Shown: piece after piece, positions 1 through 43,965 of the stretch
How positions within the stretch are numbered: position 1 is the stretch's first letter
How the letters are laid out: every line of letters starts with the position of its first letter
IMG/VR virus record: IMGVR_UViG_3300047494_000177
Coordinates: 1 to 43,965 of that record
Reading direction: 5' to 3' (one strand)
Source: a virus
Length of the DNA: 43,965 nucleotides
Notes under the pieces: generated by a model
The model's input: only the letters and a program-made list of their open reading frames with translations
What the model was told of the DNA's origin: nothing
Database searches by the model: none
Made by a program: the position numbers and the translations under genes

Positions 1-2
1 AT

Positions 3-98
3 TTGATTTGCGATGGATTTTATGATGAGGATCGGAGTGAATCTGCTATGATTTCGGACATCCCGCGTAATGTGGGTTTTAAGTTCTTTGAAAATTAG
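3..98 (+). CDS. 3' end of a truncated gene entering from the left edge
   Basis: The frame is open from the window edge to a TAG and encodes about 31 residues ending in DIPRNVGFKFFEN. The mix of charged and aromatic residues looks protein-like, but the fragment is too short to assign a family. It is either the tail of a gene lying mostly outside the window or a chance open frame. Confidence 0.4.
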   Translation: MICDGFYDEDRSESAMISDIPRNVGFKFFEN

Positions 99-214
99 GG
101 ATATGAGATATGTGGATTTCAATGCCTGCGCAGCGGCTTAGTAGTTGCGACATCTTTGAAAGACAGCGCCTTGCCGTCGGCTGTTCGGCCACGCCAAGCA
201 CTTCTCCTGCCAGC

Positions 215-523
215 TCAGTTTTTCGGGATCGCCAAGTAGATGTTCGCTTCCCGCAGTGATTTCTCGATTCGATCTACCTCGGCTATAATATCGGGATTTC
301 CGGTAAGAGAACGCAGCATGTCGCACGCAAGTCGAGCCGCACCCAGCGGTCCGTAGAGCTGGTGGCGAATCTGCCGGCCACCATCGAAAGACTGCTCGAC
401 CAGACGATTCACCGCCTTGCTGTAATTTCTTCGGCGGCCGCCGTTTTCCATCGCGTGCGCGGTGGCAAACTCGACAACTTTTTTGTCGGTACTCGCGTCC
501 ATGCGAATGCTGCGTTTCGGCAT
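215..523 (-). CDS. Ribbon-helix-helix-like small regulator
   Basis: The product is a 102-residue basic protein. Its N-terminus (KRSIRMDASTDKKVVEFA, then a helix-rich stretch with NYSKAVNRLVEQS) resembles the strand-helix-helix of Arc/CopG/MobC-type DNA-binding proteins. The C-terminal half (about residues 55-102) is predicted helical and could be an oligomerisation or partner-binding part. The start is the ATG at 521-523; a TATAAT on the same strand lies only 8 nt upstream, so the mRNA would be leaderless or nearly so. It is divergent from the + strand genes that follow. Family assignment is by pattern only; the protein could also be a MobC-like or plasmid-type repressor. Confidence 0.6.
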   Translation of the reverse strand: MPKRSIRMDASTDKKVVEFATAHAMENGGRRRNYSKAVNRLVEQSFDGGRQIRHQLYGPLGAARLACDMLRSLTGNPDIIAEVDRIEKSLREANIYLAIPKN

Positions 524-531
524 CTTTGCCC

Positions 532-537
532 ATTATA
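532..537 (-). promoter_or_regulatory. -10 box (TATAAT) of the reverse-strand regulator
   Basis: A perfect TATAAT on the reverse strand lies 8 nt from the ATG at 523. No good -35 hexamer is visible at the usual spacing. If used, transcription would begin at or next to the start codon. The second ribbon-helix-helix gene of this window (41417) has the same arrangement. Confidence 0.45.
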
Positions 538-560
538 CCAATAATCACCTATGCCGGGTG

Positions 561-572
561 GGACAATTGTCC
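561..572. promoter_or_regulatory. Perfect 12-bp palindrome, possible operator
   Basis: GGACAATTGTCC is a perfect palindrome in the divergent intergenic region, about 24 bp upstream of the reverse-strand -10 box. Its place suggests a repressor or activator site. I see no second exact copy in the window, so its function is inference from position and symmetry. Confidence 0.35.
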
Positions 573-716
573 TACTCATTTTCGGAAATCGTCGGAAAAA
601 TAAGAGCAATCTCTTCCATTGCAATAATGGTGTCATAGCCTGTCCATCGGCGGCCGACAGGGCATCTCCAGCAGCACCGCTGGTCTTTCGGCTCCCGTTC
701 CTCTGTCCAGGATCAC

Positions 717-1451
717 ATGGCCACCAATGCGCCTTCAGGTGTCACAGTTCAGAAATTCGTCTCTCAAAAAGCCGCTGTCCAAAAAGCCGGTAAAACGAAC
801 CACTCTCGTCGAACGAACCGCCAAGCGAAGCAGCCGCGGCACGATCGGAGAAACCACCAGCGGATAAGGGACACGGAATGCTCCTCTCGGTGGGCGGACG
901 ACATCATCCACTGGCACGATGTCGATTATCTGGGCAATCGCACGGGATCCGGCACACTGAAGATCGCTTGTCGAGGCACACCCAAGCATCCGTGCGGCCG
1001 GCTGGTGCCCCCGCAGGACGTGGTTGATGCTGCGCGGTTGCCAGACGGTGTCCTCGGTCCGCCATCTCCGCCGGTGTGGCTCTGTACTGACTGTCGGACC
1101 ATTGCCCGGCAGGAACGACAACAGCAGGAGGATGACACGCTGATCCGCGGCATACGCCTGGAGCGGGTAGGGCGGTGGCATGACGGGGCCGAGCACGTTG
1201 CCGTGCCGTTTGCGGATCTCATCGATGAGGACTCGTCGCCAAGCCGACCGGTGCTGGACCTGATGGCCGAGGAGAGGGAAACGCTGCGGGAACTGCCATT
1301 GCCCACCGAAGACGATGAGGAGCTGGCCCGTGCCGTCGCTGTGTACTCTGAAACCGGGAATCTGGTGGACTTTGCCCGCATGTCAGGCGAAGAGGCGATT
1401 GCGGCCGACCAACGACGGCGATATCGCGCTGAAAAACGGGTCGTTGTTTGA
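717..1451 (+). CDS. Unknown protein with putative zinc-binding cysteines
   Basis: The product has 244 residues. An AGGAT lies 5 nt before the ATG. The first 65 residues are basic and low in complexity and may be a disordered DNA- or RNA-binding tail. A central region has two cysteine pairs, CRGTPKHPC and CTDC, about 45 residues apart, which could bind one zinc ion. The C-terminal third is acidic (LIDEDSSPSRPV, ELPLPTEDDEEL) and ends in a basic helix. It is the first gene of the + strand run. I do not recognise the family; a regulatory role is only a guess from charge and position. Confidence 0.65.
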   Translation: MATNAPSGVTVQKFVSQKAAVQKAGKTNHSRRTNRQAKQPRHDRRNHQRIRDTECSSRWADDIIHWHDVDYLGNRTGSGTLKIACRGTPKHPCGRLVPPQDVVDAARLPDGVLGPPSPPVWLCTDCRTIARQERQQQEDDTLIRGIRLERVGRWHDGAEHVAVPFADLIDEDSSPSRPVLDLMAEERETLRELPLPTEDDEELARAVAVYSETGNLVDFARMSGEEAIAADQRRRYRAEKRVVV

Positions 1452-1586
1452 CGCGGGACGGAGATTGTCCACGGATGTTGACCCTGCGAAATTCGGAAAA
1501 TAACCGCGAAGGGTTGTAGAAATTGCCTACGTAGTATAGGGACATAGTTTCGCACAAGTCGTCATCCTTGGACTTTTTTACGCGAG

Positions 1587-1838
1587 ATGCCAGCAAACAT
1601 AACAACACGGCAGTTTCGAACCGCGTCGAGATATTTGTTCGCGGACAGCCGCACTCGCCCAACGCAAACAGAACTGGCAAAGCAGTTTGGCATCAGCCAG
1701 CAAGCAATCAGCCGCCGGCTCAAACGGTTCAAGGATTCGATCAACGCTGACCAGCGCGCCCGGTATCTCGCCCTTGCGGCCCGGAAGCGGAAGCGCCGGA
1801 TCGTTCCCCTGCAACTGAACTTCAATGACGCAGTCTAA
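1587..1838 (+). CDS. Small helix-turn-helix DNA-binding protein
   Basis: The product has 83 residues. A helix-turn-helix is visible at about residues 28-48 (QTELAKQFGISQQAISRRLK), with the typical turn glycine and serine. The C-terminus is very basic (ALAARKRKRRIVP). The ATG at 1587 begins the helix-rich part at a sensible distance. The gene lies in an apparent cluster with 1868 and 2172. Size and position suggest a phage transcription factor of the MerR/ArsR-like or sigma-4-like HTH type; no closer family can be named. Confidence 0.7.
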   Translation: MPANITTRQFRTASRYLFADSRTRPTQTELAKQFGISQQAISRRLKRFKDSINADQRARYLALAARKRKRRIVPLQLNFNDAV

Positions 1839-1867
1839 TCTGCGTCGCAACAAACAAAGGAATCGCT

Positions 1868-2143
1868 ATGAGTTGGAGCATCTGCCTGATCGGCTCGCCG
1901 GACAACGTTGTCAAGGAAATCGAATCGCACAGTGGTACCCTACAGGGTCAGTGCAAGCTGGAGTTTGACGCTGCGAAGCCCCATCTGATCGGACTCGTGA
2001 AAGAGAACTTCAATGCGGATCCGGCGATTACCCCGCCGACCATCAAACTGGAGGCCTCAGGCTCCGGATACGCAGTCGGCGACATCCAGCGGTATCGCAA
2101 CTGCAAGGTCAGCATCGACAGCTTCTATCACAAGCTCGTCTGA
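1868..2143 (+). CDS. Conserved-looking small phage protein
   Basis: The product has 91 residues beginning MSWSICLIGSPDNV. AAGGAATCGCT before the ATG is a good ribosome binding site. The alternating pattern of hydrophobic strands (SWSICLIG, IKLEASGSG, CKVSIDSFYHKLV) and one helix suggests a small alpha/beta fold. No motif identifies a function. Neighbours on both sides are DNA-binding proteins. Confidence 0.65.
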   Translation: MSWSICLIGSPDNVVKEIESHSGTLQGQCKLEFDAAKPHLIGLVKENFNADPAITPPTIKLEASGSGYAVGDIQRYRNCKVSIDSFYHKLV

Positions 2144-2171
2144 TCACGCTGCCCGCATTCCGCTCAGCACC

Positions 2172-2492
2172 ATGCCCCGGTACTGCAAAGATCGCCCGGT
2201 CAGTTTCCAGATCAGATCTGATCCCGCCGATGCCCGCCGGCAGATCCTGGCGGCGATGCCCTGGCTGGATGACTCCCAGCGTGACGTGCTGCACCTGGTG
2301 TACTGGGACGGTTTGGATTTCTCAGCCGTCGCGACCCACTTGGCGATGACGATCGACCGGGCCCGAGAGCTGCATGCCGCGGCACTGAAGATTTGCAGGT
2401 ATGCCATCAACAGTCTGACGCTGGACGAACGCATGGGCCGATCGGGGGGTGGACGTGGTCTATCTCGCGCCGACCAGCGAGCAAACCGATGA
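2172..2492 (+). CDS. Sigma-70 region 4-like HTH protein
   Basis: The product has 106 residues from the ATG at 2172; a longer open frame upstream overlaps the previous gene and is unlikely. Residues about 20-75 (ILAAMPWLDDSQRDVLHLVY, then the short-turn pair FSAVATHLAM / IDRARELHAAAL) follow the pattern of sigma-factor region 4: a helix ending in an acidic-rich turn and an HTH that contacts a -35 box. It lacks region 2, so it cannot be a complete sigma factor. It may be a small phage activator or anti-sigma-type partner. Its stop overlaps the next start by ATGA, so the two are translationally coupled. Confidence 0.65.
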   Translation: MPRYCKDRPVSFQIRSDPADARRQILAAMPWLDDSQRDVLHLVYWDGLDFSAVATHLAMTIDRARELHAAALKICRYAINSLTLDERMGRSGGGRGLSRADQRANR

Positions 2493-3244
2493 AGATTGAA
2501 GCTGTCACCGTTTGTGTTGGATACGGCGATTTCCTTGCCGCGACCCTGCCGCACAACCTGCACATTTTCGACCGGTTGGTTGTGGTGACCGACTTCGAGG
2601 ACAAGGAAACACAGAACATCTGCCAGCGATATGGCGTCGATTGCAAGCCGACCGACGTCATGCGCGTGCACGGCGATGCTTTCAACAAAGGCCTGGGCAT
2701 CGACTTCGGCCTCGGTTATCTGAATCGCGACGCGTGGGTTGTCCATCTCGACTCGGACATCGTGCTGCCGCGCACCACCCGGCACCGCATCGAGGAAGCG
2801 CTCTTGGACGAGGATTGCATCTACGGCATCGACCGCATGAACTGCGTCGGCTGGGACGCCTGGAAGCGGTTCGAGTCCGATCATGGCAATCACCACCAGT
2901 GGCACCAGCACTGCATTCTTGTGCCACCGGCATTCCCCTTGGGCGCGCGGATCGTGCTGAGAAACCACGGCGGTTATGTGCCTATTGGTTTCTTTCAAAT
3001 GTTTCACGGGAAACACGGGCGCCGATATCCGATGGCGCAAGGTGATGCCGAGCACACCGATGTCCTGCATTCGCTCCAATGGCCGACTAAAAATCGTCGA
3101 CTGCTGCCCAGTGTCTTAGCGGTGCACCTGGAATCCGAGCCCTGCAAGATGGGCGCGAACTGGCGGGGCCGGAAGACACAGCGATTCGGGCCCGGGGCTG
3201 TGACGTCGGGGGTCAATGTGCCCTGCCGGCCGTATTCAAACTGA
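2489..3244 (+). CDS. GT-A fold glycosyltransferase-like protein
   Basis: The product has 251 residues from the ATG at 2489, chosen because it overlaps the previous stop as ATGA and begins the hydrophobic first strand (IEAVTVCVGYGDFL). The strand-helix alternation and the DSD at residues 88-90 (VVHLDSDIVL) are the nucleotide-sugar/metal site of GT-A enzymes. A His/Trp-rich patch (HHQWHQHC) follows at about residue 140. The likely role is transfer of a sugar to a phage or host acceptor. Phages use such enzymes to modify DNA, receptors or virion proteins; the acceptor cannot be read from the sequence. It is one of three sugar-transfer genes in this window. Confidence 0.75.
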   Translation: MKIEAVTVCVGYGDFLAATLPHNLHIFDRLVVVTDFEDKETQNICQRYGVDCKPTDVMRVHGDAFNKGLGIDFGLGYLNRDAWVVHLDSDIVLPRTTRHRIEEALLDEDCIYGIDRMNCVGWDAWKRFESDHGNHHQWHQHCILVPPAFPLGARIVLRNHGGYVPIGFFQMFHGKHGRRYPMAQGDAEHTDVLHSLQWPTKNRRLLPSVLAVHLESEPCKMGANWRGRKTQRFGPGAVTSGVNVPCRPYSN

Positions 3245-3249
3245 TTCCC

Positions 3250-3330
3250 GCAGCGGTAGCTCAGAGGCATAGAGCACCAGCAGCCGGAGACGGTTGATGG
3301 TTGTCGGTGGTTCGAATCCATCCTGCTGCT
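3250..3330 (+). ncRNA. tRNA-like RNA with a GAGA-capped hairpin instead of an anticodon loop
   Basis: Acceptor stem GCAGCGG (3250-3256) pairs with CTGCTGC (3323-3329), with one G-T wobble, and is followed by T as discriminator. TA at 8-9, a 4-bp D stem GCTC/GAGC (3259-3262, 3272-3275) with GG in the loop, and a T arm GGTGG-TTCGAAT-CCATC (3306-3322) are all standard. Between them lies no 7-nt anticodon loop. Instead 3276-3301 forms ACCA/TGGT, a G-A mismatch, then CAGCCG/CGGTTG closed by GAGA, a GNRA tetraloop. CCA is not encoded. A T-run follows directly. It could be bound by tRNA enzymes but cannot decode a codon; a decayed tRNA is the alternative. Confidence 0.7.
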
Positions 3331-3573
3331 TTTTCTGACGGGCGCGGCTTGAAGACTAATGAACACCTTCGCCGGTAAGAAGCTCTCGCACATCCAGCGA
3401 TCTGGCTTCACCTGGTCGGACGCCGGCTTCTGGCGTGAGGGATTTCAGCGGCGAGGTCACCCGATCACGACGTTCCGGTTCATGCGCGTCTCGGCCGCAC
3501 AGACGCGATCGCCGTTGAACATCAGAACAGCAACGCGGTCCTCTGGGTCGCGGCATTTCCAGTGAAGGAACAC

Positions 3574-3849
3574 ATGAACGCTCCCGAAATCATCGACGTC
3601 AACGAGCCGCCGTATACCGCAACCGCATCAACGGCGACCTCGCATTTCGTCCCGTTTGCGCAGTTCATCGACTGGACAAAAACGATCACCCGCAAGGTGC
3701 TGCAGCCATCAAAATACAGCCGGCGGGTTTCTGTTCCGCGCGCTCGCCGCGGCCGCGGCGGACTGATGAAAGCCAGGCTGAAGATTTCGCGAATCAAGTC
3801 GGTGACCGTCGGGTGCTTCCCGCGGCATGCCAGCTCAACGGTGGGATGA
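3574..3849 (+). CDS. Small basic protein, ATGA-coupled to the next gene
   Basis: The product has 91 residues. GAAGGA 5 nt before the ATG at 3574 favours this start over an upstream in-frame ATG. The C-terminal half is very basic (RVSVPRARRGRGG, MKARLKISRIKS) and could bind nucleic acid. Its stop overlaps the next ATG as ATGA, which supports both genes. I do not recognise the family. Confidence 0.5.
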   Translation: MNAPEIIDVNEPPYTATASTATSHFVPFAQFIDWTKTITRKVLQPSKYSRRVSVPRARRGRGGLMKARLKISRIKSVTVGCFPRHASSTVG

Positions 3850-4013
3850 TGTCGGTTGTGGAACTGCAGACAGCGGTAGTCGATCTGCACGATCGCTTGA
3901 TCGAGGCCAACAGCGCGATCGGGCTGTTGTGCATGGTGATAGCGGTGCAGTCGGCTCTGCTAATCGTCGTCTCGGTTCGGCTTTTCGTACGAGATTTCAA
4001 GCGGTCGGCTTAG
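3846..4013 (+). CDS. Small single-pass membrane protein
   Basis: The product has 55 residues (MMSVVELQTAVVDLHDRL), with one clear hydrophobic segment of about 21 residues (LLCMVIAVQSALLIVVSVRLF) and a basic end (RDFKRSA). A short amphipathic helix precedes the membrane span. Size and topology fit a small phage membrane protein; a lysis role is possible from the neighbourhood but is not shown. It is coupled to the upstream gene by ATGA. Confidence 0.6.
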   Translation: MMSVVELQTAVVDLHDRLIEANSAIGLLCMVIAVQSALLIVVSVRLFVRDFKRSA

Positions 4014-4027
4014 CAAAAGGACAACGA

Positions 4028-4192
4028 ATGCCACTCAAAGCACTTGCCTTCATTTTTGTTACCACGCTTACAACGGTTGTTCTGACCCACCTGCTGTTCC
4101 CATGGCTATCTTCGCGTGAATCTTACGTCATCAACGGTGCGGCTGGCGGCATCTATGGCTTTGTCGCTGGATTCATTTACCCGTCGCGATAA
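4028..4192 (+). CDS. Small membrane protein with two hydrophobic segments
   Basis: The product has 54 residues. AAAGGA lies 6 nt before the ATG. The first segment (ALAFIFVTTLTTVVLTHLLF) and the second (VINGAAGGIYGFVAGFIY) are both membrane-like and are separated by a short polar loop. Such a hairpin protein is compatible with a class II holin-type topology. It sits between another small membrane protein and an HNH nuclease. Confidence 0.6.
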   Translation: MPLKALAFIFVTTLTTVVLTHLLFPWLSSRESYVINGAAGGIYGFVAGFIYPSR

Positions 4193-4571
4193 CCCCGTGC
4201 CCGCCACCGATCGCCCGCAGCGAGTAACCGATCAATCCGTCCTGCAGTGGGCCCGCAACCTCGGCACCTGCGAATGGTGCGGCCAGCAGACACCGACCGA
4301 GCCGAGTCACACGAAGTCCCGCGGGTCCGGCGGATCAGACAGTTACCTGAATATCACAGCGCTGTGCAGACCGGACCACAACAGCCACCATCAGGGACAC
4401 CGGCCGACGAAAACCGATCTGATGCTGACGGCGGTCCGCCGGGAAGCGTACGGCCGCGATCGAGCGGCGATTCTCGCCAGCCTCGCGCCGGCGATTTCAT
4501 CCTGCTTATCCGACCAACAGACCGCGGAGACCAGCGCGACCACCTCGGACGCACACCCGAGTACCGGCTGA
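4155..4571 (+). CDS. HNH-family nuclease
   Basis: CEWCGQQ (from about residue 39), SHTKSRGSGGSDSYLNITAL and the end LCRPDHNSHHQGH give the Cys-pair, His, Asn and C-x3-H-x3-H pattern of HNH endonucleases with a structural zinc. Such nucleases nick or cut DNA; in HK97-type phages they often help terminase. Here the gene is far from terminase. The start is uncertain: ATG 4155 overlaps the previous gene, while GTG 4197 lies just after its stop. The last 30 residues are Ser/Thr/Ala-rich and look out of frame, while another frame there looks like real protein (next entry). Confidence 0.75.
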   Translation: MALSLDSFTRRDNPVPATDRPQRVTDQSVLQWARNLGTCEWCGQQTPTEPSHTKSRGSGGSDSYLNITALCRPDHNSHHQGHRPTKTDLMLTAVRREAYGRDRAAILASLAPAISSCLSDQQTAETSATTSDAHPSTG

Positions 4572-4654
4572 AGATTCTGCTGAAGCGGCTGCTGCGGTCA
4601 TATGAATTCGAATGCGTCGGGCTGTCACGCCGGGGCGATGGAAAATGGAAATGA
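4490..4654 (+). CDS. Small phage protein (RPT...RLKILLKRLLRS family-like), start unresolved
   Basis: The frame reads DFILLIRPTDRGDQRDHLG, then TPEYRLKILLKRLLRSYEF and ECVGLSRRGDGKWK. The pattern 'RP-x-D ... R-L-K-x-L-L-K-x-L-L-R-x-(Y/F)-x-F-x-C-V' is familiar from small phage proteins of unknown function. No ATG, GTG or TTG is available near its beginning; the nearest are GTG 4247 and ATG 4274, deep inside the HNH gene. It is therefore started at a non-standard codon, reached by a -1 shift from the HNH frame, or broken by a mutation. Its stop overlaps the next ATG as ATGA, which supports translation. Confidence 0.45.
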   Translation, partial: GDFILLIRPTDRGDQRDHLGRTPEYRLKILLKRLLRSYEFECVGLSRRGDGKWK

Positions 4655-4953
4655 ACTTGTCTCTGTTGATAACCGACGTCGCGTCGATGTCCGATCGCCG
4701 GCTGGATAGCGACCGCCGCTGTCTCGGCGCTGTAAAACTGGATATCCGCCTGGCCGCGTTCCGCGCCGGCGCCGTCAAGCACGGCATCTTCACCCCGGAG
4801 ACGCTCCTTCTGCTCAGGCCCTATACCGACCAAATCGAGCGGATCAACCGAGAGCAGGAACGGCGCGATCTGGACAAATCCGACGCGCGCAAGCAACTCA
4901 GGGACAAAACCAGGGTAAGCAATCCGGTGCGGACGGGACGGCCGCTTACCTGA
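4651..4953 (+). CDS. Unknown small protein, mostly helical
   Basis: The product has 100 residues from the ATG at 4651, which overlaps the previous stop (ATGA). A second ATG at 4645 is possible. The middle (AVKLDIRLAAFRAGAVKHGIF, TPETLLLLRPYTDQIERI) looks helical; the end is charged (REQERRDLDKSDARKQ) and may be a coiled coil. No family is recognised. Confidence 0.55.
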   Translation: MNLSLLITDVASMSDRRLDSDRRCLGAVKLDIRLAAFRAGAVKHGIFTPETLLLLRPYTDQIERINREQERRDLDKSDARKQLRDKTRVSNPVRTGRPLT

Positions 4954-5029
4954 CGATCCCACCTCCAGCCAGAGCGTGTCCCGGTGGTTCCCATCGGGCC
5001 GCTCGTCTGGAGTTTCTGACCGGGCCGGC

Positions 5030-5107
5030 ATGGCCGAAACCTTCCAGCGGATTTTTGACCTGGTTTTTACAGCCCTGGCGGCGGCCGCGGTGGTGATGCT
5101 GATATGA
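5030..5107 (+). CDS. 25-residue membrane microprotein
   Basis: The frame MAETFQRIFDLVFTALAAAA, VVMLI is almost entirely one membrane helix with a short polar head. Its stop overlaps the next ATG as ATGA, and the next gene is also a single-span membrane protein. Coding is inferred from the hydrophobic pattern and the tight coupling. The role is unknown; lysis or membrane anchoring is possible. Confidence 0.45.
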   Translation: MAETFQRIFDLVFTALAAAAVVMLI

Positions 5108-5220
5108 CAGCAGTGGTCATCAGTCTCGGCGCAACGTTCATCGCGATCGCCGCATTCGTGCTGATTGTCCGCCTGATCTTGTCGGTCTGCGAGCCGCTCG
5201 GCGAAGACAACGACCGGTGA
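5104..5220 (+). CDS. 38-residue single-pass membrane protein
   Basis: The frame begins MTAVVISLGATFIAIAAFVL and continues IVRLILSVCEPLGEDNDR. It has one long hydrophobic helix and an acidic cytosolic-type tail. It is ATGA-coupled to the preceding microprotein. The pair looks like a small membrane operon unit in the probable lysis region. Confidence 0.5.
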   Translation: MTAVVISLGATFIAIAAFVLIVRLILSVCEPLGEDNDR

Positions 5221-5252
5221 ATATGGTTCGCGCCGGCGTCTAATAAAAAACC

Positions 5253-5573
5253 ATGACATCCGGCTGGCAAACCTCCGAAGCCCACATCGGCACAGGAAGT
5301 GTCGGCGCGATTATCTACGTGCTGTCGCTGCACTACGCGACGCCGATCACAGTTGCCGCGGTAGGGGCCATCGCCGCGATCGCCGTTGGTTACGCGGCCT
5401 GCCGAACCACCCTGAAACTGCTGTGCAAGAACAGCCTGACACCATCAGCATCATCGGCGGCGGTGGGGCGATACCTGACCGACCGGTTCGGATCCTTAGC
5501 CGTTGGTGGCAGCCCTACCAGCACGGCTACCGCATCAAAAAGAGCGGACCTGGAACGGGTTCGCGGATCCTGA
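5253..5573 (+). CDS. Holin-like membrane protein (tentative)
   Basis: The product has 106 residues. The N-terminal 55 residues contain two hydrophobic segments (SVGAIIYVLSLHYATPITVA, VGAIAAIAVGYAAC) followed by a basic stretch, compatible with a holin. From about residue 60 the sequence is Ser/Ala/Thr-rich and could be a low-complexity tail. A second frame is open across the same stretch, so a frameshift in this gene cannot be excluded. The lysis assignment rests on topology and neighbours. Confidence 0.45.
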   Translation: MTSGWQTSEAHIGTGSVGAIIYVLSLHYATPITVAAVGAIAAIAVGYAACRTTLKLLCKNSLTPSASSAAVGRYLTDRFGSLAVGGSPTSTATASKRADLERVRGS

Positions 5574-5635
5574 TTTTAGAGTGGGTCGAGTGCGACCCGC
5601 CTGCTACCGACGAACAATCAACCACGGAGATCCCA

Positions 5636-5881
5636 ATGGCACTGCAAGACGTAATCACCGGGCTCGAAACCAAGATCGCAGGATTCGTCGCCACGAAGCT
5701 GAATCTGAAGGCGAACGAGTCAGCTGCCGTCACCGGTTTGATCGCCAGCGCATTCGCGCTGATCGAAGCCGAGGCCGTCAACCGCGGCGGTCCGTTGCTG
5801 CTGAAGGAACTGGCCGCGAAATTCCCGACGCTGGCGCAGGCGATCGAGGCGATTCCCGAAGTGAAGGCGATGATCGCCTGA
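5636..5881 (+). CDS. Unknown 81-residue helical protein
   Basis: GGAG lies 6 nt before the ATG at 5636. The product (MALQDVITGLETKIAGFVAT, then SAAVTGLIASAFALIEAEAV) is predicted to be a helical bundle of weakly hydrophobic helices and ends IEAIPEVKAMIA. No family is recognised. Similar small helical proteins are common beside phage lysis genes. Confidence 0.6.
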   Translation: MALQDVITGLETKIAGFVATKLNLKANESAAVTGLIASAFALIEAEAVNRGGPLLLKELAAKFPTLAQAIEAIPEVKAMIA

Positions 5882-5944
5882 TTGGGCAGGCGGAGCGATC
5901 GTTTAGCCATTTAGGTTAAAGGCCTACATTCACCCCGACACATC

Positions 5945-6601
5945 ATGTTCGGCGAAAACGCATCATTCGGAAGTCCCTACGGCATGGCGTTCAGCCCAGC
6001 CGCGCCCGTTGAAGCAGCTTCCAACGCCTCGGCCTCCGGCGCGATGACATTCGATGACCTGAAGCGGATCAGAGATTTGTTGCCGCCAGGCCCGACTGAT
6101 GAGCAGAAGCGATTCGCCGAGATGGCCGGCTATCCGTGCTGGGACGGAATCAAGGTCAGTCCGTCTGCATACGAGCAGCTCAAGAATGAAATTCCGACAA
6201 CGCTGTCCAACACTGCGTTCGGGAATTTCGGCGTACCGATCACAATCGACGATGCGATAAAGCCAGGATCGTGGTCCTCGGCAAAAAACGATTGGGAACA
6301 GTTTCAGAAGCTGATGGATCGAAGGCTTGGCGCCCAGCCGCTGGTCGAATTTCCCCACGCCTGCGATGTGCCAATCGGTACGCTTGGATCAATCCGCGTC
6401 AGTTACGATATTTCGCCAACGTACCCGGCGATTTACGCCGCGATGATTTCTTCGCTCTGCGATTCAGGATGTGGTTACATTTTTCACGATCGGGGGATGG
6501 TGGATGACGCAGCCAAGAAGCGCGCCACCCGCCGATTGGTCCGCAAGGCTCGGATGCGGCGATTGAACAGGTGCGGTGGCCCAAACGGTCGAGGATACTG
6601 A
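5945..6601 (+). CDS. Unknown protein of 218 residues
   Basis: It starts MFGENASFGSPYGMAFSP. A low-complexity N-terminus (to about 35) is followed by a helical and then mixed region. The C-terminal 35 residues are strongly basic (KKRATRRLVRKARMRRLNRC). The cysteines near residue 177 (LCDSGCGYIF) might pair or bind metal. Its stop and the next ATG overlap as TGATG, so the next gene is coupled. I cannot name a function. Confidence 0.6.
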   Translation: MFGENASFGSPYGMAFSPAAPVEAASNASASGAMTFDDLKRIRDLLPPGPTDEQKRFAEMAGYPCWDGIKVSPSAYEQLKNEIPTTLSNTAFGNFGVPITIDDAIKPGSWSSAKNDWEQFQKLMDRRLGAQPLVEFPHACDVPIGTLGSIRVSYDISPTYPAIYAAMISSLCDSGCGYIFHDRGMVDDAAKKRATRRLVRKARMRRLNRCGGPNGRGY

Positions 6602-7098
6602 TGATCAACGACACAGAAACCATCATGACCGACCTGGCCGCGAAGATTGCAGAAGCCGGGAAATACATCGCGCAGGCGAAGGCGCTGCGTGCGGCGGCTG
6701 GTCCGCTGGTGATTAAGAAGTACTGGAACGATCGCGAGCTTGGCAGTGACGCCAACGATGCCTTCGGTAACGTTCCCGAAAAGGACACCATCATCGGCAG
6801 TGCGATGTTTATCGGCTTCAACACCCACGCCGACGCATTGCAGGCCAAGGCTCGGGCGATCATCGATTCGCTGTCGACGAAGCCTGATGGCTTGACCGAT
6901 GCCGACCGCGACACGATCCGAGTCACCCAACGAAGCGAAATCGTTGAGACGTTCATTCGCAGCCTGAACCTCGGCGACACCGACGATTTCATCCGAACCC
7001 TGATCGCTGGCAACATCAGAAACTTTGCGGCGTCAGACTGCATCCAGAAGCTCGCCGCGATCGATGCGCTCGATGCTTCCAAGCAAATGGCCAAGTAA
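6601..7098 (+). CDS. Unknown helical protein of 165 residues
   Basis: The ATG at 6601 overlaps the previous stop. The protein is rich in helices (DLAAKIAEAGKYIAQAKALR, DADRDTIRVTQRSEIVETFI) and has no cysteine-rich or catalytic motif beyond one late Cys. It could be a small coiled-coil structural or accessory protein. No family is recognised. Confidence 0.6.
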   Translation: MINDTETIMTDLAAKIAEAGKYIAQAKALRAAAGPLVIKKYWNDRELGSDANDAFGNVPEKDTIIGSAMFIGFNTHADALQAKARAIIDSLSTKPDGLTDADRDTIRVTQRSEIVETFIRSLNLGDTDDFIRTLIAGNIRNFAASDCIQKLAAIDALDASKQMAK

Positions 7099-7110
7099 CC
7101 AGCCTAGCAA

Positions 7111-7332
7111 ATGGAAGCAGCCTTCGAAGCCATCCTCGTCGAACTCATCACGCTGCTGCTGAAGGACGTGATCGCGCCGGACATCGTCACCGTGAGCGAG
7201 GACGCTATCACCGGAAAGCTGCAGCAACCGGCGACACAGATCATCGACTCAACGCCGGACTTGCCAACGGACACGGAGGTCACAAATGAAGTTCAGAACA
7301 GTATTGACGCTGGTCTCACTCCTGCTGCTTAG
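7111..7332 (+). CDS. Unknown acidic 73-residue protein
   Basis: It starts MEAAFEAILVELITLLLKDV. The N-terminal amphipathic to hydrophobic helix is followed by an acidic, proline-containing tail. It overlaps the following lipoprotein gene by 47 nt in another frame, a tight overlap often seen in phage lysis genes such as nested spanins. Nothing more can be said of its function. Confidence 0.5.
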   Translation: MEAAFEAILVELITLLLKDVIAPDIVTVSEDAITGKLQQPATQIIDSTPDLPTDTEVTNEVQNSIDAGLTPAA

Positions 7333-7594
7333 CGCGGTGCTCAGCCTGATAGCAGCGTGTCGCCCCGCGGTTTGGTACGACCTCCAACCCGGTACTGCCG
7401 GTCGCGTCGAGAAACCGGTTACGGTGCCGCTCAGCTTCAATTACAAAGATTCGAAGACGGGCGCGGTAACCCGCGTCGAAGAGAGTTATCCCGTGCAGCC
7501 CGGCTGGTACGTGATCCAGCTGGCGCATACGCCGGCAGCTCCAGCGACCTCGCCGTCTACAACACCGCCGTCGACAACACGACCATCCAAATAA
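7286..7594 (+). CDS. Small lipoprotein, outer-membrane spanin candidate
   Basis: The product has 102 residues. A signal sequence (KFRTVLTLVSLLLLSAVLSL) ends in the lipobox-like LIAAC at about residues 21-25, so Cys25 would be lipidated. The mature part is short with a Pro/Thr/Ser-rich end. Small lipoproteins overlapping other tiny genes beside membrane proteins are typical of outer-membrane spanins; this role is inferred from architecture only. The next gene has the membrane anchor and coiled coil expected of an inner-membrane partner. Confidence 0.55.
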   Translation: MKFRTVLTLVSLLLLSAVLSLIAACRPAVWYDLQPGTAGRVEKPVTVPLSFNYKDSKTGAVTRVEESYPVQPGWYVIQLAHTPAAPATSPSTTPPSTTRPSK

Positions 7595-7633
7595 CCCGCG
7601 ACCAGGTGCCGGCTTCGCAACCGGTAGTTTGCC

Positions 7634-8014
7634 ATGCCGCCCGCAAAAAATGTCGACTCGGTTGATGTCGAAAACACGCCGCTGACGGTCAAAGAAGTGT
7701 TTGCCTGGTCCGGCGCGGCGGTCACAGTAATCTCGCTCATCATCAGCGGTGTGGTGGCCTTCTGCCGGGTCGAAGGTCGCTGCGATCTGACAGACCAATC
7801 AATCGCGACATTGCGGGCCGAGCGGACAGAATTTCGGCTCGCCCGAGATAAGCAGGTCGATAGTTTGGGCGGCAGGTGTGACGCGCTGGAGCACAACTTT
7901 GCCGACCTTACGCACACCCTGTCTGACGTGCAGTCGTCGCTCGCGGTAATGAAATCGCGGCAGGATGACATGCTCGCGATCGTGAAAAAGATCGACGAGA
8001 AGGTCAACAAGTAA
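7634..8014 (+). CDS. Membrane-anchored coiled-coil protein, inner spanin-like
   Basis: The product has 126 residues: a polar start, one membrane segment at about residues 25-45 (FAWSGAAVTVISLIISGVVA) and a long charged helix (DLTDQSIATLRAERTEFRLA, continuing to KKIDEKVNK) with heptad-like spacing. This is the topology of an i-spanin or of XhlA-type proteins. With the lipoprotein just upstream it could form the spanin pair that fuses the two membranes in lysis. Gene order (o-like before i-like) is the reverse of the most common one. Confidence 0.5.
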   Translation: MPPAKNVDSVDVENTPLTVKEVFAWSGAAVTVISLIISGVVAFCRVEGRCDLTDQSIATLRAERTEFRLARDKQVDSLGGRCDALEHNFADLTHTLSDVQSSLAVMKSRQDDMLAIVKKIDEKVNK

Positions 8015-8033
8015 CTCGGCGGAACGCTGATCG

Positions 8034-8246
8034 ATGATCCGACTCTGGCGACGCAAACCCGGTGAAGACCTGGTGCTCGCTGCATTCGACGGATTTGACG
8101 TCGCGACGGTTTTTCTGACGCCGGCGGACATCCTTGAATTGCAGGTCCAGCTGGCCGAAGCGGCCCAGCGCACGCGAATCACGACGGACGTCGACACGCA
8201 CGGGCACGTCGCGATCGTCGAGACCCACGGCGCCGAGAGAATCTGA
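8034..8246 (+). CDS. Unknown 70-residue protein
   Basis: It starts MIRLWRRKPGEDLVLAAFDG. It looks like a small alpha/beta protein: strand, helix (ADILELQVQLAEAAQRT), strand (HGHVAIVETHG). It ends 30 nt before the large adhesin gene. No family is recognised. Confidence 0.5.
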   Translation: MIRLWRRKPGEDLVLAAFDGFDVATVFLTPADILELQVQLAEAAQRTRITTDVDTHGHVAIVETHGAERI

Positions 8247-8276
8247 TGACTGAATTCATGGGGGACTAACCGAACA

Positions 8277-10136
8277 ATGAAAACCATCACCACCCTGATA
8301 TCGCTGCTGCTATCGATCTGCATCTGCTCGTGCAGTGGGGTTGCGGTCGCGCAGACCACGCAGAATCTGCAGACCACGCAAACCACGGCGCCGTCAAATT
8401 CACCCGCCGCGCAGCCGATCGTACAAATCGCCGGCAACACCATCCGCGGATACGCGTTCGCGGATCTCAACGGAGACGGCAAGTGGGAACCGATCGAGCG
8501 GGGCTTGCCCGGCATCACGATCGCGCTGAAGGGCCCGGTAACTGCATCGACCACGACCGCACTGGACGGCTCGTACGCTTTCCCTGGTCTACAGCCCGGG
8601 CAGTACACCGTCAGCGAGCCTGCTGTAAGCGGTGAGAAGATCACGACCGTCGCATCGTATACGGTGACTGTGACAGCGGCGCCCCAGACCATCGGCGTGA
8701 AGAATTTCGGAAATCTGCCAGTCGTCGCAGCCACGCAGGCAACGACATTTCCCACTTCGACGCTGCCCGGCTCCGGTATCCCCGTCACCGTCCAGTCGGT
8801 CTATCACGCCGGCCAAGCACCGGCGACCGCGTTTTTTGATGCAAGCAATCTCGCATCAGTGCGCGTGCGAAACTCGGTCGCCTGGAATTTTGGAGATGCC
8901 AGTGACATCCATCCCGATCCACGCAGCGCCGATCCGCTCGCAACGCCGGGCCAGTATCCGCCGGTCGATGCTAACGCTGGCATTGTCGGCCCAGTGGCGG
9001 CCCACTTGTACCGCTCGGTTGGCACATATACCGCAACAGCAACCACGCTCGACGGCGTCCAGCACGCAGTCACCGTGATTGTCGATCCCGACACCCGACA
9101 ACAGATCTATTTCGACGGCAACGGATCAGACTCCAACACCGGCGCCGACGCTGCCCACCCGCTGCTGAGTGCCGCGAAATTCCTGGCTGTTTGCAACGGA
9201 TCAAACGTCCACGTCCACGCGACCAAGGCGTGTAAGTTTTCCTTGCCAAACTGCATCCAGCTTTGCTCCAACATCGTGATCGACACTGGCGGGGCAACGA
9301 TTAACCCACCGCCGGGCGGGACCGCGTTCGCCGGCTGGCCGGGGCGAACGGCTGATGTCGTTATCCTCGACGCCAGTATCGACTCCCCGGGCACGACAAC
9401 CACCAGCGGAACACACCCGTTTATCGCCGCTGTGCTGGGCACTCAATTTTGCAATCTGCGCGGCCAGCGCATATCGATCATCGGCGGCTCAATCGGCTGT
9501 CTCGACCGGGCAATACAGATCTCGGATGATGGCACCGACGGCACGCTCCTGCACGGCATAACTCAGACCAACCCATGGGCGATCAACTCGCAGTGCATTT
9601 ACAGCGGGGCCGGCAGCCATCTGTGTGAGTATTTCCTGACGCTCACCGGCAGCAATGCGGAGTCCCCCTGCCGCAACGACGGCGACAACACGATGAACGG
9701 ACTGTCAACGCTGTACTGCTCGTTTTCACAGCCGACACCCGCAAAGGCCGGGTTTGTGAATCGCGCTGGTAATCACTCGCTGTTCGCGCGGAACTACGTG
9801 GGCAACGCCGAGGCCAGCTGGTGCGTTGGGATCGGTGATCCGGGGCAGACGATTAACGTCCGTGTGACTGACGTTGGTGTGTTCGAAAACGTGTGTCGTC
9901 AGGCGCCCGGCATGGGCGACGCGGCGATGTCAATAAAGCCGGGCGTGGCTGGTCTCACTCTGGACTACAACGACATCCAGCGCATCGACGGCGGCCCGGT
10001 CGTGCCGATCACGACGGTATCAACGATTTCGCCGATGCCTGCGCCGACCGACATCATCATTGGGGCCAACAACGTGTACCGGGGAAGCTTCACCGCGCCG
10101 GCGGCTGTTGTGGGTGTGACGGTTCAAACGAAATAG
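8277..10136 (+). CDS. Secreted-type adhesin / tail spike with SdrD-B-like, PKD-like and beta-helix regions
   Basis: The product has 619 residues. Residues 1-26 look like a Sec signal peptide (KTITTLISLLLSICICSCSG, VAVAQ). Residues about 55-150 (YAFADLNGDGKWEPIERGLP, then LDGSYAFPGLQPGQYTV) match the SdrD B-like/Cna-B pattern. Residues about 170-265 contain AWNFGDAS and HLYRSVGTYTATAT, typical of a PKD domain. From about 275 the repeated short strands, beginning QQIYFDGNGSDSNTGADAAH, resemble right-handed beta-helix proteins such as phage tail spikes and polysaccharide lyases. A host-binding or polysaccharide-degrading role is likely. The signal peptide is unusual for a virion protein. Confidence 0.7.
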   Translation: MKTITTLISLLLSICICSCSGVAVAQTTQNLQTTQTTAPSNSPAAQPIVQIAGNTIRGYAFADLNGDGKWEPIERGLPGITIALKGPVTASTTTALDGSYAFPGLQPGQYTVSEPAVSGEKITTVASYTVTVTAAPQTIGVKNFGNLPVVAATQATTFPTSTLPGSGIPVTVQSVYHAGQAPATAFFDASNLASVRVRNSVAWNFGDASDIHPDPRSADPLATPGQYPPVDANAGIVGPVAAHLYRSVGTYTATATTLDGVQHAVTVIVDPDTRQQIYFDGNGSDSNTGADAAHPLLSAAKFLAVCNGSNVHVHATKACKFSLPNCIQLCSNIVIDTGGATINPPPGGTAFAGWPGRTADVVILDASIDSPGTTTTSGTHPFIAAVLGTQFCNLRGQRISIIGGSIGCLDRAIQISDDGTDGTLLHGITQTNPWAINSQCIYSGAGSHLCEYFLTLTGSNAESPCRNDGDNTMNGLSTLYCSFSQPTPAKAGFVNRAGNHSLFARNYVGNAEASWCVGIGDPGQTINVRVTDVGVFENVCRQAPGMGDAAMSIKPGVAGLTLDYNDIQRIDGGPVVPITTVSTISPMPAPTDIIIGANNVYRGSFTAPAAVVGVTVQTK

Positions 10137-10138
10137 TA

Positions 10139-12529
10139 ATGACTCCTACCTCTCCTCAAAAATTCATCATCCGCGGAAATTTTCCGTGGATCGCTCCCTA
10201 CACCGGGAACTACACCGTGGAGTGTCAGGGTCCAGCGGGCGGCGGGTCGCAGGGGCAGTCGTCTTCGGCTGGCGGCGGTGGCGGCGGATCTGGTTCGTAC
10301 GCGCTCGCAACTTTTACAGCCACCCAGGGCGCAGCCTATATCCTCACCGTGGGCGGCGGTGGTTTGAACAACACCAACAGCAGCGGTCCGACTCAATTCC
10401 AAACCTCATCGGGCACCGTGATCTGCTCGGCAGGCGGTGGGTCGGCGTCCAGCAGCTCGGCAGGCGGCGCGGGCGGTACAGCAACCATCGGCTCGACACT
10501 AATCAGCGGCAACGCGGGTAGTGCGACCAGCGGAGCGGTTGGGGGCAACGGAGGCGCAGCGGTCGGAGCCTACGCACTGAGCGGTGGTGGTCAGGGCGGA
10601 AATGGCACCGTCGGCTCACCCGGCTACTCTCCCGGCCAGGGCGGTGGCGGCGGATCGTGGACCTCGCAGTCGACCAGTGGCGGCTGGGGCGGCGACGGAA
10701 TGGTAGTCATATCATTCGCGACGCCAGCACCGGCAACAACCTATTTCCCACCGATTAATGCGGGAAACGCGCACGTTTTCCCATTCAACGGGTCAGGCAC
10801 ATCTAACACGACGACAGAAGCGGATGCGGTCGGTGGCGTCACGATGTCCTTTCCGAACGGCCTCACCCGGCCGGGATATGACCTCCGCACCAACGGGATA
10901 GGCAACGCGGTGCAGTTTGTCAGCGCGTCATCACAGTACGCGGTATCTGCGGCTGTTTTACCGTCACAGCAGAACGTAACGCTGCCGATGACATTCCAGT
11001 TCATGGTGATTTATTCACCAGCGGCATCAGGCAATATCCAGTTCCACTTTGGATTGCTCGGTAGTGCAAATCTACGACTCTACACCGATCTTCGGAGCGG
11101 CTCGGGCAACGGCAACATGCTGGCGGTTGCCACGGGATCAGGCGCAGGCACGCACGTCTTTGCTGACGGCAAGACTCGATACTTTGTGACGATGGTTTAT
11201 CATCAAATTGGATTCCAGCTCTACATCAATGGAGTGTTGGACACCGCCAGTATCGCTGCTCAGAGTCCATTCAATCTGGCGGGATACAAGCTCACAATGG
11301 GTGCCGATTGCTACAGTGGCACACCTGGATCGTTCGCCGATTTTATCATCAGCAATGTGCAGTTCATCAATGAGACCCTCACGCTTGATGACCACATCGC
11401 ATACATGAATAACGTGGCGACTCTCGCCGCCATCGGTCAGCCAAAAAATAAGCTTCAGCACCTCGGTCAACTGTTCGGGCAGTACACGTACAACAAATAT
11501 GCCTGGATGTCCCGGACGTTTGCCGAGCCGACATGGCGCTCCGCTAAAAACGCAGGCTTCCCCAACGGGTGGCCGGGTGCAGGTCTGACCGTGAATGGTC
11601 AGCAGCCTCAATGGCTGATGATCTACTCGACAGGCAATCCGGAATTTATCGCCTACGCGATTTGCTTTGGCGACCCGCGCGTAGAAACCAACTGGACACA
11701 CTTTCCGCTGCTCGGCCAGGGCTACGGCGGTGTCTCCGGCGTAGTAGGACTCTCAAGCTGGTGGTATGACACCATCAACAGCGTCTACCGCATCCAGTAC
11801 GGCACCTCGTACAGCGGCAGCAAGACGATGCAGTTCCGGACCACAGACTGGGTGACCTTCACCGCGCCGGCAATCGCGTTCAACGCCTCGACGGCCTACA
11901 ACACCGTTGTCCCAATGGGGCAAACAGCGTCACCGTTTTACATGATCCTGGAGATGGTCCCGAGTGGTTTCAAGCTTGAATCGTCAACCTCCAGCGATCA
12001 ACAGATCTGGAACACATCGACAACGGTTTTGACCACGGCACAAGTCGGCGGAATCAACTGCCCTGATGCGGTGACGTTCAACGGCGCGACCTACATCGTC
12101 AGCAGCAATTCGCTGCAGCCGATCTATGTCACGAAAACGTACAACTTCGTCGATTTCCTCTTTTCCTCGGTCCCGATTATCGATGTCAGTGACGCGCCTC
12201 ACTATTTGACCAACGTATCGGACATGACGATAGACACCGATACATCCGGCACGTTCGGCCTCATCATCGGTGCCGCGAATAGTGCCGGGTCGACGCTCGA
12301 TCCCTCGGGGACCAACTCCGGGGCTTTTCTGGTTTACGCTCCGGTAACGCCTGATGTTTTGTTTGACGGGATGCCGGTGGCAACGGCTAATTCAGGCGGC
12401 GCAGCATCAGTCTCCACCTCGACCGGCAACTCACGCTTAAGCGGCGCGTCAAAAGCAATCTCAACCGGCAACGTCAAGTCCAGCGGTTCATCCGTCGGGA
12501 TATCCACCGGCAATTCCCTCATCAGCTGA
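10139..12529 (+). CDS. Glycine-rich adhesin with LamG-like and beta-propeller-like domains
   Basis: The product has 796 residues from the ATG at 10139, 3 nt after the previous stop; a longer frame upstream lies inside the adhesin gene. Residues 1-195 are rich in glycine runs (GGGGGGSGSY, GGAGGTA), as in phage tail-tip adhesins. Residues about 200-395 (NAVQFVSASSQYAVSAAVL, FQLYINGVLDTASI) fit a concanavalin/LamG-type lectin. Residues about 430-735 (YAWMSRTFAEPTWRSAKNA, PQWLMIYSTGNPEFIAYAI) resemble a GH43-like five-blade propeller. The last 55 residues repeat a (I/V)STGN unit. The role is binding of, or acting on, host surface glycans. Confidence 0.7.
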   Translation: MTPTSPQKFIIRGNFPWIAPYTGNYTVECQGPAGGGSQGQSSSAGGGGGGSGSYALATFTATQGAAYILTVGGGGLNNTNSSGPTQFQTSSGTVICSAGGGSASSSSAGGAGGTATIGSTLISGNAGSATSGAVGGNGGAAVGAYALSGGGQGGNGTVGSPGYSPGQGGGGGSWTSQSTSGGWGGDGMVVISFATPAPATTYFPPINAGNAHVFPFNGSGTSNTTTEADAVGGVTMSFPNGLTRPGYDLRTNGIGNAVQFVSASSQYAVSAAVLPSQQNVTLPMTFQFMVIYSPAASGNIQFHFGLLGSANLRLYTDLRSGSGNGNMLAVATGSGAGTHVFADGKTRYFVTMVYHQIGFQLYINGVLDTASIAAQSPFNLAGYKLTMGADCYSGTPGSFADFIISNVQFINETLTLDDHIAYMNNVATLAAIGQPKNKLQHLGQLFGQYTYNKYAWMSRTFAEPTWRSAKNAGFPNGWPGAGLTVNGQQPQWLMIYSTGNPEFIAYAICFGDPRVETNWTHFPLLGQGYGGVSGVVGLSSWWYDTINSVYRIQYGTSYSGSKTMQFRTTDWVTFTAPAIAFNASTAYNTVVPMGQTASPFYMILEMVPSGFKLESSTSSDQQIWNTSTTVLTTAQVGGINCPDAVTFNGATYIVSSNSLQPIYVTKTYNFVDFLFSSVPIIDVSDAPHYLTNVSDMTIDTDTSGTFGLIIGAANSAGSTLDPSGTNSGAFLVYAPVTPDVLFDGMPVATANSGGAASVSTSTGNSRLSGASKAISTGNVKSSGSSVGISTGNSLIS

Positions 12530-12616
12530 TCGTCATCCGGTAACGCCGGCGTCTGACAACACCGCTGCCCAGTCGCACCGCCGTCCGGTAACACCTCTCA
12601 GCAACCAGGTCCAAAC

Positions 12617-13048
12617 ATGCCACAATCATTTTCAGTAACCGGGGCCGGCAGTCAGTCCGCATCCAGCGGGCCGCAGGCCGTTCCATCGACCGGTACCGCA
12701 ACCCAGATTGCGTCCATCACCACCCAGGGAACCGGGAAGTTTTCCCTCAACGGGTTTCTGACTTCAGGAGCGCTGACCGATTTCATCATCGCGATCGCGA
12801 CTGCGTATCCTTCGTCCCCGGGCGCGAACGGGGGATCGGTCACGAGACTGACAGCATCGGCTGGCGACTTCGGCGTGATCAGCGACATGGTCAACAATGC
12901 GACTGCGTCGCCGCAGAACACAGCTGCTGGCAGTTCGTTTTACGTGGACATGGACCTGCAAGGCCGGGCTGCGCGCGTGGACATCTACGCGAAGTCGACG
13001 ACGGCCAACACGTCACTGACGATCGATGCCACCGGCGTCGGCAGATGA
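12617..13048 (+). CDS. Small structural or adhesin-associated protein
   Basis: The product has 143 residues, begins MPQSFSVTGAGSQSASSGPQ, is rich in Ser, Thr, Ala and Gly, and is predicted to be mostly beta (FSLNGFLTSGALTDFIIAIA, SFYVDMDLQGRAARVDIYAK). It has no signal peptide. It lies between two large adhesins and could be an adaptor or tail-tip decoration. The intergenic regions on both sides hold copies of CATCCGGTAA. Confidence 0.55.
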   Translation: MPQSFSVTGAGSQSASSGPQAVPSTGTATQIASITTQGTGKFSLNGFLTSGALTDFIIAIATAYPSSPGANGGSVTRLTASAGDFGVISDMVNNATASPQNTAAGSSFYVDMDLQGRAARVDIYAKSTTANTSLTIDATGVGR

Positions 13049-13114
13049 TCAGTAGGTATCATCAGGTAATCATCCGGTAATCGGCTTCCATACCCACCAA
13101 AAATCACTGATCCC

Positions 13115-16100
13115 ATGACGTTCCGAAAGCTGCAATCCTCAGCCGTCGCCCTCGTGCTGCTCGCCATGGCGTCGCTTGCCGGCGGCCCCGCGCCCGTCAT
13201 CACCGGCATCAACAGCGTCCCCGGCCTGCCCGCCGCGCTCGCGCTGAAGGCCCCGACCACCGCGCCTGTATTCACCGGCGGGGCGAACTTCAGCAACAGC
13301 GCCATCACGGGTGCCCGAATCGACGCGGGCGAGATTATTTCCGGTGTGTTCAGCACCTCGCAGCTCGGAACAGGATCAGCGAACTCAAATACCTTTCTTC
13401 GTGGTGATGGAACGTGGAACGTAATTCCCACGCCTATCCAAACCGTCACATCCGTTACAAGTGCCAACGGCCTAACGCTTACGGCAGGGACTTTGGCATT
13501 TAGCGGTGCTGGGTATGACGTAGCGGGATCAGCCTCGACGGTACAGACCAATCTGACTGCGTTACTTGCTCCAAAGGCAAATCCAACCTTTACCGGTACT
13601 GTCAATGGCATCACTGCGTCAATGGTGGGGCTGGGGTCTGTCGCTAATAATCTTCAGCTCATCGCTGCCGACAATCTCTCTGATCTTCCTAACGCGGCGA
13701 CTGCTCGGGCGAATTTAGGACTTGGAACAGCAGCCGTTCAAATTGGGGTTTCTGGATCAATCGTAGGAACTACGGATACGCAAACGCTGACGCACAAAAC
13801 ACTGACGGACGCAACGAATGCCTTCCCAACTTTTAATCAAAATACTACTGGAACCGCATCCAATATAACTGCAACAAGTAACGCAACATTAACTACTTTG
13901 TCAGCCCTAAGTCTGCCATCTACACAGGTCACGGGTTTAGTGCCTTCAGTAGTTACGGCAGTCACATCCGCGAACGGGCTTACGCTGACGGGTGGCACGC
14001 TGGCGTTCTCTGGCGCTGGTTATGACGCGGCTGGTGCCGCCTCCACCGTCAACACCGCCCTGACCACGTTTGAGGGGACGGTTGCGGCGACGTATGCACC
14101 GCTATCTTCCCCCGCACTCCTGAATTTCCCCACCCTCGCGACGACGTTTAACGGCTCTTCCGGGACGCAGACCGGGATGGCGTTTAACTTTGTTGATTCG
14201 ACGACGGGGACGGGAGGCTATAACGGGATTGCGATCAATGTTAGTGGGAGCGGGACGGGGAATGGGAACAAGTATCCGTTCAATCTCATCAATGGCAGTA
14301 GCAAGGCATCCATTGACGCCAATGGAGATAGTATATTCAGCGGCAACGTCACCGGAGGAAACTTTTTTACCCTTGGGGCCGTCAACACCAACACAATAAA
14401 CGCTCGCAATGGCTCTACGCCGCTACAATTGCAAGTAAACCAGACATTTTCTACGGCTTCCGGTGTAACCGGGGTTAATATTCTCTCTAATTCTATCTTT
14501 TCGGCATCATCGGGAACGGATAATGGTGTCTCAATTGTCCCAGTCTTCACCCCGACCGGCACCGCATCAGCCATCGGTTTAGAGGTTGCCCCGACGTTCA
14601 ACGGCTCGCAGTCTGGCGGGTGGACGGCCTCTGACATCAATGCGATTACGACGGGGGATACGAGCACGGGGAGTAAGTATCTGTGGAATGCGAGGTTGAA
14701 TGGGACGAGCAAGGGAAGCTTGGATACCAACGGGCAACTAACAACTAGCAGCAATTTAATATGCGGAGGAAATGTACAGGCTTTTGGTGGAAACGTTTTT
14801 GCCAACAATAACTCGACTCTAAATGTGCAAAATGCTAACTTCAGCACTCCGAATCTGCCGGGAACCACCATCGGCATAGGTAACTATTTACCTAGCTCTG
14901 GCGTAACTCCCGTCTGCCAAATCGCCCCCACAGACGCCACCACATCAACCGGCGGATTAACCGCCCTAAACCTCAAAATGCTCGGCACCGGGACGGGGAC
15001 GGGATCTAAATTCCTCGCGACCTATCAGGACAAAACCGGCATAAACGTCGCGACGATGGACACAAAGGGTAACTCGGTTACCTATGGCAACATCAGTGCG
15101 TTACCGATTACCGCACCGACCGGCATCGGAATTACCCAGAACGGCACCCCAAGCCTTGCGACGTACAGCTACGTTGTCTCCGCAGTGGACGCCAACGGCA
15201 ATGAGGTTGCTGCCGCTCAGGTAACTACCAATGCGGGGGCTGTCACATTAAGTGCTACAAACTTTAATGTCATCGCGTGGTCGGCAGTCAACGGAGCGGT
15301 CGGCTATCGTGTTTACGGGCGAACCTTCAGTAACGAACTATACATGGGAACGGTTGTTTCTGTTTCTGGAAACACAGGCTACAATTTCAGCGACACGGGT
15401 GCGATCACTCCTGCCGGTGCGTTGCCGGGGAATCCGACGGGGAATACGTTGACACTGACGGCGATGGCGGGGCAGACGGGAAAACTTTTGTCTATAGCTG
15501 GCGGGTTTAGTGTAGACGCCAGCGGATTTGTTGTTGGTACGGGAATGAATTTGGGAAGTGGTCCGTTGTATGCTTCTCAAATGTCTTCCTCAGGATCAAA
15601 TACCACTCTTACTTTGCAGGGGGGTATTTCGAATTATACTCTTGCGGGGTCAAGACTTGGCTTGAATGTAAATTTCCCAAATAACACAATGACCGGTGGG
15701 TCTTTTATTGGCCTTCAAGTCTCTCCTACATATAATCAATCGGCGAGTTCGACTGCTAATACAGACTTTTTAATCAACCGCACCGAAACAGCGGTAGGGT
15801 CAGGTGCTCAGAAGCTTGTAAGTGGTCAGGTCAATAGCACCGAGAAATTCAACATCGATCACGGCGGTGCGTTTAACTCTGCCGTCACCCAAACCGTAGT
15901 CAACGGCTCAACATCAGGCACCGCGACATTCTCCGAGCCGTTTGCGGGGACGAGCTATAAAAAAGAGATTGTCTATCTTAATTCCTTAGTCGGAACTGCC
16001 AGTGTCACTTTCCCGACTGCGTTTACCTTCACCCCGGCAATCACAAGCAGCAATGGTCCCGGCGCTGCGGTGGTCACATCGCTGTCGGCGACCAGCATGA

Positions 16101-16150
16101 CCGTAACGGGGTCGACGACTACAGGGTTCATCATCCTTGAAGGGTATTAA
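13115..16150 (+). CDS. Long repetitive tail fibre protein
   Basis: The product has 1011 residues. The N-terminus ([19 protein letters not shown]) looks like a signal or membrane helix. The body is Ser/Thr/Gly/Ala/Asn-rich with typical fibre motifs: [32 protein letters not shown] and recurring 'G-x(n)-ID-x-x-G' units ([41 protein letters not shown]). A module starting [19 protein letters not shown] occurs twice (about residues 115 and 287). A fibronectin-like stretch lies near residue 690-770 ([17 protein letters not shown]). Base composition changes along the gene. It likely forms a trimeric receptor-binding fibre. No chaperone domain is visible at the end. Confidence 0.75.
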
Positions 16151-16152
16151 TC

Positions 16153-16791
16153 ATGGGCTTCCTTAATCCAACATCGCCAACGCCTCCAACGCCCGAACAG
16201 ACATTCGGGGCGACTGCGCTTGCGACGATGCAGGCACAATTTGTGTCCCTTGTTGCCGCACAGACGACGCTGTTTTCCGATCTGTTTGCCGATCCGTTTG
16301 ACGTGCAGGCAAAACTCGCCGCACTGGCCGCGCAAGGCTGCTCGCTCGCCCAGCTGCTCGGCACCGCGCAAGCGACCGTGGCGTTTGTGACTGCGGTTTG
16401 CGCGATCGACGGAGCGACACCGCCAGCAATGCCGGTGCTGCCGCCGGGATACACCTACACGACCGATGGCAGCGGCCAGCCGGTGACGTTGGTAGATCCC
16501 CCGGCTACCGCGCCGCTGAATCCCACGGCCACGCTGACGACACAGGTCGATAACACGACAACCCCGCCGACGGTCACGCCCGGTGCGACGATTGCCTGGA
16601 CGGCCGTCACCGGGGCGATTAACTACTGGCTTGAGCGATCCGGCGACTCTGGCGTGACATGGGTGACAATCGCAGCTCAGGTGACTTCGAATTCGTTCTT
16701 CGACACCACCGCGCTGCGGGGCATGCAGTACCGCGTGCGATCGCAGACCGGGGCCGGGTATTCCGGGTACTCGGTTGTTGTGACGCTGTAG
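16153..16791 (+). CDS. Protein with helical N-terminus and fibronectin-III-like C-terminus
   Basis: The product has 212 residues, beginning right after the fibre stop. Residues 1-85 are helical and Ala-rich (QTFGATALATMQAQFVSLVA). A Pro/Thr linker follows; residues about 125-212 (ATIAWTAVTGAINYWLERSG and GMQYRVRSQTGAGYSGYSV) follow the strand pattern of a fibronectin III domain. It is probably a virion adaptor or adhesin accessory protein. Confidence 0.6.
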   Translation: MGFLNPTSPTPPTPEQTFGATALATMQAQFVSLVAAQTTLFSDLFADPFDVQAKLAALAAQGCSLAQLLGTAQATVAFVTAVCAIDGATPPAMPVLPPGYTYTTDGSGQPVTLVDPPATAPLNPTATLTTQVDNTTTPPTVTPGATIAWTAVTGAINYWLERSGDSGVTWVTIAAQVTSNSFFDTTALRGMQYRVRSQTGAGYSGYSVVVTL

Positions 16792-16813
16792 GGATTTGGC
16801 CGCAAACTCAGAA

Positions 16814-16954
16814 ATGGCAGGCAACACAGTGAACACCTTTTTCCTTGTTGAACTCATTGGGTTTGGCCTGATCGGCTTGATAGCTGTAATTTTATCGATT
16901 GGCATTGCAATCGACGGGATAAAGGAATCAAACCGCAAGCACGCCAAGCGATAG
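16814..16954 (+). CDS. 46-residue single-pass membrane protein
   Basis: The frame MAGNTVNTFFLVELIGFGLI, GLIAVILSIGIAIDGIKESN ends RKHAKR. It is one long hydrophobic helix followed by a basic tail, a positive-inside topology. Coding is supported by the pattern and by its place in a 230-nt gap between two good genes; there is no strong ribosome binding site. Function unknown. Confidence 0.4.
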   Translation: MAGNTVNTFFLVELIGFGLIGLIAVILSIGIAIDGIKESNRKHAKR

Positions 16955-17021
16955 TTCAAGTATTTTCGACGCTGGGAAATCTTTTCTGGCGCTGCTGGCG
17001 CGAGTGCTGGTCTAACAACTC

Positions 17022-17858
17022 ATGTCCGCAACCCTGACCTACAAGCTGCTCCCAAACTTCCCCGGCGACACCGGGCTGGCGGCCAGCGTCGTTGCCAAAA
17101 TATACGATGCCGCGACCGACACGCTCAGGGCAACGGTCAATACAGGCTGGTCTGAGATCCTCGGCGGCGATGGCAACGGAAGCGGGATGTATGCCGGGTC
17201 GGTTTCGCTCAATATCGCTTGGCTGCCGTGTTACGCGATTTACACGATCACGGGCAGCGCCGGGGCAGCGGCCGAGACGATCGGGCTGGATGCCGCGGTA
17301 GTGGCTCTGGTCGGCACCGGACTATCCGGGCCCTCGTCGGTGACCCTGGCGTTTGAGGACTCCAACGGCAATCCTGTCCCGTTTGTCCAGTTTTCGCTCG
17401 CGGGCATCACTGGCCAGGCCAACGGCAGCGGCGTCGCGTCCTTTGGATTCCCCAACGGCAGCTATACCGTGGTGGCGGCCCCGACGAACGGCGTTACTTT
17501 CGCGCCGGCAGCGCTGACGGTCGGCGGCACAACAGCGCTGACGATTCAGGGCGCGACGGCGGCGATTCCATCCTCGCCGGTGCTGGGCGACGTTAACGTG
17601 TTCGGTTATGTGCTGGATCAGACGGGGACGGGCATGGGCGGTGTTTCTGTCTTGCTGGCACTGATCGCTCCACCGCAGGCGATCCTGACCAATATGGCGA
17701 CGAAACAGATCAGCAATGCCGAAGGATATTTCTCCTTCAGTCTGCCGCAGAACCAGAATTTTCAGTTTACTGTTGGCACGTCCGGAACCTATTCAGCGGT
17801 TTTGAATTCAGGAACGGGCGCGACGTATGAACTCCCGCCGATCTTCGGGACATACTGA
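17022..17858 (+). CDS. Virion-type protein with carboxypeptidase-regulatory-like domains
   Basis: The product has 278 residues. Residues 1-95 are beta-rich (TYKLLPNFPGDTGLAASVVA). Two later units (VTLAFEDSNGNPVPFVQFSL...GSYTVVAAP and NVFGYVLDQTGTGMGGVSVL...NAEGYFSFSLPQ) follow the 'G-x-V-x-D-x-x-G-x-P-...-G-x-Y/F' pattern of carboxypeptidase-regulatory/Cna-B-like folds, which often decorate phage surfaces. The stop overlaps the start of the ParB-like gene (TGATGG), linking the adhesin block to the packaging block. Confidence 0.65.
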   Translation: MSATLTYKLLPNFPGDTGLAASVVAKIYDAATDTLRATVNTGWSEILGGDGNGSGMYAGSVSLNIAWLPCYAIYTITGSAGAAAETIGLDAAVVALVGTGLSGPSSVTLAFEDSNGNPVPFVQFSLAGITGQANGSGVASFGFPNGSYTVVAAPTNGVTFAPAALTVGGTTALTIQGATAAIPSSPVLGDVNVFGYVLDQTGTGMGGVSVLLALIAPPQAILTNMATKQISNAEGYFSFSLPQNQNFQFTVGTSGTYSAVLNSGTGATYELPPIFGTY

Positions 17859-18415
17859 TGGCTGACGGCGCTAACATCGTGAACGACGACAAGCTGAAGA
17901 TCGAATGGGTGCCGATCTCGTCTGTCACTCCGGACCAGAACAATGCTCGCCGGCACGGCAAGAAAAACCTCGACACGGTAAAGTCTTCGCTGCATCGGTT
18001 TGGTCAACAGAAACCGATCGTCGTCGACTCTCAGAACGTCGTCCGCTGTGGGAACGGAACCCTCGCCGCGGCGCTGATGCTCGGCTGGAAAAACATCGCG
18101 ATCGTCCGTTCCGACCTGGCCGGCTCTGAGATGGCCGCATTCGCGATAGTGGATAACCGATCTGCGGAGCTTGCCGAGTGGGATCATGACGTTCTGGTGT
18201 CTGGGCTGGGGTCGATCGCCGAAGACGGGATTGATCTGACCGAGCTGGGATTCGACGCAAACGATTTGAAGAAACTTCTCGGTGATGATCTGCCGAAGTC
18301 AGACAGTGAGCCGAAGTTTCTTGTCGTGATCGAGTGCAGGTCGGAGGACGCGCAGATTGCGATGCTGAACCGGCTGCAGGGTGACGGGATCAGTTGTCGG
18401 GCGATGAAGGGCTGA
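17858..18415 (+). CDS. ParB/Srx-like nuclease-domain protein
   Basis: The product has 185 residues. Residues about 15-110 (WVPISSVTPDQNNARRHGKK, then FGQQKPIVVDSQNVVRCGNG and LGWKNIAIVRSDL) match the ParB N-terminal domain, including the GxG-type nucleotide-binding turn (CGNGTLAAA) of the CTPase/nuclease fold. Phage copies of this domain are often found next to terminase and DNA methylase genes, where their role is unclear (partition, DNA cutting or packaging regulation). No methylase is present here. The gene is coupled to its upstream neighbour. Confidence 0.8.
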   Translation: MADGANIVNDDKLKIEWVPISSVTPDQNNARRHGKKNLDTVKSSLHRFGQQKPIVVDSQNVVRCGNGTLAAALMLGWKNIAIVRSDLAGSEMAAFAIVDNRSAELAEWDHDVLVSGLGSIAEDGIDLTELGFDANDLKKLLGDDLPKSDSEPKFLVVIECRSEDAQIAMLNRLQGDGISCRAMKG

Positions 18416-18444
18416 CGTGACCGATTGGTTTGACCGGGAGACGA

Positions 18445-18642
18445 ATGATCTGGCCTGCGATTCTGCACTACCTGAAGGAAAACCAATTCGTCAGCGGCGG
18501 CCTCGGCTTAATGATCACCGGCGGATTGCTGGCGTATCTGCGGGCGATACCGGCATGGCGGCCGTGCAGGCGATATTGCTGTCGTCTGAGACGGCAGATG
18601 ATGCGGTGGTCGCAGTCGCGGACCGCGCTCCCCGGATGCTGA
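18445..18642 (+). CDS. Small membrane protein with an overlapping alternative frame
   Basis: The frame MIWPAILHYLKENQFVSGGL, GLMITGGLLAYLRAIPAWRP has a good site (GGGAG 5 nt before the ATG) and one membrane segment. The C-terminal 25 residues are Arg/Cys-rich and look non-native. A second frame, GTG 18417 to 18653, covers the same DNA and has a good-looking end (AVQAILLSSETADDAVVAVA). The N-terminal motif resembles the membrane leader of some phage AAA-type proteins (weak recall). A frameshift, natural or by error, may join the first part of one frame to the end of the other. Confidence 0.45.
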   Translation: MIWPAILHYLKENQFVSGGLGLMITGGLLAYLRAIPAWRPCRRYCCRLRRQMMRWSQSRTALPGC

Positions 18643-18668
18643 TCTCGGCGTGATAGCCGATACATACC

Positions 18669-19262
18669 ATGCCCGCCAAGAAAAAAACAAAACCGAAGGC
18701 CGAGACCATCGCGCCAAAAACAAAGCCCGGCCCCGCTCCGCTGTACGACCCGAACGTTCATCCAGTCATCATCCGCAACGCCGCTCGCGCTGGTCTCACC
18801 CCCGACCAGATCGCAGCCGAGGTAAGCGTCAGCCGCTCGCTGCTGTTCTCTTGGGTGAAGAAATACCCCGAGGTCGCCGAGTCGATCAAAGAGGGCCGCG
18901 AGTACGCCAACGGCAAGGTGGTCGACAGCCTGTTCAAACGCGCGATAGGCTACGAATTTATCGAGACCGAGGCGAAGACCGAGACTAAGGGTACCGGAGA
19001 ACACAAATCAGTCACCGAAACCGTCCGCAAGGCCCGCAAGCATTTTCCGGGCGACGTCAAAGCCCAGATCTTCTGGCTGAGCAATCGGGCGGCTGCCATG
19101 TGGCGCAACCGGCAGACCAACGAACTGACGGGGCCTGACGGTGGGGCGATTAAGACTGAGACGAAATCAGATCTCTCCGGCCTGACGCCTGAAAAACTCC
19201 GTGCTCTCGAAATCATCCTCAGTTCCGGCGGATCAGGGACAGCGCCAGTTACCAAACCTTGA
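18669..19262 (+). CDS. terS: Terminase small subunit
   Basis: The product has 197 residues. A Lys-rich start is followed by an HTH at about residues 45-70 (GLTPDQIAAEVSVSRSLLFS, WVKKYPEVAESIKEGRE), as in small terminases that bind the packaging site and form a ring. The central part (YANGKVVDSLFKRAIGYEF) is the usual oligomerisation helix. It overlaps the large subunit gene by 62 nt. Assignment rests on the HTH plus position directly before the large terminase. Confidence 0.85.
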   Translation: MPAKKKTKPKAETIAPKTKPGPAPLYDPNVHPVIIRNAARAGLTPDQIAAEVSVSRSLLFSWVKKYPEVAESIKEGREYANGKVVDSLFKRAIGYEFIETEAKTETKGTGEHKSVTETVRKARKHFPGDVKAQIFWLSNRAAAMWRNRQTNELTGPDGGAIKTETKSDLSGLTPEKLRALEIILSSGGSGTAPVTKP

Positions 19263-20751
19263 CGATGTTCGGGCTGAGTTGGCCGAGAAATCGCTGGCCG
19301 ACTTTATCCGGCTGGGGTGGCGCTACATCGATCCGTCGGATTTCCTCGGCAATTGGCATATCGATGCCATATGCGATCACCTGCAGGCGGTGACCCGCGG
19401 AGAGATCCGCAATCTGCTCATCAACGTGCCACCGCGGCACATGAAGTCGATCGGCGTCTCGGTTGCCTGGCCGGCATGGACGTGGCTGCAGAAGCCCGGT
19501 GTACACAAACTCGCCGGACCGCATGTCCGATGGCTGTATGCCAGTTATGCCCAGACGCTGTCGATTCGCGATAGCGTGAAATGCCGACGGCTGGTTGAGA
19601 GTCCGTGGTATCAGCAGAGGTGGGGCGATCAGTTCGCGCTGACGACCGATCAGAACACCAAGATCCGGTTCGATAACGACGCTCACGGTTATCGTCTCGC
19701 CACCTCGGTTGACGGAGCCCTGACCGGTGAAGGCGGCGATATCGTAGTCGTCGACGATCCGCATAACGTGCGCGAGGCGGACAGTCCTGAAATCAGAGCC
19801 GGAACGCTCTGCTGGTGGGACGAGGCGATGTCCACCCGCCTGAACGATCCGAAGACGGGAGCCTACGTCGTCATCATGCAGCGCGTGCATGAGAGTGATC
19901 TGTCCGGCCATATTCTGGCGAAGCGTGCTGGGTGGACGCATCTGTGCCTGCCAGCGAGATTCGAACCAGACCATCCGTACGTTTACTCGCAGGATCCGCG
20001 GACGAAACCGGGCGAACTACTCTGGCCATCCCGCGTAGGTGAAACCGAAATCAAAACGCTGGAAACATCGCTTGGCAGCTACGCCGCGGCCGGCCAACTG
20101 CAGCAACGTCCCGCACCACGCGAAGGCGGCATGTTCAAACGGCGATGGTTCGGCGAGTTTGTCTCAGCCGCACCGGCAGAAGCCCGTCGCGTTCGTCGCT
20201 GGGATCTTGCAAGCACCGAAGCCAGCAGCGGAGATCCCGATTGGACTGCCGGCCTCAAGATGTCGGTGACACCGCAGGGCGTCTTTTACATCGAGGACGT
20301 GCAGCGGTTCAGGGCCAGCGCGTTCGATGTTGAGACCGCCATTAAATCGATCGCGGCCCAGGACAAGTCGCAGCACGGCGATGTAGACATCTGGCTGCCG
20401 CAGGACCCGGGGCAGGCGGGCAAAGCACAGGTAGCGTCATTTGCGCGGTTGCTCGCGGGCTACGTCGTTCGGTCCAAACCCGAAACCGGCTCGAAAACGG
20501 TTCGCGCAGCACCGTTCGCCGCTCAGGTCGAGGCTGGGAACGTGAAGCTTGTCCGCGGAGATTGGATACCGGACTTTCTTGCCGAACTCGACATGTTTCC
20601 GAATGGCTCGCATGACGACCAGGTAGACGCCGCATCGGGTGCATTTCACGCCCTGGTCTCCGCCGGCGAAGTCACCGCCCGTGTAATGGGCGCCGGTCCG
20701 GCGCAGTCCACCAGCAGAATCAGCAATGACGGCTGGACCAAGATTGGCTGA
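19201..20751 (+). CDS. terL: Terminase large subunit, packaging ATPase and nuclease
   Basis: The product has 516 residues from GTG 19201; other starts lie within a few codons downstream and cannot be excluded. The Walker-A-like loop NVPPRHMKS is at residues 75-83, the Walker B strand DIVVVDDPHN begins at residue 180, the RNase-H-like nuclease begins with WDLAS at 334-338, and HDDQVDA at 471-477 is the conserved C-terminal motif of the nuclease domain. It drives DNA translocation into the procapsid and cuts the concatemer. The C-terminus is complete. It follows terS with overlap. Confidence 0.95.
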   Translation: MLSKSSSVPADQGQRQLPNLDDVRAELAEKSLADFIRLGWRYIDPSDFLGNWHIDAICDHLQAVTRGEIRNLLINVPPRHMKSIGVSVAWPAWTWLQKPGVHKLAGPHVRWLYASYAQTLSIRDSVKCRRLVESPWYQQRWGDQFALTTDQNTKIRFDNDAHGYRLATSVDGALTGEGGDIVVVDDPHNVREADSPEIRAGTLCWWDEAMSTRLNDPKTGAYVVIMQRVHESDLSGHILAKRAGWTHLCLPARFEPDHPYVYSQDPRTKPGELLWPSRVGETEIKTLETSLGSYAAAGQLQQRPAPREGGMFKRRWFGEFVSAAPAEARRVRRWDLASTEASSGDPDWTAGLKMSVTPQGVFYIEDVQRFRASAFDVETAIKSIAAQDKSQHGDVDIWLPQDPGQAGKAQVASFARLLAGYVVRSKPETGSKTVRAAPFAAQVEAGNVKLVRGDWIPDFLAELDMFPNGSHDDQVDAASGAFHALVSAGEVTARVMGAGPAQSTSRISNDGWTKIG

Positions 20752-20798
20752 ACCGCTTAGCCGGCCCAACACGATCCCCGCTACTGAAAACCAACCGC

Positions 20799-23700
20799 GT
20801 GCCTGATAACTCGATCCCCGACAATCACCCGCTGCTGCTGAAGAATTTGCTTCCCGCGAATCAAAAGCAGCAGACCAGCGACGCCCAGTACCTGCAGAGC
20901 AGCATCCGGACGATCGACGGATTTGGCCGCCACGGCGCGAAGCACCGGCCGTTCAACTACCACCGCGCGATCAGCGCGTTCGGCAGCTGGGCGTACAAGG
21001 CGACGATGATCAACGCCAAGGGCGTCGCGTCACAGCGCCTGAGGGAATATGCTCGCACCGACCGACGGGCGAAAAAGTCGCGGGATTTCAAAACCAGGTC
21101 CGCGTGGCACAAGGCTGTGTCGAGTCGCGTTGAAGCGGCCAACAAGGGCCACGACGTCGACAACTCCGTCCTGCTCTGGGAAACGCGGCCGGTTTCTCCG
21201 CAGCTCAAGCGATACCTGAACGGAGATGCACGCGGATACGCTCGGCCGTCGAAAGCGGTGATGACCAAGACCGCCGAGATGGGCGGCGACTTCGAAGAAA
21301 TCATCGAGCAGACGCCTGAGATGAAACTGCTCAGCAAGCCGAACCCGTGGATGACGGCGTTCGACTTCCCGACGTTGCTGATGATCTATCTGCAGCTGAC
21401 GGGAAACTCCTACATCCATCCGGTGATCGATCCCCGGCTCGGCGTTCCGTGCGAACTGTGGATGATGCCGCCGCAGTGGACGTCGATCATTCCCGACCGC
21501 GAGCATTTCATCGCCGGGTATGTCTACGGAAAGTCATCCGAGGTCGAGCGGAAGTTTCAGCCAGATGAGGTCATTCACTTCAAACAGCCGAACCCGAAGG
21601 ACCTTTTTTACGGGATGGGCAATGTCGAAGCGGTCTGGGATGCGCTGAATTTGCATGATGCCAAGCGGATCCAGGACACGGCCAAGTTTGAGAATCACGG
21701 CCGGCCCGACTGGCTCCTGATCGTTAAGAACGGTGCGTCGAGCGACGCGCTGGACCGGCTGGAAGAGGCAATCGACTCCAAGCTCCGCGGTGTCCGAAAC
21801 GCCGGCAAGTTCCTGACCGTCACCGGTGATGTCACCGCTCAGATGCTGAATCAGGAGATCGAGCAGATCGGCGATTCTGATGTCATCGTGGAAGAGATAG
21901 CGGCCGGCTTCGACATTCCTATCACCAAGCTGAAGGCCAACGATCCGAATCGGGCAAACGCAGAGGCTGCGGACGCGGCATGGCAGCGCGACGCTATTCT
22001 GCCGTTCTGCACGCAGAATGAAGAGACGCTGAACTCCGGATATCTGCCGCTGTTCAAGGGCAACGGCAATTCGCTGCTCGCGTATGACAACCCCGTCTCT
22101 GAAGACAAGGTCTTCGGCGTCGATCGACTGACCAAATACGTCGCCGGTGGAATCATGTCTCCGAACGAAGGGCGCGCGGAGGAAGGTCTGCCGCCTGCCG
22201 CTGGCGGCAATGATCTTCGTATCGGACGGAACTCGGTGCCTTTCGCCCGGGTGATCGATGAGAACCCCCTGGCCGGCAATGACGACGATCCGGATGGCGT
22301 CAAGAAAGCGGAGGAGCCGGATCCGGTTGCAACGGTGAATCTCACCGCGCAGCAGACCAACGACGTCCGGAACATCGTCTCTGATGTGACGCAAGGACTG
22401 ATGCCACGAGACGCCGGGCTGGCGATTCTCCAGATGACGTTCCCGATCACGGTTGAGCAAGCCGTCCAGATGATGGGATCCGCCGGAACGATTGTACCTC
22501 CGGTCGCTGGTGCTGCTGGGGGTGCCCTTGGAGGTGCTGGTGCTGGCCGGGCGGGAGTTGCGGGCGCGGCCGGGGATCAGCGAAACGCAACAACTGCCGA
22601 ACCCGTCGAGCCACCGGACACAGAGAAAACAGTCAAAGGCTTCGGCCCGCACAAATACAGCTGCGTGATGGCACCGCTGACGGGAAGCGTGGGCGATGCG
22701 ATCAAGTCAATGTCTGCGGAGATTCCGGATGATGACCTCGCCGAAGATGGCCGAGAAACCGATCCGCATGTGACGGTTCTCTACGGCCTGCACGACGAAG
22801 ATCACTCCGGAGTTGTCGCGGCGATGGCAGGTGAATCGCCGATCACACTGTCACTTGGCAAGACAAAGGTGTTTCCTGCGGATTCCGGCCGGGCAAGCGA
22901 TGTGATCGTGGCCTCGGTGCATAGCGATGATCTACATCGACTGAACGCGAAACTCCGGAAGCTGCCGCACACGAACAAATATCCGACCTACGAACCGCAT
23001 GCGACGGTCGCATACGTTAAGCCCGGCAAGGGCCAGCACTATGCCAATCGTACCGTGCACGCATCACCGGTGATGGTGAAATCTCTCGTGCATGCCGGCA
23101 AGTCTGGCCACCGCACCGAGATTGTGTTGAGCGGAATTTCGGGAACTGATGAAGCTGCCCCGGCCCCCAACAATCGCCGCAACCGCCAACGTCCTGCAGT
23201 CATTGGTCGCATGGGTACCGATGGTCTCGCTGGCCCGCTTCCTCAGGGCACTGATCTGCAGGTGATCCTGCAGCGGTATTTCAACGAACAGAAGCACGCG
23301 GTCTTGTCGGCTATGGAGAAGCAACCGGAGCTAAAGAAAAAGGAAGATGAAATTCCCCGGTTATCGCACTGGTTCAATATCCGGCAGTGGACACAAAAGC
23401 TGCTGGCCGAAGTCACACCGGTGCTGGAATCAGTAGCGACGGACGCGGCCAAAAAGATCGCGGATCAGCTGGTGGCCGCCGATGACGTGTTCTCCGTTGT
23501 CGACCGCAATCTTCCGAAGTCTGTCGCTGATCTGGCACTGAAATTCTGCGATGCGACGAATCAGACGACAGTGCTGCAGTTGGACGAGGCTAGGGATTTG
23601 CTCCGCAAGGAAATCGTTGACGGCACGTTCGCAGGTGATACGTGTGCGGAATTGGCCAATCGCGTACAGCAGGTTTTCAACGTCGCTGATACCAAACGAG

Positions 23701-23963
23701 CGACGATGATCGCCCAGACGGAGACCAGCCGGGCACTGCATGCTGCCGAGCTGCTGACCGCTAAGGAATCCGGGTTGGTGCAGAGCAAGTCTTGGCTGGC
23801 GTCTGCTGACTGCTGTGACAAGTGTGCGGAATATGCATCCAAGGGCGAGATCCCACTGGAAGAGCCGTTCGGAGTGACTTCGTATGGCGAAGTGATGTCA
23901 GCACCAGCACACCCAAACTGCCAATGTTCGCAGTTGTTGAATCTTAAGCCCAGCGTGGATTGA
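20799..23963 (+). CDS. Portal - 2H phosphoesterase - MuF fusion protein
   Basis: The product has 1054 residues from GTG 20799. Residues about 150-490 are an HK97-family portal (LLSKPNPWMTAFDFPTLLMI, LTGNSYIHPVIDP, LWMMPP). An Ala/Gly linker at about 566-592 leads to a 2H phosphoesterase domain with two HxT motifs, HVTV from His657 and HATV from His734, 77 residues apart. Residues about 830-1054 are a MuF/SPP1-gp7-like minor head domain, ending with CCDKC (1005-1009) and HPNCQC (1038-1043). Portal and MuF fusions are known; the enzyme between them is the odd part. The catalytic histidines and threonines are intact. It should sit at the portal vertex and could reach the host with the DNA. Confidence 0.9.
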   Translation: MPDNSIPDNHPLLLKNLLPANQKQQTSDAQYLQSSIRTIDGFGRHGAKHRPFNYHRAISAFGSWAYKATMINAKGVASQRLREYARTDRRAKKSRDFKTRSAWHKAVSSRVEAANKGHDVDNSVLLWETRPVSPQLKRYLNGDARGYARPSKAVMTKTAEMGGDFEEIIEQTPEMKLLSKPNPWMTAFDFPTLLMIYLQLTGNSYIHPVIDPRLGVPCELWMMPPQWTSIIPDREHFIAGYVYGKSSEVERKFQPDEVIHFKQPNPKDLFYGMGNVEAVWDALNLHDAKRIQDTAKFENHGRPDWLLIVKNGASSDALDRLEEAIDSKLRGVRNAGKFLTVTGDVTAQMLNQEIEQIGDSDVIVEEIAAGFDIPITKLKANDPNRANAEAADAAWQRDAILPFCTQNEETLNSGYLPLFKGNGNSLLAYDNPVSEDKVFGVDRLTKYVAGGIMSPNEGRAEEGLPPAAGGNDLRIGRNSVPFARVIDENPLAGNDDDPDGVKKAEEPDPVATVNLTAQQTNDVRNIVSDVTQGLMPRDAGLAILQMTFPITVEQAVQMMGSAGTIVPPVAGAAGGALGGAGAGRAGVAGAAGDQRNATTAEPVEPPDTEKTVKGFGPHKYSCVMAPLTGSVGDAIKSMSAEIPDDDLAEDGRETDPHVTVLYGLHDEDHSGVVAAMAGESPITLSLGKTKVFPADSGRASDVIVASVHSDDLHRLNAKLRKLPHTNKYPTYEPHATVAYVKPGKGQHYANRTVHASPVMVKSLVHAGKSGHRTEIVLSGISGTDEAAPAPNNRRNRQRPAVIGRMGTDGLAGPLPQGTDLQVILQRYFNEQKHAVLSAMEKQPELKKKEDEIPRLSHWFNIRQWTQKLLAEVTPVLESVATDAAKKIADQLVAADDVFSVVDRNLPKSVADLALKFCDATNQTTVLQLDEARDLLRKEIVDGTFAGDTCAELANRVQQVFNVADTKRATMIAQTETSRALHAAELLTAKESGLVQSKSWLASADCCDKCAEYASKGEIPLEEPFGVTSYGEVMSAPAHPNCQCSQLLNLKPSVD

Positions 23964-24009
23964 CCAGCGGGCTACGCAAAGACAGAAACCCTCACCCAGC
24001 GAGACACGC

Positions 24010-24468
24010 ATGTCAGACCTGATCTTGATTTCAAAACCAAAGGCAAAAACCGGCGAGCCGGCTCCGGCGATCAGCATGGTGGTGCGCCAAAAATCGGCAC
24101 CGGTACCGACCGCCCCCGTGAAGAAAGACGATGATGGCGGCGATGACGAGATGATGATGGATTCGATGCCGAGTTGCCCAAAATGCCTGAAGTCTGACGA
24201 TGTCTTGGGCGTAAAATTTCATCCGCTGATGACCGGCAACGGGATGGCGGGAAGCGATGGCGGCAACACGGGTGTAACAGCAGACGACAGCGACTCGCCA
24301 GACGGCTACTGCTGCACGGCCTGCTCGTTCGCCTGGCCCGGTGATGCGTCGACAGCATCTCAGCAGCCGGCTCGGCCGACGCATGTCGCGTCGCTGCCTT
24401 CGCAACCCGCCCCGGCAGCGACGCCGGCCAAAACCGAACCTGCTCCTGCTGCCGAACCAAAGGCCTGA
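24010..24468 (+). CDS. Small zinc-ribbon-like head-module protein
   Basis: The product has 152 residues. Two cysteine pairs (CPKC near 56 and CCTAC near 100) enclose a spacer and would form a zinc ribbon. The flanks are disordered: a Lys/Asp-rich stretch (KKDDDGGDDEMMMDS) and an Ala/Pro/Thr-rich tail. It lies between portal/MuF and protease. It may be an internal head or protease accessory protein; no function can be named. Confidence 0.6.
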   Translation: MSDLILISKPKAKTGEPAPAISMVVRQKSAPVPTAPVKKDDDGGDDEMMMDSMPSCPKCLKSDDVLGVKFHPLMTGNGMAGSDGGNTGVTADDSDSPDGYCCTACSFAWPGDASTASQQPARPTHVASLPSQPAPAATPAKTEPAPAAEPKA

Positions 24469-24516
24469 TTAACGACACCAGAACCGACATCAAACAACCC
24501 GCGCCACTGCAGACTC

Positions 24517-25350
24517 ATGCCAAAACCAGATAAGACGCCGCGACAGAAATCGCTGGCAACCAAAACGATTTCTGTCGATATGGCTGCGCGCACGGTCCGG
24601 CACTACATCACGTGCCCGACGATCGACGAAGATGGAGATGTCATCCTTCCGCGTGGGGCGGATATTTCCCGGTTCAAGGATTCGAGCTGCGTATTCCTTG
24701 TCCACCAGTACAGCGGAACCGACGTGATGGGTCGCTGCATGGGCATGACCATGCAGGACGACGGTATCATCGCGACGACTAGATTCAGCCCCAGGCCGCC
24801 GTCGCTGCCCGCTGAGCAGGAATGGCTCCCGGATACAATTCTCTGGTTGTACAACGTCGGGGATATCAAAGGTTGGTCAATCGGGTTCAGCATCCTTGAT
24901 GCCCGCAACCCGACGAAGCAGGACCGCGAAAAGTACGGGCCAGAGCTGCAGCGGGTCATCACGAGATGGCGCATGCTCGAGTATTCGGTTGCACCGCTGC
25001 CGGCGAACGGCGATGCATTGACCTTGTCGGTCAAAGGCATTCTGAGCAGCCGACTTGCTGATCAACTGAAGTCCGGCGCAAAGCCGACGATTCAGCGGGT
25101 TGGTTCATCGGAAACGCCAATAGTGGCCGTGACCAGTGGCATCCCAACCTCGCAGACAATCCAGCCAGTTACGCCGCGCGAAACGATAAAGCTTTCAGTA
25201 CCGGCCGCACCAGTAATCCGGAAGCACATCGTTTTTGTGGTTCCCCCCGCGAGGCAGATCACGCCGGAGCCCGCGCCGGACATTGCCAGCGTGATCGCAA
25301 CTTCAGCCGACATCGCACTGCGGAAGCTCCGCGGAGAAATCTGCATCTAG
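24517..25350 (+). CDS. Prohead protease (HK97 gp4-like, S78)
   Basis: The product has 277 residues. The catalytic pattern of the HK97 prohead protease is visible: His63 in VFLVHQYSG, Ser121 in KGWSIGF, and an acidic residue, Glu155, in RMLEYSVAPLPAN. The last 100 residues are Pro/Ala/Val-rich and probably disordered or a scaffold-type tail. The enzyme cleaves the capsid delta domain during maturation. Its place before the capsid gene is standard, but a 325-nt non-coding stretch separates them. Confidence 0.9.
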   Translation: MPKPDKTPRQKSLATKTISVDMAARTVRHYITCPTIDEDGDVILPRGADISRFKDSSCVFLVHQYSGTDVMGRCMGMTMQDDGIIATTRFSPRPPSLPAEQEWLPDTILWLYNVGDIKGWSIGFSILDARNPTKQDREKYGPELQRVITRWRMLEYSVAPLPANGDALTLSVKGILSSRLADQLKSGAKPTIQRVGSSETPIVAVTSGIPTSQTIQPVTPRETIKLSVPAAPVIRKHIVFVVPPARQITPEPAPDIASVIATSADIALRKLRGEICI

Positions 25351-25415
25351 CTGAGCGTCTTGATCTGGTCCAGCACGCGCTACACCAGCACGCACTGTTT
25401 CAGCACTGGCGCATC

Positions 25416-25510
25416 ACCGGCTCAGCACGGGTCGCGCATCGCAGCGCATCGCAGACGCCCAACTCAAACACCGGCCGATGGCAACGCGGGTTCGATTCCC
25501 GCAGCCGGAT
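25416..25510 (+). ncRNA. Partial tRNA-like element between protease and capsid genes
   Basis: GCGGG-TTCGATT-CCCGC (25486-25502) is a perfect tRNA T arm. The following AGCCGGA (25503-25509) pairs with CCGGCT (25417-25422) over 6 bp, as an acceptor stem would. The D arm and anticodon arm do not fold in a standard way: a weak GCAC/GCGC stem and a long imperfect hairpin (about 25446-25482) replace them. Two tandem copies of GCGCATCGCA lie at 25434-25453. Open frames here are poor. It may be a decayed tRNA, a recombination scar, or an RNase P-type processing site in the leader of the capsid mRNA. Confidence 0.45.
25434..25453 (+). repeat. Tandem 10-nt repeat
   Basis: GCGCATCGCA occurs twice head to tail inside the partial tRNA-like element. 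The copies are identical. The duplication may explain why the middle of that element no longer folds as a tRNA. Confidence 0.6.
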
Positions 25511-25675
25511 TTCCAACACATCACGTCGGACTAGTTCCTGAACCGGACGGCTGCTCATTCGAGCGCGCCACGCCGGAGGGGAGCAATCAGGTCGACCTGC
25601 ACCGACAGCCGCGCTCGCGGCCACGCGGATGGGTCATCGCCACCCGACATCTGTCTCCCACCTCACAGGTTTGCA

Positions 25676-27148
25676 ATGCAACTGAAATTGTCAGAATTCA
25701 AGTCTCACGTTGAAAAGCTGAAGACCCTCACCGGCGAAGCCCGCGCCATGGTCCTTGGCATGCTCAAAAGCGCCAAAGTCGTCGATGACGTCAGCGGCGC
25801 CGAACTCGATGTCGAACTGATCGAGTCCAGCGAAACGAAGTCTGCGGACCAAAATCCTGCATCGCCCGCGACTCCGACTGCTACCACGTCAGCGGACGCG
25901 ATCCAGAAGATGGTCGATGACGCCATCGCCAAGAAGATTGCTGACGATCGCCCGGCGCCGAAGGCGGTGAACCAGCCGCTGGCCACCAAGGGTCTGCCCG
26001 CCGGCGTTAAGCGTGGCGGTTCGCTGAAGAACTTCCGCGCCGATCGCAACGGCGTGGCCGCCGAAGTTCGAGCCGGCCGATTCGGCATGTACTGCATCGC
26101 GACGCTTGGCAACGGCCCTATGTCGCAGTGGGCGAAAGCCTGGTGCGACGCCAACGGGATGGAATTCAAGGTCGCGACCGAAAACGTCAACTCGACCAGC
26201 GCCTTCCTCGTCCCCGAAGAGTTCAGCCAGGATCTGATCGATCTTCGCGAACAGTACGGCGTGTTCCGCCGGCAAGCGAAGATCCGGCGCATGACCAGCG
26301 ACACGCTGACCGTGCCGCGCCGTGTTTCCGGTCTCACTGCCTACGCTTACGGCGAAGGTCAGGCTGGTACCGAAAGCCAGAAGGTCTGGGATCAGGTTCG
26401 CCTGGTCGCCAAGGACTGGATGGTTATCACGCGGTACACCAACCAGCTGTCGGCTGACGCGGTGATCAACATCGGTGACGATCTCGCCGGTGAAATTGCG
26501 TACGCCTTCGCGAATAAGGAAGACCTCTGCGGATTCATGGGGGACGGCTCCAGCCCGTATGCGGGAATCCAAGGCGTTCTGCCGCGGCTCCTGAATGTCT
26601 GGGGTGCCACCGGCGTGGGTACCAGCGGCGGAACAGCGGCTGGCTTGCGCGTTGCCACCGGTACCGGCTACGCCACCAATTACAACAGCATCACTCTGGC
26701 GGACTTCAACGCCGTTGTCGGAATGCTGCCACAATTTGCGGATACCCCGAACGCCGCGTGGTACATGCACAAGACCTTCTGGGGCACGGTCGCTCAGAAG
26801 CTGGAAACTGCCGCCGGCGGCAACCGGGTCGGTGACATCACCGACGGTGCGCGGACACCCAAGTTCCTTGGCTACCCCGTGATCATCAGCCAGGTGCTGC
26901 CTAAGACGTCGGCGCTGAGCCAGGTCTGCTGCGTACTCGGCGATTTGTCTCTAGCCGCATCGTTCGGCGATCGCCAGCAGGACGCAATTGCGATGAGTGA
27001 GCATGCGAGCGTCGGCGGTCAGTCGGTGTTCGAGCGCAACGAACTGGCCGTCCGCGGCACTGAGCGTTTCGACATCGTTGTCCACGACGTTGGCGATGGT
27101 GCATCCATCGTCGGCCCGATGGTTGGTCTGGTCACCGCGTCGTCCTAA
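25676..27148 (+). CDS. Major capsid protein, HK97 fold with N-terminal scaffold (delta) domain
   Basis: The product has 490 residues. Residues 1-165 are helical and charged (LKLSEFKSHVEKLKTLTGEA, IQKMVDDAIAKKIAD), the size of a delta domain that the upstream protease would remove. From about residue 170 (SAFLVPEEFSQDLIDLREQY) the sequence follows the HK97-type capsid pattern: RRMTSDTLTVPRR, WDQVRLVAKDWMVITRYTNQ, FMGDGSSPYAGIQGVL, and an A-domain and P-domain end with RGTERFDIVVHD. It forms the icosahedral shell. Position after protease is canonical. Confidence 0.93.
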   Translation: MQLKLSEFKSHVEKLKTLTGEARAMVLGMLKSAKVVDDVSGAELDVELIESSETKSADQNPASPATPTATTSADAIQKMVDDAIAKKIADDRPAPKAVNQPLATKGLPAGVKRGGSLKNFRADRNGVAAEVRAGRFGMYCIATLGNGPMSQWAKAWCDANGMEFKVATENVNSTSAFLVPEEFSQDLIDLREQYGVFRRQAKIRRMTSDTLTVPRRVSGLTAYAYGEGQAGTESQKVWDQVRLVAKDWMVITRYTNQLSADAVINIGDDLAGEIAYAFANKEDLCGFMGDGSSPYAGIQGVLPRLLNVWGATGVGTSGGTAAGLRVATGTGYATNYNSITLADFNAVVGMLPQFADTPNAAWYMHKTFWGTVAQKLETAAGGNRVGDITDGARTPKFLGYPVIISQVLPKTSALSQVCCVLGDLSLAASFGDRQQDAIAMSEHASVGGQSVFERNELAVRGTERFDIVVHDVGDGASIVGPMVGLVTASS

Positions 27149-27199
27149 CAGGCGATCGCCGCAACACGACCAGCATCGCGACATCGTTTTTGATAATCG

Positions 27200-27242
27200 C
27201 GGCCCGCGCCCTGTGATAACCCCTCGGGGCCGGGCCGTCTTT
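27200..27242 (+). terminator. Probable terminator after the capsid gene
   Basis: CGGCCCG (27200-27206) pairs with CGGGCCG (27231-27237), with an internal CCCC/GGGG hairpin in the loop, and is followed by TCTTT. The T tract is short, so termination may be partial, which would set capsid transcripts above those of the downstream head genes. Confidence 0.5.
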
Positions 27243-27288
27243 CTGATCCCACTCCAACTAGTTCGATTCTCACACCAAAGAGACTGTC

Positions 27289-27741
27289 ATGATCCATGTA
27301 CAAGCCAGCAAGGTCGCTCTTCTCGCGTATGGCGCCACCGTGGCGACCAATGCGACGACCGTTAACACCATCGATACCCTCGGGTTCGACTACGCCGGAA
27401 TCGACGTGGCTCTCCCGCCGGCATCTGCCACCAACGCTTCGGCGACATTCAGCGCCCTGAAGCTGACCGAAGGCGACACCACGGTGGTCAGCAATTCCAC
27501 GTCGATCACCGGATTCACCGGCGGTACCGACCTGACCATTCCGGTCGGGAACGACACGACGAATCCCTTGATCGCCCGCTTCCTGGTCGACCTCCGACCT
27601 CGCAAGCGATATCTGTTCGTCCAGACCACGTGCCCGACCGGCTACAACACGCCCGTCGTTCGATCGGAGCTGGTGCGTCCCGAGCAGGCTCCTATCACCG
27701 ATGCCAAGCGCGGTCTCAATCTGACCACGTTTATTGGTTGA
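27289..27741 (+). CDS. Small beta-rich head protein
   Basis: The product has 150 residues, begins MIHVQASKVALLAYGATVAT and is beta-rich with many Thr and Asn (FTGGTDLTIPVGNDTTN). Directly after the capsid gene it may be a decoration or stabilisation protein; similar small proteins follow capsid genes in many phages. AGAGAC before the ATG is a moderate ribosome binding site. The family is not recognised by sequence. Confidence 0.65.
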   Translation: MIHVQASKVALLAYGATVATNATTVNTIDTLGFDYAGIDVALPPASATNASATFSALKLTEGDTTVVSNSTSITGFTGGTDLTIPVGNDTTNPLIARFLVDLRPRKRYLFVQTTCPTGYNTPVVRSELVRPEQAPITDAKRGLNLTTFIG

Positions 27742-27882
27742 TTCTGAGTGTCAATAGTTTTAGGTGGGACACTGCGGCGCGCACGTGTTCCTCCTTCCCC
27801 CGACGCCGATCGGAAACGGTCGACGTCGGGTTCATCGGCGGTTGGAAGTCCGCTGGATTCCTCGACGCATACCGGAGAACGC

Positions 27883-28554
27883 ATGCCGACGCGCGGTGTC
27901 CTTTACCTGAAATGGGGCGATCGGGCCGACGCCGTTGTTCAACGGTCAGTCGCATCGGTTCAGCGGTTTCACCCCGAATTGGACGTCAAGATCATCGAAC
28001 TTGATGGTGACGCTACGCTGCTCGACAAGTCGCTGATGTTCGATTTGTCGCCGTTTGATGAAACCCTGTTTCTCGACGCTGATACCGTCGTAATGGGGCG
28101 GCTGGACTTCGGGTTTGAGAAGTCAGTCAAGCACGGCATTGCATGCTGCATCTGCGAATGCCCATGGGCGCGCAGGTTCGGCGGATTGTCCGGGGACATT
28201 GTTGAATACAACACGGGCGTGCTGTTCTTCACGAGGCAGGCGAAAGCCATTTTTGAAGGATGGAAGCATCACAGCAACGCGATCGACTCCTCGCTCACAT
28301 TCCGCATCGATCAGACCCGCCGCGGCGTGATGCCATGTAACGATCAAGCTGGGTTTGCAAAAGCTGTGGACGATCTGGGGATAATCCCATTCATACTGCC
28401 AATGAACTGGAATCTACGGCCGAAGTGGCAGAGCAGTTTCTTCGGGCCGGTGAAGATCTGGCACGACTACGATGAGCCGCCAGCGGGTTTTGACGCGTGG
28501 AACGAGCAGCAGGGAATCGAGCAGAAGCACATCGAATTTACAAGCATCGATTGA
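27883..28554 (+). CDS. GT-A glycosyltransferase-like protein (GT8/GT77-like)
   Basis: The product has 223 residues; ATG 27883 has GGAG 5 nt upstream, better than an upstream frame start. DAD at residues 65-67 (FLDADTVVMG) is the metal/UDP-sugar motif. YNTGVLFFTRQAK and the later ND(Q)AGFAKAV are typical of retaining or Mnn1-type transferases that act in glycan synthesis. It sits inside the head module, next to the methyltransferase-glycosyltransferase fusion, which suggests that the two act on the same acceptor, perhaps a capsid protein or adhesin. Confidence 0.8.
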   Translation: MPTRGVLYLKWGDRADAVVQRSVASVQRFHPELDVKIIELDGDATLLDKSLMFDLSPFDETLFLDADTVVMGRLDFGFEKSVKHGIACCICECPWARRFGGLSGDIVEYNTGVLFFTRQAKAIFEGWKHHSNAIDSSLTFRIDQTRRGVMPCNDQAGFAKAVDDLGIIPFILPMNWNLRPKWQSSFFGPVKIWHDYDEPPAGFDAWNEQQGIEQKHIEFTSID

Positions 28555-28640
28555 TCGTCGGGTGATTGGTCCATCGGTTGAGAAATTAACGGTAGCGGCG
28601 GTTGGAAGGCCGGCGACACCACAAAACAACAGGAGAACAC

Positions 28641-29933
28641 GTGCAGGAAAAAAATCTGGATCAGGCTGAGAAATACGGAGCAACGGTACCGCTTCGATTG
28701 AATATGGGCGGGGGCAGTGTCCCGCTGGACGGGTTCATCAACATCGATCGGCACACTGGTGGCGAGGTTTATCCGGTCAAGCTGAAATTCGAGAAATCCG
28801 AATGGTCTGTTGAGGATGGCGAGGTCGATGAAATCTACGCCTCACACGTTCTTGAGCATTTCGACCACGTGACTGCGCCGCTGGTCATCAAGGAATGGGT
28901 CCGCGTTCTTAAACCCGGCGGCCGGATCCGCATCGCGGTGCCCGACTTCAAGGCCATTGCAGAGCGGTACCTGAAGGGCGAGGAATTGCCGATCGCGGGC
29001 TATGTGTGCGGCGGTCAGACCGATGAAAACGATTACCACAAGACAATCTTCGACGAGGAATACCTGGCTGATCTCATGACCAGCGCCGGCCTCGTAGACA
29101 TCAAACCGTGGAAATCGGAACTTGACGACTGCGCGGCTCTGCCGATCAGTCTTAACCTGGAGGGCGACAAGCCGCTGGCCGTAACTGTCATTGATCGACC
29201 GATCAGGCGTGTCAAGATTCCCAAGACCGTCGCGATTATGAGCATGCCCCGTGTGGCAATCACCGCGAACATGTTCAGCGCGCTAAACGTGTGCTTCAAT
29301 CGCGGGGTGCTGTTCGAGAAGGTCGAGGGCGTCTTCTGGGGACAATGCCTGACCCGCGGTATCGAGTCTCACCTGGAAGACGGAACGGAATGGATCGTCG
29401 TCGTCGACTATGACAGCGTTTTCACCGATGCGCAATTCGATGCTATGGCCGAGCTGATGATCACTCATCCCGAGGCCGACGCGATCGCACCGCTTCAGAT
29501 CAAGCGCGACGACAACCATGCGCTGATGGGAGTCGTTAATCCGGATGGTTCTCCGCTCGAAACGGACACGGTTCCGCCCTCGTTTTTCGATTCTGAATTG
29601 ACGCGATGCAAGTGGGCCCACTTCGGCCTGACGTTTATTCGGGTTTCGGCGCTGAAGCGGATGAAAAAGCCGTGGTTTGAGGAAAAGGCAGATCCAAACG
29701 GCAGCTGGAACGAAGGCCGGGTCGACTGCGATATCGCATTCTGGTCGAATTTCGTTGAGTCCGGGAACAAACTCTATCTGGCAAACAAGGTTCCACTCGG
29801 GCACGCCCAGCTGGTCTACACCTGGCCGCGGGAGGATTTCAAGGCGACACACCAGTACAGCGGCGATTACATCAAGGTTGGGATTCCCGAGAAGGTGCGC
29901 GGCGGAAAGCGATTCGCCCGAAAGATGAAGTAG
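28641..29933 (+). CDS. SAM methyltransferase - glycosyltransferase fusion
   Basis: The product has 430 residues from GTG 28641, which has AGGAG 6 nt upstream; an upstream TTG is less likely. Residues about 15-185 are a class I methyltransferase: LNMGGGSVPLDGFINID binds SAM, ASHVLEHF begins at residue 67, and LKPGGRIRIAVPDF is the usual strand. Residues about 205-400 are a GT-A domain with the metal motif DYD at 256-258 (IVVVDYDSVF). Such two-domain proteins are known for sugar modification in bacteria; this one could methylate and transfer a sugar on one acceptor. The acceptor is unknown. Confidence 0.8.
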   Translation: MQEKNLDQAEKYGATVPLRLNMGGGSVPLDGFINIDRHTGGEVYPVKLKFEKSEWSVEDGEVDEIYASHVLEHFDHVTAPLVIKEWVRVLKPGGRIRIAVPDFKAIAERYLKGEELPIAGYVCGGQTDENDYHKTIFDEEYLADLMTSAGLVDIKPWKSELDDCAALPISLNLEGDKPLAVTVIDRPIRRVKIPKTVAIMSMPRVAITANMFSALNVCFNRGVLFEKVEGVFWGQCLTRGIESHLEDGTEWIVVVDYDSVFTDAQFDAMAELMITHPEADAIAPLQIKRDDNHALMGVVNPDGSPLETDTVPPSFFDSELTRCKWAHFGLTFIRVSALKRMKKPWFEEKADPNGSWNEGRVDCDIAFWSNFVESGNKLYLANKVPLGHAQLVYTWPREDFKATHQYSGDYIKVGIPEKVRGGKRFARKMK

Positions 29934-29991
29934 CGCACGGGCGCGACCGAAGACGGGCGGGTCAGCTATTGGATTTTACGAAGGACTGAAC

Positions 29992-30306
29992 ATGCATCTG
30001 AAGTGTATTGAGCCATTTGGGATGAGTGCGCCGGGCGATGACATGCCTGATGTTCCAGAGGGCGTAGCGCTCGAGCTGATCCGCGCCGGCAAGGCAGTGA
30101 AGTACGAGCCGACGACTGCGGTGCACGATCCTGCTGAAGCGGAACGGATCTGGCCGGCGATTGCCGAGGATGGGGATGACGAACCGCTGCCTGGCGACGC
30201 GGCAGACCCCGATCCGGGCGATGCTGAAAAATCCGTGTCGTCGGTCCATCCGAAAAACAAGGCCGTGAAACGACGAGCCGTAACGCGGAAGAGTGATGGA
30301 CATTGA
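29992..30306 (+). CDS. Small head-module protein
   Basis: The product has 104 residues. The start (HLKCIEPFGMSAPGDDMPDV, then LELIRAGKAVKYEP) resembles the short phage proteins of the form 'V-x-L...G-x-V-x-D-V-P...L-I-x-x-G-x-A' that lie between capsid and connector genes. The C-terminal half is acidic and then very basic (KNKAVKRRAVTRKS). It probably has a structural or assembly role. It overlaps the next gene. Confidence 0.6.
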   Translation: MHLKCIEPFGMSAPGDDMPDVPEGVALELIRAGKAVKYEPTTAVHDPAEAERIWPAIAEDGDDEPLPGDAADPDPGDAEKSVSSVHPKNKAVKRRAVTRKSDGH

Positions 30307-30514
30307 AAATCTCGGCCCGGTCGGGCCCGGCGACGTGCTGATTCTCCGCGGAATTGAAGATTTCGGCGACGATCAGCGCGAAGCATTTTCGGAACTGACC
30401 AAGCACACCGAATGTGTCGCCATCGTGCTTTTCGGCGACGCTACGGTTGAGAAACTCGACGAGCATCAAATGAATGCGGCGGGGTGGTACAGGAAGGTGC
30501 CTGATGGCAAATGA
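30296..30514 (+). CDS. Unknown 72-residue protein
   Basis: The start ATG 30296 overlaps the upstream gene's end; a GTG one codon earlier is also possible. The protein (LGPVGPGDVLILRGIEDFGD, HTECVAIVLFGDATVEKLDE) has a short alpha/beta pattern with an acidic loop. It overlaps the following small gene. No family is recognised. Confidence 0.55.
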   Translation: MDIENLGPVGPGDVLILRGIEDFGDDQREAFSELTKHTECVAIVLFGDATVEKLDEHQMNAAGWYRKVPDGK

Positions 30515-30638
30515 TGACAACAGGGTCGCCAAGCTGCGAATCAGCTGGGAGTTAATCCGGGACGCACTGGGATTACCAAGCGACACGCAGCTCCTGGCAG
30601 TTGAAACGTCTAGCGAGTTTATTCGTGATTCGACATGA
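30504..30638 (+). CDS. 44-residue small protein overlapping its neighbour
   Basis: The frame MANDDNRVAKLRISWELIRD, ALGLPSDTQLLAVETSSEFI ends RDST. AGGAAGG precedes the ATG. The pattern 'hydrophobic strand - L-x-L-P - ... - hydrophobic strand' is common in tiny phage proteins. It overlaps the upstream gene by 11 nt. Confidence 0.45.
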   Translation: MANDDNRVAKLRISWELIRDALGLPSDTQLLAVETSSEFIRDST

Positions 30639-30762
30639 GGAACTGAATCCCGTTGAGCGCGGTAATCTGATACCCAATGTTCTGGCCAGGATGTCTACGA
30701 TCCCCGCGCAGCCGGCGAAGGTGCTGTTTGATCGATGGCAGCAGCCGGATATCGTCGGGTAA
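30625..30762 (+). CDS. Possible 45-residue small protein
   Basis: An open frame from GTG 30625 reads IRHEELNPVERGNLIPNVLA then RMSTIPAQPAKVLFDRWQQP and ends DIVG. The amphipathic pattern looks protein-like. It overlaps the end of the previous small gene. There is no strong ribosome binding site, so its coding status is uncertain; translational coupling could explain expression. Confidence 0.35.
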   Translation: MIRHEELNPVERGNLIPNVLARMSTIPAQPAKVLFDRWQQPDIVG

Positions 30763-30845
30763 ATCCGGAGTGAGTCGATCGATAAAAGAAACGCGAAGAG
30801 CGTAAATCGCTGGCGGAACACTAGAGCCGCGGGTCTAATAACTGA

Positions 30846-31655
30846 ATGTCATTCTGCTGGTATTGCTATTGGGGATGGCCGAAGCCGGTTTACGATATAT
30901 ATGCCGAGGCGGTGCGACGCCTGGGAGGGAGTGGGTCGGCCCTTGAAACAGGACCTTCCCACGCGGTATGGGCTGATGAAAATTTCGATCTTGCCGAATC
31001 CAGCCTTCAGCGATTCGATGATTACGACGGCAATTACTCCGACGAAACCTTAAATGTGGTGCGCTGGTCACTCGAAGAACTCGCAAAGGTACCATTGTCC
31101 GTACGATGTCCAGAGCCAGAAGGGCACCAGAATACCGATGGCGCTGAGCCTAAAGACTGGCCACCACCAAACGATGCCGTGATGATCAACAAGGATGGTT
31201 CGGTCAGGTGGCCTGAGCCAAAGTCTGAACCCTTACCTCTAAAAAGATTCGCGCTGTTTGGCGGGGATAGATATTATCCCAATGGCGGATGGAACGATCT
31301 GGTGATGACGAGTGACTTGTTGACCGATGTCACGCCGAGCGTTGAACAGGGCAACGCGTACGATGCCGTTAACGGCGGGATCCACCGAAGCCAACACTTC
31401 GCGCTTGGCGGCCAAAGTTTAGATTGGTGGCAGATCATAGATCTGACAACAGGCGAAAAACTGTTGAGCGGCGGATTTTACACTGACGATGACTCGAGCG
31501 ATTTGTCTGTCAACCTGAATCCGGTATGCCTGAAAGAACCGCCACCTCAAAAGCCAACCGGTCTGCGAAACGTCATCGTCAACAATCCCGCTGATGGGGT
31601 TCCAGTCAGCGTAGATGGTGTGACAATCGGTATGGCAGATCAAGTCAGCTTTTAA
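30846..31655 (+). CDS. Unknown protein of 269 residues with an aromatic N-terminal motif
   Basis: The N-terminus (SFCWYCYWGWPKPVYDIYAE, then GPSHAVWADENFDLA) resembles short phage head-module proteins of unknown function. The rest is longer than usual for them: a proline-rich linker, a middle part (KRFALFGGDRYYPNGGWNDL) and a C-terminal end (VSVDGVTIGMADQVSF). It may be a fusion of two units. It lies in the connector region. I cannot name a role. Confidence 0.6.
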   Translation: MSFCWYCYWGWPKPVYDIYAEAVRRLGGSGSALETGPSHAVWADENFDLAESSLQRFDDYDGNYSDETLNVVRWSLEELAKVPLSVRCPEPEGHQNTDGAEPKDWPPPNDAVMINKDGSVRWPEPKSEPLPLKRFALFGGDRYYPNGGWNDLVMTSDLLTDVTPSVEQGNAYDAVNGGIHRSQHFALGGQSLDWWQIIDLTTGEKLLSGGFYTDDDSSDLSVNLNPVCLKEPPPQKPTGLRNVIVNNPADGVPVSVDGVTIGMADQVSF

Positions 31656-31726
31656 GACAGCACCGAACCCATGCAGATCCTGTTACCGCAACACGTCGGG
31701 AACGGCATGGCATACGAAATCAAGAC

Positions 31727-32008
31727 ATGATCACCGACATAAAAAACGTCAGGGGTCTGATCGAATTCCTTGAGCAGCTTGATGGTGACAGTCGCGTGTT
31801 TATCGCAGCCGCCTCTGCCACACACCGGTCGCGCGGAATTGGACATGTCCGGATGGAATTGTCGGACATCAGGCGTTCTCACCAAGTCGCCCAGCACTCC
31901 GCGACTTCTCCCGCAGACGTAAACGACCAGCCGAACACCCGCGACCATATCCGCGCAAACCACCGAGCCCGCGCTGTCACCGTGCATTTAGTCATCGCGA
32001 CAACATAA
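31727..32008 (+). CDS. Unknown 93-residue protein
   Basis: It starts MITDIKNVRGLIEFLEQLDG, DSRVFIAAAS. The pattern is a helix followed by a strand, then a His/Arg-rich end. Its ATG overlaps, as ATGA, the stop of a 19-codon open frame (ATG 31671), which might be a leader peptide, but that is too short to call. The gene precedes the head-tail connector. Confidence 0.45.
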   Translation: MITDIKNVRGLIEFLEQLDGDSRVFIAAASATHRSRGIGHVRMELSDIRRSHQVAQHSATSPADVNDQPNTRDHIRANHRARAVTVHLVIATT

Positions 32009-32011
32009 CTC

Positions 32012-33256
32012 ATGCCCCGCCAGCTAAAAATCACCACAACGCCAGGATCGACAGCTTACGCTGTCGTGTACCGACTGGTTGACGGTCTGTATTTCAATGG
32101 AACCACGTTCGAGCAGTACGTTGACGCGGACTGGGCCTCCTACGCCATCGCCATGGCAGATTCGACCGGCGCGGGCGACTATGTTGGCTCGCTGCCCGGA
32201 GCGTTCCCGACGACGCTGGATAGCTACCGGGTCGCTTATTACCTGCAGGCCGCGGGGTCTCCGGCCTATTCTGATCAGGCGTTGTTCGGGCAGGATCTTG
32301 TTTACACGACACCGACGGTCACCGTCAGTAGCGTATACGCACTGACAACGCTCGCCAGTGTGAAACAGCAACTGATCCTGCAAGGAACGGCGATGGACGC
32401 CCAGCTGGTGAAACTGATCAACGCATCATCCGATGCTGTCGAAAGAATCTGCGGTCGAAAGTTTTTCGCCCGCGACTACAGCCAGCACTTTGACAGCAAC
32501 AACCAGCTTCGGCTGATGCTGAAGAATCCACCGATCAACAGCGTCTATCGGGTTGCCTACGGTGCGCAGCCAGCGATGTATGTCACATACAACGGGACGG
32601 ACATTCGTTCTAACGCCGGCATCATCAAGGCCACCAGCAGCAGCCCCGACGCCGGTGGGTCGATGGCACTTTCGCTGACCTCCATGTCGGCGGCGGGTGT
32701 TCGGTCCAGCAATGTGCTGAGCTTTGCGAAATACCCAACCTGTAGCACGCTGATCGCCGCGGTGAACGCGATCGCCGGTTGGACAGCGGTGCTGAGTAAC
32801 GTCAACGTGCCCACCGCCGAACTCTATCCGACCGGTGGTCAGGATGCGGGTGGCCGACAGGTGTTTCTGAACTATCCGCTGTTTGGAACGCCGGAATATT
32901 ACGTCGACTACAACACCGGAATTTTGCAGTATCGCCGCGGAAGTATCTGGCCGAATGAAAACGGCTGGCACAATGAGATTCTCGCCACTCGCATGCCGCG
33001 AGGATTCCAGCAGATGTTTGTCCACTACAACGCTGGCTGGACAACGATTCCAAGCGAAGTCGATCAGAAGTGCTGCGAGATCGTTCAGGACACTTACAAC
33101 CAGTCGCTGTCGGACACCACAAAGCAATCGGTGCGAATGGGCGAAGGCGGTTACACCAATTTCAGCCTGTCCGATCAGCAGAAGTCGGGGATTCGACGCG
33201 ATCTAAGCCAATACGTGCTTGAGAACACAATGATTGCCGGGGGCACCCGTTCGTAA
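32012..33256 (+). CDS. Head-tail connector (gp6-like) with extra domains
   Basis: The product has 414 residues, longer than a usual gp6-type adaptor (about 100-200). Residues about 1-105 are beta-rich (TPGSTAYAVVYRLVDGLYFN). Residues about 110-190 (LASVKQQLILQGTAMDAQLV, KLINASSDAVERICGRKFF) match the helical core of phage gp6-like connectors, and the downstream part (EVDQKCCEIVQDTYNQSLSD) continues it. It bridges portal and closure protein. Confidence 0.75.
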   Translation: MPRQLKITTTPGSTAYAVVYRLVDGLYFNGTTFEQYVDADWASYAIAMADSTGAGDYVGSLPGAFPTTLDSYRVAYYLQAAGSPAYSDQALFGQDLVYTTPTVTVSSVYALTTLASVKQQLILQGTAMDAQLVKLINASSDAVERICGRKFFARDYSQHFDSNNQLRLMLKNPPINSVYRVAYGAQPAMYVTYNGTDIRSNAGIIKATSSSPDAGGSMALSLTSMSAAGVRSSNVLSFAKYPTCSTLIAAVNAIAGWTAVLSNVNVPTAELYPTGGQDAGGRQVFLNYPLFGTPEYYVDYNTGILQYRRGSIWPNENGWHNEILATRMPRGFQQMFVHYNAGWTTIPSEVDQKCCEIVQDTYNQSLSDTTKQSVRMGEGGYTNFSLSDQQKSGIRRDLSQYVLENTMIAGGTRS

Positions 33257-33296
33257 GTCCGCTTAACGCAGCCCGACAACTCCCCTTGGATAACCC

Positions 33297-33671
33297 ATGT
33301 CATTTACTGCGATATTAGACCGTTATGCAACCTTGAGCCGCCAGGTGGTCACAAAAGGCACATCGGGCGAAGACGTTAAGACGTTCAACAATGCTCTGGC
33401 GCAGATCAAGATCGCGATCGTCCCGGTTAGCGCGAAAATCAGAAATGAATACGCGGTGATCGACCAGGTTGTCACTCACAAGATCATCACGACAACCAAT
33501 CTGGACACGGCAACATCCCTGCTCGGCGGTCCGCTGGGCGGCGCCAAGATCGGCGATCGATGGAATGATGGCCGTAACACGTATCTCGTTCAGGACTACT
33601 ACGCAGAAGAAAATTTTACGATCTCCCGCGAAGGGCTTTACGTTTCTGTTTGCCAATTGATCCGGCCGTAG
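33297..33671 (+). CDS. Head-tail closure / stopper-type protein
   Basis: The product has 124 residues. Position after the connector and the sequence pattern (a beta-strand-rich domain with 'EYAVIDQVVTHKIITTTN' and 'DRWNDGRNTYLVQDYYAEEN') fit the phage head-tail joining family. It likely seals the portal until the tail docks. The start follows a gap of 40 nt. Confidence 0.65.
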   Translation: MSFTAILDRYATLSRQVVTKGTSGEDVKTFNNALAQIKIAIVPVSAKIRNEYAVIDQVVTHKIITTTNLDTATSLLGGPLGGAKIGDRWNDGRNTYLVQDYYAEENFTISREGLYVSVCQLIRP

Positions 33672-33740
33672 TTTTCTCCTGATCTCGCCGCGGTCGACGA
33701 ACCCGGTCACGAATCGCTCACGCCGATAAAGAAATAACCC

Positions 33741-34964
33741 ATGCCACAGACAACAACCTGGATTGGCGGAAGTACCTCCGTCGCCGAAGTCATCACGATC
33801 ACGCCCGGTGGAACCATGACAACCGGCGACGTCAACAACTTGCCGGTCACCGATGAGGGAGGCAACACGATTGCGACGATCTCGTTCACGACGACAGGGA
33901 CTACAACCGCCGCGGCCATCAGTGCGGGACTGATCGCAGCATGGAACGCTAACGCCACGACGGCGGCGCTCGCCACAGCCTCCGGATCATCTACAGTGGT
34001 GTTGACCGCTTTGAATGCGGGCGTCCCTTTTTATGTTTCCAGCTCTGTCACCGGTGTAGGCACACTGAGCAAGACAGTCACCACCGCGAACGTGGGTCCC
34101 AACGATTGGGCGACCGCCGCCAACTGGTCGACCGGTGTCGTGCCCGGGAATGGCGACACGGTGTACATCAATGAATTGGCGAAGGCCCCGATTCTTTATG
34201 GTTTGAATCAGCAGGCTACCGGGCTGACGATTTACTCTGCGGTCGGAAAATCAGTACAGATTGGTTCAGCATCGTTCGGCCTGAATCCCGGTTCCGGGAC
34301 CACGGTGTATGAAGGCACCCCGTCAACCACCGGCTCGGCTGCGGGGCCCTCCCGCATCAAATACACAGCTGGCACCAACGCAGTTACGTTTTACGTGCTC
34401 GCTGGTCCTACAACCGCATCGGCGGATGTTGGTCGTCAGCCCCTGCAAATAAGCGGCGGGGCTAGCGGCACCAAAATCTATGTCACCGGAAACAACAGCG
34501 GAAATAATCCGCCGAAACTTGATGTCGGCATGTCGGCTGGGCAGACAGGCACTGTCGACGAAATAGACGTGTCCGGACCCAATGCGGTAGTAAATGTCGG
34601 CAGCGGAATCACGCTGGCAAAGTTTCAGGCATCGGCTGGTGTATCGGTCATTAACTGCGCGATCACGACATCCTTGTCGACGACGACGTCGGCCAATGTG
34701 ACGATGGCCGGTGCGGGATTGGTAGCAACGGCCACGGTAGGTGGGATCGTTACATTCAACAACCGAAATGGTGGAACGATCGTCACGACACTGAACGTGC
34801 TGGCGAATGGGACGGCCGATTTTAGCCCGAACCAGGCTTCGGCGACGGTTGTCACCCTGAATCACTATGCCGGTGGAGTAGTGAAGACCAATCCGTCAAA
34901 TCCAGGCCATATCGCGTTCACGACGGTAAATCGGGTTGGCGGCGGCACTCTCACCTTGTCCTGA
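33741..34964 (+). CDS. Large beta-rich virion protein of unknown family
   Basis: The product has 407 residues. The N-terminal 110 residues (TWIGGSTSVAEVITITPGGT, GNTIATISFTTTGTTTAAAI) resemble a beta-sandwich seen in surface proteins. The rest repeats short strands (AVGKSVQIGSASFGLNPGS, TLNHYAGGVVKTNPSNPGH), as in autotransporter-like or beta-helix surfaces. It lies among connector genes and may be a decoration or head-tail surface protein. Thr/Gly/Ala content is high. Confidence 0.55.
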   Translation: MPQTTTWIGGSTSVAEVITITPGGTMTTGDVNNLPVTDEGGNTIATISFTTTGTTTAAAISAGLIAAWNANATTAALATASGSSTVVLTALNAGVPFYVSSSVTGVGTLSKTVTTANVGPNDWATAANWSTGVVPGNGDTVYINELAKAPILYGLNQQATGLTIYSAVGKSVQIGSASFGLNPGSGTTVYEGTPSTTGSAAGPSRIKYTAGTNAVTFYVLAGPTTASADVGRQPLQISGGASGTKIYVTGNNSGNNPPKLDVGMSAGQTGTVDEIDVSGPNAVVNVGSGITLAKFQASAGVSVINCAITTSLSTTTSANVTMAGAGLVATATVGGIVTFNNRNGGTIVTTLNVLANGTADFSPNQASATVVTLNHYAGGVVKTNPSNPGHIAFTTVNRVGGGTLTLS

Positions 34965-34967
34965 AAG

Positions 34968-35408
34968 ATGTCTTTGACTTGGAACGATAAGGTTGTCGAC
35001 AAGCTAATCGCTCAATTCGGTCGGCGCGTCGAGGCTGCCGGCATACACCTGAAGAATGCCGTCAAGGAAAACGTTTCGACGCCATCCCGAACAGTCTCAT
35101 TCGTAACCACAAAATCAGGTAAGAAGAGAAAAGTACTCGGACCGCGCGGCAGCAACCGGAGTCAGCCAGACGAATATTTCCACAAGGACAGCGGGTTTAC
35201 GCGGGCCCATATCGCATCCGATTACGACCCTGAAAAGCTGAAGTCCCGCGTGGGTTCACCCTACAAGGTGCTTCGATACCTCGAACTAGGCACATCGAAA
35301 ATGGCACCGCGCAAGGGCCTTCGCGCGACGCTTGACGAAGAGAAACAGAACATTCTCGAAATCATCCGCACGGGCAACACGGTCCAGCCTTCCGCAGCGG
35401 CTGAATAA
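34968..35408 (+). CDS. HK97 gp10-like tail completion protein
   Basis: The product has 146 residues. The motif YLELGTSKMAPRKGLRATL is the hallmark of the gp10-like family ('Y-x-E-x-G-T-x-x-M-x-x-x-P-x-L-R'). The N-terminal half is helical and basic. It works with the connector and terminator in joining head and tail. The position between connector and terminator genes agrees. Confidence 0.8.
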   Translation: MSLTWNDKVVDKLIAQFGRRVEAAGIHLKNAVKENVSTPSRTVSFVTTKSGKKRKVLGPRGSNRSQPDEYFHKDSGFTRAHIASDYDPEKLKSRVGSPYKVLRYLELGTSKMAPRKGLRATLDEEKQNILEIIRTGNTVQPSAAAE

Positions 35409-35411
35409 TCA

Positions 35412-35828
35412 ATGAATCTTTTGAGTCCATTTATCAAGGCACTTGTGCCAGCGATGAACACCGCAGCGTCGACAGTGTTCACAGGTGGAATCCATCAGGA
35501 CAAACCGCCGGCGGGGACCCTGCCTGCGACACCCTATCTCGTATTTAGCGTGATCAGCACTCCTCGCGAGCTGAAATACGGCGGTGTTCAGCGCGCGACT
35601 GCCAGGGTCCAGTTTTCTGGCTACGGCAACGTCTATGCAAACGTCGACGCGGCGATGACGCAGCTGACGACTGCACTCGAAGACACCGTTTTTCAGATGA
35701 CCACAGGCCACAACGTCAACGCTCAGCAGATCGCTGAAGTTGTCCCACGCAAAGAAGAAGTGACGGACGCCAACGGAAACGACGTTTGGCAATTCACCGT
35801 TGACTACCTTTACACACTCGCTCCATGA
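35412..35828 (+). CDS. Tail terminator-like protein
   Basis: The product has 138 residues. The alpha/beta pattern (LLSPFIKALVPAMNTAAS, PATPYLVFSVISTPRELKYG, VDAAMTQLTTALEDTV) fits the small tail terminator/minor tail proteins that end tube growth. The start is 3 nt after the previous stop and the end overlaps the next ATG by ATGA. Assignment rests mostly on place and fold pattern. Confidence 0.65.
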   Translation: MNLLSPFIKALVPAMNTAASTVFTGGIHQDKPPAGTLPATPYLVFSVISTPRELKYGGVQRATARVQFSGYGNVYANVDAAMTQLTTALEDTVFQMTTGHNVNAQQIAEVVPRKEEVTDANGNDVWQFTVDYLYTLAP

Positions 35829-36040
35829 CTGGAGCAGAAGTCGAGCACATCATGTTCCACGTTCGAGCACGCAGCACAAATGGCCAGGTGCATCATCTCA
35901 CAGTAAGCGCTGGTGCAAGTTCACAGGCCGAAGCAGAGAAAGCTGTCACTGGTCTCGGCTATGAAGTCTTGCAGCCAGATCCAGTATCAATTTCAACTGA
36001 TTCGTCCGTGACGCCTGTGCCCGAGGGAGAAGACAAATGA
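35825..36040 (+). CDS. Unknown 71-residue protein, ATGA-coupled on both sides
   Basis: Sequence MTGAEVEHIMFHVRARSTNG, then QVHHLTVSAGASSQAEAEKA. A strand-strand-helix pattern ending in an acidic tail. It overlaps both neighbours by 4 nt, so it is certainly translated with them if they are. No family is recognised. Confidence 0.6.
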   Translation: MTGAEVEHIMFHVRARSTNGQVHHLTVSAGASSQAEAEKAVTGLGYEVLQPDPVSISTDSSVTPVPEGEDK

Positions 36041-36390
36041 TTGTTCCGGGTTCCATATACACAACGCCGGTCGACCATCCATTCAGCTGGTACGCTATCG
36101 TGAAAGAGCGAGACACCGGTAAGCAGTGGACTTACTGGTTCAATGGCGGTTCGCCGACTCGCGAAAGCGTGGCCCTACATATAGCCACTTACTATCGCAA
36201 CGTCGATGTGATCACCATTGACCGCTGCATGAAAATGCCAGAACGCATGCTCCAACCCGTTCCCGCCTCGCACTTTCAGCTGGGTATATTCAAGGCAGTA
36301 GAAGCCGCACTCGGATCAAAAATCCCCTTGCTTAGTCGCAAAACCATCAACCGATCAACTATTCCCCGGGCAACAATTGCTCGTCGCTGA
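36037..36390 (+). CDS. Unknown 117-residue protein
   Basis: It starts MIVPGSIYTTPVDHPFSWYA. A small alpha/beta domain (WTYWFNGGSPTRESVALHIA) is followed by a Ser/Thr/Arg-rich end (RKTINRSTIPRATIARR). It lies between terminator and tail tube genes. No function can be named. Confidence 0.55.
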   Translation: MIVPGSIYTTPVDHPFSWYAIVKERDTGKQWTYWFNGGSPTRESVALHIATYYRNVDVITIDRCMKMPERMLQPVPASHFQLGIFKAVEAALGSKIPLLSRKTINRSTIPRATIARR

Positions 36391-36404
36391 ATACTCACCC
36401 CCTC

Positions 36405-36417
36405 ACTCCTCAGGAGT
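36405..36417 (+). promoter_or_regulatory. Hairpin holding the ribosome binding site of the tail tube gene
   Basis: ACTCC (36405-36409) pairs with GGAGT (36413-36417) across TCA. The 3' strand contains the AGGAG ribosome binding site of the gene at 36423. A 5-bp hairpin over the site could lower or tune translation. The effect is inferred; stability is modest. Confidence 0.35.
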
Positions 36418-36422
36418 TTCTC

Positions 36423-36977
36423 ATGTCAAGTTCGATGATTCCCCGCAATGGCGCGGTTGCAGTAGGCTCGCTCGCCATGGATTTCAACACGTTTGAAATC
36501 GAGGTTAAGCAAACCGTCGAGACGGTAACCCCGTACGGCACCAATCAGAACACGAAAAATGCGGCATCGGCTACTCCCGATATCAGCATCAATGTAGGCG
36601 CGTTCGCCTTGGCGCACGGTACTAATACGCCCCTTGCAATGCCTCTGCTCGGAGGTACCAGCGCTTCGGTTGCCACAAACACCAGCATCCTGACCGGCAT
36701 CGGCACCGGCGCAACGTCCACCTTCACGCTCGACACCGGTTGCACCGAATCCGGAAACGTGATCTGCGAATCGATGAAGATGAGCCATGGGCGAATGAAA
36801 GGTGCTATTCCCGTTGCTCTGTCGCTTCGAAATCAGGCAGACTTCACCGAAGTGTGGGCCACGTCAGCGGTAGATAGCCGAATCGCTTACCAAATGAACA
36901 GCCCGCAGGCCGCAGACGCGATGGTCCGCAAGTCGCGTCGTCGGCACCTGTTCTGGGGCGAACGCGCCGCGGTCTGA
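36423..36977 (+). CDS. Major tail tube protein
   Basis: The product has 184 residues. It is beta-rich (FNTFEIEVKQTVETVTPYGT, ISINVGAFALAHGTNTPLAM) with a size typical of tail tube subunits. Position just before the frameshifted chaperone pair is diagnostic. The end is basic and Arg-rich. It polymerises into the tail tube. A strong hairpin follows the stop. Confidence 0.7.
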   Translation: MSSSMIPRNGAVAVGSLAMDFNTFEIEVKQTVETVTPYGTNQNTKNAASATPDISINVGAFALAHGTNTPLAMPLLGGTSASVATNTSILTGIGTGATSTFTLDTGCTESGNVICESMKMSHGRMKGAIPVALSLRNQADFTEVWATSAVDSRIAYQMNSPQAADAMVRKSRRRHLFWGERAAV

Positions 36978-36991
36978 CACCGACAAATCGT

Positions 36992-37020
36992 CCCGGGGCG
37001 CGTTAAATGCGCGCCCCGGG
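36992..37020 (+). terminator. Strong 11-bp hairpin after the tail tube gene
   Basis: CCCGGGGCGCG (36992-37002) pairs perfectly with CGCGCCCCGGG (37010-37020) across a 7-nt loop. The following bases (GAATTGTTT) hold no solid T tract. It may be a partial terminator or an RNA stability element that raises the level of the tail tube mRNA over the chaperone. Confidence 0.55.
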
Positions 37021-37060
37021 GAATTGTTTATCAAGGGGATCATTTCTTTGAGGAAGTTAC

Positions 37061-37516
37061 ATGTCCGAAGTAGATGCATCGCATTCGCCAATCATAACGC
37101 GAGACGGCTTGGCGTTTGCCAAATTCAGTCCCAGGGACCGCGCTGCGGTTCTCAAAGATCTTCGCAAGCAACGCCGTGATCTGAAAATCGCCAACCTGAA
37201 TGCCGCGGCGGTTAAGTCCGAACAGATTTACGCCGAGCTGGAGGCGTTTGACGACGAACCGAAATACGGCTCCGCCGAGTTCGTCGCACACATCAACAGC
37301 GACGAGGGCAGAGCTGAGGCGCTCGAGCGTTCGTATTTGAAGGCAAACCCCGGGGGGAACGTTGCCGCACTGGATAGCTTGAACATGACCGACGGCGAAT
37401 CACTTGCGCTGGTTGCAGAAATATGCAACCTCACAATGAAGTCTCCGGATCTGAATGAAAGCGAGGGTATTCAAAACCCTACGGAGGCGGCTCCCCTTCG
37501 GGGATACGGGACATAG
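37061..37516 (+). CDS. Tail assembly chaperone, short (G-like) product
   Basis: The product has 151 residues; AGGAAG precedes the ATG. It is acidic and helical (DRAAVLKDLRKQRRDLKIAN, LSNMTDGESLAL-like end) as in lambda G-type chaperones that coat the tape measure. Its 3' part contains the A AAC CCT slippery heptamer at 37474-37480, from which a longer product is predicted. It follows the tail tube as expected. Confidence 0.75.
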   Translation: MSEVDASHSPIITRDGLAFAKFSPRDRAAVLKDLRKQRRDLKIANLNAAAVKSEQIYAELEAFDDEPKYGSAEFVAHINSDEGRAEALERSYLKANPGGNVAALDSLNMTDGESLALVAEICNLTMKSPDLNESEGIQNPTEAAPLRGYGT

Positions 37517-37728
37517 AGGATGATCCGTATTCGCTGATCGAGGCGGGCAAGATCCACCGCTGGTTTCCGTGGCTGGGCGATCCTTGGGAGATGCCGCTGG
37601 ACATGTTTGACGAGTGTCGAATCGATGTGGGCGAACTAGAAGCCTGGCAGCGAGGCGATAGCGCCAGCGGTATGGACAAAGTGATACGTGATCAGCAGCG
37701 TTACATGAGAAAGATGAATCGCAGGTAA
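37061..37728 (+). CDS. Tail assembly chaperone, -1 frameshift (GT-like) product
   Basis: A -1 shift at A AAC CCT (37474-37480) continues in a coherent frame: KPYGGGSPSGIRDIEDDPYS, LIEAGKIHRWFPWLGDPWEM, and ends in KMNRR at a TAA (37726-37728). The total is about 222 residues. The heptamer fits X XXY YYZ exactly in the zero frame, and the second frame has no start of its own. In lambda and many siphophages the G/GT ratio set by such a shift is needed for tail assembly. The segment after the shift has the acidic and aromatic composition of T-domains. Confidence 0.75.
37474..37480 (+). promoter_or_regulatory. -1 ribosomal slippery heptamer A AAC CCT
   Basis: In the zero frame the codons are CAA AAC CCT, so A AAC CCT has the canonical X XXY YYZ form. 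After a -1 slip the P- and A-site codons become AAA and CCC. CCT-CCC re-pairing is easy; AAC-AAA costs a third-base mismatch. The frames before and after both look like real protein. A stimulatory structure downstream was not searched for. Confidence 0.7.
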
Positions 37729-37758
37729 GCCGCGTCAGCAACGGCGCGGCTATTTTTT
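37728..37758 (+). terminator. Rho-independent terminator abutting the next start codon
   Basis: AGCCGCG (37728-37734) pairs with CGCGGCT (37745-37751) across a 10-nt loop, followed by A and six Ts. The T run ends at 37758 and ATG begins at 37759. This is the best terminator in the window. It marks the end of the head-tail operon and the left border of the accessory region. Confidence 0.8.
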
Positions 37759-38661
37759 ATGGGCTTTAAAGCAACCATCACCGAAGTCGTCAACCAAGGA
37801 TTCTACGTCGCCACCCGCACCAGCCAGCAATACCGGCGCGTCTGGCTCGTCGAAGGACTTCCTCCCAACTGGGGATATATATCGCTACAGGGCGCGACCG
37901 ATCCCGCGTCAGGGATAACGATCCCAACGATCGGCGATTTGCTGACGGGAGTACCAAATACCAATTTGATCTTCCCGATTACATGTAGCAACGTTCGGGG
38001 CGAGCCATTCCCTCGCGATTCCAAAACGTCCGCACACGCAATCGTTGATTTCACTACACCAGACGGCGGCGGCGACCCAAACATCACCGTCATCGAGATA
38101 GGAGACAGCAACGGCAACACAACGATGCAGTACAACGCCCAGACCGGGCAAGTGCTGTCTGTCAGCTACCAAGCCGATGCCGGTGCGAGCGGCATTCTGC
38201 CACCACTACAGAATGACGTAGTGGCAATTCCGGTTCTGAGTCCGAACACCATCCTGCGGTTTACGAAAACGTTCACTTCATGCCCGCTTGCGCTGAGCAT
38301 TCAGTATCGAAGAAAACTGAATGCGACCACATGGCAAGGCTGCCCGCCGTCAACAGTGCTTTGCCGCGGGTTCAGTGCAATTTCAACGCTCGGTGGCGCT
38401 GCGTTTCGCGGAACGCTGGCGTTCGAGATCGCGCCGCCGGTTCCAACCGGTTCTCCGGCAGCAAAATATGGATTTGGCCCGTGGACGCGGGTTGAGTTTT
38501 TCAGAGATCACATCAGCGGTCAGATTCCGCCTGATATTTTGGCGAAATATGTTGCCGGGACATTCCCGGGCCCATTTGACGGGAGCACAGGAATTCTTGT
38601 GGCCAATCCGTACGCGACGGCTGAATTCAATGCACTGGGTCTGCCAACGGTTGCGTCGTAG
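37759..38661 (+). CDS. Large virion-like protein of unknown family
   Basis: The product has 300 residues. It is beta-rich (FKATITEVVNQGFYVATRTS, YRRVWLVEGLPPNWGYISLQ, NGNTTMQYNAQTGQVLSVSY) with a helical end. It could be a distal tail or surface protein. The ATG lies immediately after a terminator's T run, with no ribosome binding site between, so expression should need read-through or another start. The gene ends 35 nt into the reverse-strand gene that follows (convergent). Confidence 0.55.
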   Translation: MGFKATITEVVNQGFYVATRTSQQYRRVWLVEGLPPNWGYISLQGATDPASGITIPTIGDLLTGVPNTNLIFPITCSNVRGEPFPRDSKTSAHAIVDFTTPDGGGDPNITVIEIGDSNGNTTMQYNAQTGQVLSVSYQADAGASGILPPLQNDVVAIPVLSPNTILRFTKTFTSCPLALSIQYRRKLNATTWQGCPPSTVLCRGFSAISTLGGAAFRGTLAFEIAPPVPTGSPAAKYGFGPWTRVEFFRDHISGQIPPDILAKYVAGTFPGPFDGSTGILVANPYATAEFNALGLPTVAS

Positions 38662-39127
38662 GGGATTCAGCGGACGACGGCGGCAATCCTGGGGTAGTTC
38701 GAACATAAGGCTCCAGCTTCAGCTGTGCCGACACCTGTTGAACCGCCTGCACAAACCGGCCATCAACTTCGATGTATCGATCATGCTGCGATTTCTGTTC
38801 CTCTGAAAGCTGTGCGACATCGACTTCCATGTTGCGATAATGGCCGCGAAGCATCGCCCGCCGATGCTGATGCACCTTCAAGTGGTTGTACTGCGATGCC
38901 TCTGCATCGGTTAGAAGTTTGATCCCCTTCTTATGCGTAACGACGGTGATGTTCCTGCCGGCGTTCCGCAGGTCGCGGGATAACCGCTGCTGTACTGCCA
39001 TCAGCTTCAACGCGTAAGACTCTGTGTTTCGACGAACGCCAACGATCTTCTCGATTTGATTTACCGGGATCAGATCGCCTTTGTTCAGTTTGTCGAGGTC
39101 GAATGGATAACGATTTGCTTCACTCAT
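38627..39127 (-). CDS. Reverse-strand accessory protein A (repeat-array leader)
   Basis: The product has 166 residues; ATG 39125-39127 has AGGAGA upstream, and a longer frame runs back into the repeat array and is rejected. The protein begins SEANRYPFDLDKLNKGDLIP and has long helices (NTESYALKLMAVQQRLSRDL) with a beta strand ITVVTHKKGIKLLTD and a Pro/Ser-rich end. Similar phage proteins of unknown function come to mind, but no domain can be named. Its leader has the same layout as that of gene B. Confidence 0.6.
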   Translation of the reverse strand: MSEANRYPFDLDKLNKGDLIPVNQIEKIVGVRRNTESYALKLMAVQQRLSRDLRNAGRNITVVTHKKGIKLLTDAEASQYNHLKVHQHRRAMLRGHYRNMEVDVAQLSEEQKSQHDRYIEVDGRFVQAVQQVSAQLKLEPYVRTTPGLPPSSAESPTTQPLADPVH

Positions 39128-39145
39128 AACTGTCTCCTGATAACT

Positions 39146-39159
39146 GTCCCCTAAGGGAC
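39146..39159 (-). promoter_or_regulatory. Leader hairpin of gene A
   Basis: On the reverse strand GTCCC pairs with GGGAC over a TTAG loop (5 bp, 4 nt). The element directly follows CCAAGG (39160-39165) and precedes the ribosome binding site. The leader of gene B has a hairpin of the same size at the same distance but with different stem bases, so the pairing rather than the sequence is kept. Confidence 0.65.
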
Positions 39160-39168
39160 CCTTGGATT

Positions 39169-39221
39169 GCCATTCCGTGCAACGCCCCGCCGCGCCAAGC
39201 CGCGCCTGGCCGTGCCTTGCC
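39169..39221 (-). repeat. Phased pentanucleotide repeat array, 11 units (leader of gene A)
   Basis: On the + strand, GCC cores start at 39169, 39184, 39189, 39194, 39199, 39204, 39209, 39214 and 39219, with TCC and GCA filling 39174 and 39179: 11 units in exact 5-nt phase. The two bases between cores vary freely. In gene sense this reads GGC every 5 nt. The array ends 3 nt from CCAAGG. A period of 5 is not compatible with coding. Confidence 0.8.
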
Positions 39222-39234
39222 CGACATTGAATCA

Positions 39235-39798
39235 TCACACAATCTCAAACCGCCCAAACTTGGGCGTGTAATTTCCGAGCCCGATGATGCGGCCGGCGGT
39301 GGTCACCGCATCGATAACGTTTGACTCGTTGAGCAAATCAGGCAGGTAGTCGATGGTGAATTTCAGTGACCATGACCGGAAGATCGGACGTGTTCGGATG
39401 ACCGTCGATGTCCCGATCTTAACTCCGCGACGGTCAACGAAACGCTTGTCTTTCCAGAGATCTTCAACGGTTTTTGGTCCGTCATATTCAATGATCCACA
39501 ACCCGTCAGAAATGACGCCAGCCTTGAACGGCTCGCCAAGCTTTTGTTTCTTTCCGGCCTCCACCAGCATTGATTCCAAATTCCCACCAGGAATCACCGG
39601 ACGAATCTTCTCGTCCAGATATAGGCCGCCGAAGAACTCGATTTTTCCCAAAGCTTCGTAATCGTCGTCGGTCTTTTTTCGCTTGCCGCTTATCGCCTTC
39701 ATATCTCTGGCGTACTTGTTGAGCGGATCAGCAAGCTGACCGTTGTGAACGAGAAGAGGGGATACGCCGCGAATGTGAAACTTCAGATTCTTGTACAT
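39235..39798 (-). CDS. Reverse-strand accessory protein B, possible RAMP-like fold
   Basis: The product has 187 residues; ATG 39796-39798 has TAGGAG upstream. It begins YKNLKFHIRGVSPLLVHNGQ. PVIPGGNLESMLVEAGKKQK and the end AGRIIGLGNYTPKFGRFEIV are well known to me as features of a widespread phage protein family of unknown function. The first strand, the PG(G)xL helix and the Gly-rich end resemble RAMP (Cas5/Cas7-type) domains; this is only a fold guess. It is the gene behind the longest leader in the window (array, hairpin, structured RNA). Confidence 0.65.
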   Translation of the reverse strand: MYKNLKFHIRGVSPLLVHNGQLADPLNKYARDMKAISGKRKKTDDDYEALGKIEFFGGLYLDEKIRPVIPGGNLESMLVEAGKKQKLGEPFKAGVISDGLWIIEYDGPKTVEDLWKDKRFVDRRGVKIGTSTVIRTRPIFRSWSLKFTIDYLPDLLNESNVIDAVTTAGRIIGLGNYTPKFGRFEIV

Positions 39799-39822
39799 GA
39801 TCGAAACTCCTAAAAATGTTCT

Positions 39823-39836
39823 GCGTCCGAAGACGC
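39823..39836 (-). promoter_or_regulatory. Leader hairpin of gene B with a UUCG tetraloop
   Basis: On the reverse strand GCGTC pairs with GACGC over TTCG, giving the very stable C(UUCG)G cap. It directly follows CCAAGG (39837-39842). The + strand would have a CGAA loop, so the hairpin argues for function in reverse-strand RNA, in the sense of gene B. Confidence 0.7.
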
Positions 39837-39845
39837 CCTTGGTTG

Positions 39846-39908
39846 GCCTTGCCTCGCCCGGCCTAGCCCAGCCATGTCGCGCCGAGCCCTGCTATGCCAG
39901 GCCGCGCT
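39846..39908 (-). repeat. Phased pentanucleotide repeat array, 13 units (leader of gene B)
   Basis: On the + strand, GCC or one-base variants start every 5 nt from 39846 to 39906 (GTC at 39876, GCT at 39891 and 39906, GCC at the other ten). As in gene A, the array begins exactly 3 nt from CCAAGG, which itself abuts the hairpin. Spacer bases differ between the two arrays, so this is not a recent duplication of one DNA segment. Confidence 0.85.
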
Positions 39909-39933
39909 GGGACACGCATTGCGAGTATTAAAA

Positions 39934-40043
39934 GTCCCCGCGTGCAGGTTGTTACCCGTCGATGAGGACGCGCTGCACGGGGGACGAGGATCGTTGTGTC
40001 GTTGGGGTTCCGACGGGTAACAGCATTCCCATCGTCGAACCCC
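39934..40043. ncRNA. Candidate structured RNA: two hairpins with kissing loops
   Basis: Stem 1: 39934-39947 pairs with 39973-39985 (13 bp, one bulged G). Stem 3: 40004-40010 pairs with 40037-40043 (7 bp, extendable to 10 with a bulge). The first 14 nt of loop 1 (39948-39961) are complementary to the first 14 nt of loop 3 (40011-40024), 11 of them without a break (GTTACCCGTCG with CGACGGGTAAC). So the loops can kiss, or the strand can switch between folds. It fills the 305-nt gap before gene B. Which strand is transcribed is not settled; one G-T wobble favours +, neighbouring genes favour -. Confidence 0.65.
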
Positions 40044-40103
40044 CGGCTAAAACTTAACGTCTCTTGAATAAAAATTTCGTAGCTGCTGTAACCTGCGTTC
40101 CAG

Positions 40104-40517
40104 TCACGCCTTGGCGCTAACCGCCGCTTGCGCTCGCACCGCAAGCTCTCCCGCAGGGAACATCACGCGGTACATCGCCAGCAGCGATTCAGCCGACCAC
40201 CCGGTGCGGTCGGCGGCTTGCTCAATGTCCAACAGCGGGTATCCGCCTTCGCTGTACGCGATCCCGCAATAAGTCATCGCCGGCGGTTCGGGAACTGGCT
40301 CGGCACCCACGATCCTGAATTTGGCATCGGGAATCATCAGCGATGTTTCGGCTATGATGTTGGCGAAGAGCTTCCGATCGGCCATCCGGGGATGCTTAGC
40401 TCGGGCGCTGGCGATAATTTCTTCGCGCCGAACTCGGCTGTCGATGCCCATGTCGATCAGCCGCATGTGCAGACCCATGGTTGTGCTGGGCGTATCTTCG
40501 GTGATTGGTGCGTTCAT
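40104..40517 (-). CDS. Accessory protein of unknown function
   Basis: The product has 137 residues. CGAACGGAGAAC precedes the ATG, the same leader motif as the next reverse gene. It is helical at the start (LHMRLIDMGIDSRVRREEII) and ends with a helix-rich part (DIEQAADRTGWSAESLLAMY). No catalytic motif is seen. It is upstream of the structured RNA and gene B in the same transcription direction. Confidence 0.6.
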   Translation of the reverse strand: MNAPITEDTPSTTMGLHMRLIDMGIDSRVRREEIIASARAKHPRMADRKLFANIIAETSLMIPDAKFRIVGAEPVPEPPAMTYCGIAYSEGGYPLLDIEQAADRTGWSAESLLAMYRVMFPAGELAVRAQAAVSAKA

Positions 40518-40551
40518 TGGTGTTCTCCGTTCGATTGTCAGGGTCGACTAC

Positions 40552-40809
40552 TCATTCCGCGCTCGGCGATTTCCGTTTCGCCCGGACCGGCGCGATCAGC
40601 GGCTTGCGACCGACTTCAGCGGCGTTGATGTCGTAACAGCGCTGTAGTTCGGCGGCCGTGATCTTCCGGTGTGCGTATCGGAGGTAATCGCGGCCATCGG
40701 CTTCGGATAGCTTGTTGATGACCAGATACAGGGCTGCGCGGCGCAGCGGTATCCTGTGCTTCTTGGCGACCTGCGTGGCGGTAATCGTGAATTGTTTGAC
40801 GTCGTCCAT
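40552..40809 (-). CDS. Small helical DNA-binding-like protein
   Basis: The product has 85 residues. FTITATQVAKKHRIPLRRAA followed by LYLVINKLSE has the spacing of a helix-turn-helix or excisionase-like winged helix. The end is basic (PVRAKRKSPSAE). CGAACGGAGAAC lies before the ATG. It may regulate the reverse-strand cassette; family assignment is tentative. Confidence 0.6.
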   Translation of the reverse strand: MDDVKQFTITATQVAKKHRIPLRRAALYLVINKLSEADGRDYLRYAHRKITAAELQRCYDINAAEVGRKPLIAPVRAKRKSPSAE

Positions 40810-40839
40810 TGTGGTTCTCCGTTCGGTTTAATCGCGAAA

Positions 40840-40862
40840 GGGCCGGTCGGCATTCCCGGCCC
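40840..40862 (-). terminator. Hairpin between two reverse-strand genes, possible weak terminator
   Basis: GGGCCGG (40840-40846) pairs with CCGGCCC (40856-40862) around a 9-nt loop. On the reverse strand a short TTT follows. It could terminate part of the transcripts from the first gene or mark an RNA end. Confidence 0.4.
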
Positions 40863-40869
40863 GAATAAC

Positions 40870-41238
40870 TCATCCAGCGAAATCAGAGTTGAACCAGTCG
40901 CCGTCGTACACGTCGATGCGGCTGAACTTCACCGGTGCAGGCGCTGCGATGACTTCAGCCGCGAGTGCCTTGCCAACGATGTCGACAACCGAAGTGCAGA
41001 GGCATCGGTCGCAGAGCTGGACGTGTTGGCCGGCGATAACGTTGCCATCGGTCTCCAGATCGCAGTTGAAGCACTTGCCATCGTTCACGGCTGATTCGAC
41101 TTCGGCGCGAATCGCCGAAGCTTGGCGCTGTGCGGCGTCGAGCCGTTGCTGGTCTTCTGCGGTCCAGAAGGGGGCTTCCGGAAGGTGTGAGATCCGGCGG
41201 GGTTGAATGGACGGGCGGTCGTTCGTTACAGTGCACAT
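40870..41238 (-). CDS. Zinc-motif protein of unknown function
   Basis: The product has 122 residues from the ATG at 41236-41238; a GTG at 41289 would add 17 residues. CFNC and CDRC, about 30 residues apart, would form a zinc ribbon. A helix (QRLDAAQRQASAIRAEVESA) precedes it. The end is acidic (YDGDWFNSDFAG). It is the first gene of the reverse-strand cassette, divergent from the ribbon-helix-helix gene. Confidence 0.6.
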   Translation of the reverse strand: MCTVTNDRPSIQPRRISHLPEAPFWTAEDQQRLDAAQRQASAIRAEVESAVNDGKCFNCDLETDGNVIAGQHVQLCDRCLCTSVVDIVGKALAAEVIAAPAPVKFSRIDVYDGDWFNSDFAG

Positions 41239-41340
41239 ATCGGAATCCGTTTTGGCGGTTTCTGGTCGGTCGCCCGGTGTTATCAGCACGCGGGCGACAC
41301 TTGTTTCACCAGCACGTTGCTGGGTGATGCGAATAAGTGT

Positions 41341-41410
41341 ATCGCGAATAATCGCATCGTCAAGAGTAAATGTGCAAATTAATTGATCGCATTAAATCGC
41401 TTGCTATACT
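41341..41410 (+). promoter_or_regulatory. Promoter with paired direct repeats upstream of the ribbon-helix-helix gene
   Basis: TTGATC (41383-41388) and TATACT (41405-41410) are separated by 16 nt and lie only 6 nt before the ATG at 41417, so the transcript would be leaderless. ATCGC-N5-ATCGC occurs twice, at 41341-41355 and 41386-41400; the second copy overlaps the -35 and the spacer. A further ATCGT follows the first pair in phase. Tandem direct repeats spaced 10 bp apart suit the binding mode of ribbon-helix-helix dimers. Confidence 0.6.
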
Positions 41411-41416
41411 GGGGTG

Positions 41417-41626
41417 ATGGCAGAAAAGAAGAAACGATCTCGCGGTCGCCCAAAGAGCGATCTTAAGATGAAGAGCCAGCTCAACGTCCGCGTTGATGAC
41501 GAGATGCGTGAAGCAATCGACGCCTACCGCGAGAAGTACGGGGTCGAGTACAATCTGCGAGAAGTGTCAGACGCCGTCCGCCACATGCTCGGCCGCACTT
41601 TGCGATCTGAGGGGATGCTGAAATAA
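41417..41626 (+). CDS. Ribbon-helix-helix transcriptional regulator
   Basis: The product has 69 residues. A basic tail (AEKKKRSRGRPKSDLKMK) precedes the strand QLNVRVDDEM and the two helices REAIDAYREKYGVEYNLREV and SDAVRHMLGRTLRS: the Arc/CopG arrangement, in which strands insert into the major groove. ATG 41417 is chosen over GTG 41414. It is divergent from the reverse-strand cassette and probably represses its own promoter and that of the cassette. Confidence 0.75.
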   Translation: MAEKKKRSRGRPKSDLKMKSQLNVRVDDEMREAIDAYREKYGVEYNLREVSDAVRHMLGRTLRSEGMLK

Positions 41627-41632
41627 ACCGAC

Positions 41633-41893
41633 ATGCCGCCGATCGAACTCTTTCAACTTCTTGAGCGGGCGAGCATAAGCGGTTCACGTTCCACTGTTTT
41701 GAATCCGCTATTGCGGATTGTCGCCGCGATTGGATCGATCGCCGTCGCGATCATCTACGCAAAAGGGCCAACTTGGTTACTTGTCATTATCGCGATCGCG
41801 TTCTCGCTGGTCGTGGCTATGTCGCTTGTCTTTTACGTTTTGTATGCCTTGAAATCGCCTGACCTGCTGCGATCCGAACGATGTTGTGGCTGA
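41633..41893 (+). CDS. Small membrane protein with two spans
   Basis: The product has 86 residues. Two hydrophobic segments (PLLRIVAAIGSIAVAIIYA and WLLVIIAIAFSLVVAMSLVF) flank a short loop. It follows the regulator by 6 nt and overlaps the next gene's GTG start. A superinfection or membrane-stress role is possible in such a cassette but is not shown. Confidence 0.55.
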   Translation: MPPIELFQLLERASISGSRSTVLNPLLRIVAAIGSIAVAIIYAKGPTWLLVIIAIAFSLVVAMSLVFYVLYALKSPDLLRSERCCG

Positions 41894-42119
41894 TCATATT
41901 TTACGAATGGATAACGCTTGGCGGATGATCCTTTGGCAGCAGCCGGTGGGCGACGGCGAATTTCTCGCGTCTACGGCCGAATTTCCCAACGTCACCGCGA
42001 ACGCAAAGACGGCAGATGCCTGCGTGAAACAGCTTCGCGCCTCTATCGCCGAGACGATCATTCACGCCATTGAGCGTGGGATGAAGTTTCCGGGTCGTGA
42101 TCAGGGTGCCCTTGGCTGA
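41886..42119 (+). CDS. HicB-like small protein
   Basis: The product has 77 residues from GTG 41886; ATG 41907, in the same frame, is an alternative. The pattern GEFLASTAEFPNVTANAKTA then ADACVKQLRASIAETI and KFPGRDQ resembles HicB antitoxin-type domains (partial RNase H fold: 'G-x-F-x-A-x-x-P-(D/N)-x-x-x-x-x-x-T-x-x-x-A'). No HicA-like toxin gene lies next to it, so it may be an orphan or an unrelated domain of the same fold. Confidence 0.55.
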   Translation: MADHILRMDNAWRMILWQQPVGDGEFLASTAEFPNVTANAKTADACVKQLRASIAETIIHAIERGMKFPGRDQGALG

Positions 42120-42417
42120 AAAGTCTGATCTTGAAAAATCCCACCAGAAAAAGAACAACAACGACTATCACCACGATCACCAGCGCCCTGATCCAAAAAA
42201 GAATCTTGACTGAATGCGGGCTTGGCGACAGACGGTGCGCGGTCTTAGACCGCTGAAGCACTTTCGGAATTTCGTTCGTGTAAAGCTCGATGCTGACAAC
42301 TGAAACGCCCTGTTCGTCTGCCCATGATCTGGCATCCGCGCTAGACGGAAAATTTACGATGCGAACAACGTCTTCGCCAGTGTCCTTCAGGACTCCCTCG
42401 ATTATCCATTCCGGCAT
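42058..42417 (-). CDS. Membrane protein with a soluble N-terminal domain
   Basis: The product has 119 residues. Residues 1-50 (PEWIIEGVLKDTGEDVVRIV, then ADARSWADEQGVSVVSIEL) form a strand-helix-strand unit that I have seen mostly in bacterial, notably planctomycete, proteins. A long hydrophobic segment (IRALVIVVIVVVVLFLVGFF) follows. It overlaps the HicB-like gene by 62 nt on the other strand. It could be host-derived cargo. Confidence 0.5.
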   Translation of the reverse strand: MPEWIIEGVLKDTGEDVVRIVNFPSSADARSWADEQGVSVVSIELYTNEIPKVLQRSKTAHRLSPSPHSVKILFWIRALVIVVIVVVVLFLVGFFKIRLFSQGHPDHDPETSSHAQWRE

Positions 42418-42463
42418 TCGGTCGATGATGGCCAGAGACGTCTAAAAACTCAATAGGAAAATT

Positions 42464-43965
42464 ATGCCTGACGAATTAACGGGATCAGAACAAGAACTCG
42501 GCGGCGTCGTTGTTGTCATTTCCGCAGACGTGAGCGGATTAAAAGCCGCAGATCAGCAGGCGAAAGAGATTGCCAAGGGTATCGATGCCACCAAAGCAAA
42601 CATTAAGGTCGACGCGGACACCACCGCCGTCGGCCCGAAAATCGCCGCCGCCAAACAGCAGATCGTTGCAGCCGGCGGATCAATCCGTCTCGCTCCTGTC
42701 GTAGATACCAAAGCATTCGAGCGGGCGGCATCGACAATTCAGAACACCAACATCCGTCTCGCTCCTGTCGACACCAAAGCGGTGGTCGAAAGCGTATCTC
42801 AGCTGAAGGCGCAGGTAAGCAACACTGTCCTTACGCCTCGATTTACACCGTTCGAAGCGTCACTCCGCAAAGAAATGGCGAGCGCAATTCGCTCGATGAA
42901 GCACCAAGCGGAAACGGCCAATATCAACGTTGAAGTAAAGAAGCGGCTATTTGGAGATAGTTCTTCGCCGAGTTCGGAGGAGATTGGCGAAGATTTGAAT
43001 AAAACCAAAGACACCGACAGAGATCGCATGAGCGGGCGCCGTGGGCGCAACGGTTCTAGTGGATCAGGAGGTGGCGGACAACGGGGCGGCGGTTTCGGTG
43101 GCGCTGATGATGACGGAATTAACCCTCGCCGTGATTTGTTCTCCGCCCGCGGCTTAGGTCCATTGGTCGGCGGCGTTACATCGTTGATTGCCGCCGAAAA
43201 GTTATACTCGATGACCCTTGAGGCGCAACAGTCTTATCTGACTGAGCATCATCCCGAAGACATCTTGCGACAACTGAGCCGCCCGGGAGAACTGCATGAT
43301 CTGCAAAGCGACGTCGGCATGCAGCAGGCGGCGCAGCGCCTTGCATCAGCTAAAGCGATCGCCAGCGCGCCGAATATCGTTAACTACGTTCCGTTTCTCG
43401 GAGGACTGATTGAGCGTGAAAATCAGCAGAGGGTGGTTAGAGCCGACAAGGGCATGGAGGCTAGACAAGTAGCCTTGCAAATGAGTGATGAGGCGGAGTC
43501 TGAAAGGGTGGCTACTCAAGGGACTGCTGGAGACGGCTTGCGGCTGGAGATTGATCGACGCGACCGACGAAATCAATCCATTCTTCAAGCGAATCCAAAC
43601 GCGCTCACCGCCAGCGACCAGCGAGCGATTTGGAATCAAGATCGTACTGATGCCGCTCAGGCGGATCGGCTAGACGCAGCTCGGGATATCACCAACTCGC
43701 TAAACGAAAAAATAAACACGCAGCAGCGGTCTGCGATTCAGGCCAAAGGTCTAAATCTACAGTCATCAGAGCAATACGTTATCGCCCGTAGCGCGCAGAG
43801 GCTGGAGTTGCAGGCAAGATATACCGCAGAAGAGGCTGCCATCAAAAACGATCCCGAACGCAAACAGAGATCTTCTGTCGATGCCTCGGCTATTGATTTG
43901 TTTGACCAAGAAACCGGCGTCGAATATGGCTACCAACAACGTGCGGAGCGACACATCGTGAGCGG
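42464..43965 (+). CDS. Tape measure protein, N-terminal part (cut by window end)
   Basis: AGGAAA precedes ATG 42464; the frame stays open for 500 codons to the window edge. The start (DELTGSEQELGGVVVVISAD, VSGLKAADQQAKEI) is the usual N-terminus of tape measure proteins, followed by helical repeats, a Gly/Arg-rich linker (GGGGQRGGGFGGADDDG) and long alpha-helix. It sets tail length and is normally next to the chaperone genes; here an accessory region separates them. Confidence 0.8.
   Translation, partial: MPDELTGSEQELGGVVVVISADVSGLKAADQQAKEIAKGIDATKANIKVDADTTAVGPKIAAAKQQIVAAGGSIRLAPVVDTKAFERAASTIQNTNIRLAPVDTKAVVESVSQLKAQVSNTVLTPRFTPFEASLRKEMASAIRSMKHQAETANINVEVKKRLFGDSSSPSSEEIGEDLNKTKDTDRDRMSGRRGRNGSSGSGGGGQRGGGFGGADDDGINPRRDLFSARGLGPLVGGVTSLIAAEKLYSMTLEAQQSYLTEHHPEDILRQLSRPGELHDLQSDVGMQQAAQRLASAKAIASAPNIVNYVPFLGGLIERENQQRVVRADKGMEARQVALQMSDEAESERVATQGTAGDGLRLEIDRRDRRNQSILQANPNALTASDQRAIWNQDRTDAAQADRLDAARDITNSLNEKINTQQRSAIQAKGLNLQSSEQYVIARSAQRLELQARYTAEEAAIKNDPERKQRSSVDASAIDLFDQETGVEYGYQQRAERHIVS
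42683..42769 (+). repeat. Two 18-nt direct repeats in the tape measure gene
   Basis: ATCCGTCTCGCTCCTGTC occurs at 42683-42700 and 42752-42769, 69 nt apart, so the peptide IRLAPV is repeated with period 23 residues. The exact DNA identity suggests a recent duplication within the helical repeat region. Confidence 0.7.

What the first reader, a model, noticed from the sequence alone, without database searches (positions are those of the whole stretch)
39125..39908. Twin leaders: 5-nt phased GGC arrays, CCAAGG and a 5-bp hairpin at identical spacing
Two adjacent reverse-strand genes (39127 and 39798) have leaders of the same design: an array of GGC cores in strict 5-nt phase (11 and 13 units), exactly 3 nt, CCAAGG, directly a 14-nt hairpin (5 bp, 4-nt loop), then the ribosome binding site and ATG. 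Stem bases differ (GTCCC/GGGAC against GCGTC/GACGC) while pairing is kept, and one loop is UUCG on the reverse strand. Array spacer bases also differ. This is seen directly. A role as an RNA or DNA element that is bound by a phage protein, or that controls translation, is inference; the arrays cannot be coding (period 5).
Basis: seen in the sequence. Interest (0 to 1): 0.85.

Follow-up and report, generated by a model that had tools for sequence, protein, structure and literature searches.

The report
Phage VIPR locus with guide-RNA leaders
The two odd repeat leaders are almost certainly two guide RNAs of VIPR, a recently described phage-borne RNA-guided DNA-binding system related to CRISPR, here placed directly in front of the protein genes they appear to serve.

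Summary
The best 60-nt frame in 300 shuffles never exceeded 6 GGC.

The locus is a VIPR system (Viral Interference Programmable Repeat; preprint PMC13142463, 2026). Gene 39235-39798 is a Vipr homologue: phmmer E 2e-30 to the solved SUSP1 Vipr (PDB 36pp), and its AlphaFold model (pLDDT 95) matches Csm3/Cas7-type CRISPR proteins. The leaders match vrRNAs: 9-16 GGY/NN repeats plus a structured 3' tail. Gene 38627-39127 is the probable accessory protein (Vap). Searching viral contigs by array sequence alone returned 29 loci, 18 encoding a Vipr homologue; 0 of 19 control loci do.

By the published 1-nt-skip code I decoded both guides; no target was found above chance, and the host is unknown.

Verdict: new member of a known, very recent kind. 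Unusual: each guide RNA is the immediate 5' leader of vipr or vap, a layout repeated in L021 and partly in L015 and L012. Whether the leaders also regulate translation is untested.

The parts
39235..39798 (-). vipr: 187-aa RAMP-fold protein, homologue of SUSP1 Vipr
   Evidence: phmmer to PDB 36pp_D 'SUSP1 Vipr protein' E 2.2e-30 over residues 4-186; family profile E 3.4e-70; phrog_4652 E 4.6e-54; AlphaFold pLDDT 95 with Foldseek hits to Csm3/Cas7
39844..39903 (-). vrRNA 1, guide array in the vipr leader: 12 phased units, guide dinucleotides CT AT AG TC GC AT TG TA CG GA AA CA
   Evidence: assignment as vrRNA by homology to the repeats in PMC13142463
39823..39843 (-). vrRNA 1, 3' tail: A-CCAAGG + hairpin GCGTC-TTCG-GACGC
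   Evidence: sequence; fold -8.1 kcal/mol; same tail form in L021 and L027
39807..39811 (-). ribosome binding site (AGGAG) of vipr
   Evidence: sequence
38627..39127 (-). probable vap (VIPR accessory protein), 166 aa, predicted winged-helix N-terminal half
   Evidence: position directly after vipr; homologue at the same place in L015 (phmmer E 1e-16); profile match to the second genes of other VIPR loci, hhalign P 2e-4, probability 45%; model pLDDT 67 with E-H-H-E-E winged-helix order
39167..39221 (-). vrRNA 2, guide array in the vap leader: 11 phased units, guide dinucleotides AA AC CA GC TT GC GG GT AC AT AA
39146..39166 (-). vrRNA 2, 3' tail: T-CCAAGG + hairpin GTCCC-TTAG-GGGAC
   Evidence: sequence; fold
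39134..39138 (-). ribosome binding site (AGGAG) of the probable vap
   Evidence: sequence
39904..40045 (-). strongly structured RNA segment just upstream of vrRNA 1 (two long hairpins, the second followed by TTTTAATA); possible terminator of the upstream operon or processing element
   Evidence: fold -57.6 kcal/mol, z -2.6; not called by the terminator scan; no Rfam family above its gathering score

Best explanation
The region is a VIPR locus of a tailed phage. The gene at 39235-39798 makes Vipr, a single-RRM RAMP protein that oligomerises on a guide RNA. Each leader is transcribed as a vrRNA: the GGC triplets are the invariant scaffold read by successive Vipr subunits, the two variable bases between them are the guide, and the CCAAGG-hairpin is the 3' tail (handle). 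By the published rule the guide dinucleotides pair with double-stranded DNA with one skipped base between dinucleotides, and the complex represses transcription of a competing phage, satellite or prophage. The gene at 38627-39127 is the accessory (Vap) protein, probably a DNA-binding winged-helix protein. Shown here: arrays, tails, homology of Vipr, its predicted fold, and genomic association of arrays with vipr. Inferred from homology: RNA binding, DNA recognition by the 1-nt skip code, repression. Unknown: the targets, the host, how the vrRNAs are separated from the vipr and vap mRNAs, and whether the leaders also regulate those genes.
For: Single-sequence phmmer of the window protein to solved SUSP1 Vipr, E 2.2e-30, full length; profile E 3.4e-70. 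High-confidence model whose best PDB matches are Csm3/Cas7-type RAMPs (36pp itself was not among the hits shown). Arrays fit the published vrRNA definition of 9-16 YNNGG repeats with conserved GGY and variable NN, plus a structured 3' tail. Independent association: 29 viral loci fetched by an array+CCAAGG DNA pattern alone, 18 of them encoding a Vipr homologue detected with an HMM built only from proteins found by other routes, 0 of 19 control loci; 112 strict arrays in vipr loci, none in control loci. Tail hairpin kept with different stems in six tails: GCGTC/GACGC, GTCCC/GGGAC (window), GCTAC/GTAGC, GCTGC/GCAGC (L027), GGAC/GTCC, GGCC/GGCC (L021).
Against: No target could be found for either guide: no exact match of 9 dinucleotides in IMG/VR, none in the window itself, half-guide hits did not extend, and one 10-of-11 dinucleotide match in GTDB genomes is at chance level. 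No expression data. The tail is shorter than the SUSP1 tail, for which the preprint predicts a pseudoknot. Two units in each array are imperfect (AGC, GAC; TGC, GGA). The Vap assignment rests on position and a weak profile match.
Confidence: 0.93

Rival explanations
1. The leaders are mainly cis-regulatory: Vipr binds the array in the 5' leader of its own and the vap mRNA and blocks the adjacent ribosome binding site (a translational repressor, as TRAP binds phased triplets), with no DNA targeting.
For: Each array-tail ends about 25 nt or less before the start codon, with the RBS between; the same leader layout recurs for vap and vipr in L021 and in part in L015 and L012.
Against: Many arrays in relatives stand away from start codons (only 31 of 112 are followed by an RBS and start within 90 nt); the spacer dinucleotides differ freely between arrays, as expected of guides and not of a fixed operator; the homologue SUSP1 uses such RNAs to find DNA (PMC13142463).
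Confidence: 0.05
2. The arrays are vrRNAs and also autoregulate: co-transcribed leader vrRNAs must be cut from, or are bound on, the vipr and vap mRNAs, so guide production and protein production are coupled. (An extension of the best explanation, not exclusive of it.)
For: No terminator-like site on the minus strand lies between tail and start codon in either leader, so vrRNA and mRNA are probably one transcript; array B starts 14 nt after the vipr stop codon.
Against: No transcript data; a promoter inside the array-tail region or rapid processing would uncouple them.
Confidence: 0.25
3. The arrays are DNA-level repeats (recombination or replication sites, or cassette ends) unconnected with RNA.
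For: In several phages arrays flank the vipr-vap pair on both sides (wV8, LittleE, MakoManhole).
Against: Arrays run on the coding strand of vipr in the loci examined closely; a tail hairpin follows at the 3' side; such RNAs are reported to co-purify with Vipr (PMC13142463).
Confidence: 0.02

Closest known systems
VIPR systems (Vipr, vrRNA, Vap), Escherichia phage SUSP1 and Pseudomonas fulva prophage; PMC13142463, bioRxiv 2026.04.26.720920
   Same: Homologous Vipr; two-gene vipr-vap cassette in a phage; GGY/NN pentamer arrays of 9-16 units with a structured 3' tail, one upstream of vipr
   Different: Both vrRNAs are the immediate leaders of vipr and of the probable vap; short CCAAGG-hairpin tail instead of the SUSP1 pseudoknot tail; no downstream vrRNA array found; the Vap is only remotely similar to the second genes of the SUSP1-like loci. 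The VIPR type could not be assigned (supplement not readable here)
Class 1 CRISPR RAMPs (Cas7/Csm3)
   Same: RAMP (RRM) fold by model comparison, RNA-guided filament logic by inference
   Different: No CRISPR array, no cas genes found, 5-nt instead of 6-nt period, gapped guide
TRAP and its 11 (G/U)AG triplets
   Same: Phased triplet array in an mRNA leader close to start codons
   Different: Recalled from general knowledge: TRAP is a different protein family, and its spacers are not guides; no TRAP-like match was seen here

Membership tests
VIPR | Vipr protein (single-RRM RAMP homologue) | tested here: met
   phmmer E 2.2e-30 to SUSP1 Vipr 36pp_D; RAMP fold
VIPR | vrRNA of 9-16 tandem GGY/NN pentamers with variable NN | tested here: met
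   12 and 11 units, 10 and 9 exact GGC, variable NN; two degenerate cores in each
VIPR | structured 3' tail after the array | tested here: met
   5-bp hairpin in both leaders; stems that differ while pairing is kept in L021 and L027; no pseudoknot looked for
VIPR | minimal locus: vipr plus one vap gene, mostly in viral or proviral genomes | tested here: met
   vipr followed by a 166-aa gene; virus record. Vap identity itself only probable
VIPR | vrRNA expressed and bound by Vipr | not testable with these tools
   needs small-RNA sequencing and pull-down
VIPR | guide matches a target by the 1-nt skip rule | tested here: inconclusive
   no target above chance in IMG/VR, GTDB representatives or 246 genomes of one phylum
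CRISPR-Cas class 1 | repeat-spacer CRISPR array and multi-gene cas operon | tested here: not met
   tandem repeat scan shows no CRISPR-like array; none of the proteins scanned matched a Cas family, though not every ORF of the window was scanned

The most novel reading that the evidence does not exclude
A VIPR variant in which the guide RNAs are built into the 5' leaders of both vipr and vap, so that loading of Vipr on the leader, or excision of the vrRNA from it, sets the level of the two proteins: a self-tuning guide-RNA operon not described in the main text of the VIPR preprint.
Probability: 0.25. Interest if true: 0.6.

Novelty: new member of a known kind. Interest (0 to 1): 0.42.

Why it matters
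VIPR is a months-old, preprint-level system proposed as an ancestor of CRISPR effectors. This locus adds a divergent member (Vipr about 34% identical to the Felixounavirus relatives of the SUSP1 system) with a compact layout, shows that guide arrays are detectable from raw sequence alone, and poses a clear question the preprint's main text does not raise: how a guide RNA placed directly before a ribosome binding site is produced, and whether it regulates its own operon.

Tried and rejected
TRAP-like operator and transposon or cassette-end readings were considered first and dropped once the Vipr match appeared. Target searches: 9-dinucleotide cores of both guides in IMG/VR gave none; up to 3 mismatches within the window none; a 10-dinucleotide pattern of guide B in GTDB representatives gave one match in a Planctomycetaceae MAG. 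It lies inside a chromosomal gene that looks like an ABC-transporter permease (my reading), the 11th dinucleotide fails, the skipped base is not at the wobble position, and about 0.5 such matches are expected by chance (my estimate from collection size), so it is rejected as a target. Half-guide seeds gave 3 and 7 loci; the best extend to 20 of 22-24 bases, which is unremarkable when 16 were fixed by the seed. A 2-mismatch search of 246 genomes of that phylum gave 0 for guide A, and for guide B one (the same site) against one control match. Host: the capsid has only 36-38% relatives in that phylum and the terminase matches phages of many hosts; unresolved. Vap: no relatives in phages or IMG/VR by direct search, weak structure matches only. 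Rfam gave nothing at its gathering score in the region.

Full report
OBSERVATION. Reading the minus strand confirms the description almost to the base. Both leaders have arrays in strict 5-nt phase, an apparent 3-nt gap, CCAAGG, a 14-nt hairpin of 5 bp with a 4-nt loop, AGGAG and ATG. Ten of twelve cores in leader A and nine of eleven in leader B are exactly GGC. The 3-nt gap is not a separate spacer: it is the last NN plus the first base of an in-phase NCC-AA unit, so the register runs unbroken into GG and the hairpin. In a 12-unit frame the window's best count is 10; outside the region it is 4, and 300 dinucleotide-preserving shuffles never exceed 6.

IDENTITY. The first gene has no Pfam match and matches a PHROG of unknown function, but relatives at 34-43% identity occur in Felixounavirus, Pseudomonas, Gordonia and Mycobacterium phages, usually followed by a second small gene. 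Arrays of GGC, or mostly GGT in Felixounavirus, lie next to it in most of them. A profile of the family matched one solved protein convincingly, 36pp 'SUSP1 Vipr protein', at E 3.4e-70, and the single window sequence does so at E 2.2e-30. The 2026 preprint behind that name describes VIPR: Vipr, a RAMP protein; vrRNAs of 9-16 GGY/NN repeats with a structured 3' tail; a vap accessory gene; and gapped DNA recognition in which NN dinucleotides pair with one skipped base between them. The model of the window protein has mean pLDDT 95, and its PDB matches are Csm3/Cas7-type CRISPR subunits.

ASSOCIATION. A scan of IMG/VR with only the array+CCAAGG DNA pattern returned 29 stretches. An HMM built from Vipr homologues found by other routes detects a Vipr homologue in 18 of these 29 and in none of 19 control loci; several of the 29 are short or are copies of one array, so they are not 29 independent cases. 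Strict arrays number 112 in the vipr loci counted and 0 in the controls. Part of the vipr set was fetched by array, so the cleanest numbers are those.

ANATOMY COMPARED. L021 (Vipr 32% identical) has seven arrays. The ones before vipr and before vap end in ACCAAGG, a short hairpin and then RBS and ATG, the same twin-leader design as here; its other arrays have long-hairpin tails. L027 has array, CCAAGG and hairpins GCTAC/GTAGC and GCTGC/GCAGC. L015, which carries homologues of both window genes (39% and about 30%), has one array before vipr and three between vipr and vap; its tails are GG + hairpin without CCAAGG. So array plus hairpin tail is general, CCAAGG is a clade trait, and leader placement recurs.

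SECOND GENE. It is an orphan by direct search but has a homologue in L015 at the equivalent place. Its profile aligns collinearly with the second genes of other VIPR loci (hhalign P 2e-4, probability 45%), and its model, of moderate confidence, has a winged-helix order of elements. Vap is therefore probable, not proven.

GUIDES AND TARGETS. Decoded guides are CT AT AG TC GC AT TG TA CG GA AA CA (leader A) and AA AC CA GC TT GC GG GT AC AT AA (leader B). No convincing target was found. The collections hold few hosts or competitors of an environmental phage, so this is inconclusive and does not count strongly against the assignment.

MECHANISM. By homology, Vipr subunits line up on the GGC scaffold, expose the NN dinucleotides, and hold the complex on matching double-stranded DNA to repress a competitor. 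Because no terminator-like site on the minus strand separates tail from start codon, each vrRNA is probably part of the mRNA leader at some stage. Coupling between guide production and translation is the open and testable point here; the main text of the preprint does not mention leaders, UTRs or translation.

VERDICT. The kind is already described, in a preprint only months old; this is a divergent member with an unusual compact layout. New member of a known kind, interest 0.42.

Noticed in passing
L010 (Mycobacterium phage LittleE) 2219-2285, 2354-2420, 3686-3740, 3815-3884: Four vrRNA-like arrays are each followed by a short hairpin and then a truncated tRNA-like element (acceptor-type stem enclosing a T-arm with GTTCGANTC loop), so vrRNA ends might be set by tRNA-processing enzymes. 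Not called by ARAGORN or Rfam; sequence; three of the four fold with the T-arm inside the acceptor-type stem, though folding energies are not exceptional against shuffles. The preprint's main text does not mention tRNA.
   Followed up: partly
L009 (MakoManhole) and L011 (prophiBWHA-1) leaders: Similar T-arm-like fragments lie next to GGY arrays upstream of the vipr gene.
   Followed up: partly
window 39904-40045 (-): Two long stable hairpins directly upstream of vrRNA 1, the second (GTCCCCCGTGCAG...CTGCACGCGGGGAC) followed by TTTTAATA; z -2.6.
   Followed up: partly
L030, L031, L036, L041: Viral contigs with very many arrays (8 to 25 strict arrays per locus), more than the four vrRNAs of the SUSP1 locus.
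   Followed up: no
L008 (Escherichia phage wV8) 2756-2813 and 4149-4206: Annotated direct repeat DR_4 flanks the vipr-vap pair next to its arrays; it probably contains the shared vrRNA tail.
   Followed up: partly
window 20799-23963 (+): A 1054-aa ORF matches portal protein, an RNA ligase family and head morphogenesis in different parts: an unusual fusion, or an effect of assembly or an inserted element.
   Followed up: no

Follow-up and report, generated by a model that had tools for sequence, protein, structure and literature searches.

Paired hairpins before a vrRNA in a phage VIPR locus: a possible transcription boundary on the minus strand

Introduction

According to the main text of the report that describes them (bioRxiv 2026.04.26.720920; PMC13142463), Viral Interference Programmable Repeat (VIPR) systems consist of the protein Vipr and of vrRNAs with 9-16 GGY/NN repeats and a structured tail. 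The same text states that vrRNAs are read by a one-nucleotide skip rule and that VIPR serves conflict between phages. VIPR, a form of RNA-guided DNA recognition, has been proposed to be older than CRISPR. Among the papers listed in a literature search, only PMC13142463 describes such repeats, and no paper on the element analysed here was found.

We studied a stretch of 43,965 nucleotides (IMG/VR record IMGVR_UViG_3300047494_000177, positions 1 to 43,965; hereafter the window). It comes from an uncultivated tailed phage and encodes terminase, portal, protease and capsid proteins. The leader of one of its minus-strand genes contains two hairpins with complementary loops. Such pairs are known from kissing-loop antisense and attenuator RNAs, among them ColE1 RNAI/RNAII, CopA/CopT and pT181, and the element resembles these in having two hairpins whose loops are complementary. 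Unlike in the ColE1, CopA and pT181 RNAs, both loops lie in one transcript, with no sign of an antisense partner, and the complementarity (12-14 pairs) is longer than the usual initial kissing contact in RNAs of that type. The element also resembles intrinsic terminators and attenuators in that a GC-rich hairpin is followed at once by a T-run, in an intergenic position and in the correct orientation. Intrinsic terminators differ from it in having a short loop (here 25 nt) and a long T-run (here four Ts), and the element differs from them in that the loop next to the T-run is complementary to an upstream hairpin.

A VIPR locus at the right end of the window

The right end of the window carries minus-strand ORFs at 41289-40870, 40809-40552, 40517-40104, 39798-39235 and 39127-38627. 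The fourth of these, gene B (39,235-39,798, minus strand), matches PHROG 4652 (phrog_4652; unknown function; E = 4.6e-54). A profile of 44 gene B homologues had a sole strong PDB match, 36pp, the 'SUSP1 Vipr protein' (E = 1e-60), and the single protein matched the same entry at E = 2.2e-30. Gene B yielded an AlphaFold2 model with a pLDDT of 94.9. Foldseek retrieved RAMP subunits of Csm, Cmr and type VII CRISPR systems (614 matches at E <= 10, 42 at E <= 0.001), with TM-scores of about 0.35-0.53 by query length among the matches listed. We annotate gene B as vipr, which encodes a RAMP protein.

Gene A (38,627-39,127, minus strand; 166 aa) is a candidate vipr-accessory protein gene (vap). It is conserved beside vipr in locus L016, whose gene at the corresponding place shares 33% identity with it (E = 3e-26). 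Searches against the downstream gene of wV8 and that of MakoManhole gave no significant match for gene A. In wV8 (L014), annotated 58-nt DR_4 repeats (2256-2313 and 3649-3706) flank the vipr homologue and the gene next to it; these repeats are plausibly vrRNAs or their tails.

The VIPR module on the minus strand is made up of vrRNA1, vipr, vrRNA2 and gene A. It shares with VIPR, as described in the main text of PMC13142463, a Vipr RAMP protein, vrRNAs with GGYNN repeats and hairpin tails, a phage genome, tracts on the sense strand and a small conserved partner gene beside vipr. We conclude that this locus joins the VIPR systems as a new member. It departs from VIPR as published in the paired-hairpin element before vrRNA1, which does not figure in that main text. 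A preliminary description of this DNA had assigned a structured element to the gene B leader, which was borne out; it had missed that gene B is Vipr and that the leader contains a vrRNA guide. The VIPR setting, more than the element, gives the observation its significance. Control of vrRNA and Vipr production is absent from the main text of PMC13142463, and a structured boundary immediately in front of a vrRNA offers a concrete and testable starting point in the search for such control. Searches with the proteins of portal, gene A and gene C revealed no near relatives of the phage in the records covered, which may omit very near ones.

Guide tracts and tails of the vrRNAs

The guide tract of vrRNA1 (39,844-39,908, minus strand) has 13 GGYNN-like units, three of them imperfect. 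Its 3' tail (39,818-39,840, minus strand) reads AAGG, a 5-bp hairpin (GCGTC-TTCG-GACGC) and AGAAC. The vrRNA2 tract (39,167-39,221, minus strand) has about 11 units and lies in the leader of gene A; its tail (39,141-39,163, minus strand) has AAGG and a 5-bp hairpin (GTCCC-TTAG-GGGAC). Across five chosen tails (both from the window, and those of L216, L012 and L065), the hairpin was paired in 25/25 cells and four of its five pairs changed on both sides; five further tails, which differed in loop length, had an offset stem or nearly duplicated another tail, were excluded from this count. The alignment indicates that the covarying RNA in the gene B leader is the predicted vrRNA tail, not the kissing pair. 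A small hairpin of at least 5 bp followed 148 of 552 tracts, compared to 163 shuffled tails, so such hairpins are not commoner than in shuffled sequence. The AAGG-hairpin tail type belongs to a subset of vrRNAs and is not a general rule. One contig with tails of the window type (L216) is a MAG contig labelled Candidatus Omnitrophota, with a 50% identical Vipr and four vrRNA tracts.

All listed tracts of at least seven units were on the orientation strand of their loci, which for gene B loci is the strand of gene B. We also scanned viral contigs for arrays of nine exact units without using the protein, which gave at least 120 stretches, 80 of them listed. Gene B was encoded in 59 of the 80 array loci listed, and in 57 of these 59 it was on the array's strand (the exceptions were L123 and L168). 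The other 21 listed loci, within L096-L175 (for example L102, L141 and L152), had GGCNN arrays with no detectable vipr in the stretch. These could be vrRNA-only elements such as satellites, loci with a diverged vipr, or truncated stretches. Among 22 records bearing gene B or an array, 18 had six-unit arrays, which within any one record never occupied both strands; the reversed control pattern occurred in none.

Under the one-nucleotide skip rule, the best matches in the window were 17/26 for vrRNA1 (37919, plus strand) and 18/24 for vrRNA2 (34620, plus strand). Three shuffles each gave best matches of 17-18 and 16-17, respectively, so neither vrRNA had a target in the window clearly above shuffled sequence. 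An exact 10-dinucleotide target of vrRNA1 was not found in viral contigs. We rejected self-targeting (autoregulation) by the vrRNAs at the element, as the best skip-rule matches of the window lie outside it.

The compared loci showed several other tract arrangements. From about 6301, L100 carries one GGY tract that comprises some 130-142 pentanucleotide units, far above the 9-16 reported in the main text of PMC13142463; an expansion or a staggered array may explain its length. In L016, three tandem vrRNAs with near-identical tails lie between gene A and vipr (2020-2440). By eye, the start of these tails (GGGGTC) could pair with GACCCC of the hairpin, as a tail pseudoknot. CRISPR-like arrangements, in which GGCNN tracts alternate with conserved linkers of 20-40 nt, were present in L019 (3157-4109), L034 (709-1631) and L072 (3101-3801).

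Geometry and fold of the paired hairpins

The element lies between ORFs 40517-40104 and 39798-39235, and its end is 21 nt from the first vrRNA tract. It had been drawn on the plus strand; the structure stands, and the relevant strand is the minus strand, on which the genes on both sides are encoded. Hairpin T (39,934-39,985, minus strand; dG -28.6) is terminator-like, with a GC-rich stem of 13 bp and a loop of 25 nt (39948-39972). Its stem joins 39934-39947 to 39973-39985 through six and seven pairs around one bulged base. A TTTT run (39,930-39,933, minus strand) follows directly 3' of it, giving the tail TTTTAATA. Hairpin A (40,004-40,043, minus strand) has an outer stem of seven pairs, GGGGUUC/GAACCCC (40004-40010 with 40037-40043), around a 26-nt loop in the plus-strand drawing (40011-40036). 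Stems of 13 and 7 bp with loops of 25 and 26 nt had been claimed and are present, the longer stem having one bulge.

The two loops match over 14 contiguous pairs (39948-39961 with 40011-40024). Twelve of these are perfect and join the loop segment CGACGGGTAACA of hairpin T (39,950-39,961, minus strand) to the segment TGTTACCCGTCG in the apical loop and 3' arm of hairpin A (40,011-40,022, minus strand); one G-T and one G-C pair make up the rest. This is slightly better than the match of 11 perfect pairs plus three in the preliminary description.

On the minus strand, hairpin A gains seven inner pairs (CGAUGGG/CCCGUCG, one of them U-G), because a mismatch of the plus strand becomes U-G. It then has 14 pairs in total, a 2-nt bulge between the outer and inner arms and a 10-nt apical loop, and its energy is -21.8 kcal/mol compared to -17.9 kcal/mol on the plus strand. 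The fold of the whole element had a z-score of -3.41 on the minus strand (1/200 shuffles equally stable). On the plus strand it was -1.70 (15/200), with flanks slightly different from those of the minus-strand test.

The arrangement compared with shuffled sequence

We dinucleotide-shuffled the 306-nt intergenic region 3000 times and counted matches between the loops of two hairpins with stems of 6 bp or more. Such matches reached 9, 10, 11 and 12 bp or more in 36, 7, 3 and 0 shuffles, respectively. Across both strands of the whole window, loop-loop matches of at least 10 bp were present at four places, and only the element reached at least 11 bp; the other three were at 27400, 31484 and 3637 (one or both strands). 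Bare 12-bp inverted repeats at such a spacing are expected about 0.26 times per window (43965 x 100 / 4^12). The joint arrangement is unlikely by chance, whereas a bare 12-bp inverted repeat at such a spacing is not rare. The earlier statement that the arrangement is far beyond chance is correct for the combination of stems and loops, and less so for the complementarity alone.

These numbers bear on the simplest reading, that the element is two ordinary hairpins with fortuitous loop complementarity and no joint function. The expectation for bare repeats, the three other 10-bp places and the fact that no conservation was found are all in keeping with it; the absence of the joint arrangement from every leader shuffle and the minus-strand z-score argue against it. 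We consider this reading improbable.

A proposed transcription boundary before vrRNA1

Our preferred reading, held tentatively and at slightly less than even probability, is that the element is a minus-strand transcription boundary, with the upstream operon (ORFs 41289 to 40104) on one side and the VIPR module on the other. A transcript of the nearest upstream ORF (40,104-40,517, minus strand; without a family match) would run into the element. Hairpin A would fold first on this RNA. The GC-rich hairpin T, ending in UUUU, would then act as an intrinsic terminator or a partial attenuator and would limit the upstream transcription that enters the guide RNA and vipr. A separate promoter, which overlaps the end of hairpin T, would drive vrRNA1. 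Through its complementary loops the upstream RNA could also adopt another fold, with the loop of hairpin T paired to the 3' arm of hairpin A, and this may tune folding. The element itself is probably an ordinary gene-boundary structure.

In favour of a boundary, all flanking genes are on the minus strand, the fold on that strand is unusual, and the element occupies the intergenic region immediately before vrRNA1. In an RNAfold scan over all T-run sites of the minus strand, hairpin T with its tail ranked second among terminator-like hairpins and first outside coding sequence. The stronger hairpin (20117-20058) is antisense and inside the terminase ORF. The best terminator-like hairpins in shuffled windows reached -33.5, -23.1 and -25.5, values that span the energy of hairpin T; energy alone is therefore not decisive for a terminator. 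Counting against one are the T-run, which has only four Ts, and the loop, which at 25 nt is larger than is usual in intrinsic terminators; in addition, a simple terminator scan did not list hairpin T.

The candidate vrRNA1 promoter (39,927-39,955, minus strand) is sigma-70-like and overlaps hairpin T. It has a -35 box GTAACA (39955-39950), a 17-nt spacer and a -10 box TTTAAT (39932-39927), with 9/12 matches, and ends 18 nt before the vrRNA1 tract. The T-run need not be the U-tract of a terminator if it is part of this -10 box. Sites with 9/12 matches occur 13 times on the whole minus strand and occurred in 35/2000 shuffles of the 60-nt flank. The predicted vrRNA1 would start at about 39920 and end after the tail near 39818, giving about 100 nt; the main text of PMC13142463 reports vrRNAs of about 100 nt for SUSP1.

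The 5' flanks of first-tract vrRNAs were modestly more structured than control stretches from the same loci, which were unmatched for coding status (mean z -0.55, n = 163, compared to -0.12, n = 326; P = 0.0017). Several of these flanks carry strong simple hairpins, which are terminator-like in L161, L122 and L017. Some structured first-tract flanks are tails of preceding vrRNAs, not terminators.

Alternative readings of the paired hairpins

A control region acting at the DNA level would account for the repeats in another way. TGTTACCCGTCG and its inverted copy 61 bp away would be sites of a regulator, one of them overlapping the -35 box of the vrRNA1 promoter, and the RNA structure would be incidental. 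We consider this rather unlikely. One copy does overlap a -35 box, which belongs to the sole 9/12 promoter-like site within 150 nt 5' of vrRNA1, and apart from these two copies the 12-mer has no exact occurrence in the window. Promoter-like sites were also present in 7/163 first-tract vrRNA 5' flanks compared to 2/163 control stretches, which is a weak trend and a small difference. The 12-mer is not itself palindromic, and allowing two mismatches adds five further sites in the window (seven in all, compared to a shuffle mean of 3.8). A pair of regulator sites would also leave the nested 13-bp and 7-bp stems around the repeats unexplained. Another reading is a functional loop-loop (kissing) riboregulator. 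Hairpin A would then offer its loop and 3' arm to the loop of hairpin T, and switching between that pairing and the nested hairpin A would govern read-through into vrRNA1 and vipr or their processing. The 12 perfect pairs (14 in total), matched in none of the 3000 shuffles, favour it. So does the competing fold that had been proposed for this region, which we confirmed on the minus strand: the inner arm of hairpin A (-11.1 kcal/mol) uses the same bases as the loop-loop duplex (-20.1 kcal/mol before any kissing penalty), making the two rivals of similar energy. On the plus strand the corresponding values were about -8.9 and -23.7. The pairing is not that of a classical antiterminator, because the loop of hairpin T can pair with hairpin A while stem T stays closed. 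Pseudoknot programs charge a kissing penalty of about 9-12 kcal/mol. A penalty of this size brings the two forms close, so a switch is physically possible, although the nested form then becomes equal or better. A run of 12-14 pairs between two loops that are already closed is topologically awkward, and at least 12 such pairs would be hindered here.

Comparison with other loci weighed further on the kissing reading. We searched for covarying homologues of the element, as had been suggested, and found none in phage records or in viral and genome contigs. DNA matches in phage records were to the repeat tract or to short stretches (E about 4), and the exact core of the element was absent from the viral and genome contigs searched; as these searches may omit records very near the window, absence is weak evidence. 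Loop pairs were no commoner than in shuffled sequence in 419 distinct vrRNA 5' flanks: pairs of at least 9 bp were present in 5 of the 419, compared to 16 in three shuffle sets, with 1 compared to 4 at 10 bp or more and 0 compared to 1 at 12 bp or more. Among the leaders of 92 gene B homologues, a loop-loop match of at least 10 bp was present only in L033, L035 and L036, which are one sequence type, and in L051. None had a comparable 12-bp pair, and we rejected the kissing pair as a conserved leader RNA of gene B. In L033, L035 and L036 (about 2395-2485, shifted in L036), a hairpin with a T-run, upstream of vipr, forms a terminator whose loop is complementary over 10 bp to the loop of the preceding hairpin. 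This likeness favours the kissing reading, but a terminator-plus-loop arrangement at 9 bp occurs in 31/214 loci (both strands), and the case of L033 may be chance. These data suggest that the kissing pair is not part of VIPR. A functional kissing complex, as put forward in the preliminary description, is unsupported: no homologue of the element was found in these searches, and its architecture is not enriched at vrRNA tracts. We judge a kissing riboregulator to be improbable, and a loop-loop switch to be possible but unsupported. A full two-state RNA switch, in which nested hairpin A and A-T loop pairing would gate transcription or processing of vrRNA and Vipr, seems very unlikely. If it did exist, the phage would set when its RNA-guided weapon is made, and the element would represent cis-acting RNA regulation at a VIPR locus, which does not appear in the main text of PMC13142463. 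Finally, the element could be a 5' processing signal of vrRNA1, with hairpin T cut or left as a block to give a defined 5' end. A parallel would be other VIPR types, in whose arrays hammerhead ribozymes are interspersed according to the main text of PMC13142463, and the end of the element, 21 nt before the tract, is suitably placed. Against it, no Rfam ribozyme matched at the gathering score, and raising E up to 10 gave only chance-like sub-threshold matches. Such hairpin pairs are also not enriched at other vrRNAs, and vrRNA2 directly follows vipr without one. We consider processing a highly improbable explanation.

Further candidates were discarded. With no Rfam match at the gathering score, we rejected a known ribozyme, riboswitch or sRNA. 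HDV-like and hammerhead cores were sought by eye on both strands and none was found. We also rejected the tail of a lost vrRNA, as vrRNA tails in this window take the AAGG-hairpin form and no GGY tract comes before the element. The Rfam search of the other loci returned one tRNA.

For the reading of raw sequence, the case suggests checking the transcribed strand and looking for GGCNN tracts near odd RNA structures. Elsewhere in the window, a plus-strand ORF of 1054 aa (20799-23963) combines portal, RNA-ligase-like and head-morphogenesis matches in one frame, with the RNA-ligase-like part at residues 621-744 (phrog_755).
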